Origin: Chryseobacterium taklimakanense
GTDB lineage: Bacteria > Bacteroidota > Bacteroidia > Flavobacteriales > Weeksellaceae
DNA length: 64,000 nt
Assembly (NCBI RefSeq): GCF_900187185.1
Contig: NZ_LT906465.1
Location: 620,001-684,000 of the forward strand
Reading direction: 5' to 3'
Of the stretch, positions 1-64,000 are shown piece after piece. The position numbers and the translations under genes are program-made. The notes under the pieces were generated by a model, which saw nothing but the letters and a program-made list of their open reading frames with translations, ran no database searches and was not told the origin of the DNA. The first letter of the stretch is position 1. Each line of letters starts with the position of its first letter.

Positions 1-89
1 TCGAAATCGATATTACAGTTTTTCAGGACATGTTTTTGGCCAAACCAAAGGTTCACGCTGTGGCCTGAAAGTTTTATATTATTTTCCAT
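1..89 (-). CDS. pstB: Phosphate ABC transporter ATP-binding protein PstB, N-terminal fragment
   Basis: Only the first 29 codons lie in the window; the rest runs off the left edge. The reading begins MENNIKLSGHSVNLWFG and continues into QKHVLKNCNIDF, the usual start of PstB, where a short beta-strand leads into the core of the ABC ATPase. The Walker motifs are outside the window. The start codon lies inside the end of pstA (11-base overlap), as expected for a translationally coupled pstSCAB operon. The identification rests on this short stretch and on position. Confidence 0.85.
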   Translation of the reverse strand, partial: MENNIKLSGHSVNLWFGQKHVLKNCNIDF

Positions 90-930
90 TTTTAGAGTAT
101 TTATATCTGATATAAAAAGCCGTTAAACTTAAAAGAAAAACGACCATAATCAACACCAATGCCGTTCCGTATGCCAGAGGCCTCACCTGCTCAATTGCCT
201 GATGCTGGGTGGAAAGCATATATAAATGATACGGCAGCGCCATAAATTCCTGGTTCACATTTCCGGTTTTTCCGGTGATGAAAAATGCAACTCCGGTGAA
301 AAGAATAGGTGCAGTTTCTCCGGCCGCCCGGGAAAGCGTAAGGACAACGCCCGTTAAAATTCCCGGCAGTGCTGAAGGAAGCACGACATCCTTTATACTT
401 TCAAACTGTGTTGCACCAACACCCATTGCGGCTTCGCGCGTAGAATTTGGAATCCTTCTCAAAGCCTCTTCCGTGGTAGTGATGATGTAGGGCAAAGAAA
501 GCAAGCCCAACGTGAGCCCAGCGGAAAGCATCGATGTTCCCAAATTCAGTCCCTGAACAAAAAGCGCGAGTCCGAAAAGCCCGTAAATGATCGACGGAAT
601 TCCCGACAGATTCCTGATGGATGCGCGGATGGTTTTGGTAAGGTAATTTTCCTTGGCATATTCATTCAGATAAATTGCGCAGGCCACCCCAAACGGAATA
701 CAAAACAGTGCGGTTAAAAGTGTAAGAATCACCGTGCCGATAATTGCAGGCAGAATTCCGCCTTCAGTCATTGCTTTCTTTGGTGATGTGGAAATAAAAT
801 CCCAACTGAAAGCGCCCGAACCTTTCACGACAATATCAAAAATAATGATTCCTAAAAACAGAAGGACGATCGCCGTGCAAAGCAGTAAGACGAACCACTC
901 AAAATATTTGTTCAGCCCCTTCATCATCAC
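79..930 (-). CDS. pstA: Phosphate ABC transporter permease PstA
   Basis: Inner-membrane permease of the high-affinity phosphate importer; it pairs with PstC and is driven by PstB. The 283-residue product has about six hydrophobic segments and a C-terminal half with the binding-protein-dependent permease signature (EALRRIPNSTREAAMGVGA followed by LPSALPGILTG), the cytoplasmic EAA loop that contacts the ATPase. It overlaps the end of pstC by 4 bases and the start of pstB by 11, so the three are almost certainly one transcript. It begins with three Met codons and the exact start among them is uncertain. Length and composition are normal for the family. Confidence 0.95.
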   Translation of the reverse strand: MMMKGLNKYFEWFVLLLCTAIVLLFLGIIIFDIVVKGSGAFSWDFISTSPKKAMTEGGILPAIIGTVILTLLTALFCIPFGVACAIYLNEYAKENYLTKTIRASIRNLSGIPSIIYGLFGLALFVQGLNLGTSMLSAGLTLGLLSLPYIITTTEEALRRIPNSTREAAMGVGATQFESIKDVVLPSALPGILTGVVLTLSRAAGETAPILFTGVAFFITGKTGNVNQEFMALPYHLYMLSTQHQAIEQVRPLAYGTALVLIMVVFLLSLTAFYIRYKYSKNGK

Positions 931-1814
931 ATCGCCTGGAATTTTCTGAACCTGTTGACAAAAAATTCGCCAAGCAGATTCACAATTAAAGTCATAAAAA
1001 ACAGCACCGCTGCAATCGCATAAAGCGCATAATAATGGGTGGTATTGTAGGGAACCTCACCCATTTCGATAGCGATGGTTGCCGTGATCGTCCTCACACT
1101 GTCGAAGAAACCTTTCGGGAAGGCGGCGGCATTACCTGTGGCCATTAAGACCGTCATCGTTTCCCCAATGGCGCGTCCAACGCCGAGCATTACAGCAGCA
1201 ATAATTCCGGGAGCTGCGGCAGGAATTACGATTTTCCTCACGGTTTCCCATCGGTCGGCACCAATTCCCAGGCTGGCTTCGCGGTAGGTTTGCGGCACGG
1301 CATTGATGGCGTCCTCACTTACAGTAATGATCGTCGGCAAAGCCATAATCGCCAGAAGAATGGCCCCATTAATCGCGTTCAAACCGTTACTTTGGTTGGT
1401 AACATCAGCGATTCCGGGACCCAGCAAAACAATTCCCAAAAACCCGATGGCTACAGAAGGAACCGCGGCCAGCATCTCAATGGCCGGTTTTAAGACCGCT
1501 TTCAGTTTTGGCGGGCAGTATTCAGAAAGAAAAGTTGCAGTACCTAGACCCAAAGGAATGGCGATGAGCATCGCACCGAGGGTAACCAGCGTGGTGGAAA
1601 CGATTAATGGCAAGATTCCGTATTCCCCATAAGAGGGATTCCATTGCGAACCCGAGATAAAATCTAGCGGCGACTGCCGTGTAAAGAAAGCGACTGAATT
1701 ATAAACCAGCATTAAAAAAATACCGCCCAACACGGCAATAACCAGCAATCCCGTAATCCGGAAAAGCCATTTGAAGATGATGTCTTTCTTTTCTCTGTTC
1801 GTTACTGCGTTCAT
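927..1814 (-). CDS. pstC: Phosphate ABC transporter permease PstC
   Basis: Second inner-membrane subunit of the Pst phosphate importer, 295 residues. It has an N-terminal transmembrane helix at about residues 17-40, a periplasmic stretch, then the permease domain with its EAA loop (AVPQTYREASLGIGADRWETV, then VIPAAAPGIIAAV). The order pstS-pstC-pstA-pstB is the standard one, with 12 bases between pstS and pstC and a 4-base overlap with pstA. No regulator gene (phoU, phoB, phoR) is visible at this end. The start MNAVTNREKK is the only reasonable one. Confidence 0.95.
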   Translation of the reverse strand: MNAVTNREKKDIIFKWLFRITGLLVIAVLGGIFLMLVYNSVAFFTRQSPLDFISGSQWNPSYGEYGILPLIVSTTLVTLGAMLIAIPLGLGTATFLSEYCPPKLKAVLKPAIEMLAAVPSVAIGFLGIVLLGPGIADVTNQSNGLNAINGAILLAIMALPTIITVSEDAINAVPQTYREASLGIGADRWETVRKIVIPAAAPGIIAAVMLGVGRAIGETMTVLMATGNAAAFPKGFFDSVRTITATIAIEMGEVPYNTTHYYALYAIAAVLFFMTLIVNLLGEFFVNRFRKFQAM

Positions 1815-1826
1815 TTTTTCAAAGCA

Positions 1827-2663
1827 TTAATCCACAACATAGTAACCTGAATTTCTGATGATTTCCTTACCGGTTTCCGTTTTTTCAAAATCGATGAACG
1901 GTTTGGCTGCCTCCCAGGATTTTTCTGGGATGAACTGGTAAAGCGGCCTCTGGAAGAAATATTTTTTCGCTTTTATTGCTTCGTGATCCAGCGGTGAGAT
2001 TGCAGTTGCGCCTTTTTCTTCAGAAATTTTCAGGGCTTTTACTTTCATGTTTTTTTGGTCTTCATTCAGAAGGTAACCTGCGCCCACATACCCTATGCCG
2101 GACGCATCGGCTTTTATGCCCTCCATAATTTGGGCATTGCCGTTCATTTCCTTGGCTTTTTGCGAGAATTTTATTTTAAGCTTTTTCTGAACAAAAGAAT
2201 GTGTACCGGAATTGCTTTGCCTGCCGTAAATATTGATGGGCAGGTCGTTTCCGGTGAGTGATTTCCAGTTGGTGATTTCGCCGCTGAAGATTTTTGAAAG
2301 TGTAGGAACATCAATTTCATCCACCGGAACCTGAGGATTTACGACGATCGCAGTGGCATCTTCCGCAAAAACATTTGTGATAAGTTTAATGCCTTTTTCC
2401 CGAAACATACTTTTCTCATCATCGGAAAGCGGACGCGACGAATTCGCGATATCGGCCTGCCCATTGTACAGCGAAGCGATTCCCAAACCGGAGCCACCAC
2501 CGGAAACTGCCAGGCTGAAATTGCTGTTCTGGGAATAAAATTTTTCCGCCAGTTCGACGGCAAGGTTAACCTCGGTATCGGAGCCCTTTATTTTGATAGA
2601 GTTCCGGTCTTTGGAACAGGACCATAAAAGCGTGGTAAGTATGAGAAATATAGCCTTTTTCAT
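1827..2663 (-). CDS. pstS: Phosphate-binding lipoprotein PstS
   Basis: Substrate-binding component of the Pst importer, about 278 residues. MKKAIFLILTTLLWSC is a lipoprotein signal peptide with a lipobox ending in Cys, so the protein should be lipid-anchored. The mature part reads like the PBP-like PstS fold: IKGSDTEVNLAVELAEKF, SGGGSGLGIASLYNGQADIANSSRPL and GRQSNSGTHSF, which supply the Ser/Thr/Gly phosphate-binding loops. I chose the ATG at 2663 over one at 2675 because a perfect TAGCTTTG -7 box lies at 2681-2688, placing the transcript start close to 2675. The operon continues 12 bases later with pstC. Confidence 0.9.
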   Translation of the reverse strand: MKKAIFLILTTLLWSCSKDRNSIKIKGSDTEVNLAVELAEKFYSQNSNFSLAVSGGGSGLGIASLYNGQADIANSSRPLSDDEKSMFREKGIKLITNVFAEDATAIVVNPQVPVDEIDVPTLSKIFSGEITNWKSLTGNDLPINIYGRQSNSGTHSFVQKKLKIKFSQKAKEMNGNAQIMEGIKADASGIGYVGAGYLLNEDQKNMKVKALKISEEKGATAISPLDHEAIKAKKYFFQRPLYQFIPEKSWEAAKPFIDFEKTETGKEIIRNSGYYVVD

Positions 2664-2680
2664 TGCGCCTTTCACCTTAT

Positions 2681-2688
2681 CAAAGCTA
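2681..2688 (-). promoter_or_regulatory. -7 box of the pst operon promoter
   Basis: TAGCTTTG on the minus strand matches the Bacteroidetes -7 consensus TAnnTTTG at every fixed position. No convincing TTG -33 element lies 19-21 bases upstream, which would fit a promoter that needs an activator such as a phosphate-responsive regulator. That last point is inference. Confidence 0.5.
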
Positions 2689-2812
2689 CGGCTGCCAAAT
2701 GAATTGATTTTTAAATTAAAGTTAATTATCCTTTAAGAAAAAATCAGGTGAAATATCTTTCATCAGAAAAGAATAACTCTCCACGTCAACAAAGTGCACT
2801 GTTTTAAAAATT

Positions 2813-4384
2813 TTACTGCATGGCCAGTTTTTCCTCCTGTAAGTCTAGCATTTTTAAATGTTTACGTACAATTTCTTCATCCAGCAGAAGTTCTTCACGG
2901 TTTTTGGAGATCAGCCATTCGCGCTGCTGGTTGATGATATCCAGGTAAATTTCACGGTATTCCGGAAAATTCAGAATAACTTCCGAACTGTTCACACGGT
3001 TTTCCCAGGTTTGCAACTGATCCTGTAACGCCGGGAATTTTTCAAGTTTGTCGAAATGGGTGTCCCGGATTCTCTTCACCCCTATTTTTGCAAGCTCGTT
3101 CCGGATTTCATAATCGATTTCCTTTTCAGATCGGGTAAAATCAGGATCCTGAATTTTGAATTTTTTGATGAGAAAAGGCAGCGTTAAACCCTGAACCACC
3201 AAAGTGAGCAGAATGACCACGAAAGTGATGAATAATATCAAGTTCCTGTGGGGAAAGGGCGTTCCATCCTGCAAAGTCAGCGGAATAGAAAGTGCGGCAG
3301 CCAGCGAAACCACGCCGCGCATTCCGGTCCAACCGATTAATGCAGGTGCTTTCCAGCCTGGATTTTGTCGGTCGGCAACCGTGATGAAATTACGCATAAT
3401 CATCGTGATGAATACGGCGCCATAAGCCGCAACGATTCTTGTTAACATCAGAATAACGGTAATCAAAACGCCATAACCGAATGCTGTGGACAAGTCTGTT
3501 TCAAGCCCTGAAACAATCTGCGGAAGGTCGAGCCCAATCATCATAAAAACAATTCCATTCAGCAAAAAAACCAAACTGCTCCAGACATTTAGCGTCCCTA
3601 AACGCGATGAAGTAGCCAGAAACGAATGACTTCTGTTGGAAAGCAACAAACCACCGGAAACTACAGCCAGAACACCGGACGCGTGAAGCTCTTCCGCTAC
3701 CAGATACATGAAGAACGGTGCCACGAGCGTGAGCACGACATCGATATTGGCATCAGTGGGCAACAGGCGGTGCATCTTCATAAAGAAAATCCCCAGAAGG
3801 ATTCCGATTCCGGCACCACCGATACACATCCACACGAAACTCAGGGCAGCTTCCTGCCAGATGAATTGTCCCGTGGCAACGGCAATCATTGCAAAGCGGA
3901 AAATAATCAGTGATGAAGCATCGTTCAGCAAACTTTCACCTTCAAGAATAGAGGAATACCGTTTCGGAATTTTTACAAATTTCAAAATCGCTCCGGCGCT
4001 CACGGCATCCGGCGGCGAAACTATTCCACCCAAAAGAAAACCGAGCGCCAGCGAAAATCCAGGAATGAAATGATTGGCGACAAAAGCTACAACCAAAGAG
4101 GTAAAAAACACCACCACAAAAGCAAAACTGACCACAATCCTGCGCCAGCGCCACAGTTCTTTCCACGAAGCCGCCCAGGCAGCTTCATACAAAAGCGGCG
4201 GCAGAAAAATAAAAAATATCAGTTCAGGTTCTATATGAATCGTAGGCGTGCCGGGAATAAAACTGATGCCCAAACCGGCCACGACCAGCAAAACCGGATA
4301 TGCAACCCGTATTTTTTTGGCAAGCATCACCAGCAAAACGATGATGATCACCAGGATCAGGTAAAATGTAAGATTCTCAAGCAT
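2813..4384 (-). CDS. CPA1-family sodium/proton antiporter
   Basis: Monovalent cation/proton antiporter of the CPA1 (NhaP/NHE-like) family, 523 residues. The first 400 or so residues form about 12 transmembrane helices. The conserved stretches LGGIVSPPDAVSAGAILK and LEGESLLNDASSLIIFRFA carry the acidic transport residues typical of the family (Asp in PPDAV, Asn-Asp in LLNDA). The last 110 residues are a charged cytoplasmic tail rich in Lys and Glu, a common regulatory extension of CPA1 members. The next gene downstream, a GNAT acetyltransferase further left-to-right at 4405-4914 on the same strand, is in fact upstream in transcription by 20 bases, so the two probably share a message. Ion preference (Na+, K+, Li+) cannot be told from sequence. 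Confidence 0.88.
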   Translation of the reverse strand: MLENLTFYLILVIIIVLLVMLAKKIRVAYPVLLVVAGLGISFIPGTPTIHIEPELIFFIFLPPLLYEAAWAASWKELWRWRRIVVSFAFVVVFFTSLVVAFVANHFIPGFSLALGFLLGGIVSPPDAVSAGAILKFVKIPKRYSSILEGESLLNDASSLIIFRFAMIAVATGQFIWQEAALSFVWMCIGGAGIGILLGIFFMKMHRLLPTDANIDVVLTLVAPFFMYLVAEELHASGVLAVVSGGLLLSNRSHSFLATSSRLGTLNVWSSLVFLLNGIVFMMIGLDLPQIVSGLETDLSTAFGYGVLITVILMLTRIVAAYGAVFITMIMRNFITVADRQNPGWKAPALIGWTGMRGVVSLAAALSIPLTLQDGTPFPHRNLILFITFVVILLTLVVQGLTLPFLIKKFKIQDPDFTRSEKEIDYEIRNELAKIGVKRIRDTHFDKLEKFPALQDQLQTWENRVNSSEVILNFPEYREIYLDIINQQREWLISKNREELLLDEEIVRKHLKMLDLQEEKLAMQ

Positions 4385-4404
4385 ATGGTTTTTAAATTTT
4401 ATGA

Positions 4405-4914
4405 TTAAATAAGTTTCTCGAAAGCTTTCCTTACACCGCCTGACAGATAAACTTCACCGCAATAAGTATAGCCCAGTTTTTTAAGGATGTGAAGCATGGC
4501 TGCGTTATCAAAGTTCGTGTCCACTTTTACGCTGAAAATTCCGTTTTGGCGGGAGAAATCTTCAATCCTTCGGAAAATCTCTGTGGCGTAACCTTTTCCG
4601 GCAACCTCATCAGAGACTGCTACGCGGTGCACCACATTGAAATCGCCGTCCGAAAGCCATTTACCCTCAATATTTTCATAAGCCGGCTCATCGTTCAACA
4701 GCACGGCACAGTAGGCGACAACACGGTCATTTTCGGTCAGGACATAGCCGATTTGCTTTTGAATGTCTGAGTTTACAGTTTCGGGATTTGGATAACCGTT
4801 CTGCCACTGTAGGGAGCCGTCCCGCCTGCGTCTTTCGATGGCCTGCTGGAGAATTTTCCAGATTATATCGGCGTCGTCCTGAGTTGCCTTTCTGAATTTT
4901 ATTTCTGATTTCAT
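4405..4914 (-). CDS. GNAT-family N-acetyltransferase
   Basis: A 169-residue single-domain GNAT protein that transfers an acetyl group from acetyl-CoA to an unknown amine. It has the N-terminal FRKATQDDADIIWKIL strand-helix and motif A, VHRVAVSDEVAGKGYATEIF, whose Gly-Lys-Gly-Tyr-Ala turn binds the CoA pyrophosphate. This is followed by VDTNFDNAAMLHILKKLGYTYCGEVYL, the motif B region with the typical 'N..M......LGF' pattern. It is followed on the same strand by the CPA1 antiporter. A possible -7 box, TATATTTG, lies at 5051-5058, which would give a leader of about 130 bases. Substrate unknown. Confidence 0.85.
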   Translation of the reverse strand: MKSEIKFRKATQDDADIIWKILQQAIERRRRDGSLQWQNGYPNPETVNSDIQKQIGYVLTENDRVVAYCAVLLNDEPAYENIEGKWLSDGDFNVVHRVAVSDEVAGKGYATEIFRRIEDFSRQNGIFSVKVDTNFDNAAMLHILKKLGYTYCGEVYLSGGVRKAFEKLI

Positions 4915-5122
4915 TAATAATAATTTAAAACCTCACTTCTAAACCTAATCCAGGTTTTCAAGCGAAACAATGCGTGAGCTGACGATTATCCGAAAGCAGA
5001 GCCGATGGCGAAACTGGTTTTGATTGACGCTCTTTTATTTTGTGATCTCACAAATATATAAATTGTTAAAAACTATTCAGCATTGCATTGACCGGATAGA
5101 TTCTATCTAATTTAAGTTTTTC
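4915..5122. other. Intergenic region between divergent units
   Basis: Together with the promoter elements at 5123-5162 this non-coding stretch of 312 bases separates the minus-strand GNAT/antiporter unit from the plus-strand peroxide unit. On the minus strand a perfect TANNTTTG box (TATATTTG, 5051-5058) could start a long leader for the GNAT gene. I see no open frame or stable hairpin that looks functional. Confidence 0.5.
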
Positions 5123-5150
5123 ACAATTATATTGTTCGCAATTTAAATTG
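5123..5150. promoter_or_regulatory. Predicted OhrR operator overlapping the promoter
   Basis: Two inverted repeats are packed into the promoter: ACAAT-TAT-ATTGT at 5123-5135, covering the -33 element, and the perfect 12-bp palindrome CAATTTAAATTG at 5139-5150, lying between -33 and -7. The second is close to the core of known OhrR operators (CAATTAAATTG as I recall it from Bacillus). OhrR is encoded in the unit itself, so autorepression relieved by organic peroxide is the simplest reading. Binding is inferred, not shown. Confidence 0.65.
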
Positions 5151-5162
5151 GTGGTACATTTG
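5132..5162 (+). promoter_or_regulatory. Promoter of the nitroreductase-ohrR-ohr unit
   Basis: TTG at 5132-5134 and TACATTTG at 5155-5162 are separated by 20 bases, a full match to the Bacteroidetes promoter (TTG -33, TAnnTTTG -7). The predicted transcript starts near 5169, about 58 bases before the nitroreductase ATG. Confidence 0.75.
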
Positions 5163-5226
5163 CCAAACAATTTTTTAGACTATAAAAGTTTAAAAAAATA
5201 TTTCACTAATTTAAAATACAATATCA

Positions 5227-5859
5227 ATGTCATTATTAGAAAATCTACAGTGGAGACACGCTGTAAAGGCGTATGACCCAACCAAAAAAGTTGCAAAGGA
5301 AGATTTAAACCGCATCTTAGAAGCGGCCAGGCTGGCTCCAACTTCATCCGGACTTCAACCCTTCCGAATTATTTCTGTGGAGAACCAGGAACTAAAGGAA
5401 AAAATGGTGGCAGGCGCTCTAAATCCGGAAGTAATGAGAGATTGTTCACATGTCTTAGTTTTTGCAGCCTGGGACAGCTATTCCGAGGAAAAAATTGACA
5501 AAGTTTATGATTATCACACCGATGTGAGAGAATTGCCAAGAGGAAGATTCGGGAGCTATACCGATCAGTTGAAAAAAATGTACGGAGCGCAAACTGCAGA
5601 TCAGCATTTTGCACATACAGCGCGCCAAACCTATATTGCTCTTGCTCTGGCAATGGCTCAGGCTGCCGAACTGAAAATCGACAGCACCCCAGCCGAAGGT
5701 TTCAGCAATGAAGTGGTGGATGAAATTTTAGGTCTGCGCGAAATGGGCTTAAAAAGTGTAAGTTTGCTTTATCTTGGCTACCGAGACGAAGAAAGAGACT
5801 GGCTTTCCAATATGAAAAAAGTAAGAGTCCCAATGGAGGAATTCGTTATTTCGCAATAA
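5227..5859 (+). CDS. NAD(P)H-dependent nitroreductase-family flavoprotein
   Basis: A 210-residue FMN enzyme of the nitroreductase family (NfsB-like). The N-terminus WRHAVKAYDPTKKV with the RxS/RHA-type FMN contact, then LEAARLAPTSSGLQPFRII, are the usual flavin-binding segments. The C-terminal part, EILGLREMGLKSVSLLYLGYRDEERDW, holds the second flavin contact region. Such enzymes reduce nitroaromatics, quinones or other electrophiles using NAD(P)H. It is the first gene of a unit with ohrR (17 bases on) and ohr, behind one promoter with an OhrR-like operator. That context suggests a role in detoxifying oxidised or electrophilic lipid products. Physiological substrate unknown. Confidence 0.88.
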   Translation: MSLLENLQWRHAVKAYDPTKKVAKEDLNRILEAARLAPTSSGLQPFRIISVENQELKEKMVAGALNPEVMRDCSHVLVFAAWDSYSEEKIDKVYDYHTDVRELPRGRFGSYTDQLKKMYGAQTADQHFAHTARQTYIALALAMAQAAELKIDSTPAEGFSNEVVDEILGLREMGLKSVSLLYLGYRDEERDWLSNMKKVRVPMEEFVISQ

Positions 5860-5876
5860 ATGAACTTACCCTGCAA

Positions 5877-6314
5877 ATGATGGAAAAATCGGAATCTTTA
5901 AAACTTGATCAACAGATCTGCTTTCCGCTCTACGTTCTTTCCAAGGAAATTACGGGACTGTACAGGCCTATTCTGGAGGAACTGGATTTAACCTATCCAC
6001 AATACCTCGTGATGATGGTGCTGTGGGAACAGGAAGGCCTGGCAGTATCCGCTATCGGTGAAAAACTTTTTCTGGACAGCGGCACTTTGACTCCTGTTCT
6101 TAAAAGACTGGAAAGCAAAGGCTTAATCACCAGAGTCAGAAACAAGAACGATGAAAGAATGGTGCTGCTGTTCCTCACCGAACAGGGTAAAGATTTGAGA
6201 CAGCAGGCGTGCAGCATTCCGCAAAAACTTCTTTCGCAGATCAATATTAAAATTGAAGATCTCGAAAATTTTAAAGAGACCCTAACCCAATTAATCAATA
6301 ATTTAAAAAAGTAA
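5877..6314 (+). CDS. ohrR: MarR-family organic peroxide sensor OhrR
   Basis: A 145-residue winged-helix regulator of the MarR/OhrR family. The N-terminal LDQQICFPLYVLSKEIT places a cysteine at residue 15, the position of the peroxide-sensing Cys in OhrR proteins, followed by the conserved Phe-Pro-Leu-Tyr. The recognition helix region reads AIGEKLFLDSGTLTPVLKRLESKGLI, very close to known OhrR. A second cysteine near residue 107 could matter if it is a two-Cys sensor. The ohr gene follows after 3 bases, the classic pairing. A second ATG three bases later is an equally possible start. Confidence 0.92.
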   Translation: MMEKSESLKLDQQICFPLYVLSKEITGLYRPILEELDLTYPQYLVMMVLWEQEGLAVSAIGEKLFLDSGTLTPVLKRLESKGLITRVRNKNDERMVLLFLTEQGKDLRQQACSIPQKLLSQINIKIEDLENFKETLTQLINNLKK

Positions 6315-6317
6315 CTT

Positions 6318-6740
6318 ATGAAACCAATGTACACAACCAGTGTCACCGCAAAGGGTGGCAGAAACGGCCAGGTGAAAAGCGATAATGGCGTTATAGATTT
6401 GGCAGTACGAATGCCAAAAGCACTGGGCGGCGCGAATGATGATTTCGCAAACCCGGAAATGCTTTTTGCGGCAGGTTATTCCGCCTGTTTTGACAGCGCC
6501 CTGAACAGAGTCATTATGCTGTCTAAAACCGAAACCGGTGAAACCACCGTAACAGCCAAAGTAAGCATAGGCCAAATTGAAAACGGCGGATTCGGGCTTG
6601 CCGTGGAACTCGATGTAAATATCCCGGGGGTTTCCCTGGAAGAAGCACAGGAACTTACAAAAAAAGCGCATCAGATTTGCCCTTATTCTAATGCCACGAG
6701 AAATAATATTGAAGTGAAATTATCGGTGACCAATAATTAG
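6318..6740 (+). CDS. ohr: Organic hydroperoxide reductase Ohr
   Basis: A 140-residue Ohr/OsmC-family thiol peroxidase that reduces organic and fatty-acid hydroperoxides. Both catalytic cysteines are present: Cys57 in FAAGYSACFDSAL, and Cys121 in HQICPYSNATRNN. Arg15 and Glu47 sit where the family's active-site Arg-Glu pair lies. It directly follows ohrR. An intrinsic terminator closes the unit at 6846-6875. Length and motifs are normal, so it should be active. Confidence 0.95.
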   Translation: MKPMYTTSVTAKGGRNGQVKSDNGVIDLAVRMPKALGGANDDFANPEMLFAAGYSACFDSALNRVIMLSKTETGETTVTAKVSIGQIENGGFGLAVELDVNIPGVSLEEAQELTKKAHQICPYSNATRNNIEVKLSVTNN

Positions 6741-6800
6741 TGTTTCCTTTAACTTGCAATTCCAACATTAAAACTCCTTATGTAGGGAAGCTTGGGAGCA

Positions 6801-6880
6801 TTTTCAACCTTCCGGTTTTATCCTAAAAAATTTTTTAAGAAGATTAAAGAGACTTGTAGAAAGGTCTCTTTTTTTGTGTC
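6801..6880 (+). repeat. Terminator-containing repeat, left copy
   Basis: TTTTCAACCTTCCGG at the start, a shared TAAAAAATTTT in the middle, and the hairpin AAAGAGACTTnnAGAAAGGTCTCTTT at the end are matched in the same order at 7886-7962. The two copies bracket the unknown membrane gene at 7110-7817. Confidence 0.6.
6846..6875 (+). terminator. Intrinsic terminator after ohr
   Basis: AAAGAGAC at 6846-6853 pairs with GTCTCTTT at 6864-6871 across a 10-base loop, followed by a run of T. It lies inside a segment (6801-6880) that is repeated in similar form at 7886-7962. Confidence 0.85.
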
Positions 6881-7109
6881 GTTTTCATACTTTATTTTAA
6901 TTAACTTTACAACAGTAAGTCATATATGTTAATAATAAAGCTATCGGAGGTTTAATGGAATAAGGGTTTTACGTCAGGCGGGGTTAAGCGCAAAAATCAA
7001 CGCCAGTTTTCAATTGAACTTTAGTAATAAAACCGGCTTTTTGTGTTTCGGTTTCCCACCCGACCATAAAACTTCAAAAGTTTGGCGACATTTTAAAAAA
7101 TCACCTCGT
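6881..7109. other. Non-coding leader region of the unknown membrane gene
   Basis: With the preceding terminator this makes a 369-base stretch without a supported gene. It contains a near-consensus -7 box (TAACTTTA) around 6901-6909, and an open frame (7014-7109) whose translation does not look like protein. Nothing else recognisable. Confidence 0.4.
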
Positions 7110-7817
7110 ATGAATAAATTTTATAGGCAAAAACTTATATTTCAATGGATAATTGCCATAACATTATTATTGGGTGCGCTGCTTCCAATGTTTATAATCA
7201 TAATAAAAGCAAGTAATCAACCACTGTATTACTTATTTTTTATGATCTACATTCCTGTTGCGCAATTTGCCTTTACACCATTTTGCACACTAACAGGCAT
7301 TTACAGGTATTATTCTCCGATGCTTCTGGGCTACAATGCTACTGACAAACAAATAGACTTGCATAATGGGACCAGTTTTGATTATTTAATGGTAATGACC
7401 CATCATAAACCCGGAATTGAATTTAGAAACAGGATATTAAAATATCATTTAGAAGGCTTGTTGAATATTATCCAATTAATAGAGAAAAAGAATATACCTG
7501 AAACTGTAAATATTGTTGGGACATCCTATTTTTTTAATAACCGTACGTTAGAAAAAATGGGGTTTGAAACAGAAAATCCTTCTTTATTCTATCGGATAAA
7601 TCTCTTTATGAACGTTATAGACTTAATTTGGATGTATTCACTGTCGCAGGGAAAATTAAAGATTCCAAATATTGGAAATGTCAGGAAAGCAAGTACAACA
7701 GGCAAAAAATTAATTGAGAATAAAAACAAAATTAAATTATTAATTGAAAAATTAAAACATAAAATACCGCCTTATAACCAAAGTTTTGTTAGCCTTGAAC
7801 AGCCACCAATGAATTGA
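7110..7817 (+). CDS. Membrane-anchored protein of unknown function, AT-rich
   Basis: I do not recognise this family. From the ATG at 7110 it encodes 235 residues; an in-frame ATG at 7014 would add 32 residues that look non-coding (PPDHKTSKVWRHF). Two hydrophobic helices at about residues 10-35 and 42-65 are followed by a soluble part. That part contains LHNGTSFDYLMVM, an internal HLEGLLNIIQLIEKK helix, and IVGTSYFFNNRTLEKMGFE, a stretch that vaguely recalls the end of an acyltransferase fold. The tail is Lys-rich (KKLIENKNKIKLLIEKLKHK). The gene is clearly richer in A+T than its neighbours, and it is bracketed by two copies of a terminator segment, which hints at insertion or transfer. No function is proposed. 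Confidence 0.6.
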   Translation: MNKFYRQKLIFQWIIAITLLLGALLPMFIIIIKASNQPLYYLFFMIYIPVAQFAFTPFCTLTGIYRYYSPMLLGYNATDKQIDLHNGTSFDYLMVMTHHKPGIEFRNRILKYHLEGLLNIIQLIEKKNIPETVNIVGTSYFFNNRTLEKMGFETENPSLFYRINLFMNVIDLIWMYSLSQGKLKIPNIGNVRKASTTGKKLIENKNKIKLLIEKLKHKIPPYNQSFVSLEQPPMN

Positions 7818-7885
7818 AAAGTTATCAAAACATGATAAATAATAAAGGGTTGAGATAAACTCATATTAAACGGAATCTTCGTTAG

Positions 7886-7962
7886 TTTTCAACATTCCGC
7901 GTTTACCGTAAAAAATTTTAAAAAAACAAAAGAGACTTCCAGAAAGGTCTCTTTTTTTTGCT
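7886..7962. repeat. Terminator-containing repeat, right copy
   Basis: Starts TTTTCAACATTCCGCG and runs through TAAAAAATTTT to the hairpin AAAGAGACTTCCAGAAAG plus its closing arm, matching the segment at 6801-6880 in order and spacing with scattered mismatches. Confidence 0.6.
7929..7959. terminator. Bidirectional intrinsic terminator
   Basis: AAAGAGAC (7929-7936) and GTCTCTTT (7947-7954) form an 8-bp stem with T-runs after it on the plus strand and A-runs before it. It can therefore end both the plus-strand gene at 7110-7817 and the minus-strand greA-like gene that ends at 8002. Confidence 0.85.
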
Positions 7963-8001
7963 CGTGGGTTTCATCCGTTTTTTCAAAACTTCACAAATCC
8001 A

Positions 8002-8502
8002 TCAGTATTTTATCGACACAATTTCAAACTGCTTTTCCGCTTTTCCCAATTTCAATGTCACGCGATCACCTACCTTTCTGTCCATAAAGATTTTCGCAAT
8101 CGGAGAGGTAAACGCTATTTTTCCTTCTGCAACATTTGCCTCATCAACGCCGACGATCTGATAATGCTGGATTTTGGGATCGGAATCAACCGTAAAATAC
8201 ACTTCAGCACCGAACTTCACTATATTTTTGGGTTGTTTGGCAAGGTTAACAATTTTCGCAGACGAAATTCGATCGAGTAACAGTTGCAGTTTCGCATTGA
8301 TTAAATTTACGGTAATGCGATTTTCATTCTCGTCCGAAATCAAGGTATTGTCGCGCTCGTGAATCATTTGATCACGTTCGGCGAGTAACTGAGCGTATCC
8401 GATTTCTGTAACGAAGTTTACCGTACCGGGCGGTAAATCGGCACGCGGCGGAATCAGCGGAATTTCCTCCTGATCACCTTCTTTCACAAATCCCCTGCTC
8501 AT
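8002..8502 (-). CDS. GreA/GreB-family transcription elongation factor
   Basis: A 166-residue protein with the two-part Gre fold. The coiled-coil is at about residues 30-90 (GYAQLLAERDQMIHERDN...LINAKLQLLLDRISSAKIV), and the C-terminal FKBP-like domain at about 95-166 (VKFGAEVYFTVDSDPKIQHYQIVGVDEA, SPIAKIFMDRKVGDRVTL). Gre factors insert the coiled-coil into the RNA polymerase secondary channel to rescue backtracked complexes. The N-terminus carries an extra 28-residue Pro-rich piece (EEIPLIPPRADLPPG) and the coiled-coil is closer to GreB-like paralogues, so it may be an accessory Gre factor rather than the housekeeping GreA. It stands alone. Confidence 0.85.
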   Translation of the reverse strand: MSRGFVKEGDQEEIPLIPPRADLPPGTVNFVTEIGYAQLLAERDQMIHERDNTLISDENENRITVNLINAKLQLLLDRISSAKIVNLAKQPKNIVKFGAEVYFTVDSDPKIQHYQIVGVDEANVAEGKIAFTSPIAKIFMDRKVGDRVTLKLGKAEKQFEIVSIKY

Positions 8503-8816
8503 ATATTCCAGTTATACATTTATTCCGTTACACTTAAAATTACTGATCTGTTTTGCGTTTAAAAACTACCAGATAAACACAACCGTTTTAAGGCTGTAAA
8601 GGTTGCAAACCTGTTCAGAAAGCAATTAACAACAAAGCACGCACCGCAGCCAACAGCCGCAGAGACGGCATTGCTTCATGGTCTGTGTTGTAAATATACA
8701 TTTTTTTTAGTCACTTAGCCGTTTTTCAGACGCAAGCATAAAATCTTTACAAAACGCTGAACTTTTTTTCGCACCGCCACTCAATCAGCATCCCTGTCTG
8801 TACTTTGATAACTTTT
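8503..8816. other. Intergenic region without a supported gene
   Basis: About 314 bases between the greA-like gene and the Crp/Fnr regulator, both on the minus strand. It should contain the greA-like promoter (a near-consensus TAATTTTA lies about 50 bases upstream of its ATG). I see no ORF, strong hairpin or repeat that I can name. Confidence 0.4.
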
Positions 8817-9377
8817 CTAAACTTCACTTCTGATCCTACTCAAAGTTTCCTGAGATATGCCAAGATAGGAAGCTATCATCCCAAGCGGCGCACGCAAAAG
8901 TATATCAGAATTATCTTCTAAAAGCTGAATATATTTTTCCTTTGCCGTCATATACTGCAAGGAATTGATGCGCCTTTCCATATTCGTCATCAGAAGTCCC
9001 AAAACACGGCGGCTGAAATTGGCTATGGTGAGCGAAGTTTCGCAGAGCTCTTCCATTTTCGAGTAACGGAAAAAGACAATCTCACTGTCTTCTATGGCTT
9101 CAATGGAATGCCGCGCCGGAATTTTCTCAAAAATGGTGTCTTTATTGGCGAGAATGCTGTTTTCGGGGTAAAAATTGGTGGTGATGTCTTTTCCTTTTTC
9201 AAAATAAAACGAGCGCAGAAGCCCTTTTTCTACAAAATACACCTTGCGGTTTAAAGTGTTCTGATCGCTGATAACGGTTCCTTTTTTCACAGATATTTTT
9301 TCGGTCTGGGTGTTCAGAAAACTGCGGATATCATCGTCGATGGTGATGTAGGTGGCAAGCATTTCGGGAAAAGTCAT
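8817..9377 (-). CDS. Crp/Fnr-family transcriptional regulator
   Basis: A 186-residue regulator with an N-terminal cyclic-nucleotide-binding-like beta-barrel at about residues 20-120 (KISVKKGTVISDQNTLNRKVYFVEKGLLRSFYFEKGKDITTNFYPENSIL). A dimerisation helix and a short C-terminal helix-turn-helix (LGMIASYLGISQETLSRIR) follow. The residues that bind cAMP in Crp are not obvious, and there are no FNR iron-sulphur cysteines, so the effector is unknown. Its -7 box TATTTTTG (9394-9401) overlaps the terminator of the gene before it. It is a candidate for the protein that binds the TTGAY-N4-RTCAA dyads upstream of the hydrolase, oleate hydratase and tolC genes, because Crp/Fnr proteins bind such sites at -41.5; this is inference. 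Confidence 0.9.
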   Translation of the reverse strand: MTFPEMLATYITIDDDIRSFLNTQTEKISVKKGTVISDQNTLNRKVYFVEKGLLRSFYFEKGKDITTNFYPENSILANKDTIFEKIPARHSIEAIEDSEIVFFRYSKMEELCETSLTIANFSRRVLGLLMTNMERRINSLQYMTAKEKYIQLLEDNSDILLRAPLGMIASYLGISQETLSRIRSEV

Positions 9378-9393
9378 CAGGATTCAGTTTGTG

Positions 9394-9401
9394 CAAAAAT
9401 A
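9394..9401 (-). promoter_or_regulatory. -7 box of the Crp/Fnr regulator gene
   Basis: TATTTTTG on the minus strand is a perfect TAnnTTTG match about 17 bases before the ATG. It falls in the U-tract of the terminator of the preceding hydrolase gene. Confidence 0.55.
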
Positions 9402-9403
9402 AA

Positions 9404-9432
9404 AATAATGCCCCAAAAAATGAGGCATTATT
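9404..9432 (-). terminator. Intrinsic terminator after the alpha/beta hydrolase gene
   Basis: AATAATGCC pairs with GGCATTATT across an 11-base loop; on the minus strand it is followed by TTTTTATTTTTG. It lies 29 bases after the hydrolase stop codon. Confidence 0.8.
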
Positions 9433-9460
9433 CACAAACTAAACATTAAAAAATAAACTA

Positions 9461-10459
9461 TTAAAAATCAATCTTTTGTAGCCAACTGAAAAGTTCGTCA
9501 TACACTTTTTCGCGCACCGGTTTTTTGGAAAGCACCAAATCGTGAATGCCGCCTTTTACGGGAATTATCGTGACATTCCCCTTAAAATTTTCAGCATTTT
9601 TATGAATATCCTTCACGTTCAGGATGATATCGGTAGAAGTCACTTCCTCATTCCAGACTTTTGGATAGCCCGATTTTTCAGAATGCATCACCAATACCGG
9701 AACCTTTAGTTCTGCGTTGCGGATGTCTTTCTGTGCGCGGTGAATCGCACGGATAAAGCCAAAATTCACTTTCCCGTTGGCATTGGGTTTCAGTTTTAAA
9801 TCATAATTCCATTCGCCCTTAAAATCTTTATGCAGGCTTTCACCGTAGAAAGTGGAAAATCCACCGCCAATTTTCGTGTCAGGATAATATTTTCCCAAAC
9901 CGCTGATGATGGGAACTCCAATTTTTTTTGCCAGAAACCCCATATTGAAATCATAAAACGGACTGTTCACCCAAAGTCCGGTAATGTTCGGATTTCCAGT
10001 GTGATATTTCATATACCGTGTCGTAATCAAGCCGCCGGTTGAGTGCCCTGCCAACAGAATTCTGTTATGATTTTCAGCAGCAATGATTTTTAAAGCTTCA
10101 TCGATTTCGGCATTGTATTCGTCCAGATTTCTGACATTATTAAAAGTTTGATGCGGCAGATACGAACGTCCATATTTTCTTAAATCCAAAGCATAAAAGT
10201 CAAACCCTTTTTCATTGAATTTTTCAGCCATTTCCGCCTGAAAGAAATAATCGTTAAACCCGTGAATATACAGCACTGCCTTATGGGTCGGACTTTCCGC
10301 TTTTTTGCGGATGATAGTTGCGGTAACTTTTCCTTCGTAATCGTTGGGGAAATTCAATGTTTTCTGCTCAAAACCGTTTCCCAAAATATCCGGCTTATAT
10401 TCCTGAGAAAAGAAAAACCCCGAAAGGAAAATCAGCAGCAGTAAAAAGTTGTTTTTCAT
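9461..10459 (-). CDS. Secreted alpha/beta hydrolase (serine lipase/lysophospholipase type)
   Basis: A 332-residue alpha/beta-hydrolase-fold esterase. MKNNFLLLLIFLSGFFFSQ is a signal peptide, so it should act in the envelope. VLYIHGFNDYFFQ is the oxyanion-hole segment, RILLAGHSTGGLITTRYM holds the nucleophile Ser in G-H-S-T-G, and VKGGIHDLVLS carries the catalytic His near the C-terminus. The pattern resembles Hydrolase_4 (monoglyceride lipase/lysophospholipase). I use the ATG at 10459 because the one at 10516 lies inside a dyad regulatory site (10508-10525), upstream of the -7 box at 10480-10487. This promoter shares its architecture with those of oleate hydratase and the TolC efflux operon. 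Confidence 0.85.
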   Translation of the reverse strand: MKNNFLLLLIFLSGFFFSQEYKPDILGNGFEQKTLNFPNDYEGKVTATIIRKKAESPTHKAVLYIHGFNDYFFQAEMAEKFNEKGFDFYALDLRKYGRSYLPHQTFNNVRNLDEYNAEIDEALKIIAAENHNRILLAGHSTGGLITTRYMKYHTGNPNITGLWVNSPFYDFNMGFLAKKIGVPIISGLGKYYPDTKIGGGFSTFYGESLHKDFKGEWNYDLKLKPNANGKVNFGFIRAIHRAQKDIRNAELKVPVLVMHSEKSGYPKVWNEEVTSTDIILNVKDIHKNAENFKGNVTIIPVKGGIHDLVLSKKPVREKVYDELFSWLQKIDF

Positions 10460-10479
10460 TGTCCTGTTGTTTGTTAAGG

Positions 10480-10525
10480 CAAAGTTCGGGCTTTCCTTTA
10501 AATTTAGTTTTGACATTTATCAAAA
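10480..10525 (-). promoter_or_regulatory. Shared dyad activator site plus -7 box, alpha/beta hydrolase promoter
   Basis: Plus-strand TTTTGACATTTATCAAAA at 10508-10525 is an inverted repeat (one mismatch). On the minus strand exactly 20 bases separate it from GAACTTTG (10480-10487), a -7 box with TTTG intact. The same dyad and spacing occur upstream of ohyA and tolC. No separate TTG -33 element is present, fitting activator dependence. Confidence 0.7.
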
Positions 10526-10548
10526 AAACGTCCGAAAATTTCCGGACG
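10522..10548 (-). terminator. Intrinsic terminator after the ars operon
   Basis: CGTCCG and CGGACG arms with a short AT-rich loop, followed on the minus strand by TTTTTTTGATAAATG. Its U-tract runs into the dyad site of the next promoter. Confidence 0.85.
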
Positions 10549-10583
10549 GTGTATTTTTTTGATAAAAGTTGAAATATTTGGTG

Positions 10584-11198
10584 TTACTTTTCGGCAACTT
10601 TTGAAAAGACATAAAACATTTCCTGGCCGATTTCTAAACTTTTTTGCAGATACTTTTCGTCCATTTCCGCATGTCCGTCATACATTTTGGGATCTTCGTA
10701 GCGAACCGGAATTCTTTTGTCTGCTCCCGCAATAAAAGGACAGCCTTGGTCTGCGCTAGAACAGGTCATAACTGCACAAAAACCGCTTTCGGGATTGAAG
10801 GGATCATCGTATTTCTTTGAAAATCCTACCACAGGCATTTCATCTTTGTCAAATTTTATAGCGTAAACCGGATTTTGATTTTCTGATAATTTGGTGATTT
10901 CAAAACCCTGTTTTGCCAAGGTTTCCGCAACTTTAGGGAACATTGCCGTGGCTTCTGTGCCGCCGGAAAAACATTCTACATTGTCAATTCTAAAATAATG
11001 GGCCATAGTTTGCGCCCAAATTTGCGACAAATGGCTTCTTCTTGAATTGTGAGTGCAGATAAAATTCAGTCGTATTTTTTCTTTGTGTGTCTGTTTTTCT
11101 CGAATGTAGTCTATTAACGGTTGCAAAACTTGCTTTCGTTCTTCAGAAATTTTGTTTTTCTGAAAACCATTAATGATTTCACCTATTTCAGTTTTCAT
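10584..11198 (-). CDS. arsC: Arsenate reductase of the low-molecular-weight phosphatase type
   Basis: A 204-residue LMW-PTP-like protein, longer than the usual 130-140 residue thioredoxin-linked ArsC by an N-terminal helical piece of about 40 residues. The catalytic loop is [12 protein letters not shown] (Cys-X5-Arg) at about residues 48-55. [27 protein letters not shown] supplies further cysteines that can relay the disulphide. It should reduce arsenate to arsenite for export or methylation. It is the last gene of arsR-arsM-acr3-arsC and overlaps the end of acr3 by 11 bases. A terminator follows at 10522-10548. Confidence 0.88.
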
Positions 11199-12228
11199 TT
11201 TTATAATATTTTGATTTTAAGTAAAGACTGATTTTAACGAGTAGAATTAAAACAGGAACTTCCACCAAAGGACCGATGACACCAGCAAACGCCTGTGGCG
11301 AATGAATGCCGAAAACGGCGATGGCAACCGCAATAGCGAGTTCAAAATTATTTCCGGTTGCTGTAAAAGCGATGGAAGCGTTTTTGTCGTAAGGAATTTT
11401 CATCGATTTGCCAATAAAAAAACTCACAAAAAACATCAGCATAAAGTAGATGATCAAAGGAACCGCAATTTTTATAACATCGAAAGGCAATTCCAAAATT
11501 TTGTCGCCTTTCAAACTGAACATCAAAACAATCGTAAACAAAAGCGCATACAAAGTAAAGGGCGAAATAAATGGCACAAATTTTCTCTCGAACCAATATT
11601 TTCCTTTTTGTCTGATTAAAAAGTATCTGCTTAAAAAGCCCAACAGAAAAGGAATTCCCAAATAGATTAAAACGCTTTCTGCAACATCTTTCATTGGAAC
11701 TTGAACATTGAAATTTCCAAATCCCAATTTTTGTGTCAAAACATTGATGAAAAGCCAAGCGTAAAAACTATAAGTTATGACTTGAAAAATGCTGTTTAGA
11801 GCAATTAACAATGCTCCATATTCTCGGTTTCCTTTTGCCAAATCGTTCCAAACAATCACCATTGCGATGCATCTCGCCAAACCAATTAAGATTAATCCGA
11901 CCATATAATCCGGTTCATTTCGCAAGAAAATAATGGCAAGCACGAACATTAAAACAGGTCAGATTATCCAGTTGAGAAAAAGCGAAAGCGACATTGCTTT
12001 TTTGTCGGAAAATGCTTTTGGAAGCAGGGAATAGTCCACTTTTGCAAGTGGTGGATACATCATCAAAATCAATCCTATTGCTAAAAGTATGTTCGTTGAA
12101 CCTACAGAAAGTTTTTCGTTGATTTCTTTGATATTTGGGAAAAAATATCCCAAAGTAACGCCAAAAATCATCGCCAGAAAAATCCAAAGCGTGAGATAGC
12201 GGTCTAAAAATTTAAGTTTTGGTTTCAT
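11188..12228 (-). pseudogene. ACR3-family arsenite efflux permease interrupted by in-frame UGA
   Basis: Two open stretches in the same frame (12228-11959 and 11949-11188) together make a 10-helix ACR3 permease of normal length, about 345 codons. The junction reads ...SLFLNWII[16 protein letters not shown]; the family normally has NWIIGP or NWVIGP here, so a single GGA to TGA change at 11959-11961 explains the break. No frame shift is involved. An ATG four codons after the stop could restart the second part, and UGA followed by C is a leaky context, so some full-length product is possible. If the stop is real, arsenite export from this operon is probably lost or reduced. A sequencing error is the main alternative. 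Confidence 0.88.
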
Positions 12229-12234
12229 AATCTG

Positions 12235-13074
12235 TTAGCAGCAACCAGAATTTGGTGCGCAGCAGTTTTCAGGTTTTTCGGCATAAACCGTAATACTAAA
12301 AATTCTTGTGTCTGAATTTTTATAGACCTTGATTTCTTCTTCGTTTAGATAATTTTTAAGAATATCATCAGGAACGATAATCGCTTTTTCCTTTTGTAAA
12401 CTAAGGTTCTTAAATCCCGCATCCTGAATGATTTTTAGATATTCCTCTTTCTGAATGGCACTCGCGACACATCCTGCATACATTTCTGCAACGGTTTTTA
12501 TTTTTTCGGGAAGGTCGCCGATGATGACAATATCAGAAATTGAAAAATGGCCGTTTGGTTTCAGAATGCGAAAAACTTCAGAAAAAGCCTTTGGTTTGTC
12601 GGGTACCAAATTCATTACGCAGTTGCTCACCACAACATCCGCAACATTGGCGGTTATCGGTATTTTTTCAATATCGCCGTGGCGAAATTCCACATTATTG
12701 TAGCCCAATTTTTCAGCATTTGCTCTTGCTTTTTCAATCATCGCTTCGGTAAAATCGATCCCGATAACTTTTCCTGTTTCGCCTGTCTCGGCACGCGCTA
12801 CAAAACAGTCGTTTCCTGCACCACTGCCCAAATCCACAACCGTATCACCCTTCTTTATTTTGGCAAAATTGGTAGGAAGCCCGCATCCTAAACCAAGATC
12901 CGCATCTTTGTTGTAGCCGTTCAGTTCATCATATTCTTCGCTCATAATGTTATAAACTTCCGTGGAACATCCGCCTGCGCCGCAACAGGAAGAAGCATTG
13001 GTTTCTTTGTCCTGTAAAGCAATTTCAGAATATTTTTGCTTTACCATTTCCTTAATTTGTTCGTTCGTTTCCAT
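12235..13074 (-). CDS. arsM: Arsenite S-adenosylmethionine methyltransferase ArsM
   Basis: A 279-residue SAM-dependent methyltransferase that converts As(III) to methylated, partly volatile forms. The SAM-binding core is VVDLGSGAGNDCFVAR at about residues 76-91, followed by GIDFTEAMIEKAR. Arsenic-binding cysteines typical of ArsM are present: the ASSCCGAGGCS cluster near residue 30, Cys in VVSNCVMNLVPDKP, and Cys in MYAGCVASA. The C-terminal ENCCAPNSGCC tail is a further Cys-rich metalloid-binding motif. It lies 39 bases after arsR and 6 bases before acr3. With acr3 broken, methylation may be the main resistance route. Confidence 0.93.
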   Translation of the reverse strand: METNEQIKEMVKQKYSEIALQDKETNASSCCGAGGCSTEVYNIMSEEYDELNGYNKDADLGLGCGLPTNFAKIKKGDTVVDLGSGAGNDCFVARAETGETGKVIGIDFTEAMIEKARANAEKLGYNNVEFRHGDIEKIPITANVADVVVSNCVMNLVPDKPKAFSEVFRILKPNGHFSISDIVIIGDLPEKIKTVAEMYAGCVASAIQKEEYLKIIQDAGFKNLSLQKEKAIIVPDDILKNYLNEEEIKVYKNSDTRIFSITVYAEKPENCCAPNSGCC

Positions 13075-13113
13075 AAATTTTGAGTTGAAAAGTGAATGTT
13101 CAGAATTGAAATA

Positions 13114-13449
13114 TTAACAGCATTTCCCGTTTTCCAGCGGGTGGATTTTTTGGAAAAGCCGGTCAACAAAATGCTCAAGTTTCTTAAGGGTTTCAGGATT
13201 TACGCAGTAGCAGATAGATTTTCCCTCAATTTCCCCCTGAATGATGCCTGCATTTTTGAGTTCTTTTAAATGTTGCGAAACGGTCGGCTGCGCAAGGTTG
13301 ATTTCGGCCACAATATCGTTGCAGATGCAGGTGTCAACCGAAAGCAGATATTCGATAATGGCAACTCTCGCAGGATGCGCCAGGGCTTTCAGCAAAGTGG
13401 CAATTTCGTTCTGCTCGTCGGTAAAATGCTGTGTTTTGGTAACGCCCAT
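13114..13449 (-). CDS. arsR: ArsR/SmtB-family metalloregulator
   Basis: A 111-residue winged-helix repressor from the ATG at 13449 (MGVTKTQHF). An upstream ATG at 13530 would add 27 residues over the promoter and operator and is rejected. The DNA-binding part is ATLLKALAHPARVAIIEYLL...AEINLAQPTVSQHLKELKNAGII. Candidate arsenite ligands are Cys in SVDTCICND, near the recognition helix, and the C-terminal GKCC. It heads the ars operon and a 12-bp palindrome lies between its promoter and ATG, so autoregulation is likely. Confidence 0.9.
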   Translation of the reverse strand: MGVTKTQHFTDEQNEIATLLKALAHPARVAIIEYLLSVDTCICNDIVAEINLAQPTVSQHLKELKNAGIIQGEIEGKSICYCVNPETLKKLEHFVDRLFQKIHPLENGKCC

Positions 13450-13461
13450 TTTTATATTTTC

Positions 13462-13475
13462 ATATTGCAATATTA
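13462..13475 (-). promoter_or_regulatory. ars operator and -7 box
   Basis: ATATTGCAATAT at 13462-13473 is a perfect 12-bp palindrome 13 bases before the arsR ATG. The minus-strand sequence TAATATTG (13475-13468) overlaps it and resembles the -7 box in 7 of 8 positions, so a bound ArsR dimer would cover the promoter. Confidence 0.6.
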
Positions 13476-13514
13476 CGATATAAAATTTAAACGAAAAAAT
13501 TATTTTAGAAAAAA

Positions 13515-13546
13515 CAAAAAAGTTGCCCAAATGAACAACTTTTTTT
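13515..13546 (-). terminator. Intrinsic terminator after the 3-hydroxyacyl-CoA dehydrogenase gene
   Basis: AAAAAAGTTG and CAACTTTTTT form a stem across a 10-base loop, with T-rich sequence following on the minus strand. It lies 20 bases after the stop codon of the minus-strand gene at 13566. Confidence 0.8.
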
Positions 13547-13565
13547 ACTTTGAATTTATGATTTT

Positions 13566-14465
13566 CTACTTCAAAAAACCTTTACCCTGAAAAGTCGGGT
13601 TGGGATATTTATAAAAGCCTTCGCCACTTGAAACGCCGAGTTTTCCGGCATCTATAAACTGATTTTTCAGCACGTTGACAAACTTCATTTTTTCCTCATT
13701 TCCGGTGCGTTCCGCCTCGGTTTTGAAAATGTGGTACACCGTTCCCAAACCCACTACATCCAAAATACCGAACGGTCCTATTGGCGAACCGGTTCCGAGC
13801 ATCCAGGTTTTGTCGATGGTTTCAATGTCGGCAACTCCTTTGGCATACAGCAGAATTCCCGAACTCAAAAGCGGCACCAAAAGCGTGTTAAGAATGTAGC
13901 CCGGCTGTTCTTTTTTCAGTGGCAGCGCAATCATTCCGATAGATTTTGCAAATTCCACGAGTGTTTCAAATACTTCGGGATTGGTCTTTTCGGTGCCCAT
14001 AATTTCCGCCGTGTTGTGTTTCCAGATTTCGTTGGCGAAATGCAAAGCGAGAAATTTTTCAGGCCTTCCGGTTTCATCCATCAATAAACTCGGCAAGAGT
14101 GTGGAAGTATTGGTGGTAAAAATGGTTTTAGCGGGAGCGATTTTGGATAAATTTCTGTAAAATTCCTTTTTAATACCGATACTTTCCGGAATGGCTTCAA
14201 TCAGCAGATCCGCTTCGGAAACCGCTTCCTGAAGGCTGATGGAAAACTGCAGTTTTTGATAGGCTTCTTCCAGTTTTTCAGATGAAATCTGAAGGTCCGA
14301 TTTGTATCGGGGCAGAAAAGTATCAATCAGTTTTTTGGATTTTTCAATTGCTTCGCCGTTGATGTCGTAAATGGTCACGTCATAGCCGTGCAGTGCGGAT
14401 TGAAAAGCAATCTGCGAACCCAAAACGCCGCTTCCGGCTACGGTGATTTTTTTTATTGTTGTCAT
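13566..14465 (-). CDS. 3-hydroxyacyl-CoA dehydrogenase (3-hydroxybutyryl-CoA type)
   Basis: A 299-residue single-function dehydrogenase with an N-terminal Rossmann domain (KKITVAGSGVLGSQIAFQSALHGYDVTIYD, NAD-binding Gly-X-Gly-X-X-Gly). The conserved loop LLIEAIPESIGIKKEFYRNL and TIFTTNTSTLLPS follow, then the C-terminal helical domain (GYILNTLLVPLLSSGILL, PIGPFGILDVVGL). It oxidises 3-hydroxyacyl-CoA to 3-ketoacyl-CoA using NAD+. It lies 64 bases downstream of oleate hydratase on the same strand with a possible hairpin between, so it may be co-transcribed or partly so. Whether it acts on hydroxystearate derivatives is speculation. Confidence 0.88.
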   Translation of the reverse strand: MTTIKKITVAGSGVLGSQIAFQSALHGYDVTIYDINGEAIEKSKKLIDTFLPRYKSDLQISSEKLEEAYQKLQFSISLQEAVSEADLLIEAIPESIGIKKEFYRNLSKIAPAKTIFTTNTSTLLPSLLMDETGRPEKFLALHFANEIWKHNTAEIMGTEKTNPEVFETLVEFAKSIGMIALPLKKEQPGYILNTLLVPLLSSGILLYAKGVADIETIDKTWMLGTGSPIGPFGILDVVGLGTVYHIFKTEAERTGNEEKMKFVNVLKNQFIDAGKLGVSSGEGFYKYPNPTFQGKGFLK

Positions 14466-14481
14466 TTTTTTTAAATTTTAG

Positions 14482-14516
14482 AAAACCTTACAGGTATTCA
14501 CGACCTCACAGGTTTT
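14482..14516 (-). terminator. Possible terminator after oleate hydratase
   Basis: AAAACCT and AGGTTTT arms enclose an inner AGGT/ACCT pairing; on the minus strand T-containing sequence follows. It is weaker than the others, and some read-through into the downstream dehydrogenase is likely. Confidence 0.45.
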
Positions 14517-14529
14517 TCAGGTTAAATAA

Positions 14530-16437
14530 TTACTCCCCTTCTTGCTTATGCTCAAAGAGACCTTTCAGTTTATCCCACTGCTGCGCGAAAAAACCATCGT
14601 GTTCGTCGTGCGAAATTTCCGGCAGAATATGCTCGAAATAGGTATTCTTCAAAACTTTATTCAGAATTCCGCTGCCCGGAAAACCTTTGCCGTCGTTCAA
14701 AGTATTGGCGGCTTTTAACAAATGACGGATGTCGTATTGCAGCGGATTGATATCAGGGACCTGTTTGTTGCTGTCAAGAAGTTCATAAACCGCAATTCTC
14801 GCCGTTCTCACTGAACTTTCCATTGTAAAAACCACATCGTTATTGGTTTCCACAAACTGTCCGACCAATCCCAGATTTACGCAGCCATCGGGAACAACCT
14901 GTGGACGGTCGCCTTTGGCACGCGGCAAAAACATCGAAGTGATATACGGCATATAAGTGGTTTTCACGATCGTATTTTCTATGATATTATCCAGTTGATT
15001 TTCAATTCCTAAATGATAGGCCAACTCTGCCAAAATCTCGTTTCCGGTGCATTCCGGCATTGTTTTCTGAACATAATTTCCCTTTTCATCCATCAGCAAA
15101 GCATACACCCAGATGACCAAAACATCATCCGGCTGATTCGGGAAATGGGGCTGTCTGTTGCAGGTAAAACTCATCACCCAGTTGCTGTCGGTAATCGAAA
15201 TAATACCGCCTGTAACGGTTTTGCCGGAATATGGATCGTTCACTGAATACTCTTTGAGTTTTTCGACGAAAGCAGACGGTTTACAGGTGAGCGTTGCCGA
15301 CATCCACGCCGATTTGGAAACATCGGAATTGAATTTTTCAGGTTTGCCAAAAACTTCAGATTTTTTTGCCAGATTGTTCCAAACCGTCCATCCTTTTGAT
15401 TTGCCGGAATTTTCTTTGGTAAAATCTACCAATGGTGCCGTATCATTGTCGCCATAGCGCGTGTCTTCCGTCATAGATCCTGTAGTGACGATCACAAAAT
15501 CATTTTCACGCACGGCAATTTTCACTTCAGAACCGTTCTGTTCCGTGATGATATTTCTGACGGTTTTTTTATCGCCTGCGATTTCGATATCTAGGTCTTT
15601 TACCACGGTATCAAACTGAATTTTAACCCCGAGTTCCTGTAAATGTTTTCTTAAAGGCACTACGAACGTGTCATATTGGTTGTATTTCGGGAAAACCAGC
15701 GACGAAAGGTCGTTCAAACCATCGATAGCGTGCAGGAAACGGTGAAAATAGAGTTTTAGTTCTAATAAACTCTGCCAGTTTTCGAAAGCAAACATGGTGC
15801 GCCAAAACCACCAGAAATTACTTTCCAAAAAGGTTTCGGAAAACCAATCTTCAATCGTTAAATCGTCCAAATCTTCTTTTTTCGCGAGCAAAAGTTTCAT
15901 CACCGCCAACTGATCTTTTTTATTGAGCCCGAATTTGCTGAAATCTTTTATTTCGCCTTTGTTGTGAATGAGCCTTGCTTTGGAATGGTTGCGGTCGTTG
16001 TCGTTTACAATTCGGTATTCATCCAGCACGGAATAAGGTTTCGGAAGTTCCAAAGCGGGAATATCCTGAAACATATCCCAGAAATTTTCGTAGGTAAAAT
16101 CCATTTCACGGCCGCCGCGAATGATATATCCTGTTTCCGCGTTTCCCGAGCCATCCAAAGAACCTCCTTCAATGTTCAACTGCTCTAAAAAAGTAATATT
16201 TCCGGCAGGAATTTGCCCGTCGCGAATGAAATAATAGGCAGAAGATAGTCCGGCAATTCCGCTGCCGACAATGTAAACTTTGCTGTCTTTAAATTTGCCT
16301 TCCGGAAGTCCGATATTTCTTTGGTAATTCCCAATCTGATCGGGAAAAGGCATTGTGTTGGTGGGAACATTTTGCAGGCGAGTTTGGCTTGCATCGGGTT
16401 GATGATTGACTTTTCTGTGATTTTCGGTTGTGTTCAT
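14530..16437 (-). CDS. ohyA: Oleate hydratase
   Basis: A 635-residue FAD-dependent fatty acid double-bond hydratase (MCRA family) that adds water to oleate and related cis-9 unsaturated acids, giving 10-hydroxy fatty acids. The FAD site is [18 protein letters not shown] at about residues 50-67, followed by [19 protein letters not shown] with the flexible GGSLDG loop, then [20 protein letters not shown]. Length matches the family. Such enzymes inactivate antimicrobial unsaturated fatty acids. The promoter carries the TTTTGACATTTGTCAAAA dyad 20 bases upstream of its -7 box, shared with the hydrolase and the TolC pump. No TetR-type local regulator is present. Confidence 0.95.
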
Positions 16438-16466
16438 AATTAATTTTTTGTTGATTAATGATGACT

Positions 16467-16512
16467 CGAAGGTACAACCGCAGGTTTTTTAATCTTTTGA
16501 CATTTGTCAAAA
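16467..16512 (-). promoter_or_regulatory. Shared dyad activator site plus -7 box, oleate hydratase promoter
   Basis: TTTTGACATTTGTCAAAA at 16495-16512 is a perfect inverted repeat (8-bp arms, TT centre). The minus-strand -7 box TACCTTCG is at 16467-16474, separated by exactly 20 bases. The transcript would start near 16460, giving a leader of about 23 bases. Confidence 0.72.
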
Positions 16513-16516
16513 AGTG

Positions 16517-16598
16517 ATTAGAAGTGAGAAGTGGGAGGTTAGAAGTTAGAGGTTAGAAGTTAGAGATTAGAGGTTAGAGGTTAGAGGTTAGAGAAAGT
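16517..16598. repeat. Tandem GTTAGAG/GTTAGAAG microrepeat
   Basis: About ten imperfect copies of a 7-8 base unit (GTTAGAG, GTTAGAAG, GATTAGAG) run head to tail between the ohyA promoter and the terminator of the efflux operon. It has no coding potential. It is purine-rich on the plus strand, like other microrepeats in this window. Confidence 0.75.
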
Positions 16599-16677
16599 GT
16601 GCCAGAACTTCAACTGGTTAAAAAATTCTTAGCCATTAATTTAGATTACATTTCTTTCCTACATCCTTTCAAAAACT

Positions 16678-16710
16678 AAAAAAACGTCCGGGAAATTGCT
16701 TCCCGGACGA
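16678..16710 (-). terminator. Intrinsic terminator after the efflux operon
   Basis: A 10-bp stem, CGTCCGGGAA with TTCCCGGACG, 5-base loop, followed on the minus strand by seven T. It lies 29 bases after the ABC permease stop codon. This is one of the strongest hairpins in the window. Confidence 0.9.
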
Positions 16711-16738
16711 ACAAACAAACTATAAAGAAATGAAAACT

Positions 16739-17992
16739 TTATATTTCTTGCGGTGTTGAGCCGTTTTCGTTAAGATTAATTTCTGATGCTGTAATTTCAT
16801 CATAATCATCGCTTTCATCATCTTCTGATATATGGTACTTTTTGTAGAGTGAATTGATTTTAATTTTAAGCGCAATCCAGCCTAATACAAAATACACTAA
16901 CGCCAAAATTAAAAGATGCATGAAGTATTTTTGGGTTAAATAATCTGAACCACGCTCCACAACCATGATTTTCAATGCCTCAAGATAAGGCGTCAGGGGA
17001 ATAATGGAATTGAAATACTGCACAAACTGAGGCATCGCCGACGTTGGCCACGTAAATCCACTGACGATGAACGCCGGAGAAGCAATCACCATCAGATATT
17101 GTGTCGCCTTCAGCGCGTCAGGAACCAAAATACTGAACAGCACGCCCAAATTGGTTGATGCCACCACGAAAATTGCGGTCAGCAGGAAAAAGTTGGGCAC
17201 ATTCACCGGTGACGGAATTTTAAAATAAAGGCTGCACAGGTAGAAAAACAGGATGTTGAAATTGGCAAAAATCCACACCGGGAGGCATTTTATAGCCATC
17301 ACCAACACCGCATATTTGTGTTTACCGGCAAAATCACGTTTAAAACTGTCGCGCTTGAACTCCTCTGCAAAAGTCACGGCCATAGCCATCAAAATGACCT
17401 GCTGCAGTACCACCGCCATCATCGCGGGCCACATAAAAATCAGGTAATTGCTCGTGGTGTTGAACAGCGTGATGTAATTGGCTTTAAACGGTTCGTATTG
17501 GGTTTTCGCAATTTCTGCATTCATTCCTTTTCTCTGCAGCGCCTTGATCTCTGCTCCTGCCGAAAATGTTCCCAGGATCTGCTGTATCGCTTTCGTAGCA
17601 AAATTCGCGGTGAGGACATTGGACGTGTTGATGTAAACCGTAATTTCCGGATACTTTTTCTGCAGCATCAGCGCTTCAAACCGCTCCGGAATGATGACAA
17701 CAGCGGCAGCTTCAGTTTTGATGACCTCATCTTTCAGGGGAGCCGGCTCATCGATATAATTCAGGACTTTGATGGTGTGGTTGTCCTCAAACATTTGGGT
17801 AACCTGGTCGGAAAGCGGCGTTTTATCGTGGTTGATGAGGATCACCGGAATGTTTTCAACCTTCCCTTTTTTATAAGTGAACCCAATAAGCAATGCGTAG
17901 AATGCCGGTGCCATAAAAAACACCGAAAGCATGGTTTTATTGGTAAAAAAGAGCCGGAATTCTCTTCTCAGTAAATATCTTAACTGTTTCAT
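16739..17992 (-). CDS. ABC-2 type transporter permease of a tripartite efflux system
   Basis: A 417-residue membrane protein with the YhiH/YbhR layout: a first transmembrane helix at about residues 17-37 (TMLSVFFMAPAFYALLIGF), a large extracytoplasmic domain to about residue 170, then five helices (MWPAMMAVVLQQVILMAMAVTFAEEFKR; FLLTAIFVVASTNLGVLFSILVP; VIASPAFIVSGFTWPTSAMPQFV). The C-terminus is acidic (EDDESDDYDEI). It is the third gene of tolC-hlyD-permease. The ATPase and the usual second permease are not next to it, so it must borrow them from elsewhere or the operon is reduced. Substrate unknown. Confidence 0.85.
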   Translation of the reverse strand: MKQLRYLLRREFRLFFTNKTMLSVFFMAPAFYALLIGFTYKKGKVENIPVILINHDKTPLSDQVTQMFEDNHTIKVLNYIDEPAPLKDEVIKTEAAAVVIIPERFEALMLQKKYPEITVYINTSNVLTANFATKAIQQILGTFSAGAEIKALQRKGMNAEIAKTQYEPFKANYITLFNTTSNYLIFMWPAMMAVVLQQVILMAMAVTFAEEFKRDSFKRDFAGKHKYAVLVMAIKCLPVWIFANFNILFFYLCSLYFKIPSPVNVPNFFLLTAIFVVASTNLGVLFSILVPDALKATQYLMVIASPAFIVSGFTWPTSAMPQFVQYFNSIIPLTPYLEALKIMVVERGSDYLTQKYFMHLLILALVYFVLGWIALKIKINSLYKKYHISEDDESDDYDEITASEINLNENGSTPQEI

Positions 17993-18017
17993 TTTAATAG
18001 AATAATAATTCCGTCAC

Positions 18018-18974
18018 TTATTTTAAAACCACATTGGAGTTCACCAGAATATTACCCAACTGGGCCCGATTATCCGGAATTACTTTAATCTCATAAACCG
18101 CATCTTCAGGATTATAATCCGGAAAAGCCGTCGTGATATCGGCGTATTTTGCCAGTTGTTTGATGGAAACAATGCGCCCGGTAATTTCTTTTTGGTTGTA
18201 ATTTACGACCATTTTCACGGTTTTCCCTTTCTCATAAGCTGAAATTTTACTTTCCGGAACGGTGAATCTGAAATAAGTCGTGTCGGGAATATAGCCTGAA
18301 AAAAGTGCAAAACCGGCGGTCGCAAGTTCGCCTTTGTTCAAAGAAACCGTTTCGATTTCCATATCGTTTGTAGCGATCACATATCTTTCAGAATAAGCCA
18401 CATTCGCTTCCTGCAGCGCACCCATCGCCTGATTGGCCTGTCCTTCCGCCATTTCTATTTTTTCGTAACGTGTACCGATCTGCACATCATGCAGTTCGGC
18501 GTTTGCAGCGTCCAACTGTGCTTTGGCACCCTGGTATTTCGCGAAGGCTTCATCATAATTTTGTGGCGAAAGCAAGCTGTCGCGGTACATATTCCTAGCC
18601 CTGTTGTAGGCTTTCTGCGCATACTGATACTGCTCCTGAAGCCCTTTTTGTTTGGCTCTCAACTGTCGCATCTGGTCGGCGGTCGCACCGTTTCTTGCCA
18701 TTTGAGCCTGGGCCTTGGCTGCGGAAGTCGCCCCTTTTGCCTGTGCAATTTTTGCAGAAACTTCAGGTACATCAAGTTTTGCAAGCGTATCACCGGCTTT
18801 TACGGTTTGCCCTTCTTCCACATAAATTTCCAGGATCCGCCCGGTTACTTTTGGTGAAAAAGTGACGAGTTCTTTTCTCGTTTTACCTTCAATGGCACGT
18901 TCTGCGGGCTTTTCGCTGCAATTCACTAAAGTAAAGAGTGTAAGAACAGAAAGTATTTTTGATGTAGATTTCAT
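18018..18974 (-). CDS. HlyD-family periplasmic adaptor lipoprotein
   Basis: A 318-residue membrane-fusion protein that joins the inner-membrane permease to TolC. The signal peptide MKSTSKILSVLTLFTLVNC ends at a lipobox Cys. Then come the lipoyl/barrel-sandwich half (VTGRILEIYVEEGQTVKAGDTLAKLD), a long alpha-hairpin at about residues 75-190 (AKIAQAKGATSAAKAQAQMARNGA...), the returning lipoyl half (IATNDMEIETVSLNKGELATAG) and a beta-barrel. It lies 25 bases before the permease gene and 35 bases after tolC. Confidence 0.9.
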   Translation of the reverse strand: MKSTSKILSVLTLFTLVNCSEKPAERAIEGKTRKELVTFSPKVTGRILEIYVEEGQTVKAGDTLAKLDVPEVSAKIAQAKGATSAAKAQAQMARNGATADQMRQLRAKQKGLQEQYQYAQKAYNRARNMYRDSLLSPQNYDEAFAKYQGAKAQLDAANAELHDVQIGTRYEKIEMAEGQANQAMGALQEANVAYSERYVIATNDMEIETVSLNKGELATAGFALFSGYIPDTTYFRFTVPESKISAYEKGKTVKMVVNYNQKEITGRIVSIKQLAKYADITTAFPDYNPEDAVYEIKVIPDNRAQLGNILVNSNVVLK

Positions 18975-19009
18975 TTCGTTTGCTTGTTTTTTAATTTTTT
19001 TTTAAATAA

Positions 19010-20416
19010 TTAAAGATTTTCAGGATTAAGGTTTTGTGTAGATTTCATCAGTTCAATGGCGGAAACTCTCTGATTGAAAATCGCGGTCTGCAGTTCCAGC
19101 TCGGCATTCTGTAAATCCGTTTCTGCTTCGATAAGCGCGGCGGAGGTTTTGGTGCCGTATCTGAATTCCTTTTCCACCTGTTCCAAACCTTTGGCCGCGA
19201 TTTGTCTTGCCTTTTCTTTTAGTTTGATTTGTGCGTTCGCGATGTTGTAATTGGTTTGGTTGTTGGCGAGATTCAAATTCAATTTTTTAATTGCGTCTTT
19301 CTGTTTGCTCTCCAGAATTTCTTTATCTATTTTGGCTTTCTCAATGGCGTGTTTGCCTTCATTACCGTCGAAAACCTCCCATTTAAAGCCAATTCCTGCG
19401 GTAAACATGGGAATTACGTTTATGGCACTGGGATGCAAATCGAGTTTTTTTCCCGTGCCGGGAAAAATTTCATCCGAGGTTGAAATGCGGTTGTTGTAAA
19501 GCCCGAAATACGACAGCGAAGTTTGCGCCTGCACTTTCGGAACCCACCATCTCTCTTCGGCTTTAATTTTATAATCTGTCGCGTTAATGCCGTGTTGAAG
19601 CGCTTTCACCTCTGCCCTGTTTTCTACGGTTTCGTTCAGAACTTCATAGTTTATTGGCTGAAGATCGTGTTCAATCATGGCAATACGCTCCCTTTCAATG
19701 CCGGTCAACAGATGGATCTGAGTGATCAGAAGATCCTTTTTACCTTCATATTCCACCATTTTAGAATCCAAAGTGGCCTGTGCAAGTTCGATTTTTTTGT
19801 GGTCGTAAGGCGTAATCAGACCGTAACCCAAGGCTTTGTCGGCCGTTTTTTTATTGATTTCCAAACGTTTTTTGGACTGATCCAGAACTTTTTTGGATTC
19901 GTAAACCAGCGACAACTGGTCGTATGCTTTGGAAATTTCGGTGATGACGTCGTCCTTGGTTTTCTGCATCATCACTTCTTCTGAAAGATTTTTTTCGCGG
20001 TTGGCTTCCTTCAGATATTTCACCTTTCCGCCGGAATAAATCACCATACTCGCTTCGGCTTTTGCAGAGGCAGAAAGACCGGAAATGTTGAGATTATTGC
20101 TCAGCTGTCCCTCAGGTACCACCGCTCCCGGAAAAACCGGAGGCACTGCCGGAACTTTAATTTCCGGTGAATTGATATGCGCCGAAGTGTACATGTAACC
20201 TGTTTTCCCGGTAATCTCCACTTTTGGGAGAAACACATCATTCAGCTTTTCGTCGTCCAGTTTCGTGAATTTGTTTTCTAAAACCTGCTGGTTCAGCGTT
20301 TCATTACTCTGCAGCGCACTGCTGATGAGTTCCTGCAGCGTAGGTGCCTGCTGCGCATAAAGCGTGAGCGGCAACGAAAAAGCTGCGCCCATAAGGAATT
20401 TGTGTATAGTTTTCAT
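19010..20416 (-). CDS. TolC-family outer-membrane efflux protein
   Basis: A 468-residue outer-membrane channel with a signal peptide (MKTIHKFLMGAAFSLPLTLYAQ) and the two-fold TolC repeat of long helices and beta-strands (for example TPTLQELISSALQSNETLNQQ near the start and RYGTKTSAALIEAETDLQNAELELQTAI near the end). It opens the operon tolC-hlyD-ABC permease. The promoter has the shared TTTTGACATTTATCAAAG dyad, 57 bases before the ATG. That dyad links its expression to oleate hydratase and the alpha/beta hydrolase, so export of fatty acids or other membrane-active compounds is a reasonable guess. Confidence 0.9.
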   Translation of the reverse strand: MKTIHKFLMGAAFSLPLTLYAQQAPTLQELISSALQSNETLNQQVLENKFTKLDDEKLNDVFLPKVEITGKTGYMYTSAHINSPEIKVPAVPPVFPGAVVPEGQLSNNLNISGLSASAKAEASMVIYSGGKVKYLKEANREKNLSEEVMMQKTKDDVITEISKAYDQLSLVYESKKVLDQSKKRLEINKKTADKALGYGLITPYDHKKIELAQATLDSKMVEYEGKKDLLITQIHLLTGIERERIAMIEHDLQPINYEVLNETVENRAEVKALQHGINATDYKIKAEERWWVPKVQAQTSLSYFGLYNNRISTSDEIFPGTGKKLDLHPSAINVIPMFTAGIGFKWEVFDGNEGKHAIEKAKIDKEILESKQKDAIKKLNLNLANNQTNYNIANAQIKLKEKARQIAAKGLEQVEKEFRYGTKTSAALIEAETDLQNAELELQTAIFNQRVSAIELMKSTQNLNPENL

Positions 20417-20444
20417 TTACTGTTTGTTTGTAAAATTGAACGTG

Positions 20445-20490
20445 CAAATTTCCGACCGCTGGAGAAAAATTCCTTTGATAAATGTCAAAA
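20445..20490 (-). promoter_or_regulatory. Shared dyad activator site plus -7 box, tolC efflux promoter
   Basis: Plus-strand CTTTGATAAATGTCAAAA at 20473-20490 is an inverted repeat with one arm mismatch. The minus-strand -7 box GAAATTTG is at 20445-20452, exactly 20 bases away. The predicted transcript start is near 20438. Confidence 0.7.
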
Positions 20491-20520
20491 AAAAAACCGG
20501 AACCCCAAATGTTCCGGTCA
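20487..20520 (-). terminator. Intrinsic terminator after the DUF2007 gene
   Basis: ACCGGAAC and GTTCCGGT make an 8-bp stem with a 7-base loop, followed on the minus strand by ten T. The T-run merges with the dyad site of the tolC promoter. Confidence 0.9.
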
Positions 20521-20556
20521 AAGTAGTAAAATTTAAAATTATGAAATTGTTTTGGG

Positions 20557-20787
20557 TTAAACATTATCCGATTTTTGAAGCCAGGCATCAATGATTTCAA
20601 ATGCCTTTTTTTCATCTTCGAGGCTTACCATTATTTTCAAAGTATTCGCCGTCGGCGTCGTGGTGAAGGTCATATATTTGTTTTCAACCGTGTTTTCAAT
20701 ACCGGCATCGGCCAGTTTAGATTTTACCAGCTGTATTTCCTGCGGTACTTCGCTTTCAAATACTGAAACTTTAGTTGTTTTATTCAT
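20557..20787 (-). CDS. DUF2007-type small protein
   Basis: A 76-residue protein, VSVFESEVPQEIQLVKSKLADAGIENTVEN...LKIMVSLEDEKKAFEIIDAWL, matching the pattern of DUF2007 ('putative signal transducing protein'), a small ferredoxin-like fold related to the PII shape. Its role is not established. It is a single-gene unit closed by a strong terminator. No signal peptide, so cytoplasmic. Confidence 0.75.
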   Translation of the reverse strand: MNKTTKVSVFESEVPQEIQLVKSKLADAGIENTVENKYMTFTTTPTANTLKIMVSLEDEKKAFEIIDAWLQKSDNV

Positions 20788-20858
20788 TTTCTTCCTACAT
20801 TTTGGAGCTTAAAATTACAAAATTTTTGATAAAATCTCTATTTTTTTATTAAAATAAT

Positions 20859-22142
20859 TTAATTTTCAGAGGAATATTTTTCTCTGTACCTTCTGTAAAG
20901 CTCTTTCTGCTGATTGTCGAGATTCAGTTGCCGCCCGTCAATAAATGCTTCTGTAACATTATTGGTGAGTTGGTCCAGTGCATCACCGTCAGAAATAAAA
21001 AGGGTGGCACTTTTGCCTACTTCAAGACTGCCGTAATCTTTGTCTATACCCAGAATTTTTGCAGCGTTAAGTGTAATACTTTGCAGGGCTTTTTCCTTTT
21101 CCAGGCCATGCGCTACAGTAGTTCCGGCAAGGAAAGGCAGGTTTCGGGAATCTGAAAAATCTTTGCCGGAGCTGTAATCTAAAGCGTGCAGAATTCCTTT
21201 GTCTGAAACCATTTTTGCAAACGCGTAGGATAACATGGGCGAAGAAGAATCGTTTGGCGGAAGCGAGTGCGGATTGGTCACAATCAGCGGAAACCCCGAT
21301 TTTTTAATGTCATCCAAAACACCCGTTAAACTCGCATCGCCTAAGAGGACCGTCTTCCTGAATCCGTTGTCCTGCGCAAATTTAATCGCCTCCAAAGCTT
21401 CATTGGCACCGGGAACCTCGATAAATACGGTTTTTCCCCCGGTATAAACGGGCTCTATGGCCTCAAGTTTATAATCCTTAATTCCGGATTTGGGAACATA
21501 AGTTTTCGCTCTCAGAAAAAGTGACTTCAGTTCCAGCAATGCAGCATCGCGGCGCTCTTTCATTTCCCTGTTACGCTTTTCATCGGTCGATTTTCTGTTT
21601 GCAGGCCACGAAACATGCAGCACATTATCTTTGGAAACCACGGCATCTTCCCAGTTCCATGCGTCCAGTTTCATTACCGAAGACGTTCCTTTCAAAACAC
21701 CGCTTGCCATTACCGGCTGCGTCAGCAGGACACCGTTGGTACGGATCACGGGAATTACGTGGCTGTCGGTATTGAACGCAATCAACGTACGTATTTCCGG
21801 CATAAAAGCGTTGGCTTCGCGGTAATCTACAGTCGCGTTGGTGGCGGCAATTTCTACCAGACCAAGAGAATTATTCAACAGGATAAAACCGGGATAAACG
21901 TGTTTCCCTGCGGCGCTGATCACCTTTGCATTGGAAGGAACGGCACCGTTCAACGAAGTGATTTTGCCGTTTTCAAAAACAATCGTTCCGTTTTGCAATA
22001 CATTTCCGGCTGCCGTATGAATTGTAGCTCCTGTAATTGCCACCGGAACCGTTTGTTTGGGTGCCGGTGCAGGACGCTGCGCTGAAGCTAATCCCGAAAC
22101 GAAAACTGCCGCAGCAAATATTTTATATATTGATTTTTTCAT
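20859..22142 (-). CDS. Amidohydrolase-family protein lacking metal ligands
   Basis: A 427-residue secreted protein (signal MKKSIYKIFAAAVFVSGLASAQ) with the amidohydrolase layout: the N-terminal small barrel (VAITGATIHTAAGNVLQNGTIVFENGKI), the body, and the closing ITLNAAKILGIDKDYGSLEVGKSATLFI segment. Where active members have PGFIDxHxH, it has YPGFILLNNSLGL, and the usual late Asp of the GTD motif is replaced by HALDYSSG. The metal-binding His residues are therefore missing and catalysis is doubtful. It lies 15 bases after a 991-residue relative on the same strand, so it may be a partner subunit of that protein. Confidence 0.8.
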   Translation of the reverse strand: MKKSIYKIFAAAVFVSGLASAQRPAPAPKQTVPVAITGATIHTAAGNVLQNGTIVFENGKITSLNGAVPSNAKVISAAGKHVYPGFILLNNSLGLVEIAATNATVDYREANAFMPEIRTLIAFNTDSHVIPVIRTNGVLLTQPVMASGVLKGTSSVMKLDAWNWEDAVVSKDNVLHVSWPANRKSTDEKRNREMKERRDAALLELKSLFLRAKTYVPKSGIKDYKLEAIEPVYTGGKTVFIEVPGANEALEAIKFAQDNGFRKTVLLGDASLTGVLDDIKKSGFPLIVTNPHSLPPNDSSSPMLSYAFAKMVSDKGILHALDYSSGKDFSDSRNLPFLAGTTVAHGLEKEKALQSITLNAAKILGIDKDYGSLEVGKSATLFISDGDALDQLTNNVTEAFIDGRQLNLDNQQKELYRRYREKYSSEN

Positions 22143-22157
22143 TTTTTGAAATAAATT

Positions 22158-25133
22158 TTAGTGTTCGTGGTTATGCTCCTCGCCTTCTAAGGTGTCACAG
22201 TGGTAAAGCACTTTTACTTCCCTGTTTACAGCCTGTGTATTTCCTTTTTTCGAATCATCTGAGAAGAGCATTTTCTGGATCAGGCGGTTCTTTTCATCTT
22301 TTACCATCCTGTCTTTCATAGCTTGGGTTGAAGCGTCATAGTAAAGGATCCCGTCAACGAAAGTCTTGTCAACCTTAGCATAAATACTCAAAGGATTATC
22401 GGTCCAAAGTACCAAATCGGCATCTTTGCCAGTCTCTATTGAGCCTACTCTATGGTCAACCTGCATCATTTTTGCCGGATTCAGCGTTACCATTTTCCAG
22501 GCCTCTTCCTGCGGAACATTACCGTATTTCACGGCTTTTCCGGCTTCCTGATTCAGCCTTCTCGCCATTTCAGCGTCATCGGAATTAATCGCTGTGTTAA
22601 CCCCTGCCTGAAGCAAAAGCGCTGCGTTGTAAGGAATGGCCTCACGAACTTCTTCTTTGTACGCCCACCAGTCGGAAAATGTAGATGCATTCACGCCGTG
22701 AGCTTTCATTTTATCAGCAACTTTGTACCCTTCAAGAATATGGGTAAACGTCTGCACCTTAAAATTAAATCTGTCCGCAACGTTCATCAGCATATTGATT
22801 TCGCTCTGAACATAAGAGTGGCACGTGATAAAGCGCTGAGCATTCAGAATTTCTGCCATTGTTTCGAGACGAAGGTCTTTTCTATAATTTTTATTGCCCG
22901 CCTTTTCTTTCTGATATTCCTGCGCTCTGGTAAACCAAAAATCAAAAGCCTGCTCTACACCGCCTCTCGATTGCGGAAAGCGGTTCGGATTATTGCCCCA
23001 GTTACTCTGTTTCACGTTTTCACCCAAAGCAAATTTGATGTAGCCTTTCGCATCGGGGAACCTCATGTTCTCCATATTCTCGCCCCATTTAAACTTGACA
23101 ACCGATGACTGCCCTCCCACCGGATTTGCCGACCCGTGGAGCTGCTGAGCGGAAGTAACACCTCCCGCCAACTGACGGTAGAAATTGACGTCATCCGGAT
23201 TGAGCGCATCACTCATCCTCACTTCAGCAGAATTGTTGGAGCCAGCTTCATTCACTCCTCGTGAGAGGCCAATGTGTGTATGCTCATCAAAAATTCCGTT
23301 GGTAAGGTGCATATTTGCCCCATTGATCACCGTTGCGCCAGAGGATGAAAGATTTTCACCAACCTGTACGATTTTCCCTTTAGAAACTTTTACATCAAGG
23401 TTTTTTACAATACCTTTTGATGTATTGGTCCATACAGTGGCGTTTTTTATCAAATAATCTTGTTGCACCGGCAGCGTTTCACTTCCAAAAGCTGAAAACG
23501 GATACCAAATTTTGCCCGGTTCGTCAGTTTTGTCAGGAACTTGTCTTTTAGCCTCAGGTTCAAAACCTTTAACATAATTTATGCTGAATGGCACATTGTT
23601 TCCGTCTTTGTTCACCGCAAATCCGTTTCTGCTCTTAAAATCCGTGATTGGATAAATCACGCGGTAATTTTGCAGCGAATCGTTCGGAAGTTTCAGTTCC
23701 ATAGCTATCTTATAGTCGGCTACAGCCAGCTTTACTTTACCCTTTTTATCACCCTGGGAGATTTCAGCTTCAGGCCTGGTGATTTTTCCTTTTATCTTCA
23801 AATCATAAGGCTGATTATTGACCGTAACTTTGTACTCGCCACGAACATCAGTTTCCGGCATCCTGTTGATAACATTTTGCTTGCCAAGAACCCAGTTTTC
23901 GTAAATTACGGACTCTTTACTGAATAAATCATCCGAGGTCATAATGAAGTTAGCATAAGCACCTTTTGTCAGCTTACCAAGATCATTTGCCTGAAGAAGC
24001 TGCGCCGGTTTTTCAGTCAGCGCCTGTAAAATTTCCTCTTTTGAAAGGCCTTTCTTATTCAGATCTCTCAACTTTTCAAGAAATGAACCTTTGTCCTTCA
24101 GTTTATACATCGTAAGGGCAAAGGGCACTTTTTCTTTTGCCAAAAATACCGCATTGTAAGGCGCCAGTTCCCAATGTTTTAAGTCTGCAACATCCAGATC
24201 TTCAACATCCAAAGCATCCTGTATCTGGTAAGGTTTCGGATATTCCAAAGGAAGAATTAATGTCCCATTGGTCGCTTTGATCTCTTTAGCCCGCTGATAT
24301 TCGTTTCCAGATCCTAAAAACACAAACTGCTGCCCAGCTTCATCACCAATCTTATCAGCACGCAGAACATCCCATTTTTCTGAAGTTTCAATAATGGTCG
24401 GCAATTTTTTGTATTTGTTAAAAGCTTCCAGGTTTGTATTTTTCTGAATATTTGAACCGCCTTTTGCGTACCATTCCGCATCCAGATACGCCTGACGAAT
24501 CAGCGCGACAGAGCCAGCCATCGAAGTTGGATAAGCCATTTTTGAACTTCCTTTGTTAAAAGAAAGCAAAAACGCAGCGTCTTCCTTCAGGATTTTATCA
24601 GTGGCCAAACCTTCGCCAAGGCCGATTAAAACGGCTGAGCCGCGTACGATGCCGTCTTCATTAAAACTCAAGACCGAACCGAAACCCTGATTCAGATAAT
24701 CCTGATAATCCTTCAGCTGGTTCGTGAAGGTATTTACCGCCCTTGTATCTGCTTTCACTGCGTCATTGTACGCTGCGGAAGTCGCGTCGGCAGGCAGATA
24801 TAAGCTGCCGGGATTGTACTCGTTCCTTTTGGCTTTCTCCACACCCACATTGGCATAAGGATCAATAAATGAAGGATAAACATAAGATCCGCGACCATCC
24901 AAAACCACCGCATCTTTAGGGATCGCCACTTTTCCAGAAGCGATCACTTTACCCTCCTGAAATACCAAAACGGCATTTTCAACTTTGGTTTTGTAATCCT
25001 GGTAAAGGGTGATGTTTTTCACAGCGTACACGCTTTTGTCTTTTCCCTTAGTGTCATTTGGCCAGTAACCTACCTGTGCGTGGATGCCGACAACGGCGCT
25101 AAAGGAAAGAACCATGAGGACTCTTTTCAACAT
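22158..25133 (-). CDS. Large secreted amidohydrolase with an inactive first half
   Basis: A 991-residue secreted protein (signal MLKRVLMVLSFSAVVGIHAQ). The first half, to about residue 430, has amidohydrolase features without ligands (YVYPSFIDPYANVG). After a beta-rich linker, the second half, from about residue 560, is a complete amidohydrolase: LIKNATVWTNTSKGIVKNLDV, NGIFDEHTHIGLSRG with the His-X-His pair, later His residues in RFITCHSYVQSE and VQTFTHILEGYK, and INSDDAEMARRLNQEAGKA with the catalytic Asp. It closes with LNPAKMMQVDHRVGSIETGKDADLVLW. A periplasmic imidazolonepropionase-like hydrolase or dipeptidase is likely; the substrate is unknown. A short His-rich tail (EGEEHNHEH) could bind metal. 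Confidence 0.85.
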   Translation of the reverse strand: MLKRVLMVLSFSAVVGIHAQVGYWPNDTKGKDKSVYAVKNITLYQDYKTKVENAVLVFQEGKVIASGKVAIPKDAVVLDGRGSYVYPSFIDPYANVGVEKAKRNEYNPGSLYLPADATSAAYNDAVKADTRAVNTFTNQLKDYQDYLNQGFGSVLSFNEDGIVRGSAVLIGLGEGLATDKILKEDAAFLLSFNKGSSKMAYPTSMAGSVALIRQAYLDAEWYAKGGSNIQKNTNLEAFNKYKKLPTIIETSEKWDVLRADKIGDEAGQQFVFLGSGNEYQRAKEIKATNGTLILPLEYPKPYQIQDALDVEDLDVADLKHWELAPYNAVFLAKEKVPFALTMYKLKDKGSFLEKLRDLNKKGLSKEEILQALTEKPAQLLQANDLGKLTKGAYANFIMTSDDLFSKESVIYENWVLGKQNVINRMPETDVRGEYKVTVNNQPYDLKIKGKITRPEAEISQGDKKGKVKLAVADYKIAMELKLPNDSLQNYRVIYPITDFKSRNGFAVNKDGNNVPFSINYVKGFEPEAKRQVPDKTDEPGKIWYPFSAFGSETLPVQQDYLIKNATVWTNTSKGIVKNLDVKVSKGKIVQVGENLSSSGATVINGANMHLTNGIFDEHTHIGLSRGVNEAGSNNSAEVRMSDALNPDDVNFYRQLAGGVTSAQQLHGSANPVGGQSSVVKFKWGENMENMRFPDAKGYIKFALGENVKQSNWGNNPNRFPQSRGGVEQAFDFWFTRAQEYQKEKAGNKNYRKDLRLETMAEILNAQRFITCHSYVQSEINMLMNVADRFNFKVQTFTHILEGYKVADKMKAHGVNASTFSDWWAYKEEVREAIPYNAALLLQAGVNTAINSDDAEMARRLNQEAGKAVKYGNVPQEEAWKMVTLNPAKMMQVDHRVGSIETGKDADLVLWTDNPLSIYAKVDKTFVDGILYYDASTQAMKDRMVKDEKNRLIQKMLFSDDSKKGNTQAVNREVKVLYHCDTLEGEEHNHEH

Positions 25134-25218
25134 ATTTATTTTAAATTAAGATCGTTTTCTTCAGTGAATTATCAAATATATAAATAATAATAAATCTAAA
25201 CAGCATGCCTTATAAAAA

Positions 25219-25242
25219 TAACCGGACTTATTTGCCCGGTTA
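25219..25242 (-). terminator. Intrinsic terminator after the lysine transaminase gene
   Basis: TAACCGG and CCGGTTA arms with a 10-base loop; on the minus strand TTTTTATAAGG follows. It lies 33 bases after the stop codon of the transaminase gene. Confidence 0.75.
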
Positions 25243-25274
25243 CTATCATTTTATGAAATTTTAAACTATTTTGT

Positions 25275-26612
25275 TTAAAATCCTCTTTTCAGAATATCTT
25301 CAATCTTATCCAAAACAATCTGTATTTCCTCCACATTCACATTCAAGTGAGGACGGAAACGGATGGAGCGGTCGCCACAGGAAAGGATAATAACATTCTG
25401 TTTGTAAAGCTCCTCGCGCATGCGGTCTCTCACCTCACCTGTCGGAAGATCGATGGCACACATCAAACCGCGGCCTCTTGCCGCCGAGATCTGCTCAGGA
25501 TATTTTGCTTCGAAGTTTTTCAATCCGTTTAAAAGATAGTCGCCTACCACTCTTGCATTTTCTACAAGGTTTTCGTTTTCAATGACTTCAAGAATCAGTT
25601 TAAGGCGCATGATATCGATGAAATTCCCGCCAAAAGTGGAATTGATTCTGGAGCTTTCTCGGAACACGTTTTGCGGAATTTCATCAAATTTTTCCTTATT
25701 CGCCAAAACGCCGCAAACCTGAGTTTTCTTACCAAAAGAAATGATATCCGGTTTCGCTGTAAAATGCTCGAAAGCCCACATTTTCCCGGTGATACCAATG
25801 CCGGTCTGTACTTCATCAAAAATTAAAAGCACTTCATTTTCATCACAGATTTTTCTTAAACCTGTAAAAAATTCGTCACGGAAATGGTGATCGCCGCCTT
25901 CCGCCTGAATGGGTTCTATGATGATGCACGCCACACGGTCGGGATTCGTCACAATAGCTTCCTGAATGTGCAGCAGTGCGAGGTTTTCATTTTTAATCGT
26001 TTCCTCCAGATTTTCATCCGTAATGGGGAAATTCAAATGCGGATTGATAATTCTTGGCCAGTCAAATTTCGGGAAATACTGATATTTTCTTGGGTCGGAA
26101 GTATTCGTTAAACTTAATGTATAACCGCTTCTTCCGTGAAATGCCTGACGAAAATGGATGCAGATGTCCCCTTCAATATTTAAATCTTTTTCAAAATTCT
26201 TACGCGTTTTCCAGTCGAAACAGGCTTTCATTGCGTTCTCTACGGCTAAAGTTCCACCCGAAATAAAGAAGGCGTACTGGAGATGCTCCGGAATCGCCAC
26301 TCTTTCAAAAACTTCCATAAAATCAGCGTATTCTTCGGAATAAACATCCGCCAAAGTCGGTTTGTTAATGGCCATTTTTCCAAGCCAGTCAGTATGCTGT
26401 ACCAGATACGGGTGATTGTAGCCGATGGACGCCGAAGCAAACATCGAAAACATATCGAGGTAATCTTTTCCTGAAATTTTGTCATGGATCCACGAGCCAT
26501 GGGATTTTTCAAGATCCATAACGAAGTCGAAACCGTCGGCAAGGATATGGCGCGACAGCGTGGCTTTTACTTTGTTGGTAATTTCAGGATGTGATTCGAT
26601 TGAAGCATTCAT
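25275..26612 (-). CDS. lat: L-lysine 6-transaminase
   Basis: A 445-residue class III PLP aminotransferase that moves the epsilon-amino group of lysine to 2-oxoglutarate, giving 2-aminoadipate 6-semialdehyde. Landmarks are the substrate region SMFASASIGYNHPYL, FISGGTLAVENAMKACFDWK (the PLP phosphate loop), IIEPIQAEGGDHHFRDEFF, and LLIFDEVQTGIGITGKMWAFEHF, in which Asp binds the PLP nitrogen. DIISFGKKTQVCG carries the Schiff-base Lys. The overall reading matches Lat of Flavobacterium rather than ornithine or GABA transaminases. It lies 55 bases after the gene for the matching aldehyde dehydrogenase. Confidence 0.9.
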   Translation of the reverse strand: MNASIESHPEITNKVKATLSRHILADGFDFVMDLEKSHGSWIHDKISGKDYLDMFSMFASASIGYNHPYLVQHTDWLGKMAINKPTLADVYSEEYADFMEVFERVAIPEHLQYAFFISGGTLAVENAMKACFDWKTRKNFEKDLNIEGDICIHFRQAFHGRSGYTLSLTNTSDPRKYQYFPKFDWPRIINPHLNFPITDENLEETIKNENLALLHIQEAIVTNPDRVACIIIEPIQAEGGDHHFRDEFFTGLRKICDENEVLLIFDEVQTGIGITGKMWAFEHFTAKPDIISFGKKTQVCGVLANKEKFDEIPQNVFRESSRINSTFGGNFIDIMRLKLILEVIENENLVENARVVGDYLLNGLKNFEAKYPEQISAARGRGLMCAIDLPTGEVRDRMREELYKQNVIILSCGDRSIRFRPHLNVNVEEIQIVLDKIEDILKRGF

Positions 26613-26667
26613 ATTGATAAGTTTGATTTTGAGGTTAAATTTGATGAGATTAGGTTAAGGCTGAGTT

Positions 26668-28251
26668 TTACACCGCGTCCACTTCATTTTCTTTCTTTCC
26701 GCTAAGGTCGAATTTAATTCCTTGTGCAAGTGGCAATGCGGTGCTGTAATTGATGGTATTGGTCTGGCGTCTCATATAATATTTCCAGACATCGGAGCCT
26801 GATTCCCTGCCGCCGCCTGTTTCCTTTTCTCCACCGAAAGCGCCACCGATTTCCGCACCGGAAGTTCCGATATTCACGTTTGCAATGCCACAGTCGGAGC
26901 CGGCGTGAGAAAGAAAGAGTTCGGCTTCGCGAAGATTTTGCGTCATAATCGCAGAAGAAAGCCCCTGAGGAACGTCGTTCTGCATTGCGATGGCTTCATC
27001 CAAAGTTCTGTATTTCATTAAATATAAAATCGGTGCAAAGGTCTCGTTCTGCACGATTTCGTAAGAATTTTCCACTTCGGCAATGCACGGTTTTACGTAG
27101 CAGCCCGATTTGTAATCTTTCCCCGAAAGCACTTCACCTTCTACCACAAACGTACCGCCTTCTTTTTTGCATTTTTCTATTGCAGCTTCGTACTGTTTTA
27201 CTGCATCAACGTCTATTAGGGGGCCAACGTGATTTTTTTCGTCCAAAGGATTTCCTATTTTCAATTGACCATACGCCTGTACCAGGCGGTTTTTCACTTC
27301 ATCATAAACACTTTCGTGAATGATGAGTCTTCTGGTGGATGTACATCTTTGCCCTGCAGTTCCTACGGCTCCGAATACCGCACCGATAACCGACATGTCC
27401 AGATCTGCATTTTCAGTGATGATGATCGCGTTGTTTCCGCCCAGTTCAAGAATAGATTTCCCGAAACGTTCGGCCACTTTTACGCCAACTATTCTTCCGA
27501 CTCTTGTAGAACCGGTGAAGGAAACCAAAGCGACATTTCTGTCTGCCACCATTTTTTCGCCAATGGTGTGATCGCCGACGATCATGCCCGAAATGCCCAG
27601 CGGTAAATTATTTTCCTTTAAAACTTCTGCAATGATATTCTGGCACGCAATCGCGCAAAGCGGTGTTTTTTCAGAAGGTTTCCAGATGGTGACATTGCCG
27701 CAGATCCACGACAAAGCCGTATTCCAGCTCCAAACTGCCACCGGAAAATTGAACGCGGAAATAATACCCACAATCCCAAGCGGGTGATACTGCTCGTACA
27801 TGCGGTGCAAAGGCCTTTCCGAATGCATTGTATAACCATGAAGCTGGCGCGAAAGCCCCACTGCAAAATCACAGATGTCTATCATTTCCTGCACTTCGCC
27901 CAGGCCTTCCTGCAAGGATTTCCCCATTTCGTACGACACCAGTTTTCCCAGATCTTCCTTGTACTCACGCAGCTTCATCCCAAACTGGCGCACCAGTTCT
28001 CCCCTCTTCGGAGCGGGCATTTGGCGAAATTCCAGGAATGCCTGTTTTGCGGTTTCTACAACTTTCTCGTAATCCTCTTCGTTGCCGGATTTCACTTTTG
28101 CGATTAGGTTTCCGTCTGTTGGGGAATAGCTTTCAATCACGCTGCCGCCTGCGAAATATTTTCCGCCGCTGGAAACGCCTTTGTTTTCTGATTTAATTCC
28201 TAATTTTTTGAGTGATTTTTCAATACCGAAATCTTTGTCTTTTTTTGCCAT
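26668..28251 (-). CDS. 2-aminoadipate semialdehyde / piperideine-6-carboxylate dehydrogenase
   Basis: A 527-residue aldehyde dehydrogenase of the ALDH7 (antiquitin) type. It has IVGIISAFNFPVAVWSWNTALSWICGN (cofactor site), KSILELGGNNAIII with the general-base Glu, and GAVGTAGQRCTSTRRLIIHESVYDEV with the catalytic Cys. The Arg-rich GQRCTSTRR is typical of ALDH7. It oxidises the semialdehyde made by the transaminase to 2-aminoadipate with NAD(P)+. It is the first gene of a two-gene unit with lat, giving the complete lysine-to-aminoadipate segment. Confidence 0.9.
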   Translation of the reverse strand: MAKKDKDFGIEKSLKKLGIKSENKGVSSGGKYFAGGSVIESYSPTDGNLIAKVKSGNEEDYEKVVETAKQAFLEFRQMPAPKRGELVRQFGMKLREYKEDLGKLVSYEMGKSLQEGLGEVQEMIDICDFAVGLSRQLHGYTMHSERPLHRMYEQYHPLGIVGIISAFNFPVAVWSWNTALSWICGNVTIWKPSEKTPLCAIACQNIIAEVLKENNLPLGISGMIVGDHTIGEKMVADRNVALVSFTGSTRVGRIVGVKVAERFGKSILELGGNNAIIITENADLDMSVIGAVFGAVGTAGQRCTSTRRLIIHESVYDEVKNRLVQAYGQLKIGNPLDEKNHVGPLIDVDAVKQYEAAIEKCKKEGGTFVVEGEVLSGKDYKSGCYVKPCIAEVENSYEIVQNETFAPILYLMKYRTLDEAIAMQNDVPQGLSSAIMTQNLREAELFLSHAGSDCGIANVNIGTSGAEIGGAFGGEKETGGGRESGSDVWKYYMRRQTNTINYSTALPLAQGIKFDLSGKKENEVDAV

Positions 28252-28442
28252 TTTTAATTTCTTGGTTCGCTTTTAAAGATAAAAACTATTCGGTAAATAA
28301 AAAAATTTGCATGCTAATCCGGCAAAATCTTTTCAAGTTGTAATGAAATACCGCAACGGCCAAATTTCCTGAAAAGGATAAACTCAGTTCATTTTCACTG
28401 AGAATTTTCCGATCTTTTATTATTGAGAAACATTTAGTTTAC

Positions 28443-28473
28443 AAAAAAAGAGACTTTATGCCTCTCTTTTTTT
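28443..28473 (-). terminator. Intrinsic terminator overlapping the GNAT stop codon
   Basis: AAAAAAAGAGA pairs with TCTCTTTTTTT across a 9-base loop; on the minus strand the stem begins inside the last codons of the GNAT gene (stop at 28456-28458) and a T-run follows. Confidence 0.8.
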
Positions 28474-28992
28474 CCAGTCCTCTTTCCGGATCCAGTATTC
28501 TATGTTATTGCGGTCGGGTTCGCCGTGGTACGGGATTACAATTTCGCCTTTATTTTCTGCGCCCAATCTTTCCATCGCCCTACGGGACCGCCAATTTTCA
28601 GCACCGACGTGGAATTTCACCAGATCCACATAATCAAAAATATAATCCAGCATCATTTTCTTTACCTGCGGATTGAGTTTCGAGCCCCAAAATTTCCTGC
28701 CGTAAAAGGTATAGCCAATAAAAATCGAACCTTCATCTTGGTCCCAACTGTAAAAACGTGTGCTTCCTGCCACTTCGCCACTTTCTTTCTCGATTATTAA
28801 AAAAGCACCTCCGCTAGACATCGCCCCTTCAAAAAAATTACGGAAAACGTCCCGTTCATAGCGGTTTTTGTTGGGATGCATTTCCCAAACCAGCGGATCC
28901 GAAGCCACTTCATAAAGCCGTTCAAAATCAGATTCCTGTAGTGGATGCAGGATTACTTTGTCGTTTTCGAGGGTGGGCTGAAGGAAATTCAT
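28456..28992 (-). CDS. RimJ/RimL-type N-acetyltransferase
   Basis: A 178-residue GNAT protein of the RimJ/RimL-like subgroup: VILHPLQESDFERLYEVASDPLVWEMHPNKNRY at the N-terminus, GSIFIGYTFYGRKFWGSKLNPQVKKMML (the CoA-binding turn), and VKFHVGAENWRSRRAMERLGAENKG with the conserved 'N..S....E.LGF'-like segment. It likely acetylates an amine on a protein or small molecule; the target is unknown. It is a single-gene unit between the lysine pair and ada. Confidence 0.85.
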   Translation of the reverse strand: MNFLQPTLENDKVILHPLQESDFERLYEVASDPLVWEMHPNKNRYERDVFRNFFEGAMSSGGAFLIIEKESGEVAGSTRFYSWDQDEGSIFIGYTFYGRKFWGSKLNPQVKKMMLDYIFDYVDLVKFHVGAENWRSRRAMERLGAENKGEIVIPYHGEPDRNNIEYWIRKEDWKKREA

Positions 28993-29084
28993 TTCTTAAG
29001 TTTTGAGTTGTAGGGTTGGATTATGAATGCTCTGAAGAAAACTTAGCTAAATTAAGAAAGTTTTCTATTCTGAACATTCAATTT

Positions 29085-30131
29085 TCACCTAAAAAGAATC
29101 GCTTTTTCCAGCTCCAAAAGTTTCTGTTTGCGCCAGATTCCGCCCCCATAGCCGATGAGTTTTCCATTTTTCCCAATTACGCGGTGACACGGGATGATGA
29201 TGGAAATCTTGTTGAGGCCATTGGCGTTGGCAACAGCGCGAACGGCTTGCGGGTTTCCTAAAATCTGAGCCTGCTCCAGGTAGCTGCGCGTAGTTCCGTA
29301 CGGGATTTTGCGCAAAACTTCCCAGACGCTTTTCTGAAATTCCGTTCCCACCGGCGACAGAGGTACCGTAAATTCTTTTCTTTTACCCTCAAAATATTCC
29401 GCCAGTTCGCTTTCCAAAGTCCTGAAATGCGGATTTTCTCCCTGAATAATATTGGCATTAAAATGCTTTGAGATTTCTTTCAGTTCGGTCGGGAGCGCCT
29501 TGCGGTCGGAAAATTCCAGCATACAGATGCCGTTTTCATCGGCGCAGGCTATCATCGTTCCGAGCGGGGTTTCGATGCGTTTCAGGTCGACTACTTTTTC
29601 GTGTTTTGAATTTGTTGGCGAAACGCCGAAGATGTTTTTAAAGCTGTCATTGAAGCCGCTCAAACTCTCATAACCGCTGTTGAAAGCCGTTTCCGTTACA
29701 TTTTCCCCGGAACTCAGTTTTTTGAAGGCCGAATTCAGTTTGTGCATCCGCTGGAACGCCTGAAAAGTCATCCCGTGGTGTTTCTGAAACCAGCGGCGGA
29801 CTGTTGCCGGCTCCAGACCACGCTTCACCAGATCATAATCTTTGAATTTCAACCCCGGATTTTCAGACAATTCATTTAATAATTTTTGAATTTCTACAGG
29901 TGTTTGATCCGGATTTTCCAGTGGCTTGCAAACTTTGCATGGGCGGTAACCTTTAAGCATCGCGTCTTTGGTATTGGTGAAAAATTCCACGTTTTCAAAT
30001 TTCGGTTTACGGGCGGTGCAGGTTGGGCGGCAAAAAATTCCGGTGGTTTTCACGCCCATCCAAAAAACACCCTCGAATTCGGGGTTTTTGTCGCAGGACG
30101 CTTTGTACATTATTTGTGGGGAAAGGGTCAC
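29085..30131 (-). CDS. ada: Bifunctional methyl-DNA repair enzyme and transcriptional activator Ada
   Basis: A 348-residue protein with all three Ada parts. Residues 1-75 form the zinc domain with Cys34, Cys38, Cys65 and Cys68 (TTGIFCRPTCTARK...GYRPCKVCKP), in which one Cys accepts methyl groups from phosphotriesters. Residues about 85-180 are an AraC-type DNA-binding domain (VRRWFQKHHGMTFQAFQRMHKL, AFNSGYESLSGFNDSFKNIFG). Residues about 190-348 are the O6-methylguanine methyltransferase with IIPCHRVIGKNGKLIGYGGG, where Cys315 is the acceptor. It repairs alkylated DNA and induces its own regulon. It is a single-gene unit here. Confidence 0.93.
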   Translation of the reverse strand: MTLSPQIMYKASCDKNPEFEGVFWMGVKTTGIFCRPTCTARKPKFENVEFFTNTKDAMLKGYRPCKVCKPLENPDQTPVEIQKLLNELSENPGLKFKDYDLVKRGLEPATVRRWFQKHHGMTFQAFQRMHKLNSAFKKLSSGENVTETAFNSGYESLSGFNDSFKNIFGVSPTNSKHEKVVDLKRIETPLGTMIACADENGICMLEFSDRKALPTELKEISKHFNANIIQGENPHFRTLESELAEYFEGKRKEFTVPLSPVGTEFQKSVWEVLRKIPYGTTRSYLEQAQILGNPQAVRAVANANGLNKISIIIPCHRVIGKNGKLIGYGGGIWRKQKLLELEKAILFR

Positions 30132-30243
30132 GGTTTAAGATTTATTGTTCAAAGTTATCGGTATTAAAAATATTCAACAACCGAAAAATTAACAACCATT
30201 TTGGGGATTTGGCTGGAGCCATGTTCTTTTTTTCAAAACTGAA

Positions 30244-30261
30244 AGCGGGCTAAAGCCCGCT
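30244..30261. repeat. GC-rich palindrome AGCGGGCT-AA-AGCCCGCT
   Basis: A perfect 8-bp inverted repeat with a 2-base centre between ada and the DUF2911 gene, in an AT-rich stretch. It lacks a T-run on either strand, so it looks more like a short extragenic palindrome than a terminator. It sits 29 bases after the stop of the minus-strand gene at 30290. Confidence 0.55.
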
Positions 30262-30289
30262 CCTATTGATGTGCTATAAATAAAGTATT

Positions 30290-30886
30290 CTATTTTTTCG
30301 CTGCTGCGCTACGCTCCAATTCCCTGATTTCTTTTAGTTTGTCAACAATTTTCGCAACATTTTCAGGATTGCCGGTCTTCATGGGAACGACAGCTTTTAC
30401 ATTGTCCCATTTGAAAACCAAGTCAATTGCGTTGTCATCCAGCGGCTGCAAAGCAATCTCAAAAAACTCCTGTCTGTCGGCCATTTTTTGCACCGGTACA
30501 ACCACGGAATATAAATCTTTGCTGGCATCATAAGCCGTTCCCCAACTTTGCGAATCGCTGTTCAGGATGATTTTCCAGTCTTTCTCGTTCGGCAGGATGT
30601 AGAGCCCATATTTCCCGGCCGGAACCGTCACTCCACCGAAATTAATCGACTGGCGAAATTCAATTTTTGTGGAAGAATTCGCACCGGCGCGCCAAACTTT
30701 ACCGTACGGAACCAGATCACCGAAAACTTTTCTGCCTTTCACACCCGGTCTTCCGTAATCTACCGTGATTTTTGACATTGAAAACTGCTGTTCAACCGTG
30801 GCTCTTGGACTTGCTGCCGGGAGAGTCCATTGGGAATAAGCGGAAACGGAAATGGCGAACAAGGCTGTAATAAGGAGTCTTTTCAT
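30290..30886 (-). CDS. Secreted DUF2911 protein
   Basis: A 198-residue protein with a signal peptide (MKRLLITALFAISVSAYSQ) and the DUF2911 pattern: SPRATVEQQFSMSKITVDYGRPGVKGRKVFGDLVPYGKVWRAGANSSTKIEF, with VPAGKYGLYILPNEKDWKIILN following. DUF2911 proteins are common secreted proteins of Bacteroidetes without an assigned activity. The C-terminus is Lys/Glu-rich. Single-gene unit. Confidence 0.85.
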   Translation of the reverse strand: MKRLLITALFAISVSAYSQWTLPAASPRATVEQQFSMSKITVDYGRPGVKGRKVFGDLVPYGKVWRAGANSSTKIEFRQSINFGGVTVPAGKYGLYILPNEKDWKIILNSDSQSWGTAYDASKDLYSVVVPVQKMADRQEFFEIALQPLDDNAIDLVFKWDNVKAVVPMKTGNPENVAKIVDKLKEIRELERSAAAKK

Positions 30887-30941
30887 AAAATTATTTTTGC
30901 TAAAGATAACTCAAAATTTGCATCTGAGAAACCCTAATAGT

Positions 30942-31574
30942 TCAAACTATATTATTCTGTTTTGCCACACTGATGAGTTCGGCTACATTTTTCACCTGAA
31001 ATTTGTGGATGATGTTTTTGCGGTGGGTATCAACGGTGAGCGGGCTTAAAAAAAGTTCTTCGGCGATGGCGATGCTGGTTTTTCCCTCGGTTAAAAGTTT
31101 CAGGATCTCCTTTTCCCGTTTGGTAAGGCGGGGAATACCCGAAAGTTCACGTTGACACGGTTTACTGATGATTTCCTTCACTTCGTTGCAGAAAACTATG
31201 TTGCCCGAAAGCGCGCCACGTATGCAGCCGTGAAGTTCCTCAATAGTAGCATTCTTCAGCAGATAACCGCTGGCTCCGTTTTGAATACACTGCATGATGA
31301 TGCTTCTTTCTGAACGGTTACTGAGCATAATAACCGATGTTTTGGGCGAAATTTTCTTAATTTCCGCGCAGAGTTCTATACCGTTGGAATCGGGCAGTGT
31401 AATATCCAGCAGCACAATATCCGCTTCATTGGTTTTAATGAAATTCCGAATTCCGGCACCATCGTTAAAAGTAGCGACAATACTAAAAAATTTTTCATTT
31501 TCAAGCATCATTTTCAGACCCTGAATAACGATGGGATGGTCGTCGACGATGACGATGCTGATGTTATGCGACAT
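30942..31574 (-). CDS. NarL/FixJ-type response regulator
   Basis: A 210-residue regulator with a receiver domain at about residues 5-122 and a LuxR-type helix-turn-helix at about 143-205. The phosphoacceptor is Asp57 (ADIVLLDITLPDSNG), the acidic pocket is VDDHP at 10-14, and the switch Lys is in GASGYLLKNATIEEL. The output domain reads LTKREKEILKLLTEGKTSIAIAEELFLSPLTVDTHRKNIIHKF. It overlaps the upstream kinase gene by 11 bases, so it should be made with the two kinases. Its targets may include the secreted cluster next door, but this is inference. Confidence 0.93.
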   Translation of the reverse strand: MSHNISIVIVDDHPIVIQGLKMMLENEKFFSIVATFNDGAGIRNFIKTNEADIVLLDITLPDSNGIELCAEIKKISPKTSVIMLSNRSERSIIMQCIQNGASGYLLKNATIEELHGCIRGALSGNIVFCNEVKEIISKPCQRELSGIPRLTKREKEILKLLTEGKTSIAIAEELFLSPLTVDTHRKNIIHKFQVKNVAELISVAKQNNIV

Positions 31575-33519
31575 GGGTGTTGATTTCTATATTAACGGAG
31601 GTTCCCTGGTTTTCTGCGGACTGGATTTCCATTTTACCTTTGAGGAAATCGACCCGGTTCTGCAGGTTTTTCAAACCGAGACTTTTCACTTTGCTCATTT
31701 CACTTTCGGTGATGCCTTTGCCGTTATCTTCCACCGTGATATAAAATTCCTCGGCGTTCTGCGAGCACTGCACCAGAATATTGTCTGCCCCCGAATGTTT
31801 CACAGCATTGTTCAGCAGTTCCTGCACGATTCTGTAAATGTTTACCTGCAAATTCAGCGGCAGATTTTTCTGAATGTTAATCGCCTGAAAATCGATGGTT
31901 AAACCGTCTTTCATATAAAATTCACAAAGATCTTTCAGTGCGATTTCCAGCCCGAAATTCAGCAAAGATTCCGGCATCAGATTTCGGGCAACACGGCGAA
32001 GTTCGGAAACTGAGGAATCCAGCTGGTTCAGAATTTTGTGAAAACTTTCATATTGGTTTTCTTCCAAATGATTACTGCTCCAGGTGGAGAGATTGATTTT
32101 CACACCGGCCAGCATACCGCCAAGCCCGTCGTGGAGGTCTTTGGCCACGCGTTCGCGCTCGCGTTCTTCCCCATCCAGAATAGCTTTGGTAACTTTCAGC
32201 TGTTCCGTCTGTTCTTTTTCCTTAAGCTGTTGCTGCAGGTTGATTTCTCGCTGTTCGGCAATTTTTCTTTTATTTTTCAGATGGTTATAGATGTAAATTC
32301 CCCAACTTAGAAAAAGCAATGCTGCGAATCCCAGCATCCACATATACTGGTTCTTTTTGTTGATTTCCAGCTCATTTTTAGCAATCTGTTTTTCTTTTTC
32401 AGCCGTACGGAATTTGGTTTCCATCATCAGCGCTTTCGAATTCCGTTCCTCAGCCAGCAGACTGTCGCTTAAGGATTTGGTTTCTAATTGATGGTGGTAA
32501 GCGTTTTTGTAATCGCCAACATCTGCATACAGTAATGACATTTCATTATGAAGAATTTGTGCATTGAGTTTCATTGACATCAAATTGCGATTGTCCATCA
32601 CTGATTTTAAAACCTTTATTCCTTCTTCCGACCTATTTAAATTCCTAAGAGTAAAGGCTTTTTGATAAATAAGTCCAAAATAATCATGTGGAAGTACTAT
32701 TTTCTGTTTCAAACCTTTGTTTAACTGCTCTAGAGAATTCTCATAATTCTTATACAGTTGAAAATATTTAGCATAAACCAGATAAAACGGTACTGACATT
32801 GGATTGTCAGGATATTTTTCCAATACCTTCTCCGCATTTAAAAGATAAACTTTGGCCTTAGGCCCATTATTCATATATAAATAAGATTGCGCGGCATTTG
32901 TATTAATTTCAATTTTACGCTGACTGTTAATATAGTTGGCGGGCTCTTTTTCAATAATCTTCAGAGATTGATCGTAATAATCGATTGATTTTTTGTATTG
33001 TTTTCGGTCGTACATCTCAGCACCAATGTCATTAAGATACTGAGCCTGTAAATCATTTCTCCCGGCTTTTATTGCCAATGGAATTGACTTCGTTAATATT
33101 ATCGAAAGAAATTCATCAGAATTATCCTTATAATCCTCCATTGTTCCATAGTTATGCCAGGCTCTGGCGGTAAGAATCAATGCTTCTTTGTGTTGCTGAT
33201 CTTTTAGAATATCAATGGCTCTCTTATAAAAATACTGGGCTCTATCAACTTCAATCCCAAAAAACTGCTGCCCAAAGGTAAACTGAACTTTTCCCTTTAA
33301 ATACTTATTGTTCTCAGGAATTAGTTTCTGGGCTTTTTTGATGTAGGAAATAGCTTCCACAGTATCAATATCAGAGAGGTAATTGGCAATTTCCAGAAGC
33401 AGATCGGCCTTTTTTAACGCATTTTTCTCCTTTTTCACCAGGGTTTCCAAACTGTCTCTTTCCTGCGCCGGAAAAACGCAGGGAACAAGAAAAAGCAGCA
33501 ACCAAAATAGATTCTTCAT
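31564..33519 (-). CDS. TPR-containing sensor histidine kinase, copy 1
   Basis: A 651-residue HisKA_3-type kinase. It has a signal peptide (MKNLFWLLLFLVPCVFPAQ), about 350 residues of periplasmic TPR-like helices, one transmembrane helix at about residues 390-412 (MWMLGFAALLFLSWGIYIY), a coiled-coil, then the kinase core. His463 in AKDLHDGLGGMLAGVK is the phosphate acceptor, ELLNNAVKHS is the N-box, VEDNGKGI and SLGLKNLQNRV the G-boxes. The last ~190 residues are almost identical to the kinase at 33525-35495, while the sensor halves differ. It precedes the response regulator directly. Confidence 0.93.
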   Translation of the reverse strand: MKNLFWLLLFLVPCVFPAQERDSLETLVKKEKNALKKADLLLEIANYLSDIDTVEAISYIKKAQKLIPENNKYLKGKVQFTFGQQFFGIEVDRAQYFYKRAIDILKDQQHKEALILTARAWHNYGTMEDYKDNSDEFLSIILTKSIPLAIKAGRNDLQAQYLNDIGAEMYDRKQYKKSIDYYDQSLKIIEKEPANYINSQRKIEINTNAAQSYLYMNNGPKAKVYLLNAEKVLEKYPDNPMSVPFYLVYAKYFQLYKNYENSLEQLNKGLKQKIVLPHDYFGLIYQKAFTLRNLNRSEEGIKVLKSVMDNRNLMSMKLNAQILHNEMSLLYADVGDYKNAYHHQLETKSLSDSLLAEERNSKALMMETKFRTAEKEKQIAKNELEINKKNQYMWMLGFAALLFLSWGIYIYNHLKNKRKIAEQREINLQQQLKEKEQTEQLKVTKAILDGEERERERVAKDLHDGLGGMLAGVKINLSTWSSNHLEENQYESFHKILNQLDSSVSELRRVARNLMPESLLNFGLEIALKDLCEFYMKDGLTIDFQAINIQKNLPLNLQVNIYRIVQELLNNAVKHSGADNILVQCSQNAEEFYITVEDNGKGITESEMSKVKSLGLKNLQNRVDFLKGKMEIQSAENQGTSVNIEINTHVA

Positions 33520-33524
33520 GATTT

Positions 33525-35495
33525 CTACGCTACTGCGCCGGTTTTTACTTCAATATTTATGGTGGTTCCTTCATTCTGAATACTCTGGATATCCATTTTA
33601 CCTTTCAGAAAATCGACCCGGTTTTGCAGGTTTTTCAAACCGAGACTTTTCACTTTGCTCATTTCACTTTCGGTGATGCCTTTTCCGTTGTCTTCCACCG
33701 TAATGTAGAACTCTTCAACGTTCTGCGAGCACTGCACCAATATATTATCGGCGTTGGAATGCTTGACAGCGTTGTTCAGCAGTTCCTGCACGATTCTGTA
33801 AATGTTTACCTGCAAATTCAGCGGCAGATTTTTCTGAATGTTAATCGCCTGAAAATCGATGGTTAAGCCGTCTTTCATATAAAATTCGCAGAGATCTTTC
33901 AGGGCGATTTCGAGTCCGAAATTTAGCAAAGATTCCGGCATTAGATTTCGGGCAACACGGCGAAGTTCGGAAACTGAGGAATCCAGCTGGTTCAGAATTT
34001 TGTGAAAACTTTCATATTGGTTTTCTTCCAGATGATTACTGCTCCAGGTGGAGAGATTGATTTTCACACCGGCCAGCATACCGCCAAGCCCGTCGTGGAG
34101 GTCTTTTGCAACTCTTTCGCGCTCGCGTTCTTCCCCATCCAGAATAGCTTTGGTAACTTTCAGCTGTTCCGCCTGTTCTTTTTCTTTCAGTTTTTGCTGA
34201 AGATTGATTTCGCGCTGTTCCGAAAGTTTTTTCTTGTTGCGGAAATAAAAATAAGTGAACACACCCGCACCTAAAAAAACAAGTGTTGTAATAATAAATG
34301 TCCGCATATACTGGTTTTTTTTGTTGATTTCAAGCTCCTGAACCGCCAGCTGTTTTTCTTTTTCGGCTGTGCGGAACTTGGTTTCCATCTCGTTGATGGC
34401 TTCGTTTTGGCCAATAATTTTCATGCTGTCTGAAACGGCAATTCTTTTTTTGGCGTAATGAAATGCATCTCTAAACTTCCCCTGTTTTTCCTCGAGCATC
34501 CACAGCTCGTCATAAATAGTGGCAAGGTTGTCGGCATGGTTCTGTACATAAACTCTATTTTGTAAAAGTTTTTTCAGCGTTGCAGAAGCTTCGCTATAAA
34601 GTCCCAAATTTGCCTGTGCCTTCGATTTCATAAAGGTGAGGCGAGTGAGATGGTAGGGGTTTTGACTTTTTTCTGCCAAGCTCAAGCCTTCCGAAGCTTT
34701 TTTTAAAGATTCAGCTGCATTGCCCGTATATAGAAAATAAACACTTTGTAGGTGCAGCAGTTCATTATGGAAATCGGGATTGTTATTTACGGCTAAGGAT
34801 TTTTGCATCAGATCCAGTCTGCGTTTTGCATTGGGATAGTCTTCTTTTTTCAAAAATATTTCTGCAGACATTAGTTGCGCTGTTTCCGCAACACTCTTTG
34901 CCTGAGCGGAATTCCCCTTCTGGTTCGCTGTATTGATGGCGTGTTCCGCATATTGTACGGCCTTGTCCAAATTTTCGTCGTTGTAGAAAATGATTGCCGC
35001 TGTAAGATAATTGTTTGCGAGAAAAGATTTGTCGGCCGCTTTTTTAGACTCGGGAATCGCGTGGTTCATCATCACCTTCATTGCCTCGTGCGCATTTCCC
35101 ATACGCTGCTCATCGGCTACTACATTGGTCCACAGCATAGCGCGCAGATTTTGTGCCTCCGCAGAATTTTCGTTTCCTAAAATTTCCAATCCTTTCAAAT
35201 GATGTGCTTTTCCCTTTTTCGGATTTTTTGGCATTTCGTAGAAACCCCATGAATTTTGTAGGCGTGCCTGCCCTACTTTATGGTTTTTGGGGGTTAGCTC
35301 TTCCGCCTTTTTCAGATAAGAAAGAGCCTTAACCGAATCTCTTTGTGCGGTGAACATAACCAACTTCAGATAAACTTCCGCTTTTTTAACCGGATCTTTC
35401 TCTATGGCAGCAACACGCAGCAGGCTGTCGGTTTTCTGCGCATATACGAGGTTAAATAGGACTAGCACACTAAAAATGAGAACCCTGCACATCAC
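33525..35495 (-). CDS. TPR-containing sensor histidine kinase, copy 2
   Basis: A 656-residue HisKA_3 kinase of the same build: signal peptide (MCRVLIFSVLVLFNLVYAQ), TPR-like periplasmic helices to about residue 375, transmembrane helix (MRTFIITTLVFLGAGVFTYFYF), coiled-coil, kinase core with His467 in KDLHDGLGGMLAGVK. It is 5 bases upstream of copy 1 and starts the kinase-kinase-regulator unit. In the stretch from the H-box for about 170 residues I count only three differences from copy 1 (HSG/HSN, NAEE/NVEE, MEI/MDI). No second response regulator is nearby. Confidence 0.93.
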   Translation of the reverse strand: MMCRVLIFSVLVLFNLVYAQKTDSLLRVAAIEKDPVKKAEVYLKLVMFTAQRDSVKALSYLKKAEELTPKNHKVGQARLQNSWGFYEMPKNPKKGKAHHLKGLEILGNENSAEAQNLRAMLWTNVVADEQRMGNAHEAMKVMMNHAIPESKKAADKSFLANNYLTAAIIFYNDENLDKAVQYAEHAINTANQKGNSAQAKSVAETAQLMSAEIFLKKEDYPNAKRRLDLMQKSLAVNNNPDFHNELLHLQSVYFLYTGNAAESLKKASEGLSLAEKSQNPYHLTRLTFMKSKAQANLGLYSEASATLKKLLQNRVYVQNHADNLATIYDELWMLEEKQGKFRDAFHYAKKRIAVSDSMKIIGQNEAINEMETKFRTAEKEKQLAVQELEINKKNQYMRTFIITTLVFLGAGVFTYFYFRNKKKLSEQREINLQQKLKEKEQAEQLKVTKAILDGEERERERVAKDLHDGLGGMLAGVKINLSTWSSNHLEENQYESFHKILNQLDSSVSELRRVARNLMPESLLNFGLEIALKDLCEFYMKDGLTIDFQAINIQKNLPLNLQVNIYRIVQELLNNAVKHSNADNILVQCSQNVEEFYITVEDNGKGITESEMSKVKSLGLKNLQNRVDFLKGKMDIQSIQNEGTTINIEVKTGAVA

Positions 35496-35564
35496 CAGTA
35501 TTAATTTGATTTAAAGTTAATCAAAAATAAAAAGAGATGAATATCAAAAAAATACCTAAAAACA

Positions 35565-35580
35565 AGTAGAAAAAAATACT
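35565..35580 (+). promoter_or_regulatory. AGTA-N8-TACT dyad upstream of a secreted-protein gene
   Basis: AAGTAGAAAAAAATACTGA at 35564-35582 is repeated exactly at 37076-37094, upstream of another gene in the same cluster. It is an inverted repeat AGTA/TACT with a GA-tract between. It lies 65 bases before the ATG at 35646. A role as a regulator-binding site is inferred from the repetition. Confidence 0.5.
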
Positions 35581-35599
35581 GAATTAGAGGCGTGGCATT

Positions 35600-35626
35600 A
35601 CCCAAAACGGTTTCTCATTTTTGGGT
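35600..35626. other. Perfect hairpin in the leader of the secreted-protein gene
   Basis: ACCCAAAA (35600-35607) and TTTTGGGT (35619-35626) pair perfectly across 11 bases, 20 bases before the ATG at 35646. It could be an operator, an mRNA leader hairpin, or a weak terminator; no T-run follows on the plus strand. Confidence 0.5.
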
Positions 35627-35645
35627 TATTAAACCCCCTTAAAAA

Positions 35646-36302
35646 ATGACACTTTTGAAAAAACTGCTGACGCCCCTGATAATACTGGCAGCTGCGACGT
35701 GGGTGAGTGCACAGACGGATAACCGTAAAGAGGTGATGCCGGAAAAAGTGCAGTTCAACAGCGCTGAAGCCAAAGAAATGCTGGCACTGGGAAAATCTAC
35801 AATCAACGGAACGGCCGTTGCCCGTGAATATACTGACAACAACATCAGAAAAAATTATCTGAACGTCATCATCGGAATGGACGTTACAGGAACCAAACAC
35901 CTCGCTCCGGAAGGAACTGTAGTGATGCTTTTTCCCTACACCGAATATTTTAAGGAATATCTAAAATTGAGAGACCGGTACGCACAGAGCAGAAAGTACG
36001 TTGCCGTACTGTCGAAAGACGCTTTCAGCCACCGTTTGGAAGCGAAAGTGGGGCGCGGTGGAAAATTCAGCTTTCCGCAAATGAAGCCCGGCAAATATTA
36101 TATCGAAACCAACTTCACCTATGTAGGAACTGGTCTGGACTATGTTCAGGTAGGCCGTACAGATTATTACAACGGATACGGTAATCATATGCGTTCGGAA
36201 CCCATTTATCAAGGCTATAATTACAATTATCTGGATTCAAAAGTAGAATCAAAGATTGTGACCGTAAAGGAAGACGGAACAACCGTCGACATTAAACTTT
36301 AA
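35646..36302 (+). CDS. Secreted protein of unknown function
   Basis: A 218-residue protein with a signal peptide (MTLLKKLLTPLIILAAATWVSAQ). The middle part (GTVVMLFPYTEYFKEYLKLRDRYA, then GRGGKFSFPQMKPGKYYIETNF) resembles a carboxypeptidase-regulatory-like beta-sandwich, where an 'F..V.PGkY.i' motif is usual. The C-terminus is Tyr-rich (YYNGYGNHMRSEPIYQGYNYNYLDSK). I cannot name the family with confidence. It starts the plus-strand cluster divergent from the sensor-kinase unit. Confidence 0.75.
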   Translation: MTLLKKLLTPLIILAAATWVSAQTDNRKEVMPEKVQFNSAEAKEMLALGKSTINGTAVAREYTDNNIRKNYLNVIIGMDVTGTKHLAPEGTVVMLFPYTEYFKEYLKLRDRYAQSRKYVAVLSKDAFSHRLEAKVGRGGKFSFPQMKPGKYYIETNFTYVGTGLDYVQVGRTDYYNGYGNHMRSEPIYQGYNYNYLDSKVESKIVTVKEDGTTVDIKL

Positions 36303-36416
36303 CGATTTACGAAAAAGTACTCAGCACTGCTCCCCTATGGAATATGAAACTGCGACCGTGAAAATAAACAAAGACGTTGAACAGAACATAAAATAACTTA
36401 TAAAAACAACAAAGCT

Positions 36417-37061
36417 ATGATTCGAAAAATCTTATTACTGTCTGCCGGAATAATCTTTTCCGGAATGTACAGCCAGCAGACCAGATTTGGACTAAAAGCC
36501 GGCTATACCTACTCAAACTTCAACTCAAATGTTGAAGGAGCCAATCAAAATTTTGAACCAAAATCCGGATACTACGCCGGACTTATCGCAGAAAAACGCT
36601 GGAGCGAAAAATTAGCAACGCAGGTAGAGGCAATCTACGCCAATTTGGGCAGCCAGACTATTTCCGAAAATGCTAGTGTTACAGTAAAGCAGAAAAACCA
36701 CCTACACCGGCTGGTGGTTCCTGTTTCGCTAAAATATGACGTAACCTATGAGCTGGGAGTTCTTGCGGGAGGTTATTTATCTTCAAAAATAAGCAACAAT
36801 GTAAAGTTTAAAACTTCAGGAGATATTGGGGTAACCGATGAAGAGCTGAAAGAACTTGAAAAAGAAACCAAAAAATACCTGGACGATAACCTTAAGTCTT
36901 CAGAATTTGGCGTGCAGTTCGGCATAGATTACAGGGCCTTCAAAAGCGTGTACATAGAGGCAAGATACAGCCTCGGCCTCTCCAACATGATTAAAAACCC
37001 CGCAAATGACGAGAAATTGACCATGAGTTTTCTGCAGGCAGGTATTGGTTATAAATTTTAA
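36417..37061 (+). CDS. Outer-membrane beta-barrel protein (PorT-type)
   Basis: A 214-residue protein with a signal peptide (MIRKILLLSAGIIFSGMYSQ) and alternating beta-strands typical of the small 'porin family' barrels of Bacteroidetes: TRFGLKAGYTYSNFNS, YYAGLIAEKRWSEKLATQVEAIYANLG, HLHRLVVPVSLKYDVTYELGVLAGGYLSSK, and the closing strand LTMSFLQAGIGYKF with a terminal Phe. An acidic loop (TDEELKELEKETKKYL) interrupts the barrel. It should sit in the outer membrane; no substrate is indicated. Confidence 0.82.
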   Translation: MIRKILLLSAGIIFSGMYSQQTRFGLKAGYTYSNFNSNVEGANQNFEPKSGYYAGLIAEKRWSEKLATQVEAIYANLGSQTISENASVTVKQKNHLHRLVVPVSLKYDVTYELGVLAGGYLSSKISNNVKFKTSGDIGVTDEELKELEKETKKYLDDNLKSSEFGVQFGIDYRAFKSVYIEARYSLGLSNMIKNPANDEKLTMSFLQAGIGYKF

Positions 37062-37076
37062 AACTACCAAAAAATA

Positions 37077-37092
37077 AGTAGAAAAAAATACT
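37077..37092 (+). promoter_or_regulatory. Second AGTA-N8-TACT dyad
   Basis: The 19-base stretch AAGTAGAAAAAAATACTGA occurs here (37076-37094) as it does at 35564-35582, with similar flanks on the left (ACCAAAAAAT here, ACCTAAAAAC there). It lies 90 bases before the ATG at 37183, between the barrel gene and the next gene. Confidence 0.5.
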
Positions 37093-37182
37093 GATTTGCA
37101 GCGATTGAAACCTGAACCCAGATGGTCAAAATTTGTAAACAGAGAAACAATCGAAATAAGTAAACTTTTAAAATCACACATT

Positions 37183-37671
37183 ATGAAAAACGCAGTATTA
37201 GCAGCAATAATATTTACAGCTGCATCCACGGCAAATGCGAAAGCACAAAGTATCTTCGATAAAATAGACAGGCTCGCCGGAAAGGTAGAAAGTGCCACCT
37301 ACAAGGTGGACAGAGCTGCAAACGCAGCAGACAGGGCAGGAAAAACAGGAGGAAAACTAGCAGGAATGCTTGGCAAGAAAAAAGAAAACTCAACAGCTTC
37401 CCTCACTGATACAAATGGAGCGAACAAAACGGTAATAACCGTCTCCGGCATGGAGATGGAAAAATTGCAGAAACTGAATGACCTTTTAGAAAATACAGAC
37501 GGTGTAACCTCCTCTAAAATGAAATACAGCAGTGGGAGATCTACGATTACAGTCATTCACCAAGGCGATACCCAAAACCTAATGCGTAAAATAAATGCAA
37601 AAGCTAACGGCGTGTACACCAGCCAGAATATTACCGAAATGGAAGATGGCCTGGTAACGTTGAAGTTATGA
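37183..37671 (+). CDS. Exported protein of unknown function
   Basis: A 162-residue protein from the ATG at 37183; an earlier ATG (37096) would put 29 non-signal residues before a clear signal peptide (MKNAVLAAIIFTAASTANAKAQ). The mature part starts with a helix rich in Ala, Lys and Asp (DKIDRLAGKVESATYKVDRAANAADRAGKTG). It ends with a compact alpha/beta unit (TVISVSGME-like NKTVITVSGMEMEKLQKLNDLLENTDGV...STITVIHQGDTQNLMRKI) of ferredoxin-like pattern. Family not recognised. The next gene overlaps its stop by 4 bases. Confidence 0.72.
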   Translation: MKNAVLAAIIFTAASTANAKAQSIFDKIDRLAGKVESATYKVDRAANAADRAGKTGGKLAGMLGKKKENSTASLTDTNGANKTVITVSGMEMEKLQKLNDLLENTDGVTSSKMKYSSGRSTITVIHQGDTQNLMRKINAKANGVYTSQNITEMEDGLVTLKL

Positions 37672-38180
37672 GATCCGTACTTCTATACCTGGCACTTGGT
37701 CTTGTTTTCTACCTCTCGTCATGCAGAGATGAAGGCGGCGGATCAGGCGGTTATTTTATCCGGATGAAGGTGAACGGAAACCTAAAAAAGGGAGATATCT
37801 CCCAAACACGAAGCTTCCTGACAGATTATCAGGCTGTAGTGGGAGATACTCAAAAGAATTTTACTCAACTTATGGTTGTTTCAACTAACCTCAACGGAAA
37901 AAATTTTGAAATGCTATCATTTTCTCTTAATGAATTCACAGGTGTGGGAACCTATTCTCTTGCCGAAGACGACCCACGGACCAGTGCACAATACGGCGAA
38001 GATGTAAACAACAGCAGTAAAATTTATCCCAAGCATTCAGGACAAATGATTATAACCGAATTTAAGGATAATAAAGTGAGAGGAACTTTTGAATTTGTTG
38101 GAAAAAATTACGAAACTGGGCAGACGGTTAGTATCACAAACGGTGAATTCTATTTAGAAGCACAGAAAAATGTTCTTTAA
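37668..38180 (+). CDS. Lipoprotein of unknown function
   Basis: A 170-residue lipoprotein: MRSVLLYLALGLVFYLSSC is a signal peptide with lipobox Cys, followed by a flexible RDEGGGSGGY linker. The rest is beta-rich (YFIRMKVNGNLKKGDI, MLSFSLNEFTGVGTYSLAEDD, KVRGTFEFVGKNYETGQTVSITNGEFYLE). This matches the layout of small surface lipoproteins of Bacteroidetes (DUF6252-like pattern), but I am not sure of the family. Its ATG overlaps the stop of the preceding gene, so the two are co-translated. Confidence 0.72.
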   Translation: MRSVLLYLALGLVFYLSSCRDEGGGSGGYFIRMKVNGNLKKGDISQTRSFLTDYQAVVGDTQKNFTQLMVVSTNLNGKNFEMLSFSLNEFTGVGTYSLAEDDPRTSAQYGEDVNNSSKIYPKHSGQMIITEFKDNKVRGTFEFVGKNYETGQTVSITNGEFYLEAQKNVL

Positions 38181-38228
38181 TGTGAAATCTTATAGGAAAA
38201 AAAAGGAATAACAATTAAAAATAAATTT

Positions 38229-38708
38229 ATGAAAACAATGTACAAAAAAATCGTGTTGAGAAGCATGATGCTTCTATTGGCTGTAGGCCTTGTGTTTGGA
38301 ATTTCCTCCTGCAGCAGAGATGATGATGGCGGCGGTTCAGCTAAGGATGGAGATATGTATAAAATCACCATAACCCTGAATGGTGTAGATGCTAATGATT
38401 ATGTAAGTTTAAGCTGTGCTGCATCGGATGCTGCGGCTACCACCTCGGTGTGGAAGATCAACGGAGTAACACAGAACGGGCAGATAGGTGTAGGCCTAAA
38501 CGAAACCAATTTTACAGGTAGTACCAAAACCTACGTTCTGGAAACAAATTTTAAAGTACTTGCTTTAGCAGCGGGAGGACAGATCATCAACTATGGTGGT
38601 GCTATCACGGGATCTTACAAGATTGAGAAAAATGGAAATGTAGAAGTTAATGAGACAATAAATCTCTCAGCAGATGGAGCAAGTTGGAGTAAACAGTTTA
38701 ATTTTTAA
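38229..38708 (+). CDS. Lipoprotein of unknown function
   Basis: A 159-residue lipoprotein with signal peptide and lipobox (LLLAVGLVFGISSC) followed by an SRDDDGGGS linker that includes negatively charged residues after the Cys, a feature of surface-exposed Bacteroidetes lipoproteins. The mature part is beta-rich (MYKITITLNGVDANDYVSLSCAASD, KTYVLETNFKVLALAAGGQIINYGG, GSYKIEKNGNVEVNETINLSADGASWSKQFNF). Family not recognised. It shares layout with the preceding gene. Confidence 0.72.
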   Translation: MKTMYKKIVLRSMMLLLAVGLVFGISSCSRDDDGGGSAKDGDMYKITITLNGVDANDYVSLSCAASDAAATTSVWKINGVTQNGQIGVGLNETNFTGSTKTYVLETNFKVLALAAGGQIINYGGAITGSYKIEKNGNVEVNETINLSADGASWSKQFNF

Positions 38709-38795
38709 TTAGTTTCATAGTTCATACAGTTAATAATTTTTCAGAAGAGAATCTCGGGGTTGCAACCGGGATTTTCTTTCCTTAAAAAAAAAATC

Positions 38796-39374
38796 ATGAA
38801 AGCATTATCTATATCCGCCGCCTTTTCAGCTATATTTTTAATTTCTTGCCAGAAAACCTCTACTCCCGACCCGGATCAAAAACCATTTGCAGTACAGGAT
38901 TCTGCCTCACTGGTTAAAAAAGGTGAATACCTCGTCACCATCACCGGCTGCAACGATTGCCACACGCCCAAGAAAATGGGACCGAAAGGTCCGGAACTGA
39001 TTGAAGAACTTCTCCTCTCAGGTTTTCAGGGCAAGAACGCCATACCTGAATTTGATAAAGAAAGAACCCAGAAAGGTTTTGCACAGATGAGCCCGGATAT
39101 GACGGCCGCCGCCGGACCTTGGGGAGTCTCCTTCGCCGCCAATATCACACCGGATGAAACCGGAATTGGAAGCTGGACTTTTGAACAGTTCAAAACCGCG
39201 ATTACCCAAGGAAAATACAAAGGACAGGAGAACGGCAGGCCGCTTTTACCACCTATGCCATGGCTCAATTATACCGAAATGAAAGATGAAGATTTGCGGG
39301 CTATTTTTGCTTATTTGAAGTCGATAAAACCTGTGGAAAATGTGGTGCCAGCACCTAAACAATTTGAAAAATAA
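38796..39374 (+). CDS. Monohaem cytochrome c lipoprotein
   Basis: A 192-residue protein from the ATG at 38796 (MKALSISAAFSAIFLISC, signal peptide with lipobox Cys); the longer ATG at 38760 is not needed. A single haem-binding motif CNDCH lies in YLVTITGCNDCHTPKKMGPKG. The likely axial Met is in RPLLPPMPWLNYTEM, and the C-terminal helix EDLRAIFAYLKSIKPVENVVP is typical of class I cytochromes. It probably carries electrons at the outer face of the inner membrane or in the periplasm; partner unknown. Confidence 0.88.
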   Translation: MKALSISAAFSAIFLISCQKTSTPDPDQKPFAVQDSASLVKKGEYLVTITGCNDCHTPKKMGPKGPELIEELLLSGFQGKNAIPEFDKERTQKGFAQMSPDMTAAAGPWGVSFAANITPDETGIGSWTFEQFKTAITQGKYKGQENGRPLLPPMPWLNYTEMKDEDLRAIFAYLKSIKPVENVVPAPKQFEK

Positions 39375-39466
39375 ATTAAAAAAAATTGTGTTAAAAACCA
39401 AATGATGCAGGCCGAGAATCGTCTAAACGAAAAACCTCTTTGCATCAGGAGGTCGGGATAAAACGC

Positions 39467-39505
39467 AAAAAAAAGCCGTTTTCACCAGTTGTGAGACGGC
39501 TTCTT
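39467..39505. terminator. Bidirectional terminator between the cytochrome and carB genes
   Basis: AAGCCGT and ACGGCTT arms with an inner TCAC/GTGA pairing, preceded by A8 and followed by T-rich sequence. It can end both the plus-strand cytochrome unit and the minus-strand pyr/car operon. Confidence 0.85.
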
Positions 39506-39527
39506 TATTATTTTCCATCGTACAGCA

Positions 39528-42500
39528 TCACATCGCATCCATCTGGAAATTCATACTTTCCACCACCTTCAAAATAGCTTCCACAGTATCCATCGATGTC
39601 AGACACGGAACGCCGTTTTCCACCGACATTCTGCGGATCTGGAAACCGTCCCGCTCAGCCTGTTTTCCTTTGGTCATTGTGTTTACGACGTACTGCACTT
39701 TTCCTTTTTGGATCAGGTCGATCAGATTCACATCTTCCTCCCCGATTTTATAACCGATCTTGCACGGAATTCCTTTTTCCTCGAAATGTTTTGCCGTGCC
39801 TTCGGTTGCCCAAATCCGGAACCCTGTTTGGTGGAATCTGCGGGCCAAAGCAGCGGCTTCATCCTTGTGCTTATCAGCAACGGTAAAGAGAATTGAACCG
39901 TGAGTCGGCACTTTTCTTCCGGCACCAATGAGGCCTTTGTACAGGGCTTTTTCCAGCGTGGAATCTTTGCCCATCACTTCGCCGGTGGATTTCATTTCCG
40001 GGCCTAAGGAAATATCGACTTTCGTGAGTTTTGAGAATGAGAAAACCGGAACTTTAACGAAAACACCGTCTTTTTCAGGAACCAGTCCGTTTTCATGACC
40101 GAGATCTTTCAGTTTGGCTCCGAGAATGGCTTTGGTAGCCAGATTAGCCATCGGAACATCCGTGATTTTTGAAAGGAAAGGCACCGTTCTTGATGAGCGC
40201 GGATTCACCTCAATCACATAAACCTGGTTTTCAAATAAAACGTATTGAATATTCATCAAACCAATCACATTGAGACCTTTAGCCAATTTTTGGGTATAAT
40301 CTACTAACTGCTCCATGCATTTTTCATTGATATTCTGTGGCGGATACACCGCAATCGAGTCACCGGAGTGAACGCCGGCCCTTTCGATATGCTCCATAAT
40401 TCCGGGAATGACCACGGTTTCGCCGTCGCAGATCGCATCCACTTCCACCTCTTTTCCGGTCATGTATTTGTCGACCAAAACCGGTTTTTCCGGATCCACT
40501 TCCACCGCATGTTCCATATAGTGCGAAAGTTCTTCCTCGTTGTAAACAATTTCCATCGCGCGACCGCCCAACACATAACTCGGGCGAACCAAAACCGGAT
40601 AACCTATTTCATTGGCAATGCCGATTGCGCCTTCTTTGGAGTAGGAGGTCTGCCCTTTCGGTTGCGGAATTCCCAGTTCCTGAAGTGCTTTTTCAAATTT
40701 ATCGCGGTTTTCGGCTCTGTCCAGATCTTCCAGCGAAGTTCCCAAGATCTGAACGCCGTGCGCAGCCAGTTTATCCGCCAAATTAATCGCAGTTTGTCCG
40801 CCAAACTGTACGATCACGCCTTTTGGTTTTTCCAGTTCGATGATGTTCATCACATCTTCTTCGGTCAACGGTTCGAAATAAAGTTTATCTGAAACCGAGA
40901 AATCCGTGGAGACCGTTTCAGGATTATTATTGATGATAATCGCCTCGTAACCCATCTCCTGAATCGCCCAAACCGAGTGCACTGTGGCATAATCAAACTC
41001 TACACCCTGTCCGATTCTGATTGGCCCGGAACCCAAAACGATGATCTTTTCTTTGCCTGAGACCACGCTTTCGTTCTCGTCCTCGTAAGTTCCATAGAAA
41101 TACGGCGTCTCACTTTCAAATTCCGCAGCGCAGGTATCGACCATTTTGTAAACCGGCATTATACCGTTCTGCTTGCGGATTTCAAAAACTTCGCGGTTGG
41201 TGATTCCCCAAAGATAGCCGATGTTTACGTCGGAAAATCCCAGTTTTTTGGCTTCGAGTAAAATTTCGTTGTTAAATTTATTCTCCGAAATCGTTTTTTC
41301 AAAATCGACCAGTTTCTTCATTTTCCAAATGAAAAATTTGTCAATTTTGCTCCATTCCACGAGTTGTTCCCAGTCGTAACCGCGCCTCAAGGCATCACCG
41401 ATGATGAAAAGTCTTTCGTCGTCGGCCACTTTTATTTTGCGTTCCACTTCAGCAGGATCGGCAAAAAGCGCATCGGCCTGTTTTTTCTTTAAACCTAAAT
41501 GGCGGATGCCCGTTTCCAGTGAACGGATCGCTTTTTGCAGAGATTCCTCAAAATTTCTACCGATGGCCATCACTTCGCCCGTTGCTTTCATTTGGGTTGA
41601 AAGCCGGCGGTCTGCGGTTTCAAATTTATCGAAAGGAAAACGCGGAAACTTGGTCACCACATAATCCAGAGCCGGTTCGAAACACGCGTAAGTCTTTCCT
41701 GTAACCGGATTCATGATTTCGTCCAAAGTCAAACCAACGGCAATTTTTGCAGCGATTTTTGCAATCGGATAACCGGTCGCCTTACTCGCCAACGCCGATG
41801 AACGCGAAACCCTTGGATTTACTTCGATGATATAATAATTGAAAGAATGCGGATCCAGGGCCAACTGTACGTTGCAGCCACCCTCGATTCCCAGTGCGCG
41901 AATGATTTTCAAAGAAGCATTTCGCAGCAACTGATATTCCCGGTCTGAAAGTGTTTGCGAAGGCGCCACCACGATGGAATCTCCGGTGTGAATGCCCACC
42001 GGATCGATGTTTTCCATATTGCAAACCACGATGGCGTTGTCATTAGCGTCGCGCATCACTTCGTATTCAATTTCCTTGAAACCGGCGATGGATTTTTCAA
42101 TCAAACACTGCGTTACCGGCGAATATTTCAGGCCGAGTTCGGCAATTTCTTTCAGTTGGGTTTCATCATTTGCGATTCCGCCACCGGTTCCGCCCATCGT
42201 AAAAGCGGGGCGAACAATCACCGGATAACCGATTTCTTCGGCAAACTTCAGCGCGCCTTCCACGGTGTTCACAATGTCGGATTCCGGAACAGGTTCATTG
42301 AGTTCGTGCATCAGTTCACGGAAAAGGTCCCGGTCTTCAGCCTGGTTGATGGCCGAAAGTTTTGTTCCCAAAACTTCCACATTGCACTCTTCCAGAATTC
42401 CCGATTTTTCCAATTCCACGGCCATATTCAGTCCCGTTTGTCCGCCCAAAGTCGGTAAAAGCGCATCAGGCCTTTCTTTACGAATGATATGACTTACAAA

Positions 42501-42713
42501 CTGAAGCGAGATCGGTTCTATATACACTTTATCAGCGATTTCCACATCCGTCATAATCGTAGCCGGATTGGAGTTGATGAGAATCACGCGGTAGCCTTCT
42601 TCCTTCAGTGAAAGGCAAGCCTGCGTCCCCGAATAATCAAATTCTGCGGCCTGTCCGATGATGATGGGACCGGAACCGATAACGAGGATGGTTTTTATAT
42701 CTGTTCTTTTCAT
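39528..42713 (-). CDS. carB: Carbamoyl-phosphate synthase large subunit
   Basis: A 1061-residue enzyme that makes carbamoyl phosphate from bicarbonate, ammonia from CarA and two ATP. It contains two homologous ATP-grasp halves. The first begins [26 protein letters not shown] and includes [19 protein letters not shown]; the second begins [24 protein letters not shown] and includes [20 protein letters not shown]. The C-terminal MGS-like domain ([27 protein letters not shown]...[21 protein letters not shown]) is the allosteric site for UMP and similar effectors. Length is normal. It is the last gene of the pyrB-carA-carB group, separated from carA by a four-helix-bundle gene and a tandem repeat. 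Confidence 0.97.
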
Positions 42714-42720
42714 TTTTTAT

Positions 42721-43012
42721 TTAGATTCGAGAGCCGAGAACCGAGATTCTAGACTGTATTATTTTTAGATTCGAGAGCCGAGAACCGAGATTCTAGACTG
42801 TATTATTTTTAGATTCGAGAGCCGAGAACCGAGATTCTAGACTGTATTATTTTTAGATGCTAGAGCCGAGAACCGAGATTCAAGACTGTATTATTTTTAG
42901 ATGCTAGAGCCGAGAACCGAGATTCTAGACTTTTATTTTGTTTAGATGCTAGAGCCGAGAACCGAGATTCTAGACTTTTATTTTGTTTAGATGCTAGAGC
43001 CGAGATTCAAGA
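42721..43012. repeat. 44-45 bp tandem repeat between carB and the four-helix-bundle gene
   Basis: Seven head-to-tail units start at 42721, 42765, 42809, 42853, 42897, 42942 and 42987; the period is 44, then 45. The unit reads TTAGATTCGAGAGCCGAGAA, CCGAGATTCTAGACTGTATTATTT, with TTCGAG changed to TGCTAG in units 4-7. The first three units are virtually identical, so the array is young. The last unit is short and merges into the end of the four-helix-bundle element. There are no unique spacers, so it is not a CRISPR. Confidence 0.95.
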
Positions 43013-43360
43013 ATTTAATTTCTGCTTGAAACTATAAATCATTTTCTGAATTTCCAGCAAATCAGCAAGAATTTCACTTGCTAAATCATCCTTAATAAGT
43101 TCTAAGTCTTTTGCTAAAATTAGCTGTGTCTGAAGTTCAAAAGCTGACCCCAAAGCAATTGCCAGAAAATGATTGAATTCTTTATTATTGTTTCGTCCAC
43201 TTCCTTCAGCAATATTTGAAGGAATTGATACAACACTTCTTTTCATTTGAGAAATAAGTCCGAATTTTTCATCGGCAGAAATATTTTGGCATATCAAATA
43301 GATATTCTTTGCCAGAACAATTGATTTCTGCCAAAAAATTAATTTCTCGAAATTATGCAT
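43007..43360 (-). CDS. Four-helix-bundle protein (23S rRNA intervening-sequence type)
   Basis: A 117-residue all-helical protein of the S23/IVP family (PF05635): FEKLIFWQKSIVLAKNIYLICQNIS, FGLISQMKRSVVSIPSNIAEGSGRNNNKEFNHFLAIALGSAFELQTQLILAK, DLLEIQKMIYSFKQKL. The central SIPSNIAEG..R...EF is the family hallmark. These proteins are encoded in intervening sequences of 23S rRNA and elsewhere in genomes; their role is unsettled. Here the gene sits inside the car operon: its ATG overlaps the end of carA by 8 bases, its end runs into the 44-bp repeat array, and inverted GAGCCRAGA-type repeats flank it. A decayed second copy lies at 44559-44683. Confidence 0.88.
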   Translation of the reverse strand: MHNFEKLIFWQKSIVLAKNIYLICQNISADEKFGLISQMKRSVVSIPSNIAEGSGRNNNKEFNHFLAIALGSAFELQTQLILAKDLELIKDDLASEILADLLEIQKMIYSFKQKLNS

Positions 43361-44459
43361 AGTCTTGATTCTTGGTTCTAGGCTCTTGGCTCTTAAATTT
43401 TTCCATCATATCAATAAACTCATCAAACAAATAATTCGCATCTTCCGGGCCGGGGCTTGCCTCCGGGTGATATTGCACAGAGAAACAAGGATGAATTTTG
43501 TGACGGACACCTTCGTTGGTACGGTCGTTCAAAGCGATGTGGGTTTCTTCGAGGTCGGTATTTTTCAAACTTTCCTGATCCACTGCATAACCGTGATTTT
43601 GTGAAGTAATCGCGACTTTGTTTGATTTTAATTCCAAAACAGGATGATTTCCACCGCGGTGGCCGAATTTCAGTTTATAAGTTTTCGCGCCGCAAGCCAG
43701 AGAAATCAACTGGTGGCCAAGGCAAATCCCAAAAATCGGAACTTTCCCCAGAATTCCGCGAATCATTTCCTGAGCGTGCGGCACATCTTGAGGATCGCCG
43801 GGACCGTTGGAAAGCATCACGCCGTCTGGTGCCATAAGCATAATATCCTGAGCAGTTACATTTTGTGAAACAACCGTTACATCGCAATCGCGCTGGTTGA
43901 GCTCGCGCAGAATTCCGTTTTTTGAACCGAAATCGACCAAAACTACTTTGAAACCGCGTCCCGGACTTGCATAACTGCTTTTCGTGGAAACGTTAATGAC
44001 CTGGTCTGTAGGAAATGTTATGGATGAAAGTTCTTCCACAACAGTTTTTTCATCTGCTTCTGCATTGACGATTTTTCCCTTGACAGTCCCTTTATCGCGG
44101 ATTAGTCTGGTCAGGCGTCGCGTATCGATTCCTGAAATCCCGCTGAGATTTTTGGCTTTAAAGAATTCATCCAGTGAAAGCAGCGATCGGAAATTGGATG
44201 GAAGGTCGCAGATTTCTTTTACAATTAAACCTTTTATAGCCGGTTCAATGCTTTCATAATCGTCGCGGTTGATGCCGTAATTTCCGATCAGCGGATACGT
44301 CATACAAACGATTTGCCCTGCATAGGACGGATCCGAAAGCAGTTCCTGATAACCGGTCATTCCTGTGTTGAAAACCACTTCTCCTTCCGTATCGGCATTC
44401 GTTCCGAAACCTGTTCCGTGAAAAACTTCACCGGACTCCAATATTAATTTTTTCTTCAT
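43353..44459 (-). CDS. carA: Carbamoyl-phosphate synthase small subunit (glutaminase)
   Basis: A 368-residue glutamine amidotransferase that supplies ammonia to CarB. The N-terminal domain begins KKKLILESGEVFHGTGFGTNADTEGEVVFNTGMTGYQE. The GATase domain has the catalytic Cys in IFGICLGHQLISLACGAKTYKLKFGHRGGNHP and the His-Glu in FSVQYHPEASPGPEDA. The last 12 or so residues (SQEPRTKNQDYA) are encoded by GAGCCAAGA-type repeat sequence from the adjacent four-helix-bundle element, not by normal carA sequence. The protein should still be active, since the family usually ends near DEFIDMMEKF. Confidence 0.96.
   Translation of the reverse strand: MKKKLILESGEVFHGTGFGTNADTEGEVVFNTGMTGYQELLSDPSYAGQIVCMTYPLIGNYGINRDDYESIEPAIKGLIVKEICDLPSNFRSLLSLDEFFKAKNLSGISGIDTRRLTRLIRDKGTVKGKIVNAEADEKTVVEELSSITFPTDQVINVSTKSSYASPGRGFKVVLVDFGSKNGILRELNQRDCDVTVVSQNVTAQDIMLMAPDGVMLSNGPGDPQDVPHAQEMIRGILGKVPIFGICLGHQLISLACGAKTYKLKFGHRGGNHPVLELKSNKVAITSQNHGYAVDQESLKNTDLEETHIALNDRTNEGVRHKIHPCFSVQYHPEASPGPEDANYLFDEFIDMMEKFKSQEPRTKNQDYA
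43361..43394 (-). repeat. Inverted terminal repeat of the four-helix-bundle element, carA side
   Basis: On the minus strand the sequence contains CTAGAACCAAGAATCAAGA. On the plus strand the far end of the element (42994-43012) contains CTAGAGCCGAGATTCAAGA. The two are inverted copies with 3 mismatches in 19 bases, so the element has terminal inverted repeats and its transcript could fold end to end. Confidence 0.6.
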
Positions 44460-44462
44460 TTT

Positions 44463-44520
44463 TTAGATTCTAGAGTCAAGAACCGAGAACCGAGAGCCGA
44501 GATCCGAGAATCAGGAATTA
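44463..44520. repeat. GAGCCGAGA-type repeat between pyrB remnant and carA
   Basis: TCAAGAACCGAGAACCGAGA followed by GCCGAGATCCGAGAATCAGG repeats the same 7-base module (RACCGAG/GAGCCGAGA) as the 44-bp array at 42721-43012. It lies between the carA start and the decayed four-helix-bundle copy. Confidence 0.75.
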
Positions 44521-44558
44521 AGATTCCAGACTCCGGAACCGGATTTGAGACTCACGTC

Positions 44559-44683
44559 TACGACTGCAATTTATTTTTAAAAGTATAAATCATTTTCTGT
44601 ATTTCAATTAAATCAGACAGCAGTTTGCCGGCATTATCCAGATTTAACAGATTCAATTCTTTCGGCAATTTTAATTGAGTTTG
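44559..44683 (-). pseudogene. C-terminal remnant of a second four-helix-bundle gene
   Basis: Translating the minus strand from 44683 gives QTQLKLPKELNLLNL, then DNAGKLLSDLIEIQKMIYTF and KNKLQS before a stop. This aligns with the last 41 residues of the intact copy (QTQLILAKDLELIKD...LADLLEIQKMIYSFKQKLNS). The first three quarters of the gene and its start codon are missing. GAGCC-type repeats flank it on both sides, and the stop codon of pyrB lies in one of them. Confidence 0.85.
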
Positions 44684-44717
44684 GGGCCTTGGCTCTCGCG
44701 GTTATCCCGTCTTGGCT
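44684..44717 (-). repeat. GAGCCAAG-type repeat after pyrB
   Basis: Minus-strand TAGAGCCAAGACGGGATAAC followed by CGCGAGAGCCAAGGCCCC; the TAG is the pyrB stop codon. It is the partner, in inverted orientation, of the repeat at 44463-44520. Confidence 0.6.
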
Positions 44718-45608
44718 CTATTCAAACTCAAATCCCTTACTTTCCAGAGCATGTTTCAGAATCGCCATTCTCGCGAAAACGCCGTTTTCCATTGCTTTAA
44801 AGATTCTGGATCTTTCACATTCCACCAAATCGCTGTCGATTTCCACGCCGCGGTTGATGGGTGCCGGGTGCATGATAATCGCTTCGGGTTTCATCGCTTT
44901 TTCGCGTTCTTTGGTTAAACCATATTTTTTGTGGTATTTACCCAGAGAAATCTGCATTTTCTCGCCGTGGCGTTCGTGCTGGATCCTCAGTAAAATTAAA
45001 ACATCTACTTCTTTCACCAAATCGTCGAGTGCAACAAAAGTTCCGTTGATGATCGCTCCTTCGTCAAACCATTCGGAAGGCCCTGAAAAATAAACTTTCG
45101 CACCCAGTTTTCTCAATGCCTCCGCATTGGAATTGGCGACGCGCGAGTGTTTTACGTCGCCTACAATACCGATCTTCAAACCTTCAAATTTTCCAAATTC
45201 CTGATAGATCGTCAACAGATCGAGCACTGTTTGTGTCGGATGGGAACCTTTTCCGTCGCCGCCGTTGATTACCGGCAAATCTATGCTTTCGAGCTCCTTA
45301 TAATATGCATCCTGGAAATGGCGAATCACAACAAGATTAACACCCAAAGCTTCCAAAGTTTTTACGGTATCGTAGAGGCTCTCTCCTTTATTTACAGAGC
45401 TTGTACTCACATCAAACGGCACAACCTGCAAACCCAGTTTCCTTTCAGCAATATCAAAACTAGTTTTGGTACGCGTACTGTTTTCATAAAATAAGTTGGA
45501 AACAAAAATTTCGGATTTTGCTTTTGAAATTTTTCCGTTTGCAAAAGCATCGGCATCGTTCAACAGCTCTTTGATGGTTTCCGGCGCCAGGTCGCTAATT
45601 GTGAGCAT
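44718..45608 (-). CDS. pyrB: Aspartate carbamoyltransferase catalytic subunit
   Basis: A 296-residue ATCase that joins carbamoyl phosphate and aspartate, the first committed step of pyrimidine synthesis. The carbamoyl-phosphate site is [19 protein letters not shown], with the mobile Lys in [37 protein letters not shown] and [20 protein letters not shown] hold further ligands, and [13 protein letters not shown] the aspartate loop. It is slightly short (about 305 is usual). No pyrI or pyrR gene is adjacent. A leader ORF and terminator precede it, so attenuation is likely. Confidence 0.95.
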
Positions 45609-45624
45609 AATAGGTAGGTTTTAA

Positions 45625-45656
45625 TATAAAAAAAACGAAGCCAATAAGACTTCGTT
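45625..45656 (-). terminator. Attenuator-type terminator upstream of pyrB
   Basis: AACGAAG and CTTCGTT form a 7-bp stem across 9 bases, followed on the minus strand by eight T, only about 17 bases before the pyrB ATG. The stem starts in the stop codon of the 24-codon leader ORF. There is no other gene upstream on this strand for it to end, so it fits an attenuator. Confidence 0.75.
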
Positions 45657-45729
45657 AGATAAAATAAATATTGTCGATATCGGCATTGCCGCCGAATGAT
45701 AAATCGTCTAAAGGATTCGTTGCATTCAT
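45655..45729 (-). CDS. Putative pyrB leader peptide
   Basis: A 24-codon ORF: MNATNPLDDLSFGG followed by NADIDNIYFI, ending at TAA. Its last codons are U-rich (AAUAUUUAUUUUAUCUAA) and run straight into the terminator stem before pyrB. The -7 box TATCTTTG is at 45736-45743, so the ATG lies at or within a few bases of the transcript start. The arrangement (leader ORF, U-rich pause region, terminator, pyrB) is that of the pyrBI attenuator of enteric bacteria. The peptide itself need not have a function. Confidence 0.6.
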   Translation of the reverse strand: MNATNPLDDLSFGGNADIDNIYFI

Positions 45730-45735
45730 TGGCTG

Positions 45736-45743
45736 CAAAGATA
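45736..45743 (-). promoter_or_regulatory. -7 box of the pyrB operon promoter
   Basis: TATCTTTG on the minus strand is a perfect TAnnTTTG match; no good TTG -33 element is visible. It lies 7 bases upstream of the leader-peptide ATG. Confidence 0.6.
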
Positions 45744-46009
45744 TAAATTTTCGCTTAATAAATAATTGTGAACGAGATTTTAAATTAAAATTTATACTAT
45801 ATTGCCAATTAAATATGACGGCAAGGAATTCCAAATTCCATCCACGATTGATAATGAAGTGATTATCGGGGAAATTCAGGAAAAAATAAAGGAATATAGG
45901 GAAATGGATTAAGGGTTTGAGGATGTGAGTCGTGAAGCCGTTGGGTCGTACGTTATGAAATGGAAATGATACACCTTGTAATAATAAACGATTGAACTAT
46001 TAAAAATTA
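45744..46009. other. Intergenic region with a decayed coding fragment
   Basis: This stretch separates the divergent pyrB and acs units. On the plus strand 45811-45912 reads KYDGKEFQIPSTIDNEVIIG, then EIQEKIKEYREMD and stop, which looks like real protein but has no ATG and only 33 codons. It may be the end of a lost gene, or a very short gene with an unusual start. The rest is AT-rich and empty, apart from the acs promoter that follows. Confidence 0.4.
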
Positions 46010-46040
46010 TTGAACCTTACACCTTAATCATTTAACTTTA
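46010..46040 (+). promoter_or_regulatory. Promoter of acs
   Basis: TTG at 46010-46012 and TAACTTTA at 46033-46040, 20 bases apart, match the Bacteroidetes promoter with one deviation in the -7 box. The transcript would begin a few bases before the ATG at 46054. Confidence 0.45.
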
Positions 46041-46053
46041 AAACTAAGAAAAT

Positions 46054-47961
46054 ATGAAAAACTTGTATATCGATGATCTGCCCGATTATTTTAAGCAGTA
46101 CAAAAAATCAATCAAAAACCCTAAAAAATTCTGGGGCAAGATTGCGGATGAGGGATTCGTGTGGTATCAACGCTGGACGAAAGTGGTGGATTTCGATATG
46201 GAGGAAGCCAAAATCAAGTGGTTTAAAAACGCCAAACTGAACATTACGAAAAATTGCCTGGACCGGCATTTGGCAGACCGTGGCGAAAAAACTGCAATTA
46301 TCTGGGAACCGAACGACCCCAAGGAGAAAGCGCAACACATCACTTACCGCGAACTGCACGAAAGGGTGTGCAAAATGGCGAATGTTCTCACCGATCTGGG
46401 AATTCAGAAGGGCGACCGTGTGTGTATTTACCTGCCCATGATTCCCGAACTTGCGGTGACGATGCTGGCGTGCGCAAGGATGGGTGCGGTGCATTCGGTG
46501 ATTTTTGCGGGATTCTCGGATACGGCGGTGGCATCGCGCGTGAACGACTGCGGGGCGAAACTGATTGTATGCTCGGATGGCAGTTACCGTGGCAACAAAG
46601 CGATTGATTTAAAGGGAATTATCGACAAAGCGGCAGAAAAATGCCCCACTGTGGAGAAAGTTTTGGTCGTAAAAAGAACCGGCGGCGAAGTGAAGATGAA
46701 GGAAGGCCGGGATTTGTGGCTGGAACCGCTGTATGCGAAGGCTTCGAGCGATTTTGTATCTAAAATCATGGATGCGGAAGACCCGCTTTTCATCCTTTAT
46801 ACTTCGGGATCTACCGGGAAGCCGAAAGGCATGCTGCACACAACCGCCGGTTACATGGTATACACGGCTTATACTTTTAAAAATGTGTTCAATTATCGCG
46901 AAAACGACATTTACTGGTGCACGGCGGATATCGGCTGGATTACGGGACATTCGTATATTTTATACGGTCCGCTCGCTAACGGTGCCACAACGGTAATTTT
47001 CGAGGGTGTTCCTACTTATCCTGAACCCGACCGTTTCTGGGAAGTGATCGACAAACATAAAGTTACACAGTTCTATACCGCTCCTACTGCGATCCGCTCT
47101 TTGGCGAAAGAAAGCAATGAATGGGTGGAGAAACACGATTTGTCGAGTCTGAGAGTGATTGGCTCCGTTGGCGAACCTATAAACGATGAAGCTTGGCACT
47201 GGTACAACGACCACGTCGGCAAGAAAAAATGCCCGATTGTGGACACCTGGTGGCAAACGGAAACGGGAGGAATCATGATTTCACCGATTCCTTTTGTGAC
47301 ACCTACAAAACCAACTTATGCCACCCTTCCGCTACCGGGAATTCAGCCGGTTTTGATGGATGACAAGCGCAATGAAATCACTGGAAATCAAGTGGATGGA
47401 AATTTATGCATCCGTTTTCCGTGGCCGGGAATTGCGCGGACGATATGGGGTGACCATCAGCGTTATAAAGAAACCTATTTCACCGCTTTTCCGGGGAAAT
47501 ATTTTACGGGAGACGGTGCTTTACGCGATGAAACCGGGTATTACAGAATTACCGGACGTGTGGATGACGTGATCATCGTTTCCGGACACAACCTTGGAAC
47601 CGCACCCATTGAGGACAGCATCAACCTGCACCCTGCCGTGGCTGAATCTGCGATTGTTGGCTATCCGCACGATATTAAAGGAAATGCGCTCTATGGTTTT
47701 GTGATTCTGAAAGAAACCGGTGAAGGCCGTGACAAGGAAAATTTAAGAAAAGAAATCAACCAGATGATTACCGATACGATTGGGCCGATTGCAAAACTGG
47801 ATAAAATCCAGTTCGTAAGCGGACTTCCGAAAACGCGTTCCGGAAAAATCATGCGCAGGATCCTGAGGAAAATTGCGGAGGGAGATTTCTCCAATTTCGG
47901 AGATACTTCGACGTTGCTGAATCCTGAGATTGTGGATGAGATTAAGGATGGACGCCTCTAA
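46054..47961 (+). CDS. acs: Acetyl-CoA synthetase
   Basis: A 635-residue AMP-forming acetate-CoA ligase. Sequence landmarks: ILYTSGSTGKPKGMLHTTAGYM (the P-loop-like motif), WCTADIGWITGHSYILYGPLANGATTVIFEGVPTYP, DTWWQTETGGIMISPIPF (the adenylate site with the acetyl-pocket Trp), YRITGRVDDVIIVSGHNLGTAPIEDSI (A8 hinge), and KTRSGKIMRRILRK, in which the Lys before Ile-Met is the residue acetylated in Acs. It activates acetate for the TCA and glyoxylate cycles. Length matches Acs. Single-gene unit with its own terminator at 48057-48087. Confidence 0.95.
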   Translation: MKNLYIDDLPDYFKQYKKSIKNPKKFWGKIADEGFVWYQRWTKVVDFDMEEAKIKWFKNAKLNITKNCLDRHLADRGEKTAIIWEPNDPKEKAQHITYRELHERVCKMANVLTDLGIQKGDRVCIYLPMIPELAVTMLACARMGAVHSVIFAGFSDTAVASRVNDCGAKLIVCSDGSYRGNKAIDLKGIIDKAAEKCPTVEKVLVVKRTGGEVKMKEGRDLWLEPLYAKASSDFVSKIMDAEDPLFILYTSGSTGKPKGMLHTTAGYMVYTAYTFKNVFNYRENDIYWCTADIGWITGHSYILYGPLANGATTVIFEGVPTYPEPDRFWEVIDKHKVTQFYTAPTAIRSLAKESNEWVEKHDLSSLRVIGSVGEPINDEAWHWYNDHVGKKKCPIVDTWWQTETGGIMISPIPFVTPTKPTYATLPLPGIQPVLMDDKRNEITGNQVDGNLCIRFPWPGIARTIWGDHQRYKETYFTAFPGKYFTGDGALRDETGYYRITGRVDDVIIVSGHNLGTAPIEDSINLHPAVAESAIVGYPHDIKGNALYGFVILKETGEGRDKENLRKEINQMITDTIGPIAKLDKIQFVSGLPKTRSGKIMRRILRKIAEGDFSNFGDTSTLLNPEIVDEIKDGRL

Positions 47962-48056
47962 CAACTAGCTGAAAAGAATTTTTTTCATTAGGATTTATTA
48001 ACCTTTTGAAGGCGTGAAAACTCAAAAAATCTCAATATTCGATAATGCTTTAATAT

Positions 48057-48087
48057 AAAACCTGAATTAATCTTCAGGTTTTTTTTG
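48057..48087 (+). terminator. Intrinsic terminator after acs
   Basis: AACCTGAA and TTCAGGTT arms with a 6-base loop and eight T following, 96 bases after the acs stop codon. Confidence 0.85.
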
Positions 48088-48167
48088 ATTTCACAATAAA
48101 ATCAAAAATAATTATTAAATATTTGTTAAATATTACTTCAACTATATCAATGAACAAATAATGGACT

Positions 48168-48270
48168 TAATTTTGCAACAATTTTTTACAGAGGAACAAA
48201 CAATTATAGTTCTTCATATCAAATTAAATTTTTCAATACCAGATCCGCTACACCCATAGCGGATTTTTTA
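48168..48270 (+). ncRNA. Possible small RNA of about 90 bases
   Basis: A perfect -7 box TAATTTTG (48168-48175) and, about 68 bases further on, an intrinsic terminator (ATCCGCTA, CACCCA loop, TAGCGGAT, T6; 48243-48270) enclose a stretch with no ATG and no open frame. No -33 TTG is found at the right distance. A separate terminator after acs (48057-48087) lies before it, so the second terminator has no other gene to serve. A short regulatory RNA is the simplest reading, but expression is unproven. Confidence 0.45.
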
Positions 48271-48366
48271 TTTATACCTAAAAAAATTGTAATAAATTTT
48301 AAAAAATACAACCATCAAATTTAACAACTAAAATGCCCTGCTGGACACATTGAGCGTACTTTTTAC
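48271..48366. other. Remaining non-coding part before the RelA/SpoT gene
   Basis: The whole 455-base gap between acs and the RelA/SpoT gene holds the acs terminator, the possible small RNA with its terminator, and this AT-rich stretch, in which I see nothing further. Confidence 0.4.
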
Positions 48367-48397
48367 TTGCAAAATTGAGGGCTTTTTCCTATTTTCG
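48367..48397 (+). promoter_or_regulatory. Promoter of the RelA/SpoT gene
   Basis: TTG at 48367-48369 and TATTTTCG at 48390-48397 are 20 bases apart (one deviation in the -7 box). The transcript would start near 48404, which rules out the upstream ATG at 48375 and supports the ATG at 48417. Confidence 0.6.
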
Positions 48398-48416
48398 TAA
48401 TATTAAAGGCACACAG

Positions 48417-50621
48417 ATGGTTTACGATCTAGAACAGGAAAACAAGGAGATTCTCGCGAGGTACAGGGATTTGATAGCCAATACCTACCGAACCCTGGAT
48501 GAGGAACAGAATAAACTCATCCGGAAAGCCTTTGATATAGCGTTAGATGCCCACAAAGACCAGCGCAGGAAAAGTGGCGAACCCTACATTTACCACCCCA
48601 TCGAAGTCGCTAAAATCGTAGCCAACGAAATTGGCCTCGGGGCCACTTCCATTGCCTGCGCCCTTCTCCACGATGTGATTGAAGATTCTGAATACACCTA
48701 CGATGACATCAAGAAAATTTTTGGCGAAAAAATCGCAGACATCGTCAACGGGCTCACCAAAATCTCGGTGATGAACCACCAGAATATTTCGGTACAGTCG
48801 GAGAATTACAGGAAATTACTGCTCACTCTTTCGGAAGATTTCCGAGTGATTCTGATTAAAATTGCCGACCGCCTCCACAATATGCGGACTTTGGAGAGCA
48901 TGGCACCCGACAAACAGAAAAAAATCGCGTCTGAAACGGTTTACATTTACTCACCTTTAGCTCACAGGCTGGGTTTTTACAACATTAAATCTGAGCTTGA
49001 GGATTTGTCTTTAAAATACAACAATCCGGATGTTTATAATGAAATTCTCGGCAAACTCGAAATTGCCAACGAACACCGCGAGAAGTACGTAGAAGAATTC
49101 AAAAAAGAAGTTTCGGAGCGACTTAAGGAAGAGGGATTGAATTTTACGATCAAAGGCCGTGCAAAAGCCATTTCTTCCATCTACCGGAAGATGCTGAAAC
49201 AGGGTGTGCCTTTTGAAGAGGTTTTCGACAACTACGCCATCAGGATCATCTATAAATCTGATGCCAAGAACGAAAAATTCCTGGCGTGGAAAATTTATTC
49301 CATCGTAACAGACCTTTACCACAGTAATCCGCTGCGCATGCGCGACTGGATTACACAACCGCGCTCCACCGGTTACGAAAGTTTGCACCTCACCGTTCTT
49401 GGGCCAGATAAAAAGTGGATCGAAGTACAAATCCGTTCCGAGAGAATGGACGATATCGCTGAAAAAGGTGTTGCTGCACATTACAAATACAAGGAAGGCT
49501 TCAGGCAAAATCCGGATGAAAGAAATTTCGAGCAGTGGGTTTCTGAGATCCGCGAGGTGCTGGAGCAGCAACAAAATCTTTCTACCACGGAGCTTTTAGA
49601 TAACATAAAACTCAATTTATACTCTAAAGAAGTTTTTGTTTTTACGCCGAGAGGTGAAATCAAGATTCTTCCGAGAGGCTCCACGGCTTTAGATTTTGCT
49701 TTTGCAGTACACTCCGATCTTGGAACAAAATGTCTCGGTGCGAAAATCAACGGCAAACTCGTTCCTATTTCGCACGTTTTGCAGAACGGCGACCAGGTTG
49801 ATATCCTCTCATCACAAAACCAAAAACCTAAGTCGGATTGGCTGGAGTTTGTGGTAACTTCGAAGGCAAAATCCAAGATTAAAGCATATCTTAATTCCGA
49901 AAAAAACCATTTGGTACAGGAAGGCAAGGAAATGCTGCAGAGGAAGCTTCGCCACGCAAAGCTCAACTTCAATGATGATGAAGTGAACAAGATGCAGAAA
50001 TTCTTTAACCTGAAAACTTCGCAGGAACTCTTCCTGGCGTTTCAGGATGGGAAACTGGATACGGGCGACCTTAGGAAGTATATTGAAAGCAAAAATGTTC
50101 TTAGTAATTTACTGAACCGATTCCGCAAATCACCCGTTAAGAACGATGTTTACGAGGAAGTGCAGCCAAGCAATCTCGATATGATTGTCTTCGGTAAAGA
50201 TGAAGAAAAGCTGAATTACTCCTTCGCAAAATGCTGCAACGTCATCCCGGGTGATAAAATTTTCGGATTCATCACAATTTCAGACGGAATAAAGGTGCAC
50301 AGCGACAACTGTCCGAACGCGATCAACCTTCGGGCACAGTACGATTATCGTGTAATGCCTGCAAAATGGGTAAACGCGGAAAGCTTCAAAAACCGTGTAA
50401 AGATCGAGATCGAAGGCCTGGACAGAATGGGAATGATCAACGACATTACACAGGTCATCAGTAACAGTATGAGCATGGATATGAAGAGTATGTCAATTTC
50501 CTCAAACGACGGGGTGTTTACCGGAAGCATAAATCTTGAAGTAAAAAACAAACACCAGCTTGAAGAAACCTTCAAAAAACTTAAAAACATCAACGGCGTT
50601 TCGAAAGTAAAGCGCGTATAA
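48417..50621 (+). CDS. Bifunctional RelA/SpoT (p)ppGpp synthetase/hydrolase
   Basis: A 734-residue RSH protein from the ATG at 48417; the in-frame ATG at 48375 lies within the promoter. HD hydrolase domain at about residues 45-195 (HPIEVAKIV, LLHDVIEDSEYTYDDI with the His-Asp pair, KIADRLHNMRTL). Synthetase domain at about 235-345 (VPFEEVFDNYAIRIIY, PRSTGYESLHLTVLGPDKKWIEVQIRS). TGS domain at about 395-455 (VFVFTPRGEIKILPRGSTALDFAFAVH). ACT domain at the C-terminus (VKIEIEGLDRMGMINDITQVISN). Both catalytic halves look complete. It controls the stringent response. nhaA follows after 15 bases. Confidence 0.94.
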   Translation: MVYDLEQENKEILARYRDLIANTYRTLDEEQNKLIRKAFDIALDAHKDQRRKSGEPYIYHPIEVAKIVANEIGLGATSIACALLHDVIEDSEYTYDDIKKIFGEKIADIVNGLTKISVMNHQNISVQSENYRKLLLTLSEDFRVILIKIADRLHNMRTLESMAPDKQKKIASETVYIYSPLAHRLGFYNIKSELEDLSLKYNNPDVYNEILGKLEIANEHREKYVEEFKKEVSERLKEEGLNFTIKGRAKAISSIYRKMLKQGVPFEEVFDNYAIRIIYKSDAKNEKFLAWKIYSIVTDLYHSNPLRMRDWITQPRSTGYESLHLTVLGPDKKWIEVQIRSERMDDIAEKGVAAHYKYKEGFRQNPDERNFEQWVSEIREVLEQQQNLSTTELLDNIKLNLYSKEVFVFTPRGEIKILPRGSTALDFAFAVHSDLGTKCLGAKINGKLVPISHVLQNGDQVDILSSQNQKPKSDWLEFVVTSKAKSKIKAYLNSEKNHLVQEGKEMLQRKLRHAKLNFNDDEVNKMQKFFNLKTSQELFLAFQDGKLDTGDLRKYIESKNVLSNLLNRFRKSPVKNDVYEEVQPSNLDMIVFGKDEEKLNYSFAKCCNVIPGDKIFGFITISDGIKVHSDNCPNAINLRAQYDYRVMPAKWVNAESFKNRVKIEIEGLDRMGMINDITQVISNSMSMDMKSMSISSNDGVFTGSINLEVKNKHQLEETFKKLKNINGVSKVKRV

Positions 50622-50636
50622 CCTTTAAAATCAGCG

Positions 50637-51791
50637 ATGGAATTAACAAAATATTTTAAAAATTTTTTTCAAAAAACACAGTCCTCGGGAATCTTACTTT
50701 TAATCTGCGTACTGATTTCGCTTATGGTTGCCAACTCAGTTTTGGGAGAGGGTTTCCAGAATATTTTAGATTCCAAAATTGGCCCGTATTCCGTAAGTAT
50801 GTGGATAAATGACGGATTAATGGCAGTTTTCTTTCTGCTGGTGGGTTTAGAAATCAAACGTGAGGTCATCGAAGGTGAGCTTTCTTCATTTAAAAGCGCT
50901 TCGCTGCCCATTTTCGCTGCTATCGGCGGAATGCTGGTTCCAGCAGGGATTTACGCACTTTTCAACAACGGAACCGCTTATGAAAACGGTTGGGGAATTG
51001 CCATGGCCACTGATATTGCTTTCTCGCTTGCCATTGTGTCGATGCTTGGCCGCAGAGTGCCGCCAGCCATCAAGATTTTTCTCGCAGCACTCGCCATAGT
51101 AGACGATTTGGGCGCCATTTTGGTGATTGCCATTTTTTATACCGACCAAATTCACTGGACTTATCTTTTGTTGAGCGGCGGAATCATCCTTTTGTTGATG
51201 GCATTGAATTATTATAAAGTTACCAAACATATCTTTTATCTTATTCCTGGTGCTTTTCTGTGGTACTTTATGCATCACTCAGGCATTCACGCGACCATTG
51301 CCGGTGTTTTACTGGCGTTTACGATACCAACCAATGAGTCTGCAACTGAAATTTCACCGCTTGAAAAACTGGAACACCAACTGCACATACCGGTAAGTTT
51401 CTTCATCATGCCGATTTTCGCTTTGGCAAATACCAATATCATGTTCAAACCCGGAATGGTAGAAGGCCTTTTCACCAATTTCGGAATGGGAATCATCTTA
51501 GGTTTATCTTTGGGTAAAGTTATAGGCATCAGTCTTTTTTCATTTATTGCAATTAAAATGAAATTAAGTTCACTGCCAGACAGAAGTACCTGGAGCCACT
51601 TGATTGGCGTCGGATTTTTGGCAGGAATTGGATTCACCATGTCGATTTTCATTGCATTGCTTTCCTTTAAAGGCCAACACGATTTGCAGGAAGAAGCCAA
51701 ATTTGCGATTCTTTTTGCATCAGTACTTTCAGGGTTGATTGGTTATATTTTGCTGAAAAATATAGCGAAAAAGAAGAAACACAGAATTTAA
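50637..51791 (+). CDS. nhaA: Na+/H+ antiporter NhaA
   Basis: A 384-residue membrane antiporter of the NhaA family, with about 11-12 helices. Typical stretches are INDGLMAVFFLLVGLEIKREVIEGEL, GWGIAMATDIAFSLAIVSMLG with the helix-4 region TDIAF, ALAIVDDLGAILVIAIFYT carrying the paired Asp residues of the ion site, and LAGIGFTMSIFIALLSF near the end. It expels Na+ in exchange for protons at alkaline pH. It lies 15 bases after the RelA/SpoT gene, so they may share a transcript. A second antiporter of another family is at 2813-4384. Confidence 0.95.
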   Translation: MELTKYFKNFFQKTQSSGILLLICVLISLMVANSVLGEGFQNILDSKIGPYSVSMWINDGLMAVFFLLVGLEIKREVIEGELSSFKSASLPIFAAIGGMLVPAGIYALFNNGTAYENGWGIAMATDIAFSLAIVSMLGRRVPPAIKIFLAALAIVDDLGAILVIAIFYTDQIHWTYLLLSGGIILLLMALNYYKVTKHIFYLIPGAFLWYFMHHSGIHATIAGVLLAFTIPTNESATEISPLEKLEHQLHIPVSFFIMPIFALANTNIMFKPGMVEGLFTNFGMGIILGLSLGKVIGISLFSFIAIKMKLSSLPDRSTWSHLIGVGFLAGIGFTMSIFIALLSFKGQHDLQEEAKFAILFASVLSGLIGYILLKNIAKKKKHRI

Positions 51792-51800
51792 GCGGGACCT

Positions 51801-52814
51801 TTAATTGTAGCTTGATGCTTCATCCTCAAGATTAATGGTATGCTCGGACGGAATCTTTTCCTCTGAACGTTCAGGGTGGAAATTTTCGGCTTCTTTTTTA
51901 ATCTCGTCCGAAATCAGTTTTTCAAGGCGGACGCGTCTTATAGCCAGATTTAATTCATTACCAAAAAGTAAGAGGTAAACATTCACATTTACCCAAACCA
52001 TCAGCAAGATCATCGTTCCGATGGAACCGTAAAGTACATTGTAGCGGGCAAAATTTCTTGCATAAATGGCAAAAAGATAAGTTGTGAGCACGAACAGGAC
52101 TGTGGTCAGAATGGCTCCGGGAACCGCCTGTTTGAACTTGGTAATCTTCACCGTTCCTATCCAGTAGAAAAACGCTAGAAGTATAAAATAAAACAGCGGA
52201 AATGATATGAAACCAATGATTTTCGAGAGGTTGTCTACAAACCAGGAAATATCATAGCTCGGCGTAAATAGCTTTAACACAACTTCCGAGTAATAAATCC
52301 CGAAAATCGACAGTAGAACCACGCTTATAAAGCCGATGGTGATGAAGAATGCGACGATAAACTCCTTTACATCATTATGTTTTTCTTCGGTATTTTCATT
52401 AAACCCGTCAATGAGTGCAAAAGTACCGTTGGTAGCGAAAACAAGGGCGAGAATAATTGTAATATTGCTGATGCTGGACGTGTTCGGAATAATGTTCTGC
52501 TGTATATAATTCACAACATCACTTTCAATTTTTCCGGGAAATATTTTGTGCATCAGCACTTCAAAAATATAAAACTGAAGCTTGTCGTAATGAGGTAGAA
52601 ACGGCAAAACTGAAAGCAAAAAGAGGATAAAGGGAAACAGCGAAAACACAAAGTTCCAGGAAATTGCCGCCGCCTTTCTGCCGATCTTGTTTTTAAAGAT
52701 CCCCTGTATGTAAATCTCGAACATTTTGTACAGAGAAATCCCGAGGAAGGGAATATGAATCCCATCCAGGAATGCGTGGATTTTTCGGATAAATCCCGGC
52801 GTTTTTACTGTCAT
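51801..52814 (-). CDS. YihY/BrkB-family membrane protein
   Basis: A 337-residue membrane protein from the ATG at 52814. The longer start at 52895 would overlap the divergent rlmH gene and its promoter and is rejected. It has about six helices and the family pattern: GRKAAAISWNFVFSLFPFILFLLSVLPFLPHYDKL, WIGTVKITKFKQAVPGAILTTVLFVLTTYLFAIYARNFARYNVLYGSIGTMILLMVWVNVNVYLLLFGNELNLAIR. YihY/BrkB proteins are inner-membrane proteins of uncertain function, once misnamed ribonuclease BN. A charged cytoplasmic tail ends the protein. Confidence 0.88.
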   Translation of the reverse strand: MTVKTPGFIRKIHAFLDGIHIPFLGISLYKMFEIYIQGIFKNKIGRKAAAISWNFVFSLFPFILFLLSVLPFLPHYDKLQFYIFEVLMHKIFPGKIESDVVNYIQQNIIPNTSSISNITIILALVFATNGTFALIDGFNENTEEKHNDVKEFIVAFFITIGFISVVLLSIFGIYYSEVVLKLFTPSYDISWFVDNLSKIIGFISFPLFYFILLAFFYWIGTVKITKFKQAVPGAILTTVLFVLTTYLFAIYARNFARYNVLYGSIGTMILLMVWVNVNVYLLLFGNELNLAIRRVRLEKLISDEIKKEAENFHPERSEEKIPSEHTINLEDEASSYN

Positions 52815-52819
52815 TAAAG

Positions 52820-52841
52820 TATATTTGCAGTAACAAAGATA
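52820..52841. promoter_or_regulatory. Overlapping divergent promoters of rlmH and the BrkB-family gene
   Basis: Plus-strand TATATTTG (52820-52827) and minus-strand TATCTTTG (52841-52834) both match TAnnTTTG perfectly and face away from each other with 6 bases between. Predicted starts give leaders of about 12-13 bases on each side. Each polymerase would cover the other's -7 box, so the two genes should compete for transcription. Confidence 0.65.
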
Positions 52842-52845
52842 AGAA

Positions 52846-53319
52846 ATGCGGATTAATATACTGTGCATCGGAAAAACCGACGACAGGGAGATCAAAAACC
52901 TGATTGACTATTATACGGCACGCCTGCCGAAGCACTGGAATTTTGAAATGACCGAAATTCCGGATGTGAAAAATGCCCGTAATTTAAGTCCGGATTTACT
53001 GAAAAAGGAAGAAGCCAAGCTTTTTCAGAATTATTTTGAAAACAGCGATCTGGTGATTCTGCTGGATGAAAAGGGAAAACAGTATACCAGCCGCGAATTT
53101 GCACAAAAAATGGACAGCTGGATGAACTCTTCCGTTAAGAAGATCAATTTTTTGATTGGTGGAGCTTACGGTTTTTCTGATGAAATTTATCAGCGTGCCA
53201 ACGAAAAGATTGCACTCTCAAAAATGACTTTTACACACCAGATGGTTCGCCTCTTTATGGTGGAACAGTTTTACAGGGCCGACCAAATTTTGCAGGGAAA
53301 GCCTTACCACAACGATTAA
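52846..53319 (+). CDS. rlmH: 23S rRNA (pseudouridine1915-N3)-methyltransferase RlmH
   Basis: A 157-residue SPOUT-fold enzyme that methylates pseudouridine 1915 in helix 69 of 23S rRNA. Landmarks: RINILCIGKTDDREIKNLIDYYTARLPKHWNFE at the start, VILLDEKGKQYTSREFAQKM, NFLIGGAYGFSDEIYQRANEKIALSKMTFTHQMVRLFMVEQFYRADQILQGKPYHND, including the glycine-rich SAM loop (IGGAYG) and the closing Tyr-His. Normal length. Confidence 0.95.
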   Translation: MRINILCIGKTDDREIKNLIDYYTARLPKHWNFEMTEIPDVKNARNLSPDLLKKEEAKLFQNYFENSDLVILLDEKGKQYTSREFAQKMDSWMNSSVKKINFLIGGAYGFSDEIYQRANEKIALSKMTFTHQMVRLFMVEQFYRADQILQGKPYHND

Positions 53320-53324
53320 AAAAA

Positions 53325-53342
53325 CGGAGGAAAAATCCTCCG
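53325..53342. terminator. Intrinsic terminator between rlmH and the thioredoxin-fold gene
   Basis: CGGAGGA and TCCTCCG form a perfect 7-bp stem with an AAAA loop. On the minus strand seven T follow, so it mainly ends the gene at 53350; it can also stop transcription from rlmH, 5 bases before it. Confidence 0.85.
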
Positions 53343-53349
53343 CCCCTGT

Positions 53350-54525
53350 TTATTTCATACTGTCGAGCAGTTTTTGTGTATCAGCAACATCCTCTCCTTT
53401 TGCCTTGCCTAAATCTACAGCTTTCTGCGCCCAAATTTTCGCACTGGCTTTATCACCAATTTTGTTATAGAGGTTTGCAAGGGTGTCTGTGTTATAGAAT
53501 CCTTCCTCTTTCTTCACTGATATTTTTGCCCATTCCAAAGCTTTTTGCAGCGAAGTATTATTGCTTACTCGCTCAAAGAAAGTCCACGCGGCACTGTTTA
53601 ATTCATCAGCATCGAAGTTTTCAGCTTCCCTGTAATAATCCAGAGCCAATTTTTCATACGCAGCATAATCTTTTGCAGAAAGTGCCAATCTCATTTTGAG
53701 AGCATTAAGCTGTTTCTGCGCTTCTTCCCTTGTCATCAGTTTTAAAGCTTCATCCATAAAGATTTTTTCGTCCAAAACTTTAGTTTCCTTGTTGTAAGCT
53801 TTCGCCCTCACGGTATTCAGCTTTATAGCTTTTTCAAAATTATCAGCTTTGAAAGCTGGTGCCGCAGCCACAATCAGCGATTTATCTCTAAGGTATATTT
53901 TGTAGAATTCGTCATCGATCGTTTGTACAGAATTCAGCAGCATTCCCAAATCTTCTTCGCCATAGCCACTTCCCGCAGGCTTATTGGCAAAATATCTGGA
54001 AGCAATTTTCGGAGCAAGCTCACGGTCTCTGTATGCCATCGCTTTATAGTAGCTTTTCAAAAGAGTAAGATCTTTATCGCCGGCATCGAATTTTTTCTTT
54101 AAGACCACCACCTGTTTTGTAGGGTCGTTTGCCTCTTCGCCTACTTTTACAAATGCGTCCGGTTCGTAGTAACCAACTCCGGTGTGGATCAGTTCACCAT
54201 CGCCATTGACCCAAATATAAGTCGGGAAAGCCTTGATATTGTATTTTTTCGCAATGTCGATGCCCTCGCCTTTCTCCATATCGATTTTGGCATTGATGAA
54301 TTTTGCGTTGTAGAAATCACCAACCTGCTGGGTTGTGAAGACGTTTTTAGACATCAGTTTGCATGGGCCGCACCAGGTTGTGAAAGCGTCAACGAAAAGA
54401 AGTTTATTTTCTTTTTTTGCTTTTGCCAACAGTGTTTTGAAGTTGCCCTCGTCAAATTTAATCCCTCCCTGCGCATACGAAAGCGCAAGCGAGAAACACA
54501 GTAAAAGTGAAAAGATTTTTCTCAT
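53350..54525 (-). CDS. Secreted thioredoxin-fold protein with TPR-like tail
   Basis: A 391-residue exported protein: signal peptide MRKIFSLLLCFSLALSYAQ, a thioredoxin domain at about residues 20-130 with the redox pair Cys52-Gly-Pro-Cys55 (FVDAFTTWCGPCKLM) and the cis-Pro region IKAFPTYIWVNGDGEL, then about 250 residues of helices with TPR-like spacing (ALEWAKISVKKEEGFYNTDTLANLYNKIGDKASAKIWAQKAVDLG). It probably reduces or exchanges disulphides in the periplasm. The partner is unknown; the TPR-like tail suggests it binds another protein. Single-gene unit. Confidence 0.87.
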   Translation of the reverse strand: MRKIFSLLLCFSLALSYAQGGIKFDEGNFKTLLAKAKKENKLLFVDAFTTWCGPCKLMSKNVFTTQQVGDFYNAKFINAKIDMEKGEGIDIAKKYNIKAFPTYIWVNGDGELIHTGVGYYEPDAFVKVGEEANDPTKQVVVLKKKFDAGDKDLTLLKSYYKAMAYRDRELAPKIASRYFANKPAGSGYGEEDLGMLLNSVQTIDDEFYKIYLRDKSLIVAAAPAFKADNFEKAIKLNTVRAKAYNKETKVLDEKIFMDEALKLMTREEAQKQLNALKMRLALSAKDYAAYEKLALDYYREAENFDADELNSAAWTFFERVSNNTSLQKALEWAKISVKKEEGFYNTDTLANLYNKIGDKASAKIWAQKAVDLGKAKGEDVADTQKLLDSMK

Positions 54526-54590
54526 TATTTAATTATCGAACATTTAAATTACATCCTATAAAAGTACCGAATTTTTACCGAAATCCGAAA

Positions 54591-55154
54591 TTATCTTCTG
54601 CCTTTTCGCGAAATTGTTTTTAAGGTGAGATTAGACATGAGACCCCCGATAAAAAAGCCTACTGCTGCGCCGAACAGAATATCCAGCGGAAAATGAACCC
54701 CAAGATAAATGCGGCTGTAAGCCACAGTTGCCGCCCAGATGAAAAGTAAAAACGGGAGATACCTGAACGTTGTTCTGAGTAAAACGGTAATAAACGTTGC
54801 TAAAAAAAATGTATTTGAAGCGTGTGCCGAATAAAACCCGAACTGTCCGCCGCATTTCACCTCCCGCATCAGATCGTCGAGCGAAGGATCATGACAGGGA
54901 CGCAGACGAGCGATCCCATACTTGAAAACGCTGGCCAACTGGTCTGATATCGTAACACCAATCGCTATGAAAATCACGATATATATCATGTTTTTCCAAC
55001 CGAAGGTTTTGTAAAGAAGATAAACCAGAATAATGTAAAGCGGAATCCAGACCGCAGTACCCGAAACCATAATCCAGAACTGGTCGAAAGCCGTACTCCC
55101 CAGATTATTGAGGTACAGAAAAGCGGCTTTGTCTTCCTGGATAATTTCGTTCAT
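54591..55154 (-). CDS. PAP2-family membrane phosphatase
   Basis: A 187-residue integral membrane phosphatase of the PAP2 superfamily with five to six helices. The three motifs are KYGIARLRPCHDP (KX6RP), FYSAHASNTFFLA (PSGH-like, here Ser-Ala-His) and YSRIYLGVHFPLDILFGAAVG (SRX5HX3D). Likely substrates are lipid phosphates or undecaprenyl pyrophosphate. It lies 1 base after the tatA-like gene. Confidence 0.9.
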   Translation of the reverse strand: MNEIIQEDKAAFLYLNNLGSTAFDQFWIMVSGTAVWIPLYIILVYLLYKTFGWKNMIYIVIFIAIGVTISDQLASVFKYGIARLRPCHDPSLDDLMREVKCGGQFGFYSAHASNTFFLATFITVLLRTTFRYLPFLLFIWAATVAYSRIYLGVHFPLDILFGAAVGFFIGGLMSNLTLKTISRKGRR

Positions 55155-55155
55155 A

Positions 55156-55518
55156 TTATCTGCTTACAGGACCTTCGTGACTGTCATCGTCAACCGGTTT
55201 CAGTGATGGTTTTTTCTCGGGATTAACTGTAGATGGCTGCAGTTCAACGGAATTTTTGATTTGATTAAGCTCCTGATTGATTTCGGTCATCGGATTGTAA
55301 TCTTTTGCCGCCTCTTTTACTTTTTCGATCTCGCGCTTTATTTCCGAAACCGGATTGTCGGCTTCTCTCATAATTTCAGTTTTAATATCCTCCATAGCGC
55401 CGCGCATCTTGCGAACGCCGGTACCCAAATCGCGGGCAATGGTGGGCAGTTTATTTGGTCCGAATAAAACGATGATTAACAGTGCGATAACCACCATCTC
55501 CATAAATCCTAATTCCAT
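55156..55518 (-). CDS. Twin-arginine translocase subunit TatA/TatB type
   Basis: A 120-residue protein with one N-terminal transmembrane helix (LGFMEMVVIALLIIVLFGPNKLPTIARDLGTGVRKMRGAMEDI): the Phe-Gly-Pro hinge and amphipathic helix are diagnostic of TatA/B. The rest is a charged, Pro-rich tail (LKPVDDDSHEGPVSR). Two acidic/helix repeats (EIMREADNPVSEIKREIEKVKEA) resemble TatB tails. TatC is not in the window. It heads a gene pair with the PAP2 protein. Confidence 0.88.
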   Translation of the reverse strand: MELGFMEMVVIALLIIVLFGPNKLPTIARDLGTGVRKMRGAMEDIKTEIMREADNPVSEIKREIEKVKEAAKDYNPMTEINQELNQIKNSVELQPSTVNPEKKPSLKPVDDDSHEGPVSR

Positions 55519-55546
55519 GGTGCGAAATTACAAAACAATTTTTTGA

Positions 55547-56770
55547 TTAAGGCTTTTTCCTGTTATTAAAAACATAATAAACAATAACCGCACTAATTCC
55601 CATCAGAATAAAACCAAGGAAAAACGGTGCGCCCGGAAACTTGAACGGTGCTTCATCGTGGGTGAAATAATAAAATGTATTGGTCATCAGTGGCGGACCT
55701 ACTATCGCGGTTAAACTAACCAAACTCGCCAGGGCACCCTGAAGCTCGCCCTGTTCGTTTTTCGGAACCTGGGCGGAAATTGTGGACTGCAGTGCCGGTC
55801 CTGCAATTCCGCCTAAACCATAAGGAATGAGGAACGCAAACATCATCCAGCTTTTGGTGGCGAAAGCGAACAGAATCATCCCCAGAGAGTAGAGCAAAAG
55901 CCCGTAAAAAATGCTCCTTTCGCTGCCGATTTTCGGTTGAATGAACCGGATGAGATATCCCTGTACCAAAGCGGCCATAAATCCTGAAACACCAAGTGAA
56001 ATCCCAACCATTCTCTCAGTCCAGCTGAATTTATACATGGTGAAGAACGTCCAGTTGGTCTGCACAGCGTGTCCGGCAATGTATACAAAAATAAGCGCCA
56101 CGATCAGTCCAAGGATTTCAGGATATTTTTTCAGCTGAAGCAGTGAGCCCACAGGGTTTGCACGTCTCCAGTCGAAAGGACGCCGATGCTTCTTGTCCAG
56201 ACTTTCAGGTAAAATGAATAATCCATAAAGGAAATTAATCAAACATAAAGCCGATGCCGCATAGAAGGGAATTCGGGGGCCATAATGTCCCAAAACTCCG
56301 CCCACGACCGGCCCAATGATAAAACCAAGTCCAAATGCAGCGCCGATGAGTCCAAAATTTTTAGCACGGTCTTCGTCTGTAGAAATATCCGCGATATAAG
56401 CGCTGGCCGTCGTAATACTCGCACCGGTAACACCGGAAAAAATACGACCGACAAACAGCCAGAAAATACTCGGAGCCAAAGCCTGAATCAGAAAATTAAT
56501 GGAAAAACCGAGCAACGAAAAAAGAATGATTGGCCTTCTGCCAAATTTATCACTCAAACCACCCAAAACTGAAGCAAAAACAAACTGCATCGAGGCATAC
56601 ACAAAGCTCAGCCAGCCCCCGTACTGTGAAGCAACGCTCAGGTCCGGATTATGAATGAGTTCCTGAATCAGCTTCGGAACTACCGGAATAACGATGCCCC
56701 AGCCTGTAATATCAATCAGGAGTGTGATAAAGATAAATCCAATGGCAGCTGATTTCTGATTTTTTCTCAT
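55547..56770 (-). CDS. MFS drug-efflux transporter of the TCR/Tet type
   Basis: A 407-residue major-facilitator protein with 12 helices. The N-terminal motif is [24 protein letters not shown] (GxLaDrxGrkP) and the helix-5 stretch [19 protein letters not shown] marks drug:H+ antiporters (motif C). Overall it reads like the TetA(41)/TCR family common in Chryseobacterium. It may confer export of tetracycline-like compounds, but no TetR-type regulator lies next to it and the substrate cannot be deduced. It is upstream of tatA by 28 bases. Confidence 0.88.
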
Positions 56771-56857
56771 AAGTCAAGTTGCAAAAATAGGATTTTACAT
56801 CTTAAAGCATTTACAAAATATTAGGAGAAGTTTTTTAAGAACAAGTAATATTCGTAG

Positions 56858-57709
56858 TTACAGGAATATGCCAAGCTTTTTACTGTTATAAAACGAAAGG
56901 ATATAAATTGTAATCACCTCTGCAAATGAAGAAAAAACCGATCCTTCAAAACCAAATTTTCCACCGGTAACAACACTTTCTTCGATCTTTGAAAATTCAA
57001 GGAACGAATAAAAATCCTGACCACTGACATTAAAACCGAGAAGCGTCTGAACATAATTCCAGGCAAAATGCATCACCGTTACAAACCAGATATTACCGGT
57101 TTTAAAATATGCGTACGCAATTGCAATTCCGGCAAGAAAAATCTCGAGTAAGCCAACGATAGTTACATTTGGATTGAATACGTGGAAAAGAGAAAATATC
57201 AGTGATGAGAGGATAACCGCCCAAAAAACGCCAACGTATTTCTGCATCATTTTCATAAAAAAACCCCTGAAAATAATCTCTTCGCACAGTGCCGCAACAA
57301 ACAGAAAGAGCGTTACCACTAGAAATTCTGAACCATTAAAAGGAAGAGGTCTTGTTTCAATCAAATCAAGAATTCCAAATGTTACAAACGCCAAAGCAAT
57401 AAAAATTCCACCCAATACAAAAGCCTGTAAAAACTGATTGAAACTGACTTTAAATCCTAAATCCTTAAAAGAAATTCCGGCGCCCTTCAGGAAATACCAA
57501 GTCAGTAATGTGGAAGCAACCAAATCAAGCAAGGATGTGAACAAATTTTGAAATGTCGTGAATTCGTAATTACTTTCTAAAAATTTTTCGCCTGTAAATG
57601 CCAGCCCGACTGCCTGTAAACCTCCGGAAAAAAGCATATAAAAAATAATGAAGAACAGGACGTTCGAAGCAACGGAGAGCCAGTCTTTTTCCATATTAAA
57701 TCCGTTCAA
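56858..57709 (-). CDS. CPBP-family intramembrane metalloprotease
   Basis: A 283-residue membrane protein with about eight helices. The three CPBP (Abi/RCE1-like) motifs are present: CEEIIFRGFFMKMM (EExxxR), LIFSLFHVFNPN (FxxxH), and VMHFAWNYVQTLLG (HxxxN). Members cleave substrates within the membrane; the target here is unknown. It overlaps the end of the UbiA gene by 14 bases, so the two are coupled, which hints at a membrane lipid or prenyl-linked role. Confidence 0.88.
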   Translation of the reverse strand: MNGFNMEKDWLSVASNVLFFIIFYMLFSGGLQAVGLAFTGEKFLESNYEFTTFQNLFTSLLDLVASTLLTWYFLKGAGISFKDLGFKVSFNQFLQAFVLGGIFIALAFVTFGILDLIETRPLPFNGSEFLVVTLFLFVAALCEEIIFRGFFMKMMQKYVGVFWAVILSSLIFSLFHVFNPNVTIVGLLEIFLAGIAIAYAYFKTGNIWFVTVMHFAWNYVQTLLGFNVSGQDFYSFLEFSKIEESVVTGGKFGFEGSVFSSFAEVITIYILSFYNSKKLGIFL

Positions 57710-58592
57710 AAATTCCGTTTAAAAGCATAAAAATCACACCAATGAATACCCAAATCCTCAACAAATTCAGGAGCCAGAACATCTTTTTAAATTTAAAGAA
57801 AAATACCGGATACATTGATAAAATCAGCAGTATAGCGGAAAAAGAGAAATAAATGACCAGAAAATTATGCTCCGGAATTTTATAAACAATGAGGCAGGAA
57901 ATCAGTGCATTCAGCACCAGTAAAATACTGACGATTGCTGTAGAAGTTTTCAATCCCGCGATAATCGGCAAAGTTTGATAACCAAAGATGGTATCGGGCC
58001 GCATCGTAAGAAAATCTTTCAGCACATCGATGATCAGTAAAATTAAAAATAGGAAAGCTGCCATGAGAAACAGTTTCCATGAAAAATGCTGATAATACAC
58101 CAGCATCCCGAAAAAAGGATAAAGTGTGAGCGTTACGAAAGTGAGATTATTAAGAACCAGCACCTTGCTCAGCTTATGGCTGTAAAACCACATCAGGAAC
58201 TGATAAATGAGAAAAAAAACAAAAATCCTGGGCGAGAGCAGATATGCAATTCCCAAAGAAATCGCATTGAGCGCAATATACGAGTACAGAAAATATTTCT
58301 GTTTCAGAAAGCTCTGCAACCTTGTTCTGAAGGGTTTCTGCAAGCGGTCTTTCTCCAAATCGTAAAACTGGTTAATGATGCCGCCCGCCGCAATACTGAG
58401 CAGTGAACAGAAAATAATCCCATGAACTTTAAAGTCAAAAACAAATTTCCGCAAATTTTCTTCCTGATTAAAAAGGAAAAAAGTGGAAACATACAGGCTG
58501 AACGCAAAAAGAATAAGCATAAAAATCCTGGCCCCGAGCAGCAGACTCACGAACTGCGAAATGCGGTAAAGGACTGGATTTTCTTCTGTCAT
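57696..58592 (-). CDS. UbiA-family prenyltransferase
   Basis: A 298-residue membrane prenyltransferase with about eight helices. The two aspartate motifs are GGIINQFYDLEKDRLQKP (NxxxDxxxD) and LLIIDVLKDFLTMRPDTIFGYQTLP (DxxxD type). It should attach a prenyl diphosphate to an aromatic or glycerol acceptor. It follows the mevalonate kinase gene by 60 bases. That pairing, common in Flavobacteriia, is often annotated as geranylgeranylglycerol-phosphate geranylgeranyltransferase, but the acceptor cannot be told from the sequence. Confidence 0.87.
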   Translation of the reverse strand: MTEENPVLYRISQFVSLLLGARIFMLILFAFSLYVSTFFLFNQEENLRKFVFDFKVHGIIFCSLLSIAAGGIINQFYDLEKDRLQKPFRTRLQSFLKQKYFLYSYIALNAISLGIAYLLSPRIFVFFLIYQFLMWFYSHKLSKVLVLNNLTFVTLTLYPFFGMLVYYQHFSWKLFLMAAFLFLILLIIDVLKDFLTMRPDTIFGYQTLPIIAGLKTSTAIVSILLVLNALISCLIVYKIPEHNFLVIYFSFSAILLILSMYPVFFFKFKKMFWLLNLLRIWVFIGVIFMLLNGIFERI

Positions 58593-58652
58593 TTATTGTC
58601 TTTAAAACAAAGACGCGATAAATCGCGTCTTCATACCTATACTTAAATTTCT

Positions 58653-59579
58653 TTAGAATCTGTAAATTACTTCTTTGTTGAAACCCTCCAGCATTCCTGC
58701 GGCCTTCTCATAATCTTTTGTGAAGCCAAGAATATAGCCGCCACCGCCGCTGCCGCACAGTTTAAGATAATAAGCGTTGGTGTCCAGGCCTTTTTTCCAG
58801 GCGTTGTACAAGCTCTCCGGAATCATTGGTTTAAAGTGATCGTATGCCCAAACTGAAAGTTTTTTCAGGTTGCGGAAAAACGGATTCATCTCTTTTTTCA
58901 GGAAAGTATCAATGCATGCGTTATTGTAGCGTATAAATTCCTCTTTCAGTGTTTTACGGAAGCCTTCGGTTTTCATTTTTTCAAAGAAAATCTGCACCAT
59001 TGGACCGGTTTCACCTACCATGCCTGAGTCAATCAGGAAAATCGCACCCTTCCCCGCCTCCATTTTCGGAATGGAAACTTTATCTACACTTTCCTTATTT
59101 TCGATCAGAATTGGCAGGTTCATGTAGCAAATCAGCGGATCGATGCCCGAACTTTTACCGTGAAAATAACTTTCCAGTTGGCCGAAAACTTTTTTCAGTT
59201 CCTTCAGTTCCAGTTTTGAAATGGTTTCGGGGCTGTATTTTTTTAATGAATATTTTTCAAAAATTGCTGCAACCAAAGCACCGGAACTTCCCACACCATA
59301 GCCCTGCGGAATGTTGCTGTCAAAAAAAAGTCCTTTACTGATGTCTTTTTTAAACTGTGCAACGTTCAGTTCAAAATTATTTGGCAAAACTAGGCCGGTG
59401 AGGTATTCTGCGTATTTCTGTAAATTTGAATTGGATTCTTTTTCAAACTCAGAATCCAGATCTGAAAACTTTAGTGTGCCTTTGTAAAAACTGTAAGGCA
59501 ATGTCAAACCCTGAGAATCTTCGATGATTCCGTATTCACCAAATAAAAGAATTTTAGCGTAGAATAAAGGATTTGCCAT
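58653..59579 (-). CDS. GHMP kinase, probable mevalonate kinase
   Basis: A 308-residue GHMP-superfamily kinase: ILLFGEYGIIEDSQGLTLPY (substrate motif 1), PQGYGVGSSGALVAAIFEKYS (motif 2, the ATP loop PXXXGXGSSAA), and KLCGSGGGGYILGF (motif 3). It most likely phosphorylates mevalonate in the mevalonate route to isoprenoids, which Flavobacteriia use. Its neighbour UbiA is an isoprenoid-using enzyme. The -7 box TAACTTTG at 59606-59613 (minus strand) is a perfect consensus match. Confidence 0.82.
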   Translation of the reverse strand: MANPLFYAKILLFGEYGIIEDSQGLTLPYSFYKGTLKFSDLDSEFEKESNSNLQKYAEYLTGLVLPNNFELNVAQFKKDISKGLFFDSNIPQGYGVGSSGALVAAIFEKYSLKKYSPETISKLELKELKKVFGQLESYFHGKSSGIDPLICYMNLPILIENKESVDKVSIPKMEAGKGAIFLIDSGMVGETGPMVQIFFEKMKTEGFRKTLKEEFIRYNNACIDTFLKKEMNPFFRNLKKLSVWAYDHFKPMIPESLYNAWKKGLDTNAYYLKLCGSGGGGYILGFTKDYEKAAGMLEGFNKEVIYRF

Positions 59580-59605
59580 ATTGTGATTTGGTTGTAAAGT
59601 CGCTG

Positions 59606-59613
59606 CAAAGTTA
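59606..59613 (-). promoter_or_regulatory. -7 box of the mevalonate kinase promoter
   Basis: TAACTTTG on the minus strand, 27 bases before the kinase ATG; no TTG at the ideal spacing. Confidence 0.5.
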
Positions 59614-59727
59614 CGAAATTATTCGGTTGAATATTAGCAAAATTTATTCCGAAAAATTAAGGCATTAGAAAAAACTCCAAGGGCAATATTTAAAAATTGC
59701 TAATTATTACCTGTAATTGTTCATTAA

Positions 59728-61227
59728 TCACAAAGTATCCCTGTCCGCCAGAATATTGATTTTCACAAAACGAATCAGCATAAGTCCTGCAAAAAAGAAA
59801 ATAACCATTGCCAAGGCTGCGATCCTCATATTGTTGAAATGCTCAATCAGTGTTGCAAAAATGAAAGTTCCGAGGATGATCGCCAGTTTCTCCAAAACAT
59901 CATAAAAACTGAAATAGGTGGTATTATCCATAGAATCTTCCGGTAAAAGTTTGGAATATGTGGAGCGCGACATCGCCTGCAAACCACCCATCACCAAACC
60001 AACGATAGCAGCCACACCGTAGAACTGGTATTCCACGGTTGGATTTTCTTTGTTGAGGAAATAAGCCCAAAGACACGCCACGATCCACAGGATGACCGCG
60101 ATGGAAATCACATTCTTGTTCCCGATTTTTTTGGATAACCTTGAAAAAATAATCGCTCCGATAATGGCTTCAATCTGAATTACCAAAAGCGTCCCAATCA
60201 GCCTTCCCTGATCGAGGTTGATTTCACTTTTACCAAAAAGCGTCGCCATTAGAAAGATTGTCTGCATCCCGACGCTGTAGAAGAAGAAGCTCGACAGGAA
60301 AAATTTCAGGTTTGTGTTTGCAAAAAGTTGGTTTCCGACTTTGAAAAGTTCTTTGAAACTCTGTTTGGCAACGTCAATATAAAAACTGATATTATCTTTC
60401 AGAACGTCGAAAAAACCGCCGTGTTCCTCATGACTCTTAAAGATATTTTTATAATTCAGCAAAACCAGATCTTTCGGGAGTTTGTCCTTCACATTTCCAA
60501 ACTGCGGCAAATGTTTGAAGGTATATTGCGAAAATCCGAACCACCAGGCGCCGGTGAAAAGGAAACTCACTCTGGTATAAATCAGTTTCTCTTTTGGGGT
60601 TTCAGCTACAACCATAATTAAAACCAAGCAAATAATCACCAGAATTACCGAGCCGATGTAGCCGTATACATAGCCTTTTGCGGAGAGCGCATCCTGTTTC
60701 TCCACCGTGGCAATATCCGGAAGGAAGGAATTGTAAAACACCAAACTTCCCCAAAATCCGACACTCGCCGTGATACTGAAAAGGAGCCCGAGAAAAACAT
60801 TGTTCATTCCCGTAAACATCGCCAGCCCCATGCAAGACGTGGCTCCCAGATAACAAAAAAACTGCAGAAATGATTTCTTGTTCCCAATGGTATCCGCAAG
60901 TGAGGATAAAAATGGCGACAGCAAAACCACAATAAAAAATGAAACCGTGAGTGAATATCCATAAACCGCATCCGGATGGTAAGTTTCACCAAAAAGCGTT
61001 ATGTCATGGCGCACCGGGACGTCTATCCACCGTTTCTGATCAGCGAGATATTCTTTCTTCTCGTATTTTGTGGTCAGAATTGAATAGTAAATCGGAAAAA
61101 TCGTCGAGGTAATCACCAGTGAATAAACCGAATTGGCCCAATCGTAAAACGCCCAGGCTTTCATGATTTTGGGATTATTCTTGATATTGTTTTCAGGTTT
61201 TAAGTTTCGGGTTTCAGGGTCCAGCAT
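59728..61227 (-). CDS. MFS transporter of the UMF1 (Atg22-like) type
   Basis: A 499-residue membrane protein with 12 helices: MKAWAFYDWANSVYSLVITSTIFPIYYS is the hallmark N-terminal segment of UMF1 proteins, with GSLVFYNSFLPDIATVEKQDALSAKGYVYGYIG and VGLVMGGLQAMSRSTYSKLLPE further on. The first 13 residues (MLDPETRNLKPEN) come from a GAAACCCGAAACTTAAAACC-type microrepeat rather than conserved sequence. A -7 box TATTTTTG (61248-61255) fits the ATG at 61227. Substrate unknown. Confidence 0.88.
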   Translation of the reverse strand: MLDPETRNLKPENNIKNNPKIMKAWAFYDWANSVYSLVITSTIFPIYYSILTTKYEKKEYLADQKRWIDVPVRHDITLFGETYHPDAVYGYSLTVSFFIVVLLSPFLSSLADTIGNKKSFLQFFCYLGATSCMGLAMFTGMNNVFLGLLFSITASVGFWGSLVFYNSFLPDIATVEKQDALSAKGYVYGYIGSVILVIICLVLIMVVAETPKEKLIYTRVSFLFTGAWWFGFSQYTFKHLPQFGNVKDKLPKDLVLLNYKNIFKSHEEHGGFFDVLKDNISFYIDVAKQSFKELFKVGNQLFANTNLKFFLSSFFFYSVGMQTIFLMATLFGKSEINLDQGRLIGTLLVIQIEAIIGAIIFSRLSKKIGNKNVISIAVILWIVACLWAYFLNKENPTVEYQFYGVAAIVGLVMGGLQAMSRSTYSKLLPEDSMDNTTYFSFYDVLEKLAIILGTFIFATLIEHFNNMRIAALAMVIFFFAGLMLIRFVKINILADRDTL

Positions 61228-61247
61228 TTCTTATGGGATATATTCAA

Positions 61248-61255
61248 CAAAAATA
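61248..61255 (-). promoter_or_regulatory. -7 box of the UMF1-type MFS gene
   Basis: TATTTTTG on the minus strand, perfect TAnnTTTG, 20 bases before the ATG. It lies directly after the T-run of the thiolase terminator. Confidence 0.5.
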
Positions 61256-61295
61256 AAAAATCCATCAAGAATACAGTCATTCTCAATGGATTTTG
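61255..61295 (-). terminator. Intrinsic terminator after the thiolase gene
   Basis: AAAATCCAT and ATGGATTTT arms, with inner AGAAT/ATTCT pairing, followed by TTTTTTATTTTT on the minus strand. It lies 84 bases after the thiolase stop. Confidence 0.8.
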
Positions 61296-61378
61296 TTAAA
61301 GTTGCTTAGTTTAAAGTTTGAGGTTTAAAGCTAGTCGCTATATTATTCTATGTGATTAAATGAAACCTTAAACTAAAA

Positions 61379-62557
61379 TTACAGGTTCTCAATCACAATC
61401 GCGCTCGCACCGCCGCCGCCGTTACAGATGGCTGCAGCACCGTATTTTCCGTTGTTTTGTTTCAGGACGTTGATCAGGGTTACGATGATTCTGGATCCTG
61501 AACTTCCAAGCGGGTGACCTAATGAAACCGCTCCTCCATTAACATTCACTTTTGCTGCATCAAGACCTAAAATTTTATTGTTTGCCAATCCAACCACGGA
61601 AAATGCTTCATTAAATTCGAAGAAATCGATATCGGAAGTTTCCAGATTAGCTTTTTTCAAGGCGATTGGAAGCGCTTTTGCCGGCGCAGTGGTGAACCAT
61701 TCCGGAGCCTGTGCAGCATCTGCGTAAGAAACAATCTTTGCCAAAGGCTTCAACCCTAATTCTTCCATTTTTTCCTTAGACATCAAAACCAGTGCTGATG
61801 CCCCGTCGTTTAAAGTGGAAGCATTCGCAGCTGTGACAGTACCGTTGTCTTTCTGAAAAACCGTTGGCAACGTTGAAATTCTGTCAAAATTTACTGCTTT
61901 ATATTCTTCATCCTGTGCAAAAATTACCGGCTCGCCTTTTCTTTGAGGAATTTCTACCGGAACAACTTCTTCGTTGAATTTTCCTTCTTCCCATGCTTTT
62001 GCAGAACGCTTATAAGATTCTATTGCAAAATTATCCTGATCTTCTCTTGTGAACTGGTATTCAGCAGCACATTTTTCAGCACAAACGCCCATATGAACTT
62101 TGCTGTAAACGTCTGTAAGCCCGTCGAGAACCATACCGTCCTGCATTTTTACGTCACCTAATTTTGTCGCGTTTCTGGCATTATAATAATGTGGCACCAT
62201 CGACATATTTTCCATTCCACCCGCCACAATGATATCAGCATCACCGGCTTTGATTGCCTGTGCGGCCATCATCACGGCTTTCATTCCCGACGCGCAAACC
62301 TTGTTGATGGTTGTCGCCGGAGTTGCATCCGAAAGCCCTGCACCTAATGCTACCTGACGTGCCGGAGCCTGACCTTCGCCCGCCTGAAGCACATTTCCCA
62401 TATAAATTTCCTGAACCAGCTTCGGATCAAGGTTGATCTTGTCTAAAGCGCCTTTTACAGCGGTTGCGCCCAGTTTTGGCGCCGGAACTGTGGATAAACT
62501 TCCCATAAAACTTCCCATCGGCGTACGGGCCGCGGAAACGATGAATACCTCTTTCAT
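61379..62557 (-). CDS. Acetyl-CoA C-acetyltransferase (thiolase)
   Basis: A 392-residue thiolase from the ATG at 62557 (MKEVFIVSAARTPMG). The longer reading to 62656 passes through the terminator of the preceding gene and adds a non-thiolase prefix, so it is rejected. Catalytic Cys88 lies in TTINKVCASGMKAVMMAAQ, the general-base His in VNVNGGAVSLGHPLGSSGSRI, and the second Cys in GAAAICNGGGGASAIVIE. It condenses two acetyl-CoA or cleaves 3-ketoacyl-CoA. With mevalonate kinase nearby it could feed the mevalonate route or take part in fatty-acid breakdown. Length normal. Confidence 0.93.
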   Translation of the reverse strand: MKEVFIVSAARTPMGSFMGSLSTVPAPKLGATAVKGALDKINLDPKLVQEIYMGNVLQAGEGQAPARQVALGAGLSDATPATTINKVCASGMKAVMMAAQAIKAGDADIIVAGGMENMSMVPHYYNARNATKLGDVKMQDGMVLDGLTDVYSKVHMGVCAEKCAAEYQFTREDQDNFAIESYKRSAKAWEEGKFNEEVVPVEIPQRKGEPVIFAQDEEYKAVNFDRISTLPTVFQKDNGTVTAANASTLNDGASALVLMSKEKMEELGLKPLAKIVSYADAAQAPEWFTTAPAKALPIALKKANLETSDIDFFEFNEAFSVVGLANNKILGLDAAKVNVNGGAVSLGHPLGSSGSRIIVTLINVLKQNNGKYGAAAICNGGGGASAIVIENL

Positions 62558-62604
62558 TTGTAATATAAAATTTTGATTTTCTGAATTGAAATTTGCTAAA
62601 AATA

Positions 62605-62638
62605 CAAAAAAAAATGCACTTTCCGGGAAGTGCATTTT
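62605..62638 (-). terminator. Intrinsic terminator after the nucleoside transporter gene
   Basis: AAAATGCACTT and AAGTGCATTTT form an 11-bp stem with a 6-base loop, followed by nine T on the minus strand. It lies between the transporter stop and the thiolase ATG. Confidence 0.9.
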
Positions 62639-62660
62639 GTGCTTATTAATCGGCATTTAA

Positions 62661-63920
62661 TTAATGTTTTACCTCTGCTACATCTGCCGGATTGTGTTTG
62701 TGCTGGAACATTATGGCAAACAGAATGGCGATCACCAGCGCATAGCCAGCAAAAATAAGCCAGATTTCATGCCACATCTTGTCACCGTTTTCGTGCGTAA
62801 AATATTGTGAAATCAGCCAGCCACTGCCCAAACCTCCAAGCATTGCACCGAAACCGTTGGTCATCATCATAAATAATCCCTGAGCCGATGAACGGATCTT
62901 ATAATCTGTTGTGGTTTCCACGAAAAGTGATCCTGAAATATTGAAGAAATCGAACGCCATTCCGTAAACGACACATGACAGGATAATCAGCATCAGTCCA
63001 AATCCTTCCGGAGTTCCGTAAGCAAAGAAGAGGAACCTCAGAACCCAGGCAAACATCGAAATCAGCATTACTTTTTTGATACCGAATTTTTTCAGGAAGA
63101 AGGGAATTGCCAGGATGAAAAGCGTTTCAGAAATCTGCGAAATGGACATGATTAACGTCGAATATTTCACCACGAAACTTTCTTTGTACAAAGGATTCTT
63201 TTCAAAATCTGAAAGGAAAGTATCGCCGTACATATTGGTCAGCTGAAGTGCTGCCCCCAGGAACATCGAGAACAGGAAGAACAGCGCCATCTTGTAATCT
63301 TTAAACAAAGAAAATGCATTAAGCCCTAATTTTTCAGACAAAGAGGCATTTTTTGGAATGTTATTCTGTGGCGGGCATTTCGGTAAAGTGAAGGCATAAA
63401 TCCCAAGAATAATTGCGAAAACTGCTGCAATATAAAACTGATTCGCGGAAGCTTTGTTACCGGTAAGATTCGTCACCCACATAGCAACAATAAATCCAAT
63501 TGTTCCCCAAACTCTGATCGGCGGAAATTCTTTTACCACATCATAATTATTGTTTTTCAATATGTAATAGGCAATTGAGTTGGAAAGTGAAATGGTGGGC
63601 ATATAAAAGATCATCGCCGCAAGCATAACCCAGAAAAACTGCCCCGGATCGGCGACCTGCGGCATCATGAACAGCACCATACCGTACAGAATGTGCAGGA
63701 TTCCGTAAAGCCTTTCAGCATTTACCCAACGGTCAGCGATAATTCCCGTAAGTGCCGGCATCACAATCGAAGCGATTCCTAAAGTTGAAAAAACAGCGCC
63801 GAATTCGGCCCCGCCCCACTGTTTTGTACCAAACCAATAGACACCAATGGTGATTAACCAGGCTCCCCAGACAAAAAATTGCAGGAAACTTAAAATGGTA
63901 AGTCGTAATTTTAAATTCAT
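62661..63920 (-). CDS. Nucleoside:H+ symporter-type MFS transporter
   Basis: A 419-residue major-facilitator protein with 12 helices, of the NupG/NHS type: LRLTILSFLQFFVWGAWLITIGVYWF at the start, GIIADRWVNAERLYGILHILYG after helix 2, PTISLSNSIAYYIL, FPPIRVWGTIGFIVAMWV, and YGMAFDFFNISGSLFVETTTDYKIRSSAQGLFMMMTNGFGAMLG near the end. The latter is typical of the nucleoside:H+ symporter family in Bacteroidetes. It probably imports nucleosides. Single-gene unit. Confidence 0.85.
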   Translation of the reverse strand: MNLKLRLTILSFLQFFVWGAWLITIGVYWFGTKQWGGAEFGAVFSTLGIASIVMPALTGIIADRWVNAERLYGILHILYGMVLFMMPQVADPGQFFWVMLAAMIFYMPTISLSNSIAYYILKNNNYDVVKEFPPIRVWGTIGFIVAMWVTNLTGNKASANQFYIAAVFAIILGIYAFTLPKCPPQNNIPKNASLSEKLGLNAFSLFKDYKMALFFLFSMFLGAALQLTNMYGDTFLSDFEKNPLYKESFVVKYSTLIMSISQISETLFILAIPFFLKKFGIKKVMLISMFAWVLRFLFFAYGTPEGFGLMLIILSCVVYGMAFDFFNISGSLFVETTTDYKIRSSAQGLFMMMTNGFGAMLGGLGSGWLISQYFTHENGDKMWHEIWLIFAGYALVIAILFAIMFQHKHNPADVAEVKH

Positions 63921-64000
63921 ATTGAAACGTTCGGCTTAGGGCAACACGCTTTCAGCCAGATTTATATTAATCGATTTTCTTTTTTCTTCTTTTGATTTCT
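63921..64000. other. Window end, not resolved
   Basis: On the minus strand one reading gives EIKRRKKKID then stop, which would fit the basic end of a gene running in from beyond the window, but the stretch is too short to decide. The rest is the promoter region of the nucleoside transporter. Confidence 0.3.

Follow-up and report, generated by a model that had tools for sequence, protein, structure and literature searches.

A predicted transcription attenuator built like the enteric pyrBI leader stands in front of pyrB across the Weeksellaceae

The window, by which we mean the whole 64-kb stretch of DNA analyzed here, comes from a genome of the family Weeksellaceae, whose named relatives in this study belong to Chryseobacterium, Kaistella and Riemerella. 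On its minus strand the window encodes pyrB, the gene for the catalytic subunit of aspartate carbamoyltransferase (44718..45608, with the ATG at 45608; NF002032, 355 bits, over cut-off), followed by carA as the second gene of a presumed operon (43353..44459; NF009475, 483 bits, over cut-off) and, farther downstream in the same direction, by carB (39528..42713; NF003671, 1629 bits, over cut-off). A gene for a four-helix-bundle protein (TIGR02436; 43007-43360, minus strand) lies between carA and carB, sharing 8 bases with the end of carA. The upstream neighbour of pyrB, acs, is transcribed divergently from it.

The whole leader of pyrB spans 45743..45609 of the minus strand. It opens with a -7 box, TATCTTTG (45736..45743), of the Bacteroidota sigma-A type TAnnTTTG, and no second -7 box was found within 200 bases upstream of pyrB. 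A 6-nt interval, CAGCCA (45730..45735), which holds the predicted transcript start, leads to the ATG (45729) of a short ORF, MNATNPLDDLSFGGNADIDNIYFI, comprising 24 codons and a TAA stop (45655..45729, stop at 45657-45655). Inside this ORF we identified a hairpin, TCGGCGGCAATGCCGA (45680..45695; -8.6 kcal/mol), that we propose as an RNA polymerase pause hairpin, and about 10 nt past it begins a U-rich stretch (45657..45671), a putative UTP-sensitive pause region. The last element, recovered by the terminator scan, is an intrinsic terminator with the stem-loop AACGAAGTC-TTATT-GGCTTCGTT (45634..45656), followed by a T-run 3' of the stem (45626..45633) that is evident from both the sequence and the scan. 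Folding gave a stem of 9 bp with -10.8 kcal/mol on its own and a z of -5.7, and 23 nt separate it from the intra-ORF hairpin (45695-45680). Since acs is divergent, this terminator cannot be the end of an upstream gene. A preliminary description of this DNA had listed -7 box, 24-codon ORF, U-rich end, terminator and pyrB in this order, which is confirmed on the minus strand; it had also placed the beginning of the terminator stem in the stop codon, and the stem (45656-45634) indeed includes the final two bases of the TAA (45657-45655). The intra-ORF hairpin was absent from that description.

F. psychrophilum has its sigma-A box at -12 to -5 (PMC9723704). By inference from that other genus, the 5' UTR of the pyrB leader would measure about 1-2 nt, which fits the earlier proposal of an ORF that begins at the transcript start or directly beside it.

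The leader was recovered in 28 of the 29 sampled Weeksellaceae genomes that carry pyrB, and in 80/80 named loci of the Chryseobacterium clade. A scripted tabulation of 107 leaders placed the -7 box 5-7 nt before the ATG in every one, with an interval of 6 nt in 100 of them, 5 nt in six and 7 nt in one; L038, a named locus, and a few others carry an extra, more distant -7 box. One genus, g17, has an ATCase that is 51-53% identical, the most distant of the family, and a leader that is longer and differently built. At four of its loci (L138, L172, L174, and L175) a different terminator, AAAACATCTT..AAGATGTTTT, is present and a longer open frame runs through it, while at L173 no terminator was found in the stretch read; we therefore count g17 as a divergent form and not as a confirmed leader.

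Beyond the family, none of 23 genomes from other families of the order had a pyrB leader at E < 0.02. Terminators located before pyrB were read in nine other Bacteroidota, none of them with this leader, and the stretch preceding the terminator there mostly resembles the end of the upstream gene. The preliminary description had been framed for Bacteroidetes at large; this scope is too wide, as the leader was found in Weeksellaceae only and the other families sampled are without it. A literature search of open-licence papers found pyr attenuation described for no member of the Bacteroidota. Within Weeksellaceae, seven genomes had no pyrB match (G007, G009, G018, G021, G027, G028, and G030) and no leader match below E 0.04; it is possible that they are pyrimidine auxotrophs or, in two cases, incomplete genomes. 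Weak RNA-model matches in G012:C15 and G034:C20 were taken as chance, since no pyr gene lies nearby.

Comparison of the leaders showed that the short ORF is kept as an open frame. The frame set by the ATG is open to 12 nt or less from the terminator in 27/28 leaders (1/28 and 6/28 for the other frames), and in 1,000 base shuffles the number of open frames had a mean of 5.3 and a maximum of 12. The stop codon lies 8 nt or less upstream of the terminator in 20/28 leaders; among the deviating ORFs, that of L014 stops 16 nt upstream of the terminator, those of L012, L015, L017, L018, and L022 run well into or past it, and that of L005 has no stop before pyrB. Changes between close leaders, counted over pairs that are not independent, were non-synonymous in 896 of 967 cases and synonymous in 71, with no visible sign of purifying selection on the peptide sequence. 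Apart from the start, all leader peptides have no residue in common. The leaders thus preserve the length and openness of the frame but not the peptide, a pattern expected if what counts is the passage of a ribosome alone.

A hairpin of 4-8 pairs can form inside the ORF of nearly every leader, at a distance of 15-31 nt from the terminator (E. coli pyrL: 38 nt), with stems as different as GGGCG..CGCCC, CAACTCA..TGAGTTG, TTAGAGG..CCTCTCTAA, and CGGTT..AACCG, among others; in L003 and L006 the scripted hairpin search found none inside the ORF. The intra-ORF stem score summed over 28 leaders was 227, against a mean of 64 and a maximum of 114 in shuffles. Both this hairpin and the terminator vary in sequence between leaders and keep their position and pairing. 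In an alignment of 43 sequences, double-sided changes occur in all five counted pairs of the intra-ORF helix (helix 1) and double changes in 5/9 pairs of the terminator helix, and this covariation was reached by 0/500 shuffles, with slid controls far lower. Paired cells make up 99.7% of the terminator helix and 70.5% of helix 1, the latter probably undercounted because a few divergent leaders are misaligned.

The U-rich stretch has an equally defined position. Across 31 leaders, the fraction of U after the 3' end of the hairpin is 13-45% at positions 1-9 and 57-83% at positions 10-21, broadly a rise from about 25% to 70-80%. In the 27 leaders tested for a complement to the 5' arm of the terminator, none was longer than 5 nt and none was conserved. 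Rfam returned no gathering-score match in the window; the only matches near the leader were sub-threshold and no better than chance (E of 0.56 or more). The preliminary description had named conservation in related species as a check, and the ORF, the U-run and the hairpin are indeed kept throughout the family with a variable peptide sequence.

Judged from these sequences, we regard the leader as a genuine transcription attenuator that occurs family-wide ahead of pyrB and shares the plan of the enteric pyrBI attenuator. As in E. coli pyrL, pyrB is preceded by a short ORF with an internal hairpin and then by an intrinsic terminator, the ORF reaches the terminator, and no conserved anti-terminator is seen in the Weeksellaceae leaders. 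The U-run begins about 10-11 nt past the hairpin (11 in E. coli): read in the same way, E. coli pyrL shows the hairpin GCGTCTGAAAAAAGACGC, ten bases, and then UUUUUCUU from nt 11. There are also differences. The Weeksellaceae ORF usually stops at the first base of the terminator, whereas the E. coli ORF runs through it, and the gene after pyrB is carA here but pyrI in pyrBI. Two features seem to be the leader's own: a leader ORF that is predicted to be nearly leaderless, unlike that of E. coli pyrBI, and a proposed pause hairpin conserved in structure, as seen from its covariation. The E. coli pyrL pause, in contrast, has been reported to be independent of structure, in vitro requiring neither NusA nor hairpin pairing (PMC9291695), so that the pyrBI class can do without a structural pause hairpin.

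We consider it likely that the pyrB leader works as a pyrBI-type transcription attenuator, through pausing, catch-up of the ribosome and occlusion of the terminator, presumably in dependence on UTP. Transcription would start 1-2 nt before the ATG of the leader ORF, and a ribosome would load at the very 5' end of the transcript. For his-type pauses it is established that about 10-12 nt separate a newly extruded hairpin from the growing end of the RNA, so that the polymerase would enter the U-run while the hairpin forms; in this leader, the hairpin at 45695-45680 would emerge with the polymerase about 10-12 nt on, where the U-rich codons begin. At low UTP the polymerase may linger in the U-rich stretch and allow the ribosome to close the gap, reach the stop at 45657-45655 and cover the 5' arm of the terminator, which would permit read-through into pyrB and carAB. 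At ample UTP the polymerase would stay ahead of the ribosome, the terminator would form, and the transcript would end at about 45626. As no anti-terminator is evident, a ribosome on the terminator arm is what remains to prevent termination, a logic published for the pyrBI leader in the work of Roland et al. (1988), as cited in PMC4824070. The preliminary description had proposed the pyrBI logic for this leader, and it stands as the working mechanism, given a geometry that matches E. coli pyrL and alternatives of the trp type, through PyrR or as a riboswitch that are disfavoured.

A leader-peptide attenuator could also sense a signal other than UTP, such as ribosome loading on a leaderless mRNA or the overall speed of transcription, in which case the U-stretch would be merely AT-rich. 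The signal cannot be read from anatomy alone, initiation on a leaderless mRNA may be regulated in its own right, and the genome is AT-rich. We nevertheless judge this reading unlikely: the U content is sharply placed 10-21 nt past the hairpin rather than spread over the leader, and an RNA-model search of the leader's own genome gave a single match, in front of pyrB only. We also scanned for the pattern of a -7 box, 4-8 nt, an ATG, and an ORF of 8-60 codons. It was matched only once in the window, at the pyrB leader with its terminator, and another 1.56 Mb of this genome contained 88 such short ORFs, with a terminator in only two of them, of which one is an evident trp attenuator and the other a methionine-rich ORF that looks accidental.

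This trp attenuator of the same genome, near-leaderless like the pyrB leader, is located in L231 (G000:C1:40001-60000, minus strand, near 9674). It consists of TATATTTG, 5 nt, and the ORF MKAITNNTWWWPLKLSSGLAH with three Trp codons, with a terminator-like stem 33 nt past the stop; the product of the following gene resembles, by inspection, anthranilate synthase TrpE. A leaderless leader-peptide attenuator has also been described for ilvBNC of Corynebacterium (PMC11857589).

Control by PyrR or another RNA-binding protein, which would act on the leader hairpin and steer termination, is a further alternative, and PyrR-dependent attenuation, found in Bacillota and with pyrR also present in other Flavobacteriales, controls the same pathway. 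Searches with the PyrR model NF003549, for which control genomes were positive, gave a hit over cut-off in 17/17 pyrB-bearing genomes sampled from the order's other families, where the place and strand of the hit put pyrR just before pyrB (for example G041:C18:98131-98661). Coding sequence runs close to pyrB in most of the pyrB upstreams read in these families, and a leader ORF followed by a terminator of the pyrB-leader kind was absent from the pyrR upstreams read there. PyrR over cut-off was, however, missing in 36/36 Weeksellaceae genomes, and the phosphoribosyltransferases of the leader's own genome were assigned by inspection to Hpt, Prs, Apt, PyrE-PyrF, PurF, Upp, and ComF. Neither the loops nor the stems of the hairpins hold fixed bases common to all leaders, so no fixed binding sequence is present, and an anti-terminator is lacking as well. 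Protein control of the leader is accordingly very improbable.

We hold it to be equally improbable that the leader acts by amino-acid attenuation of the trp kind, or through a stalling peptide that senses a metabolite. Many leader peptides end in N-I-Y-F-I or similar, the genome has a trp attenuator, and the pyrB leader shares a near-leaderless ORF and a terminator with leaderless trp-type attenuators (Corynebacterium ilvBNC and the genome's own trpE leader). Unlike these, it has neither a series of codons for a single regulatory amino acid, which was not found in the leader peptides, nor an alternative anti-terminator or other competing RNA structure. The endings, moreover, vary from NNIYFI to QYFY, PQQSVYLY, and TIIFF, with only the start common to all and mostly non-synonymous changes.

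That the element is a plain terminator or a chance hairpin with no regulatory role is scarcely credible, for although terminators are common and several terminator-like sites are expected by chance in the region scan, the upstream gene is divergent and the full arrangement is kept across the family with compensatory changes.

Weeksellaceae PyrB resembles the B. subtilis enzyme more than those of E. coli or other Bacteroidota: it scored 343 bits against the solved structure from B. subtilis, about 123 bits against E. coli, and at most 216 bits against other Bacteroidota; we take the structures 3r7d and 2at2 to be the B. subtilis enzyme. No sequence resemblance of the pyrB leader to enteric pyrL was seen by eye. 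This, together with a pyrB nearer to the Bacillota type and the absence of the leader in the other Bacteroidota sampled, makes convergence likelier than common descent, and the Weeksellaceae leader and the enteric pyrBI attenuator are probably convergent. The simplest reading of the sequences is that a Bacillota-type pyrB took the place of a pyrR-pyrB pair and that a new attenuator was then made. We are inclined, with some reserve, toward a fuller account in which Weeksellaceae independently evolved an attenuator that senses UTP and is coupled to the ribosome, at the point where the native pyrR-pyrB gave way to a Bacillota-type pyrB without PyrR, with a nearly leaderless transcript and a structurally conserved pause hairpin, and in which close coupling of transcription and translation in Bacteroidota is implied.

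On this account, the same RNA switch would have been built, probably independently, in a second phylum, and in exactly those genomes that are without the usual regulator PyrR. The order would offer a clean natural exchange within one pathway, with PyrR in some families and an RNA/ribosome switch in another. The leader may also provide a genetic handle on whether Bacteroidota ribosomes trail RNA polymerase closely enough to prevent termination, a question on which we found little.

Apart from the leader, the spacer between pyrB and carA (window 44460-44717) contains word-like degenerate repeats, and similar degenerate repeats are present in spacers near pyrB in relatives, with GATGATAGATGATAGATG in L007 and CAGACTTCAGATTTCAGACTG in L009.
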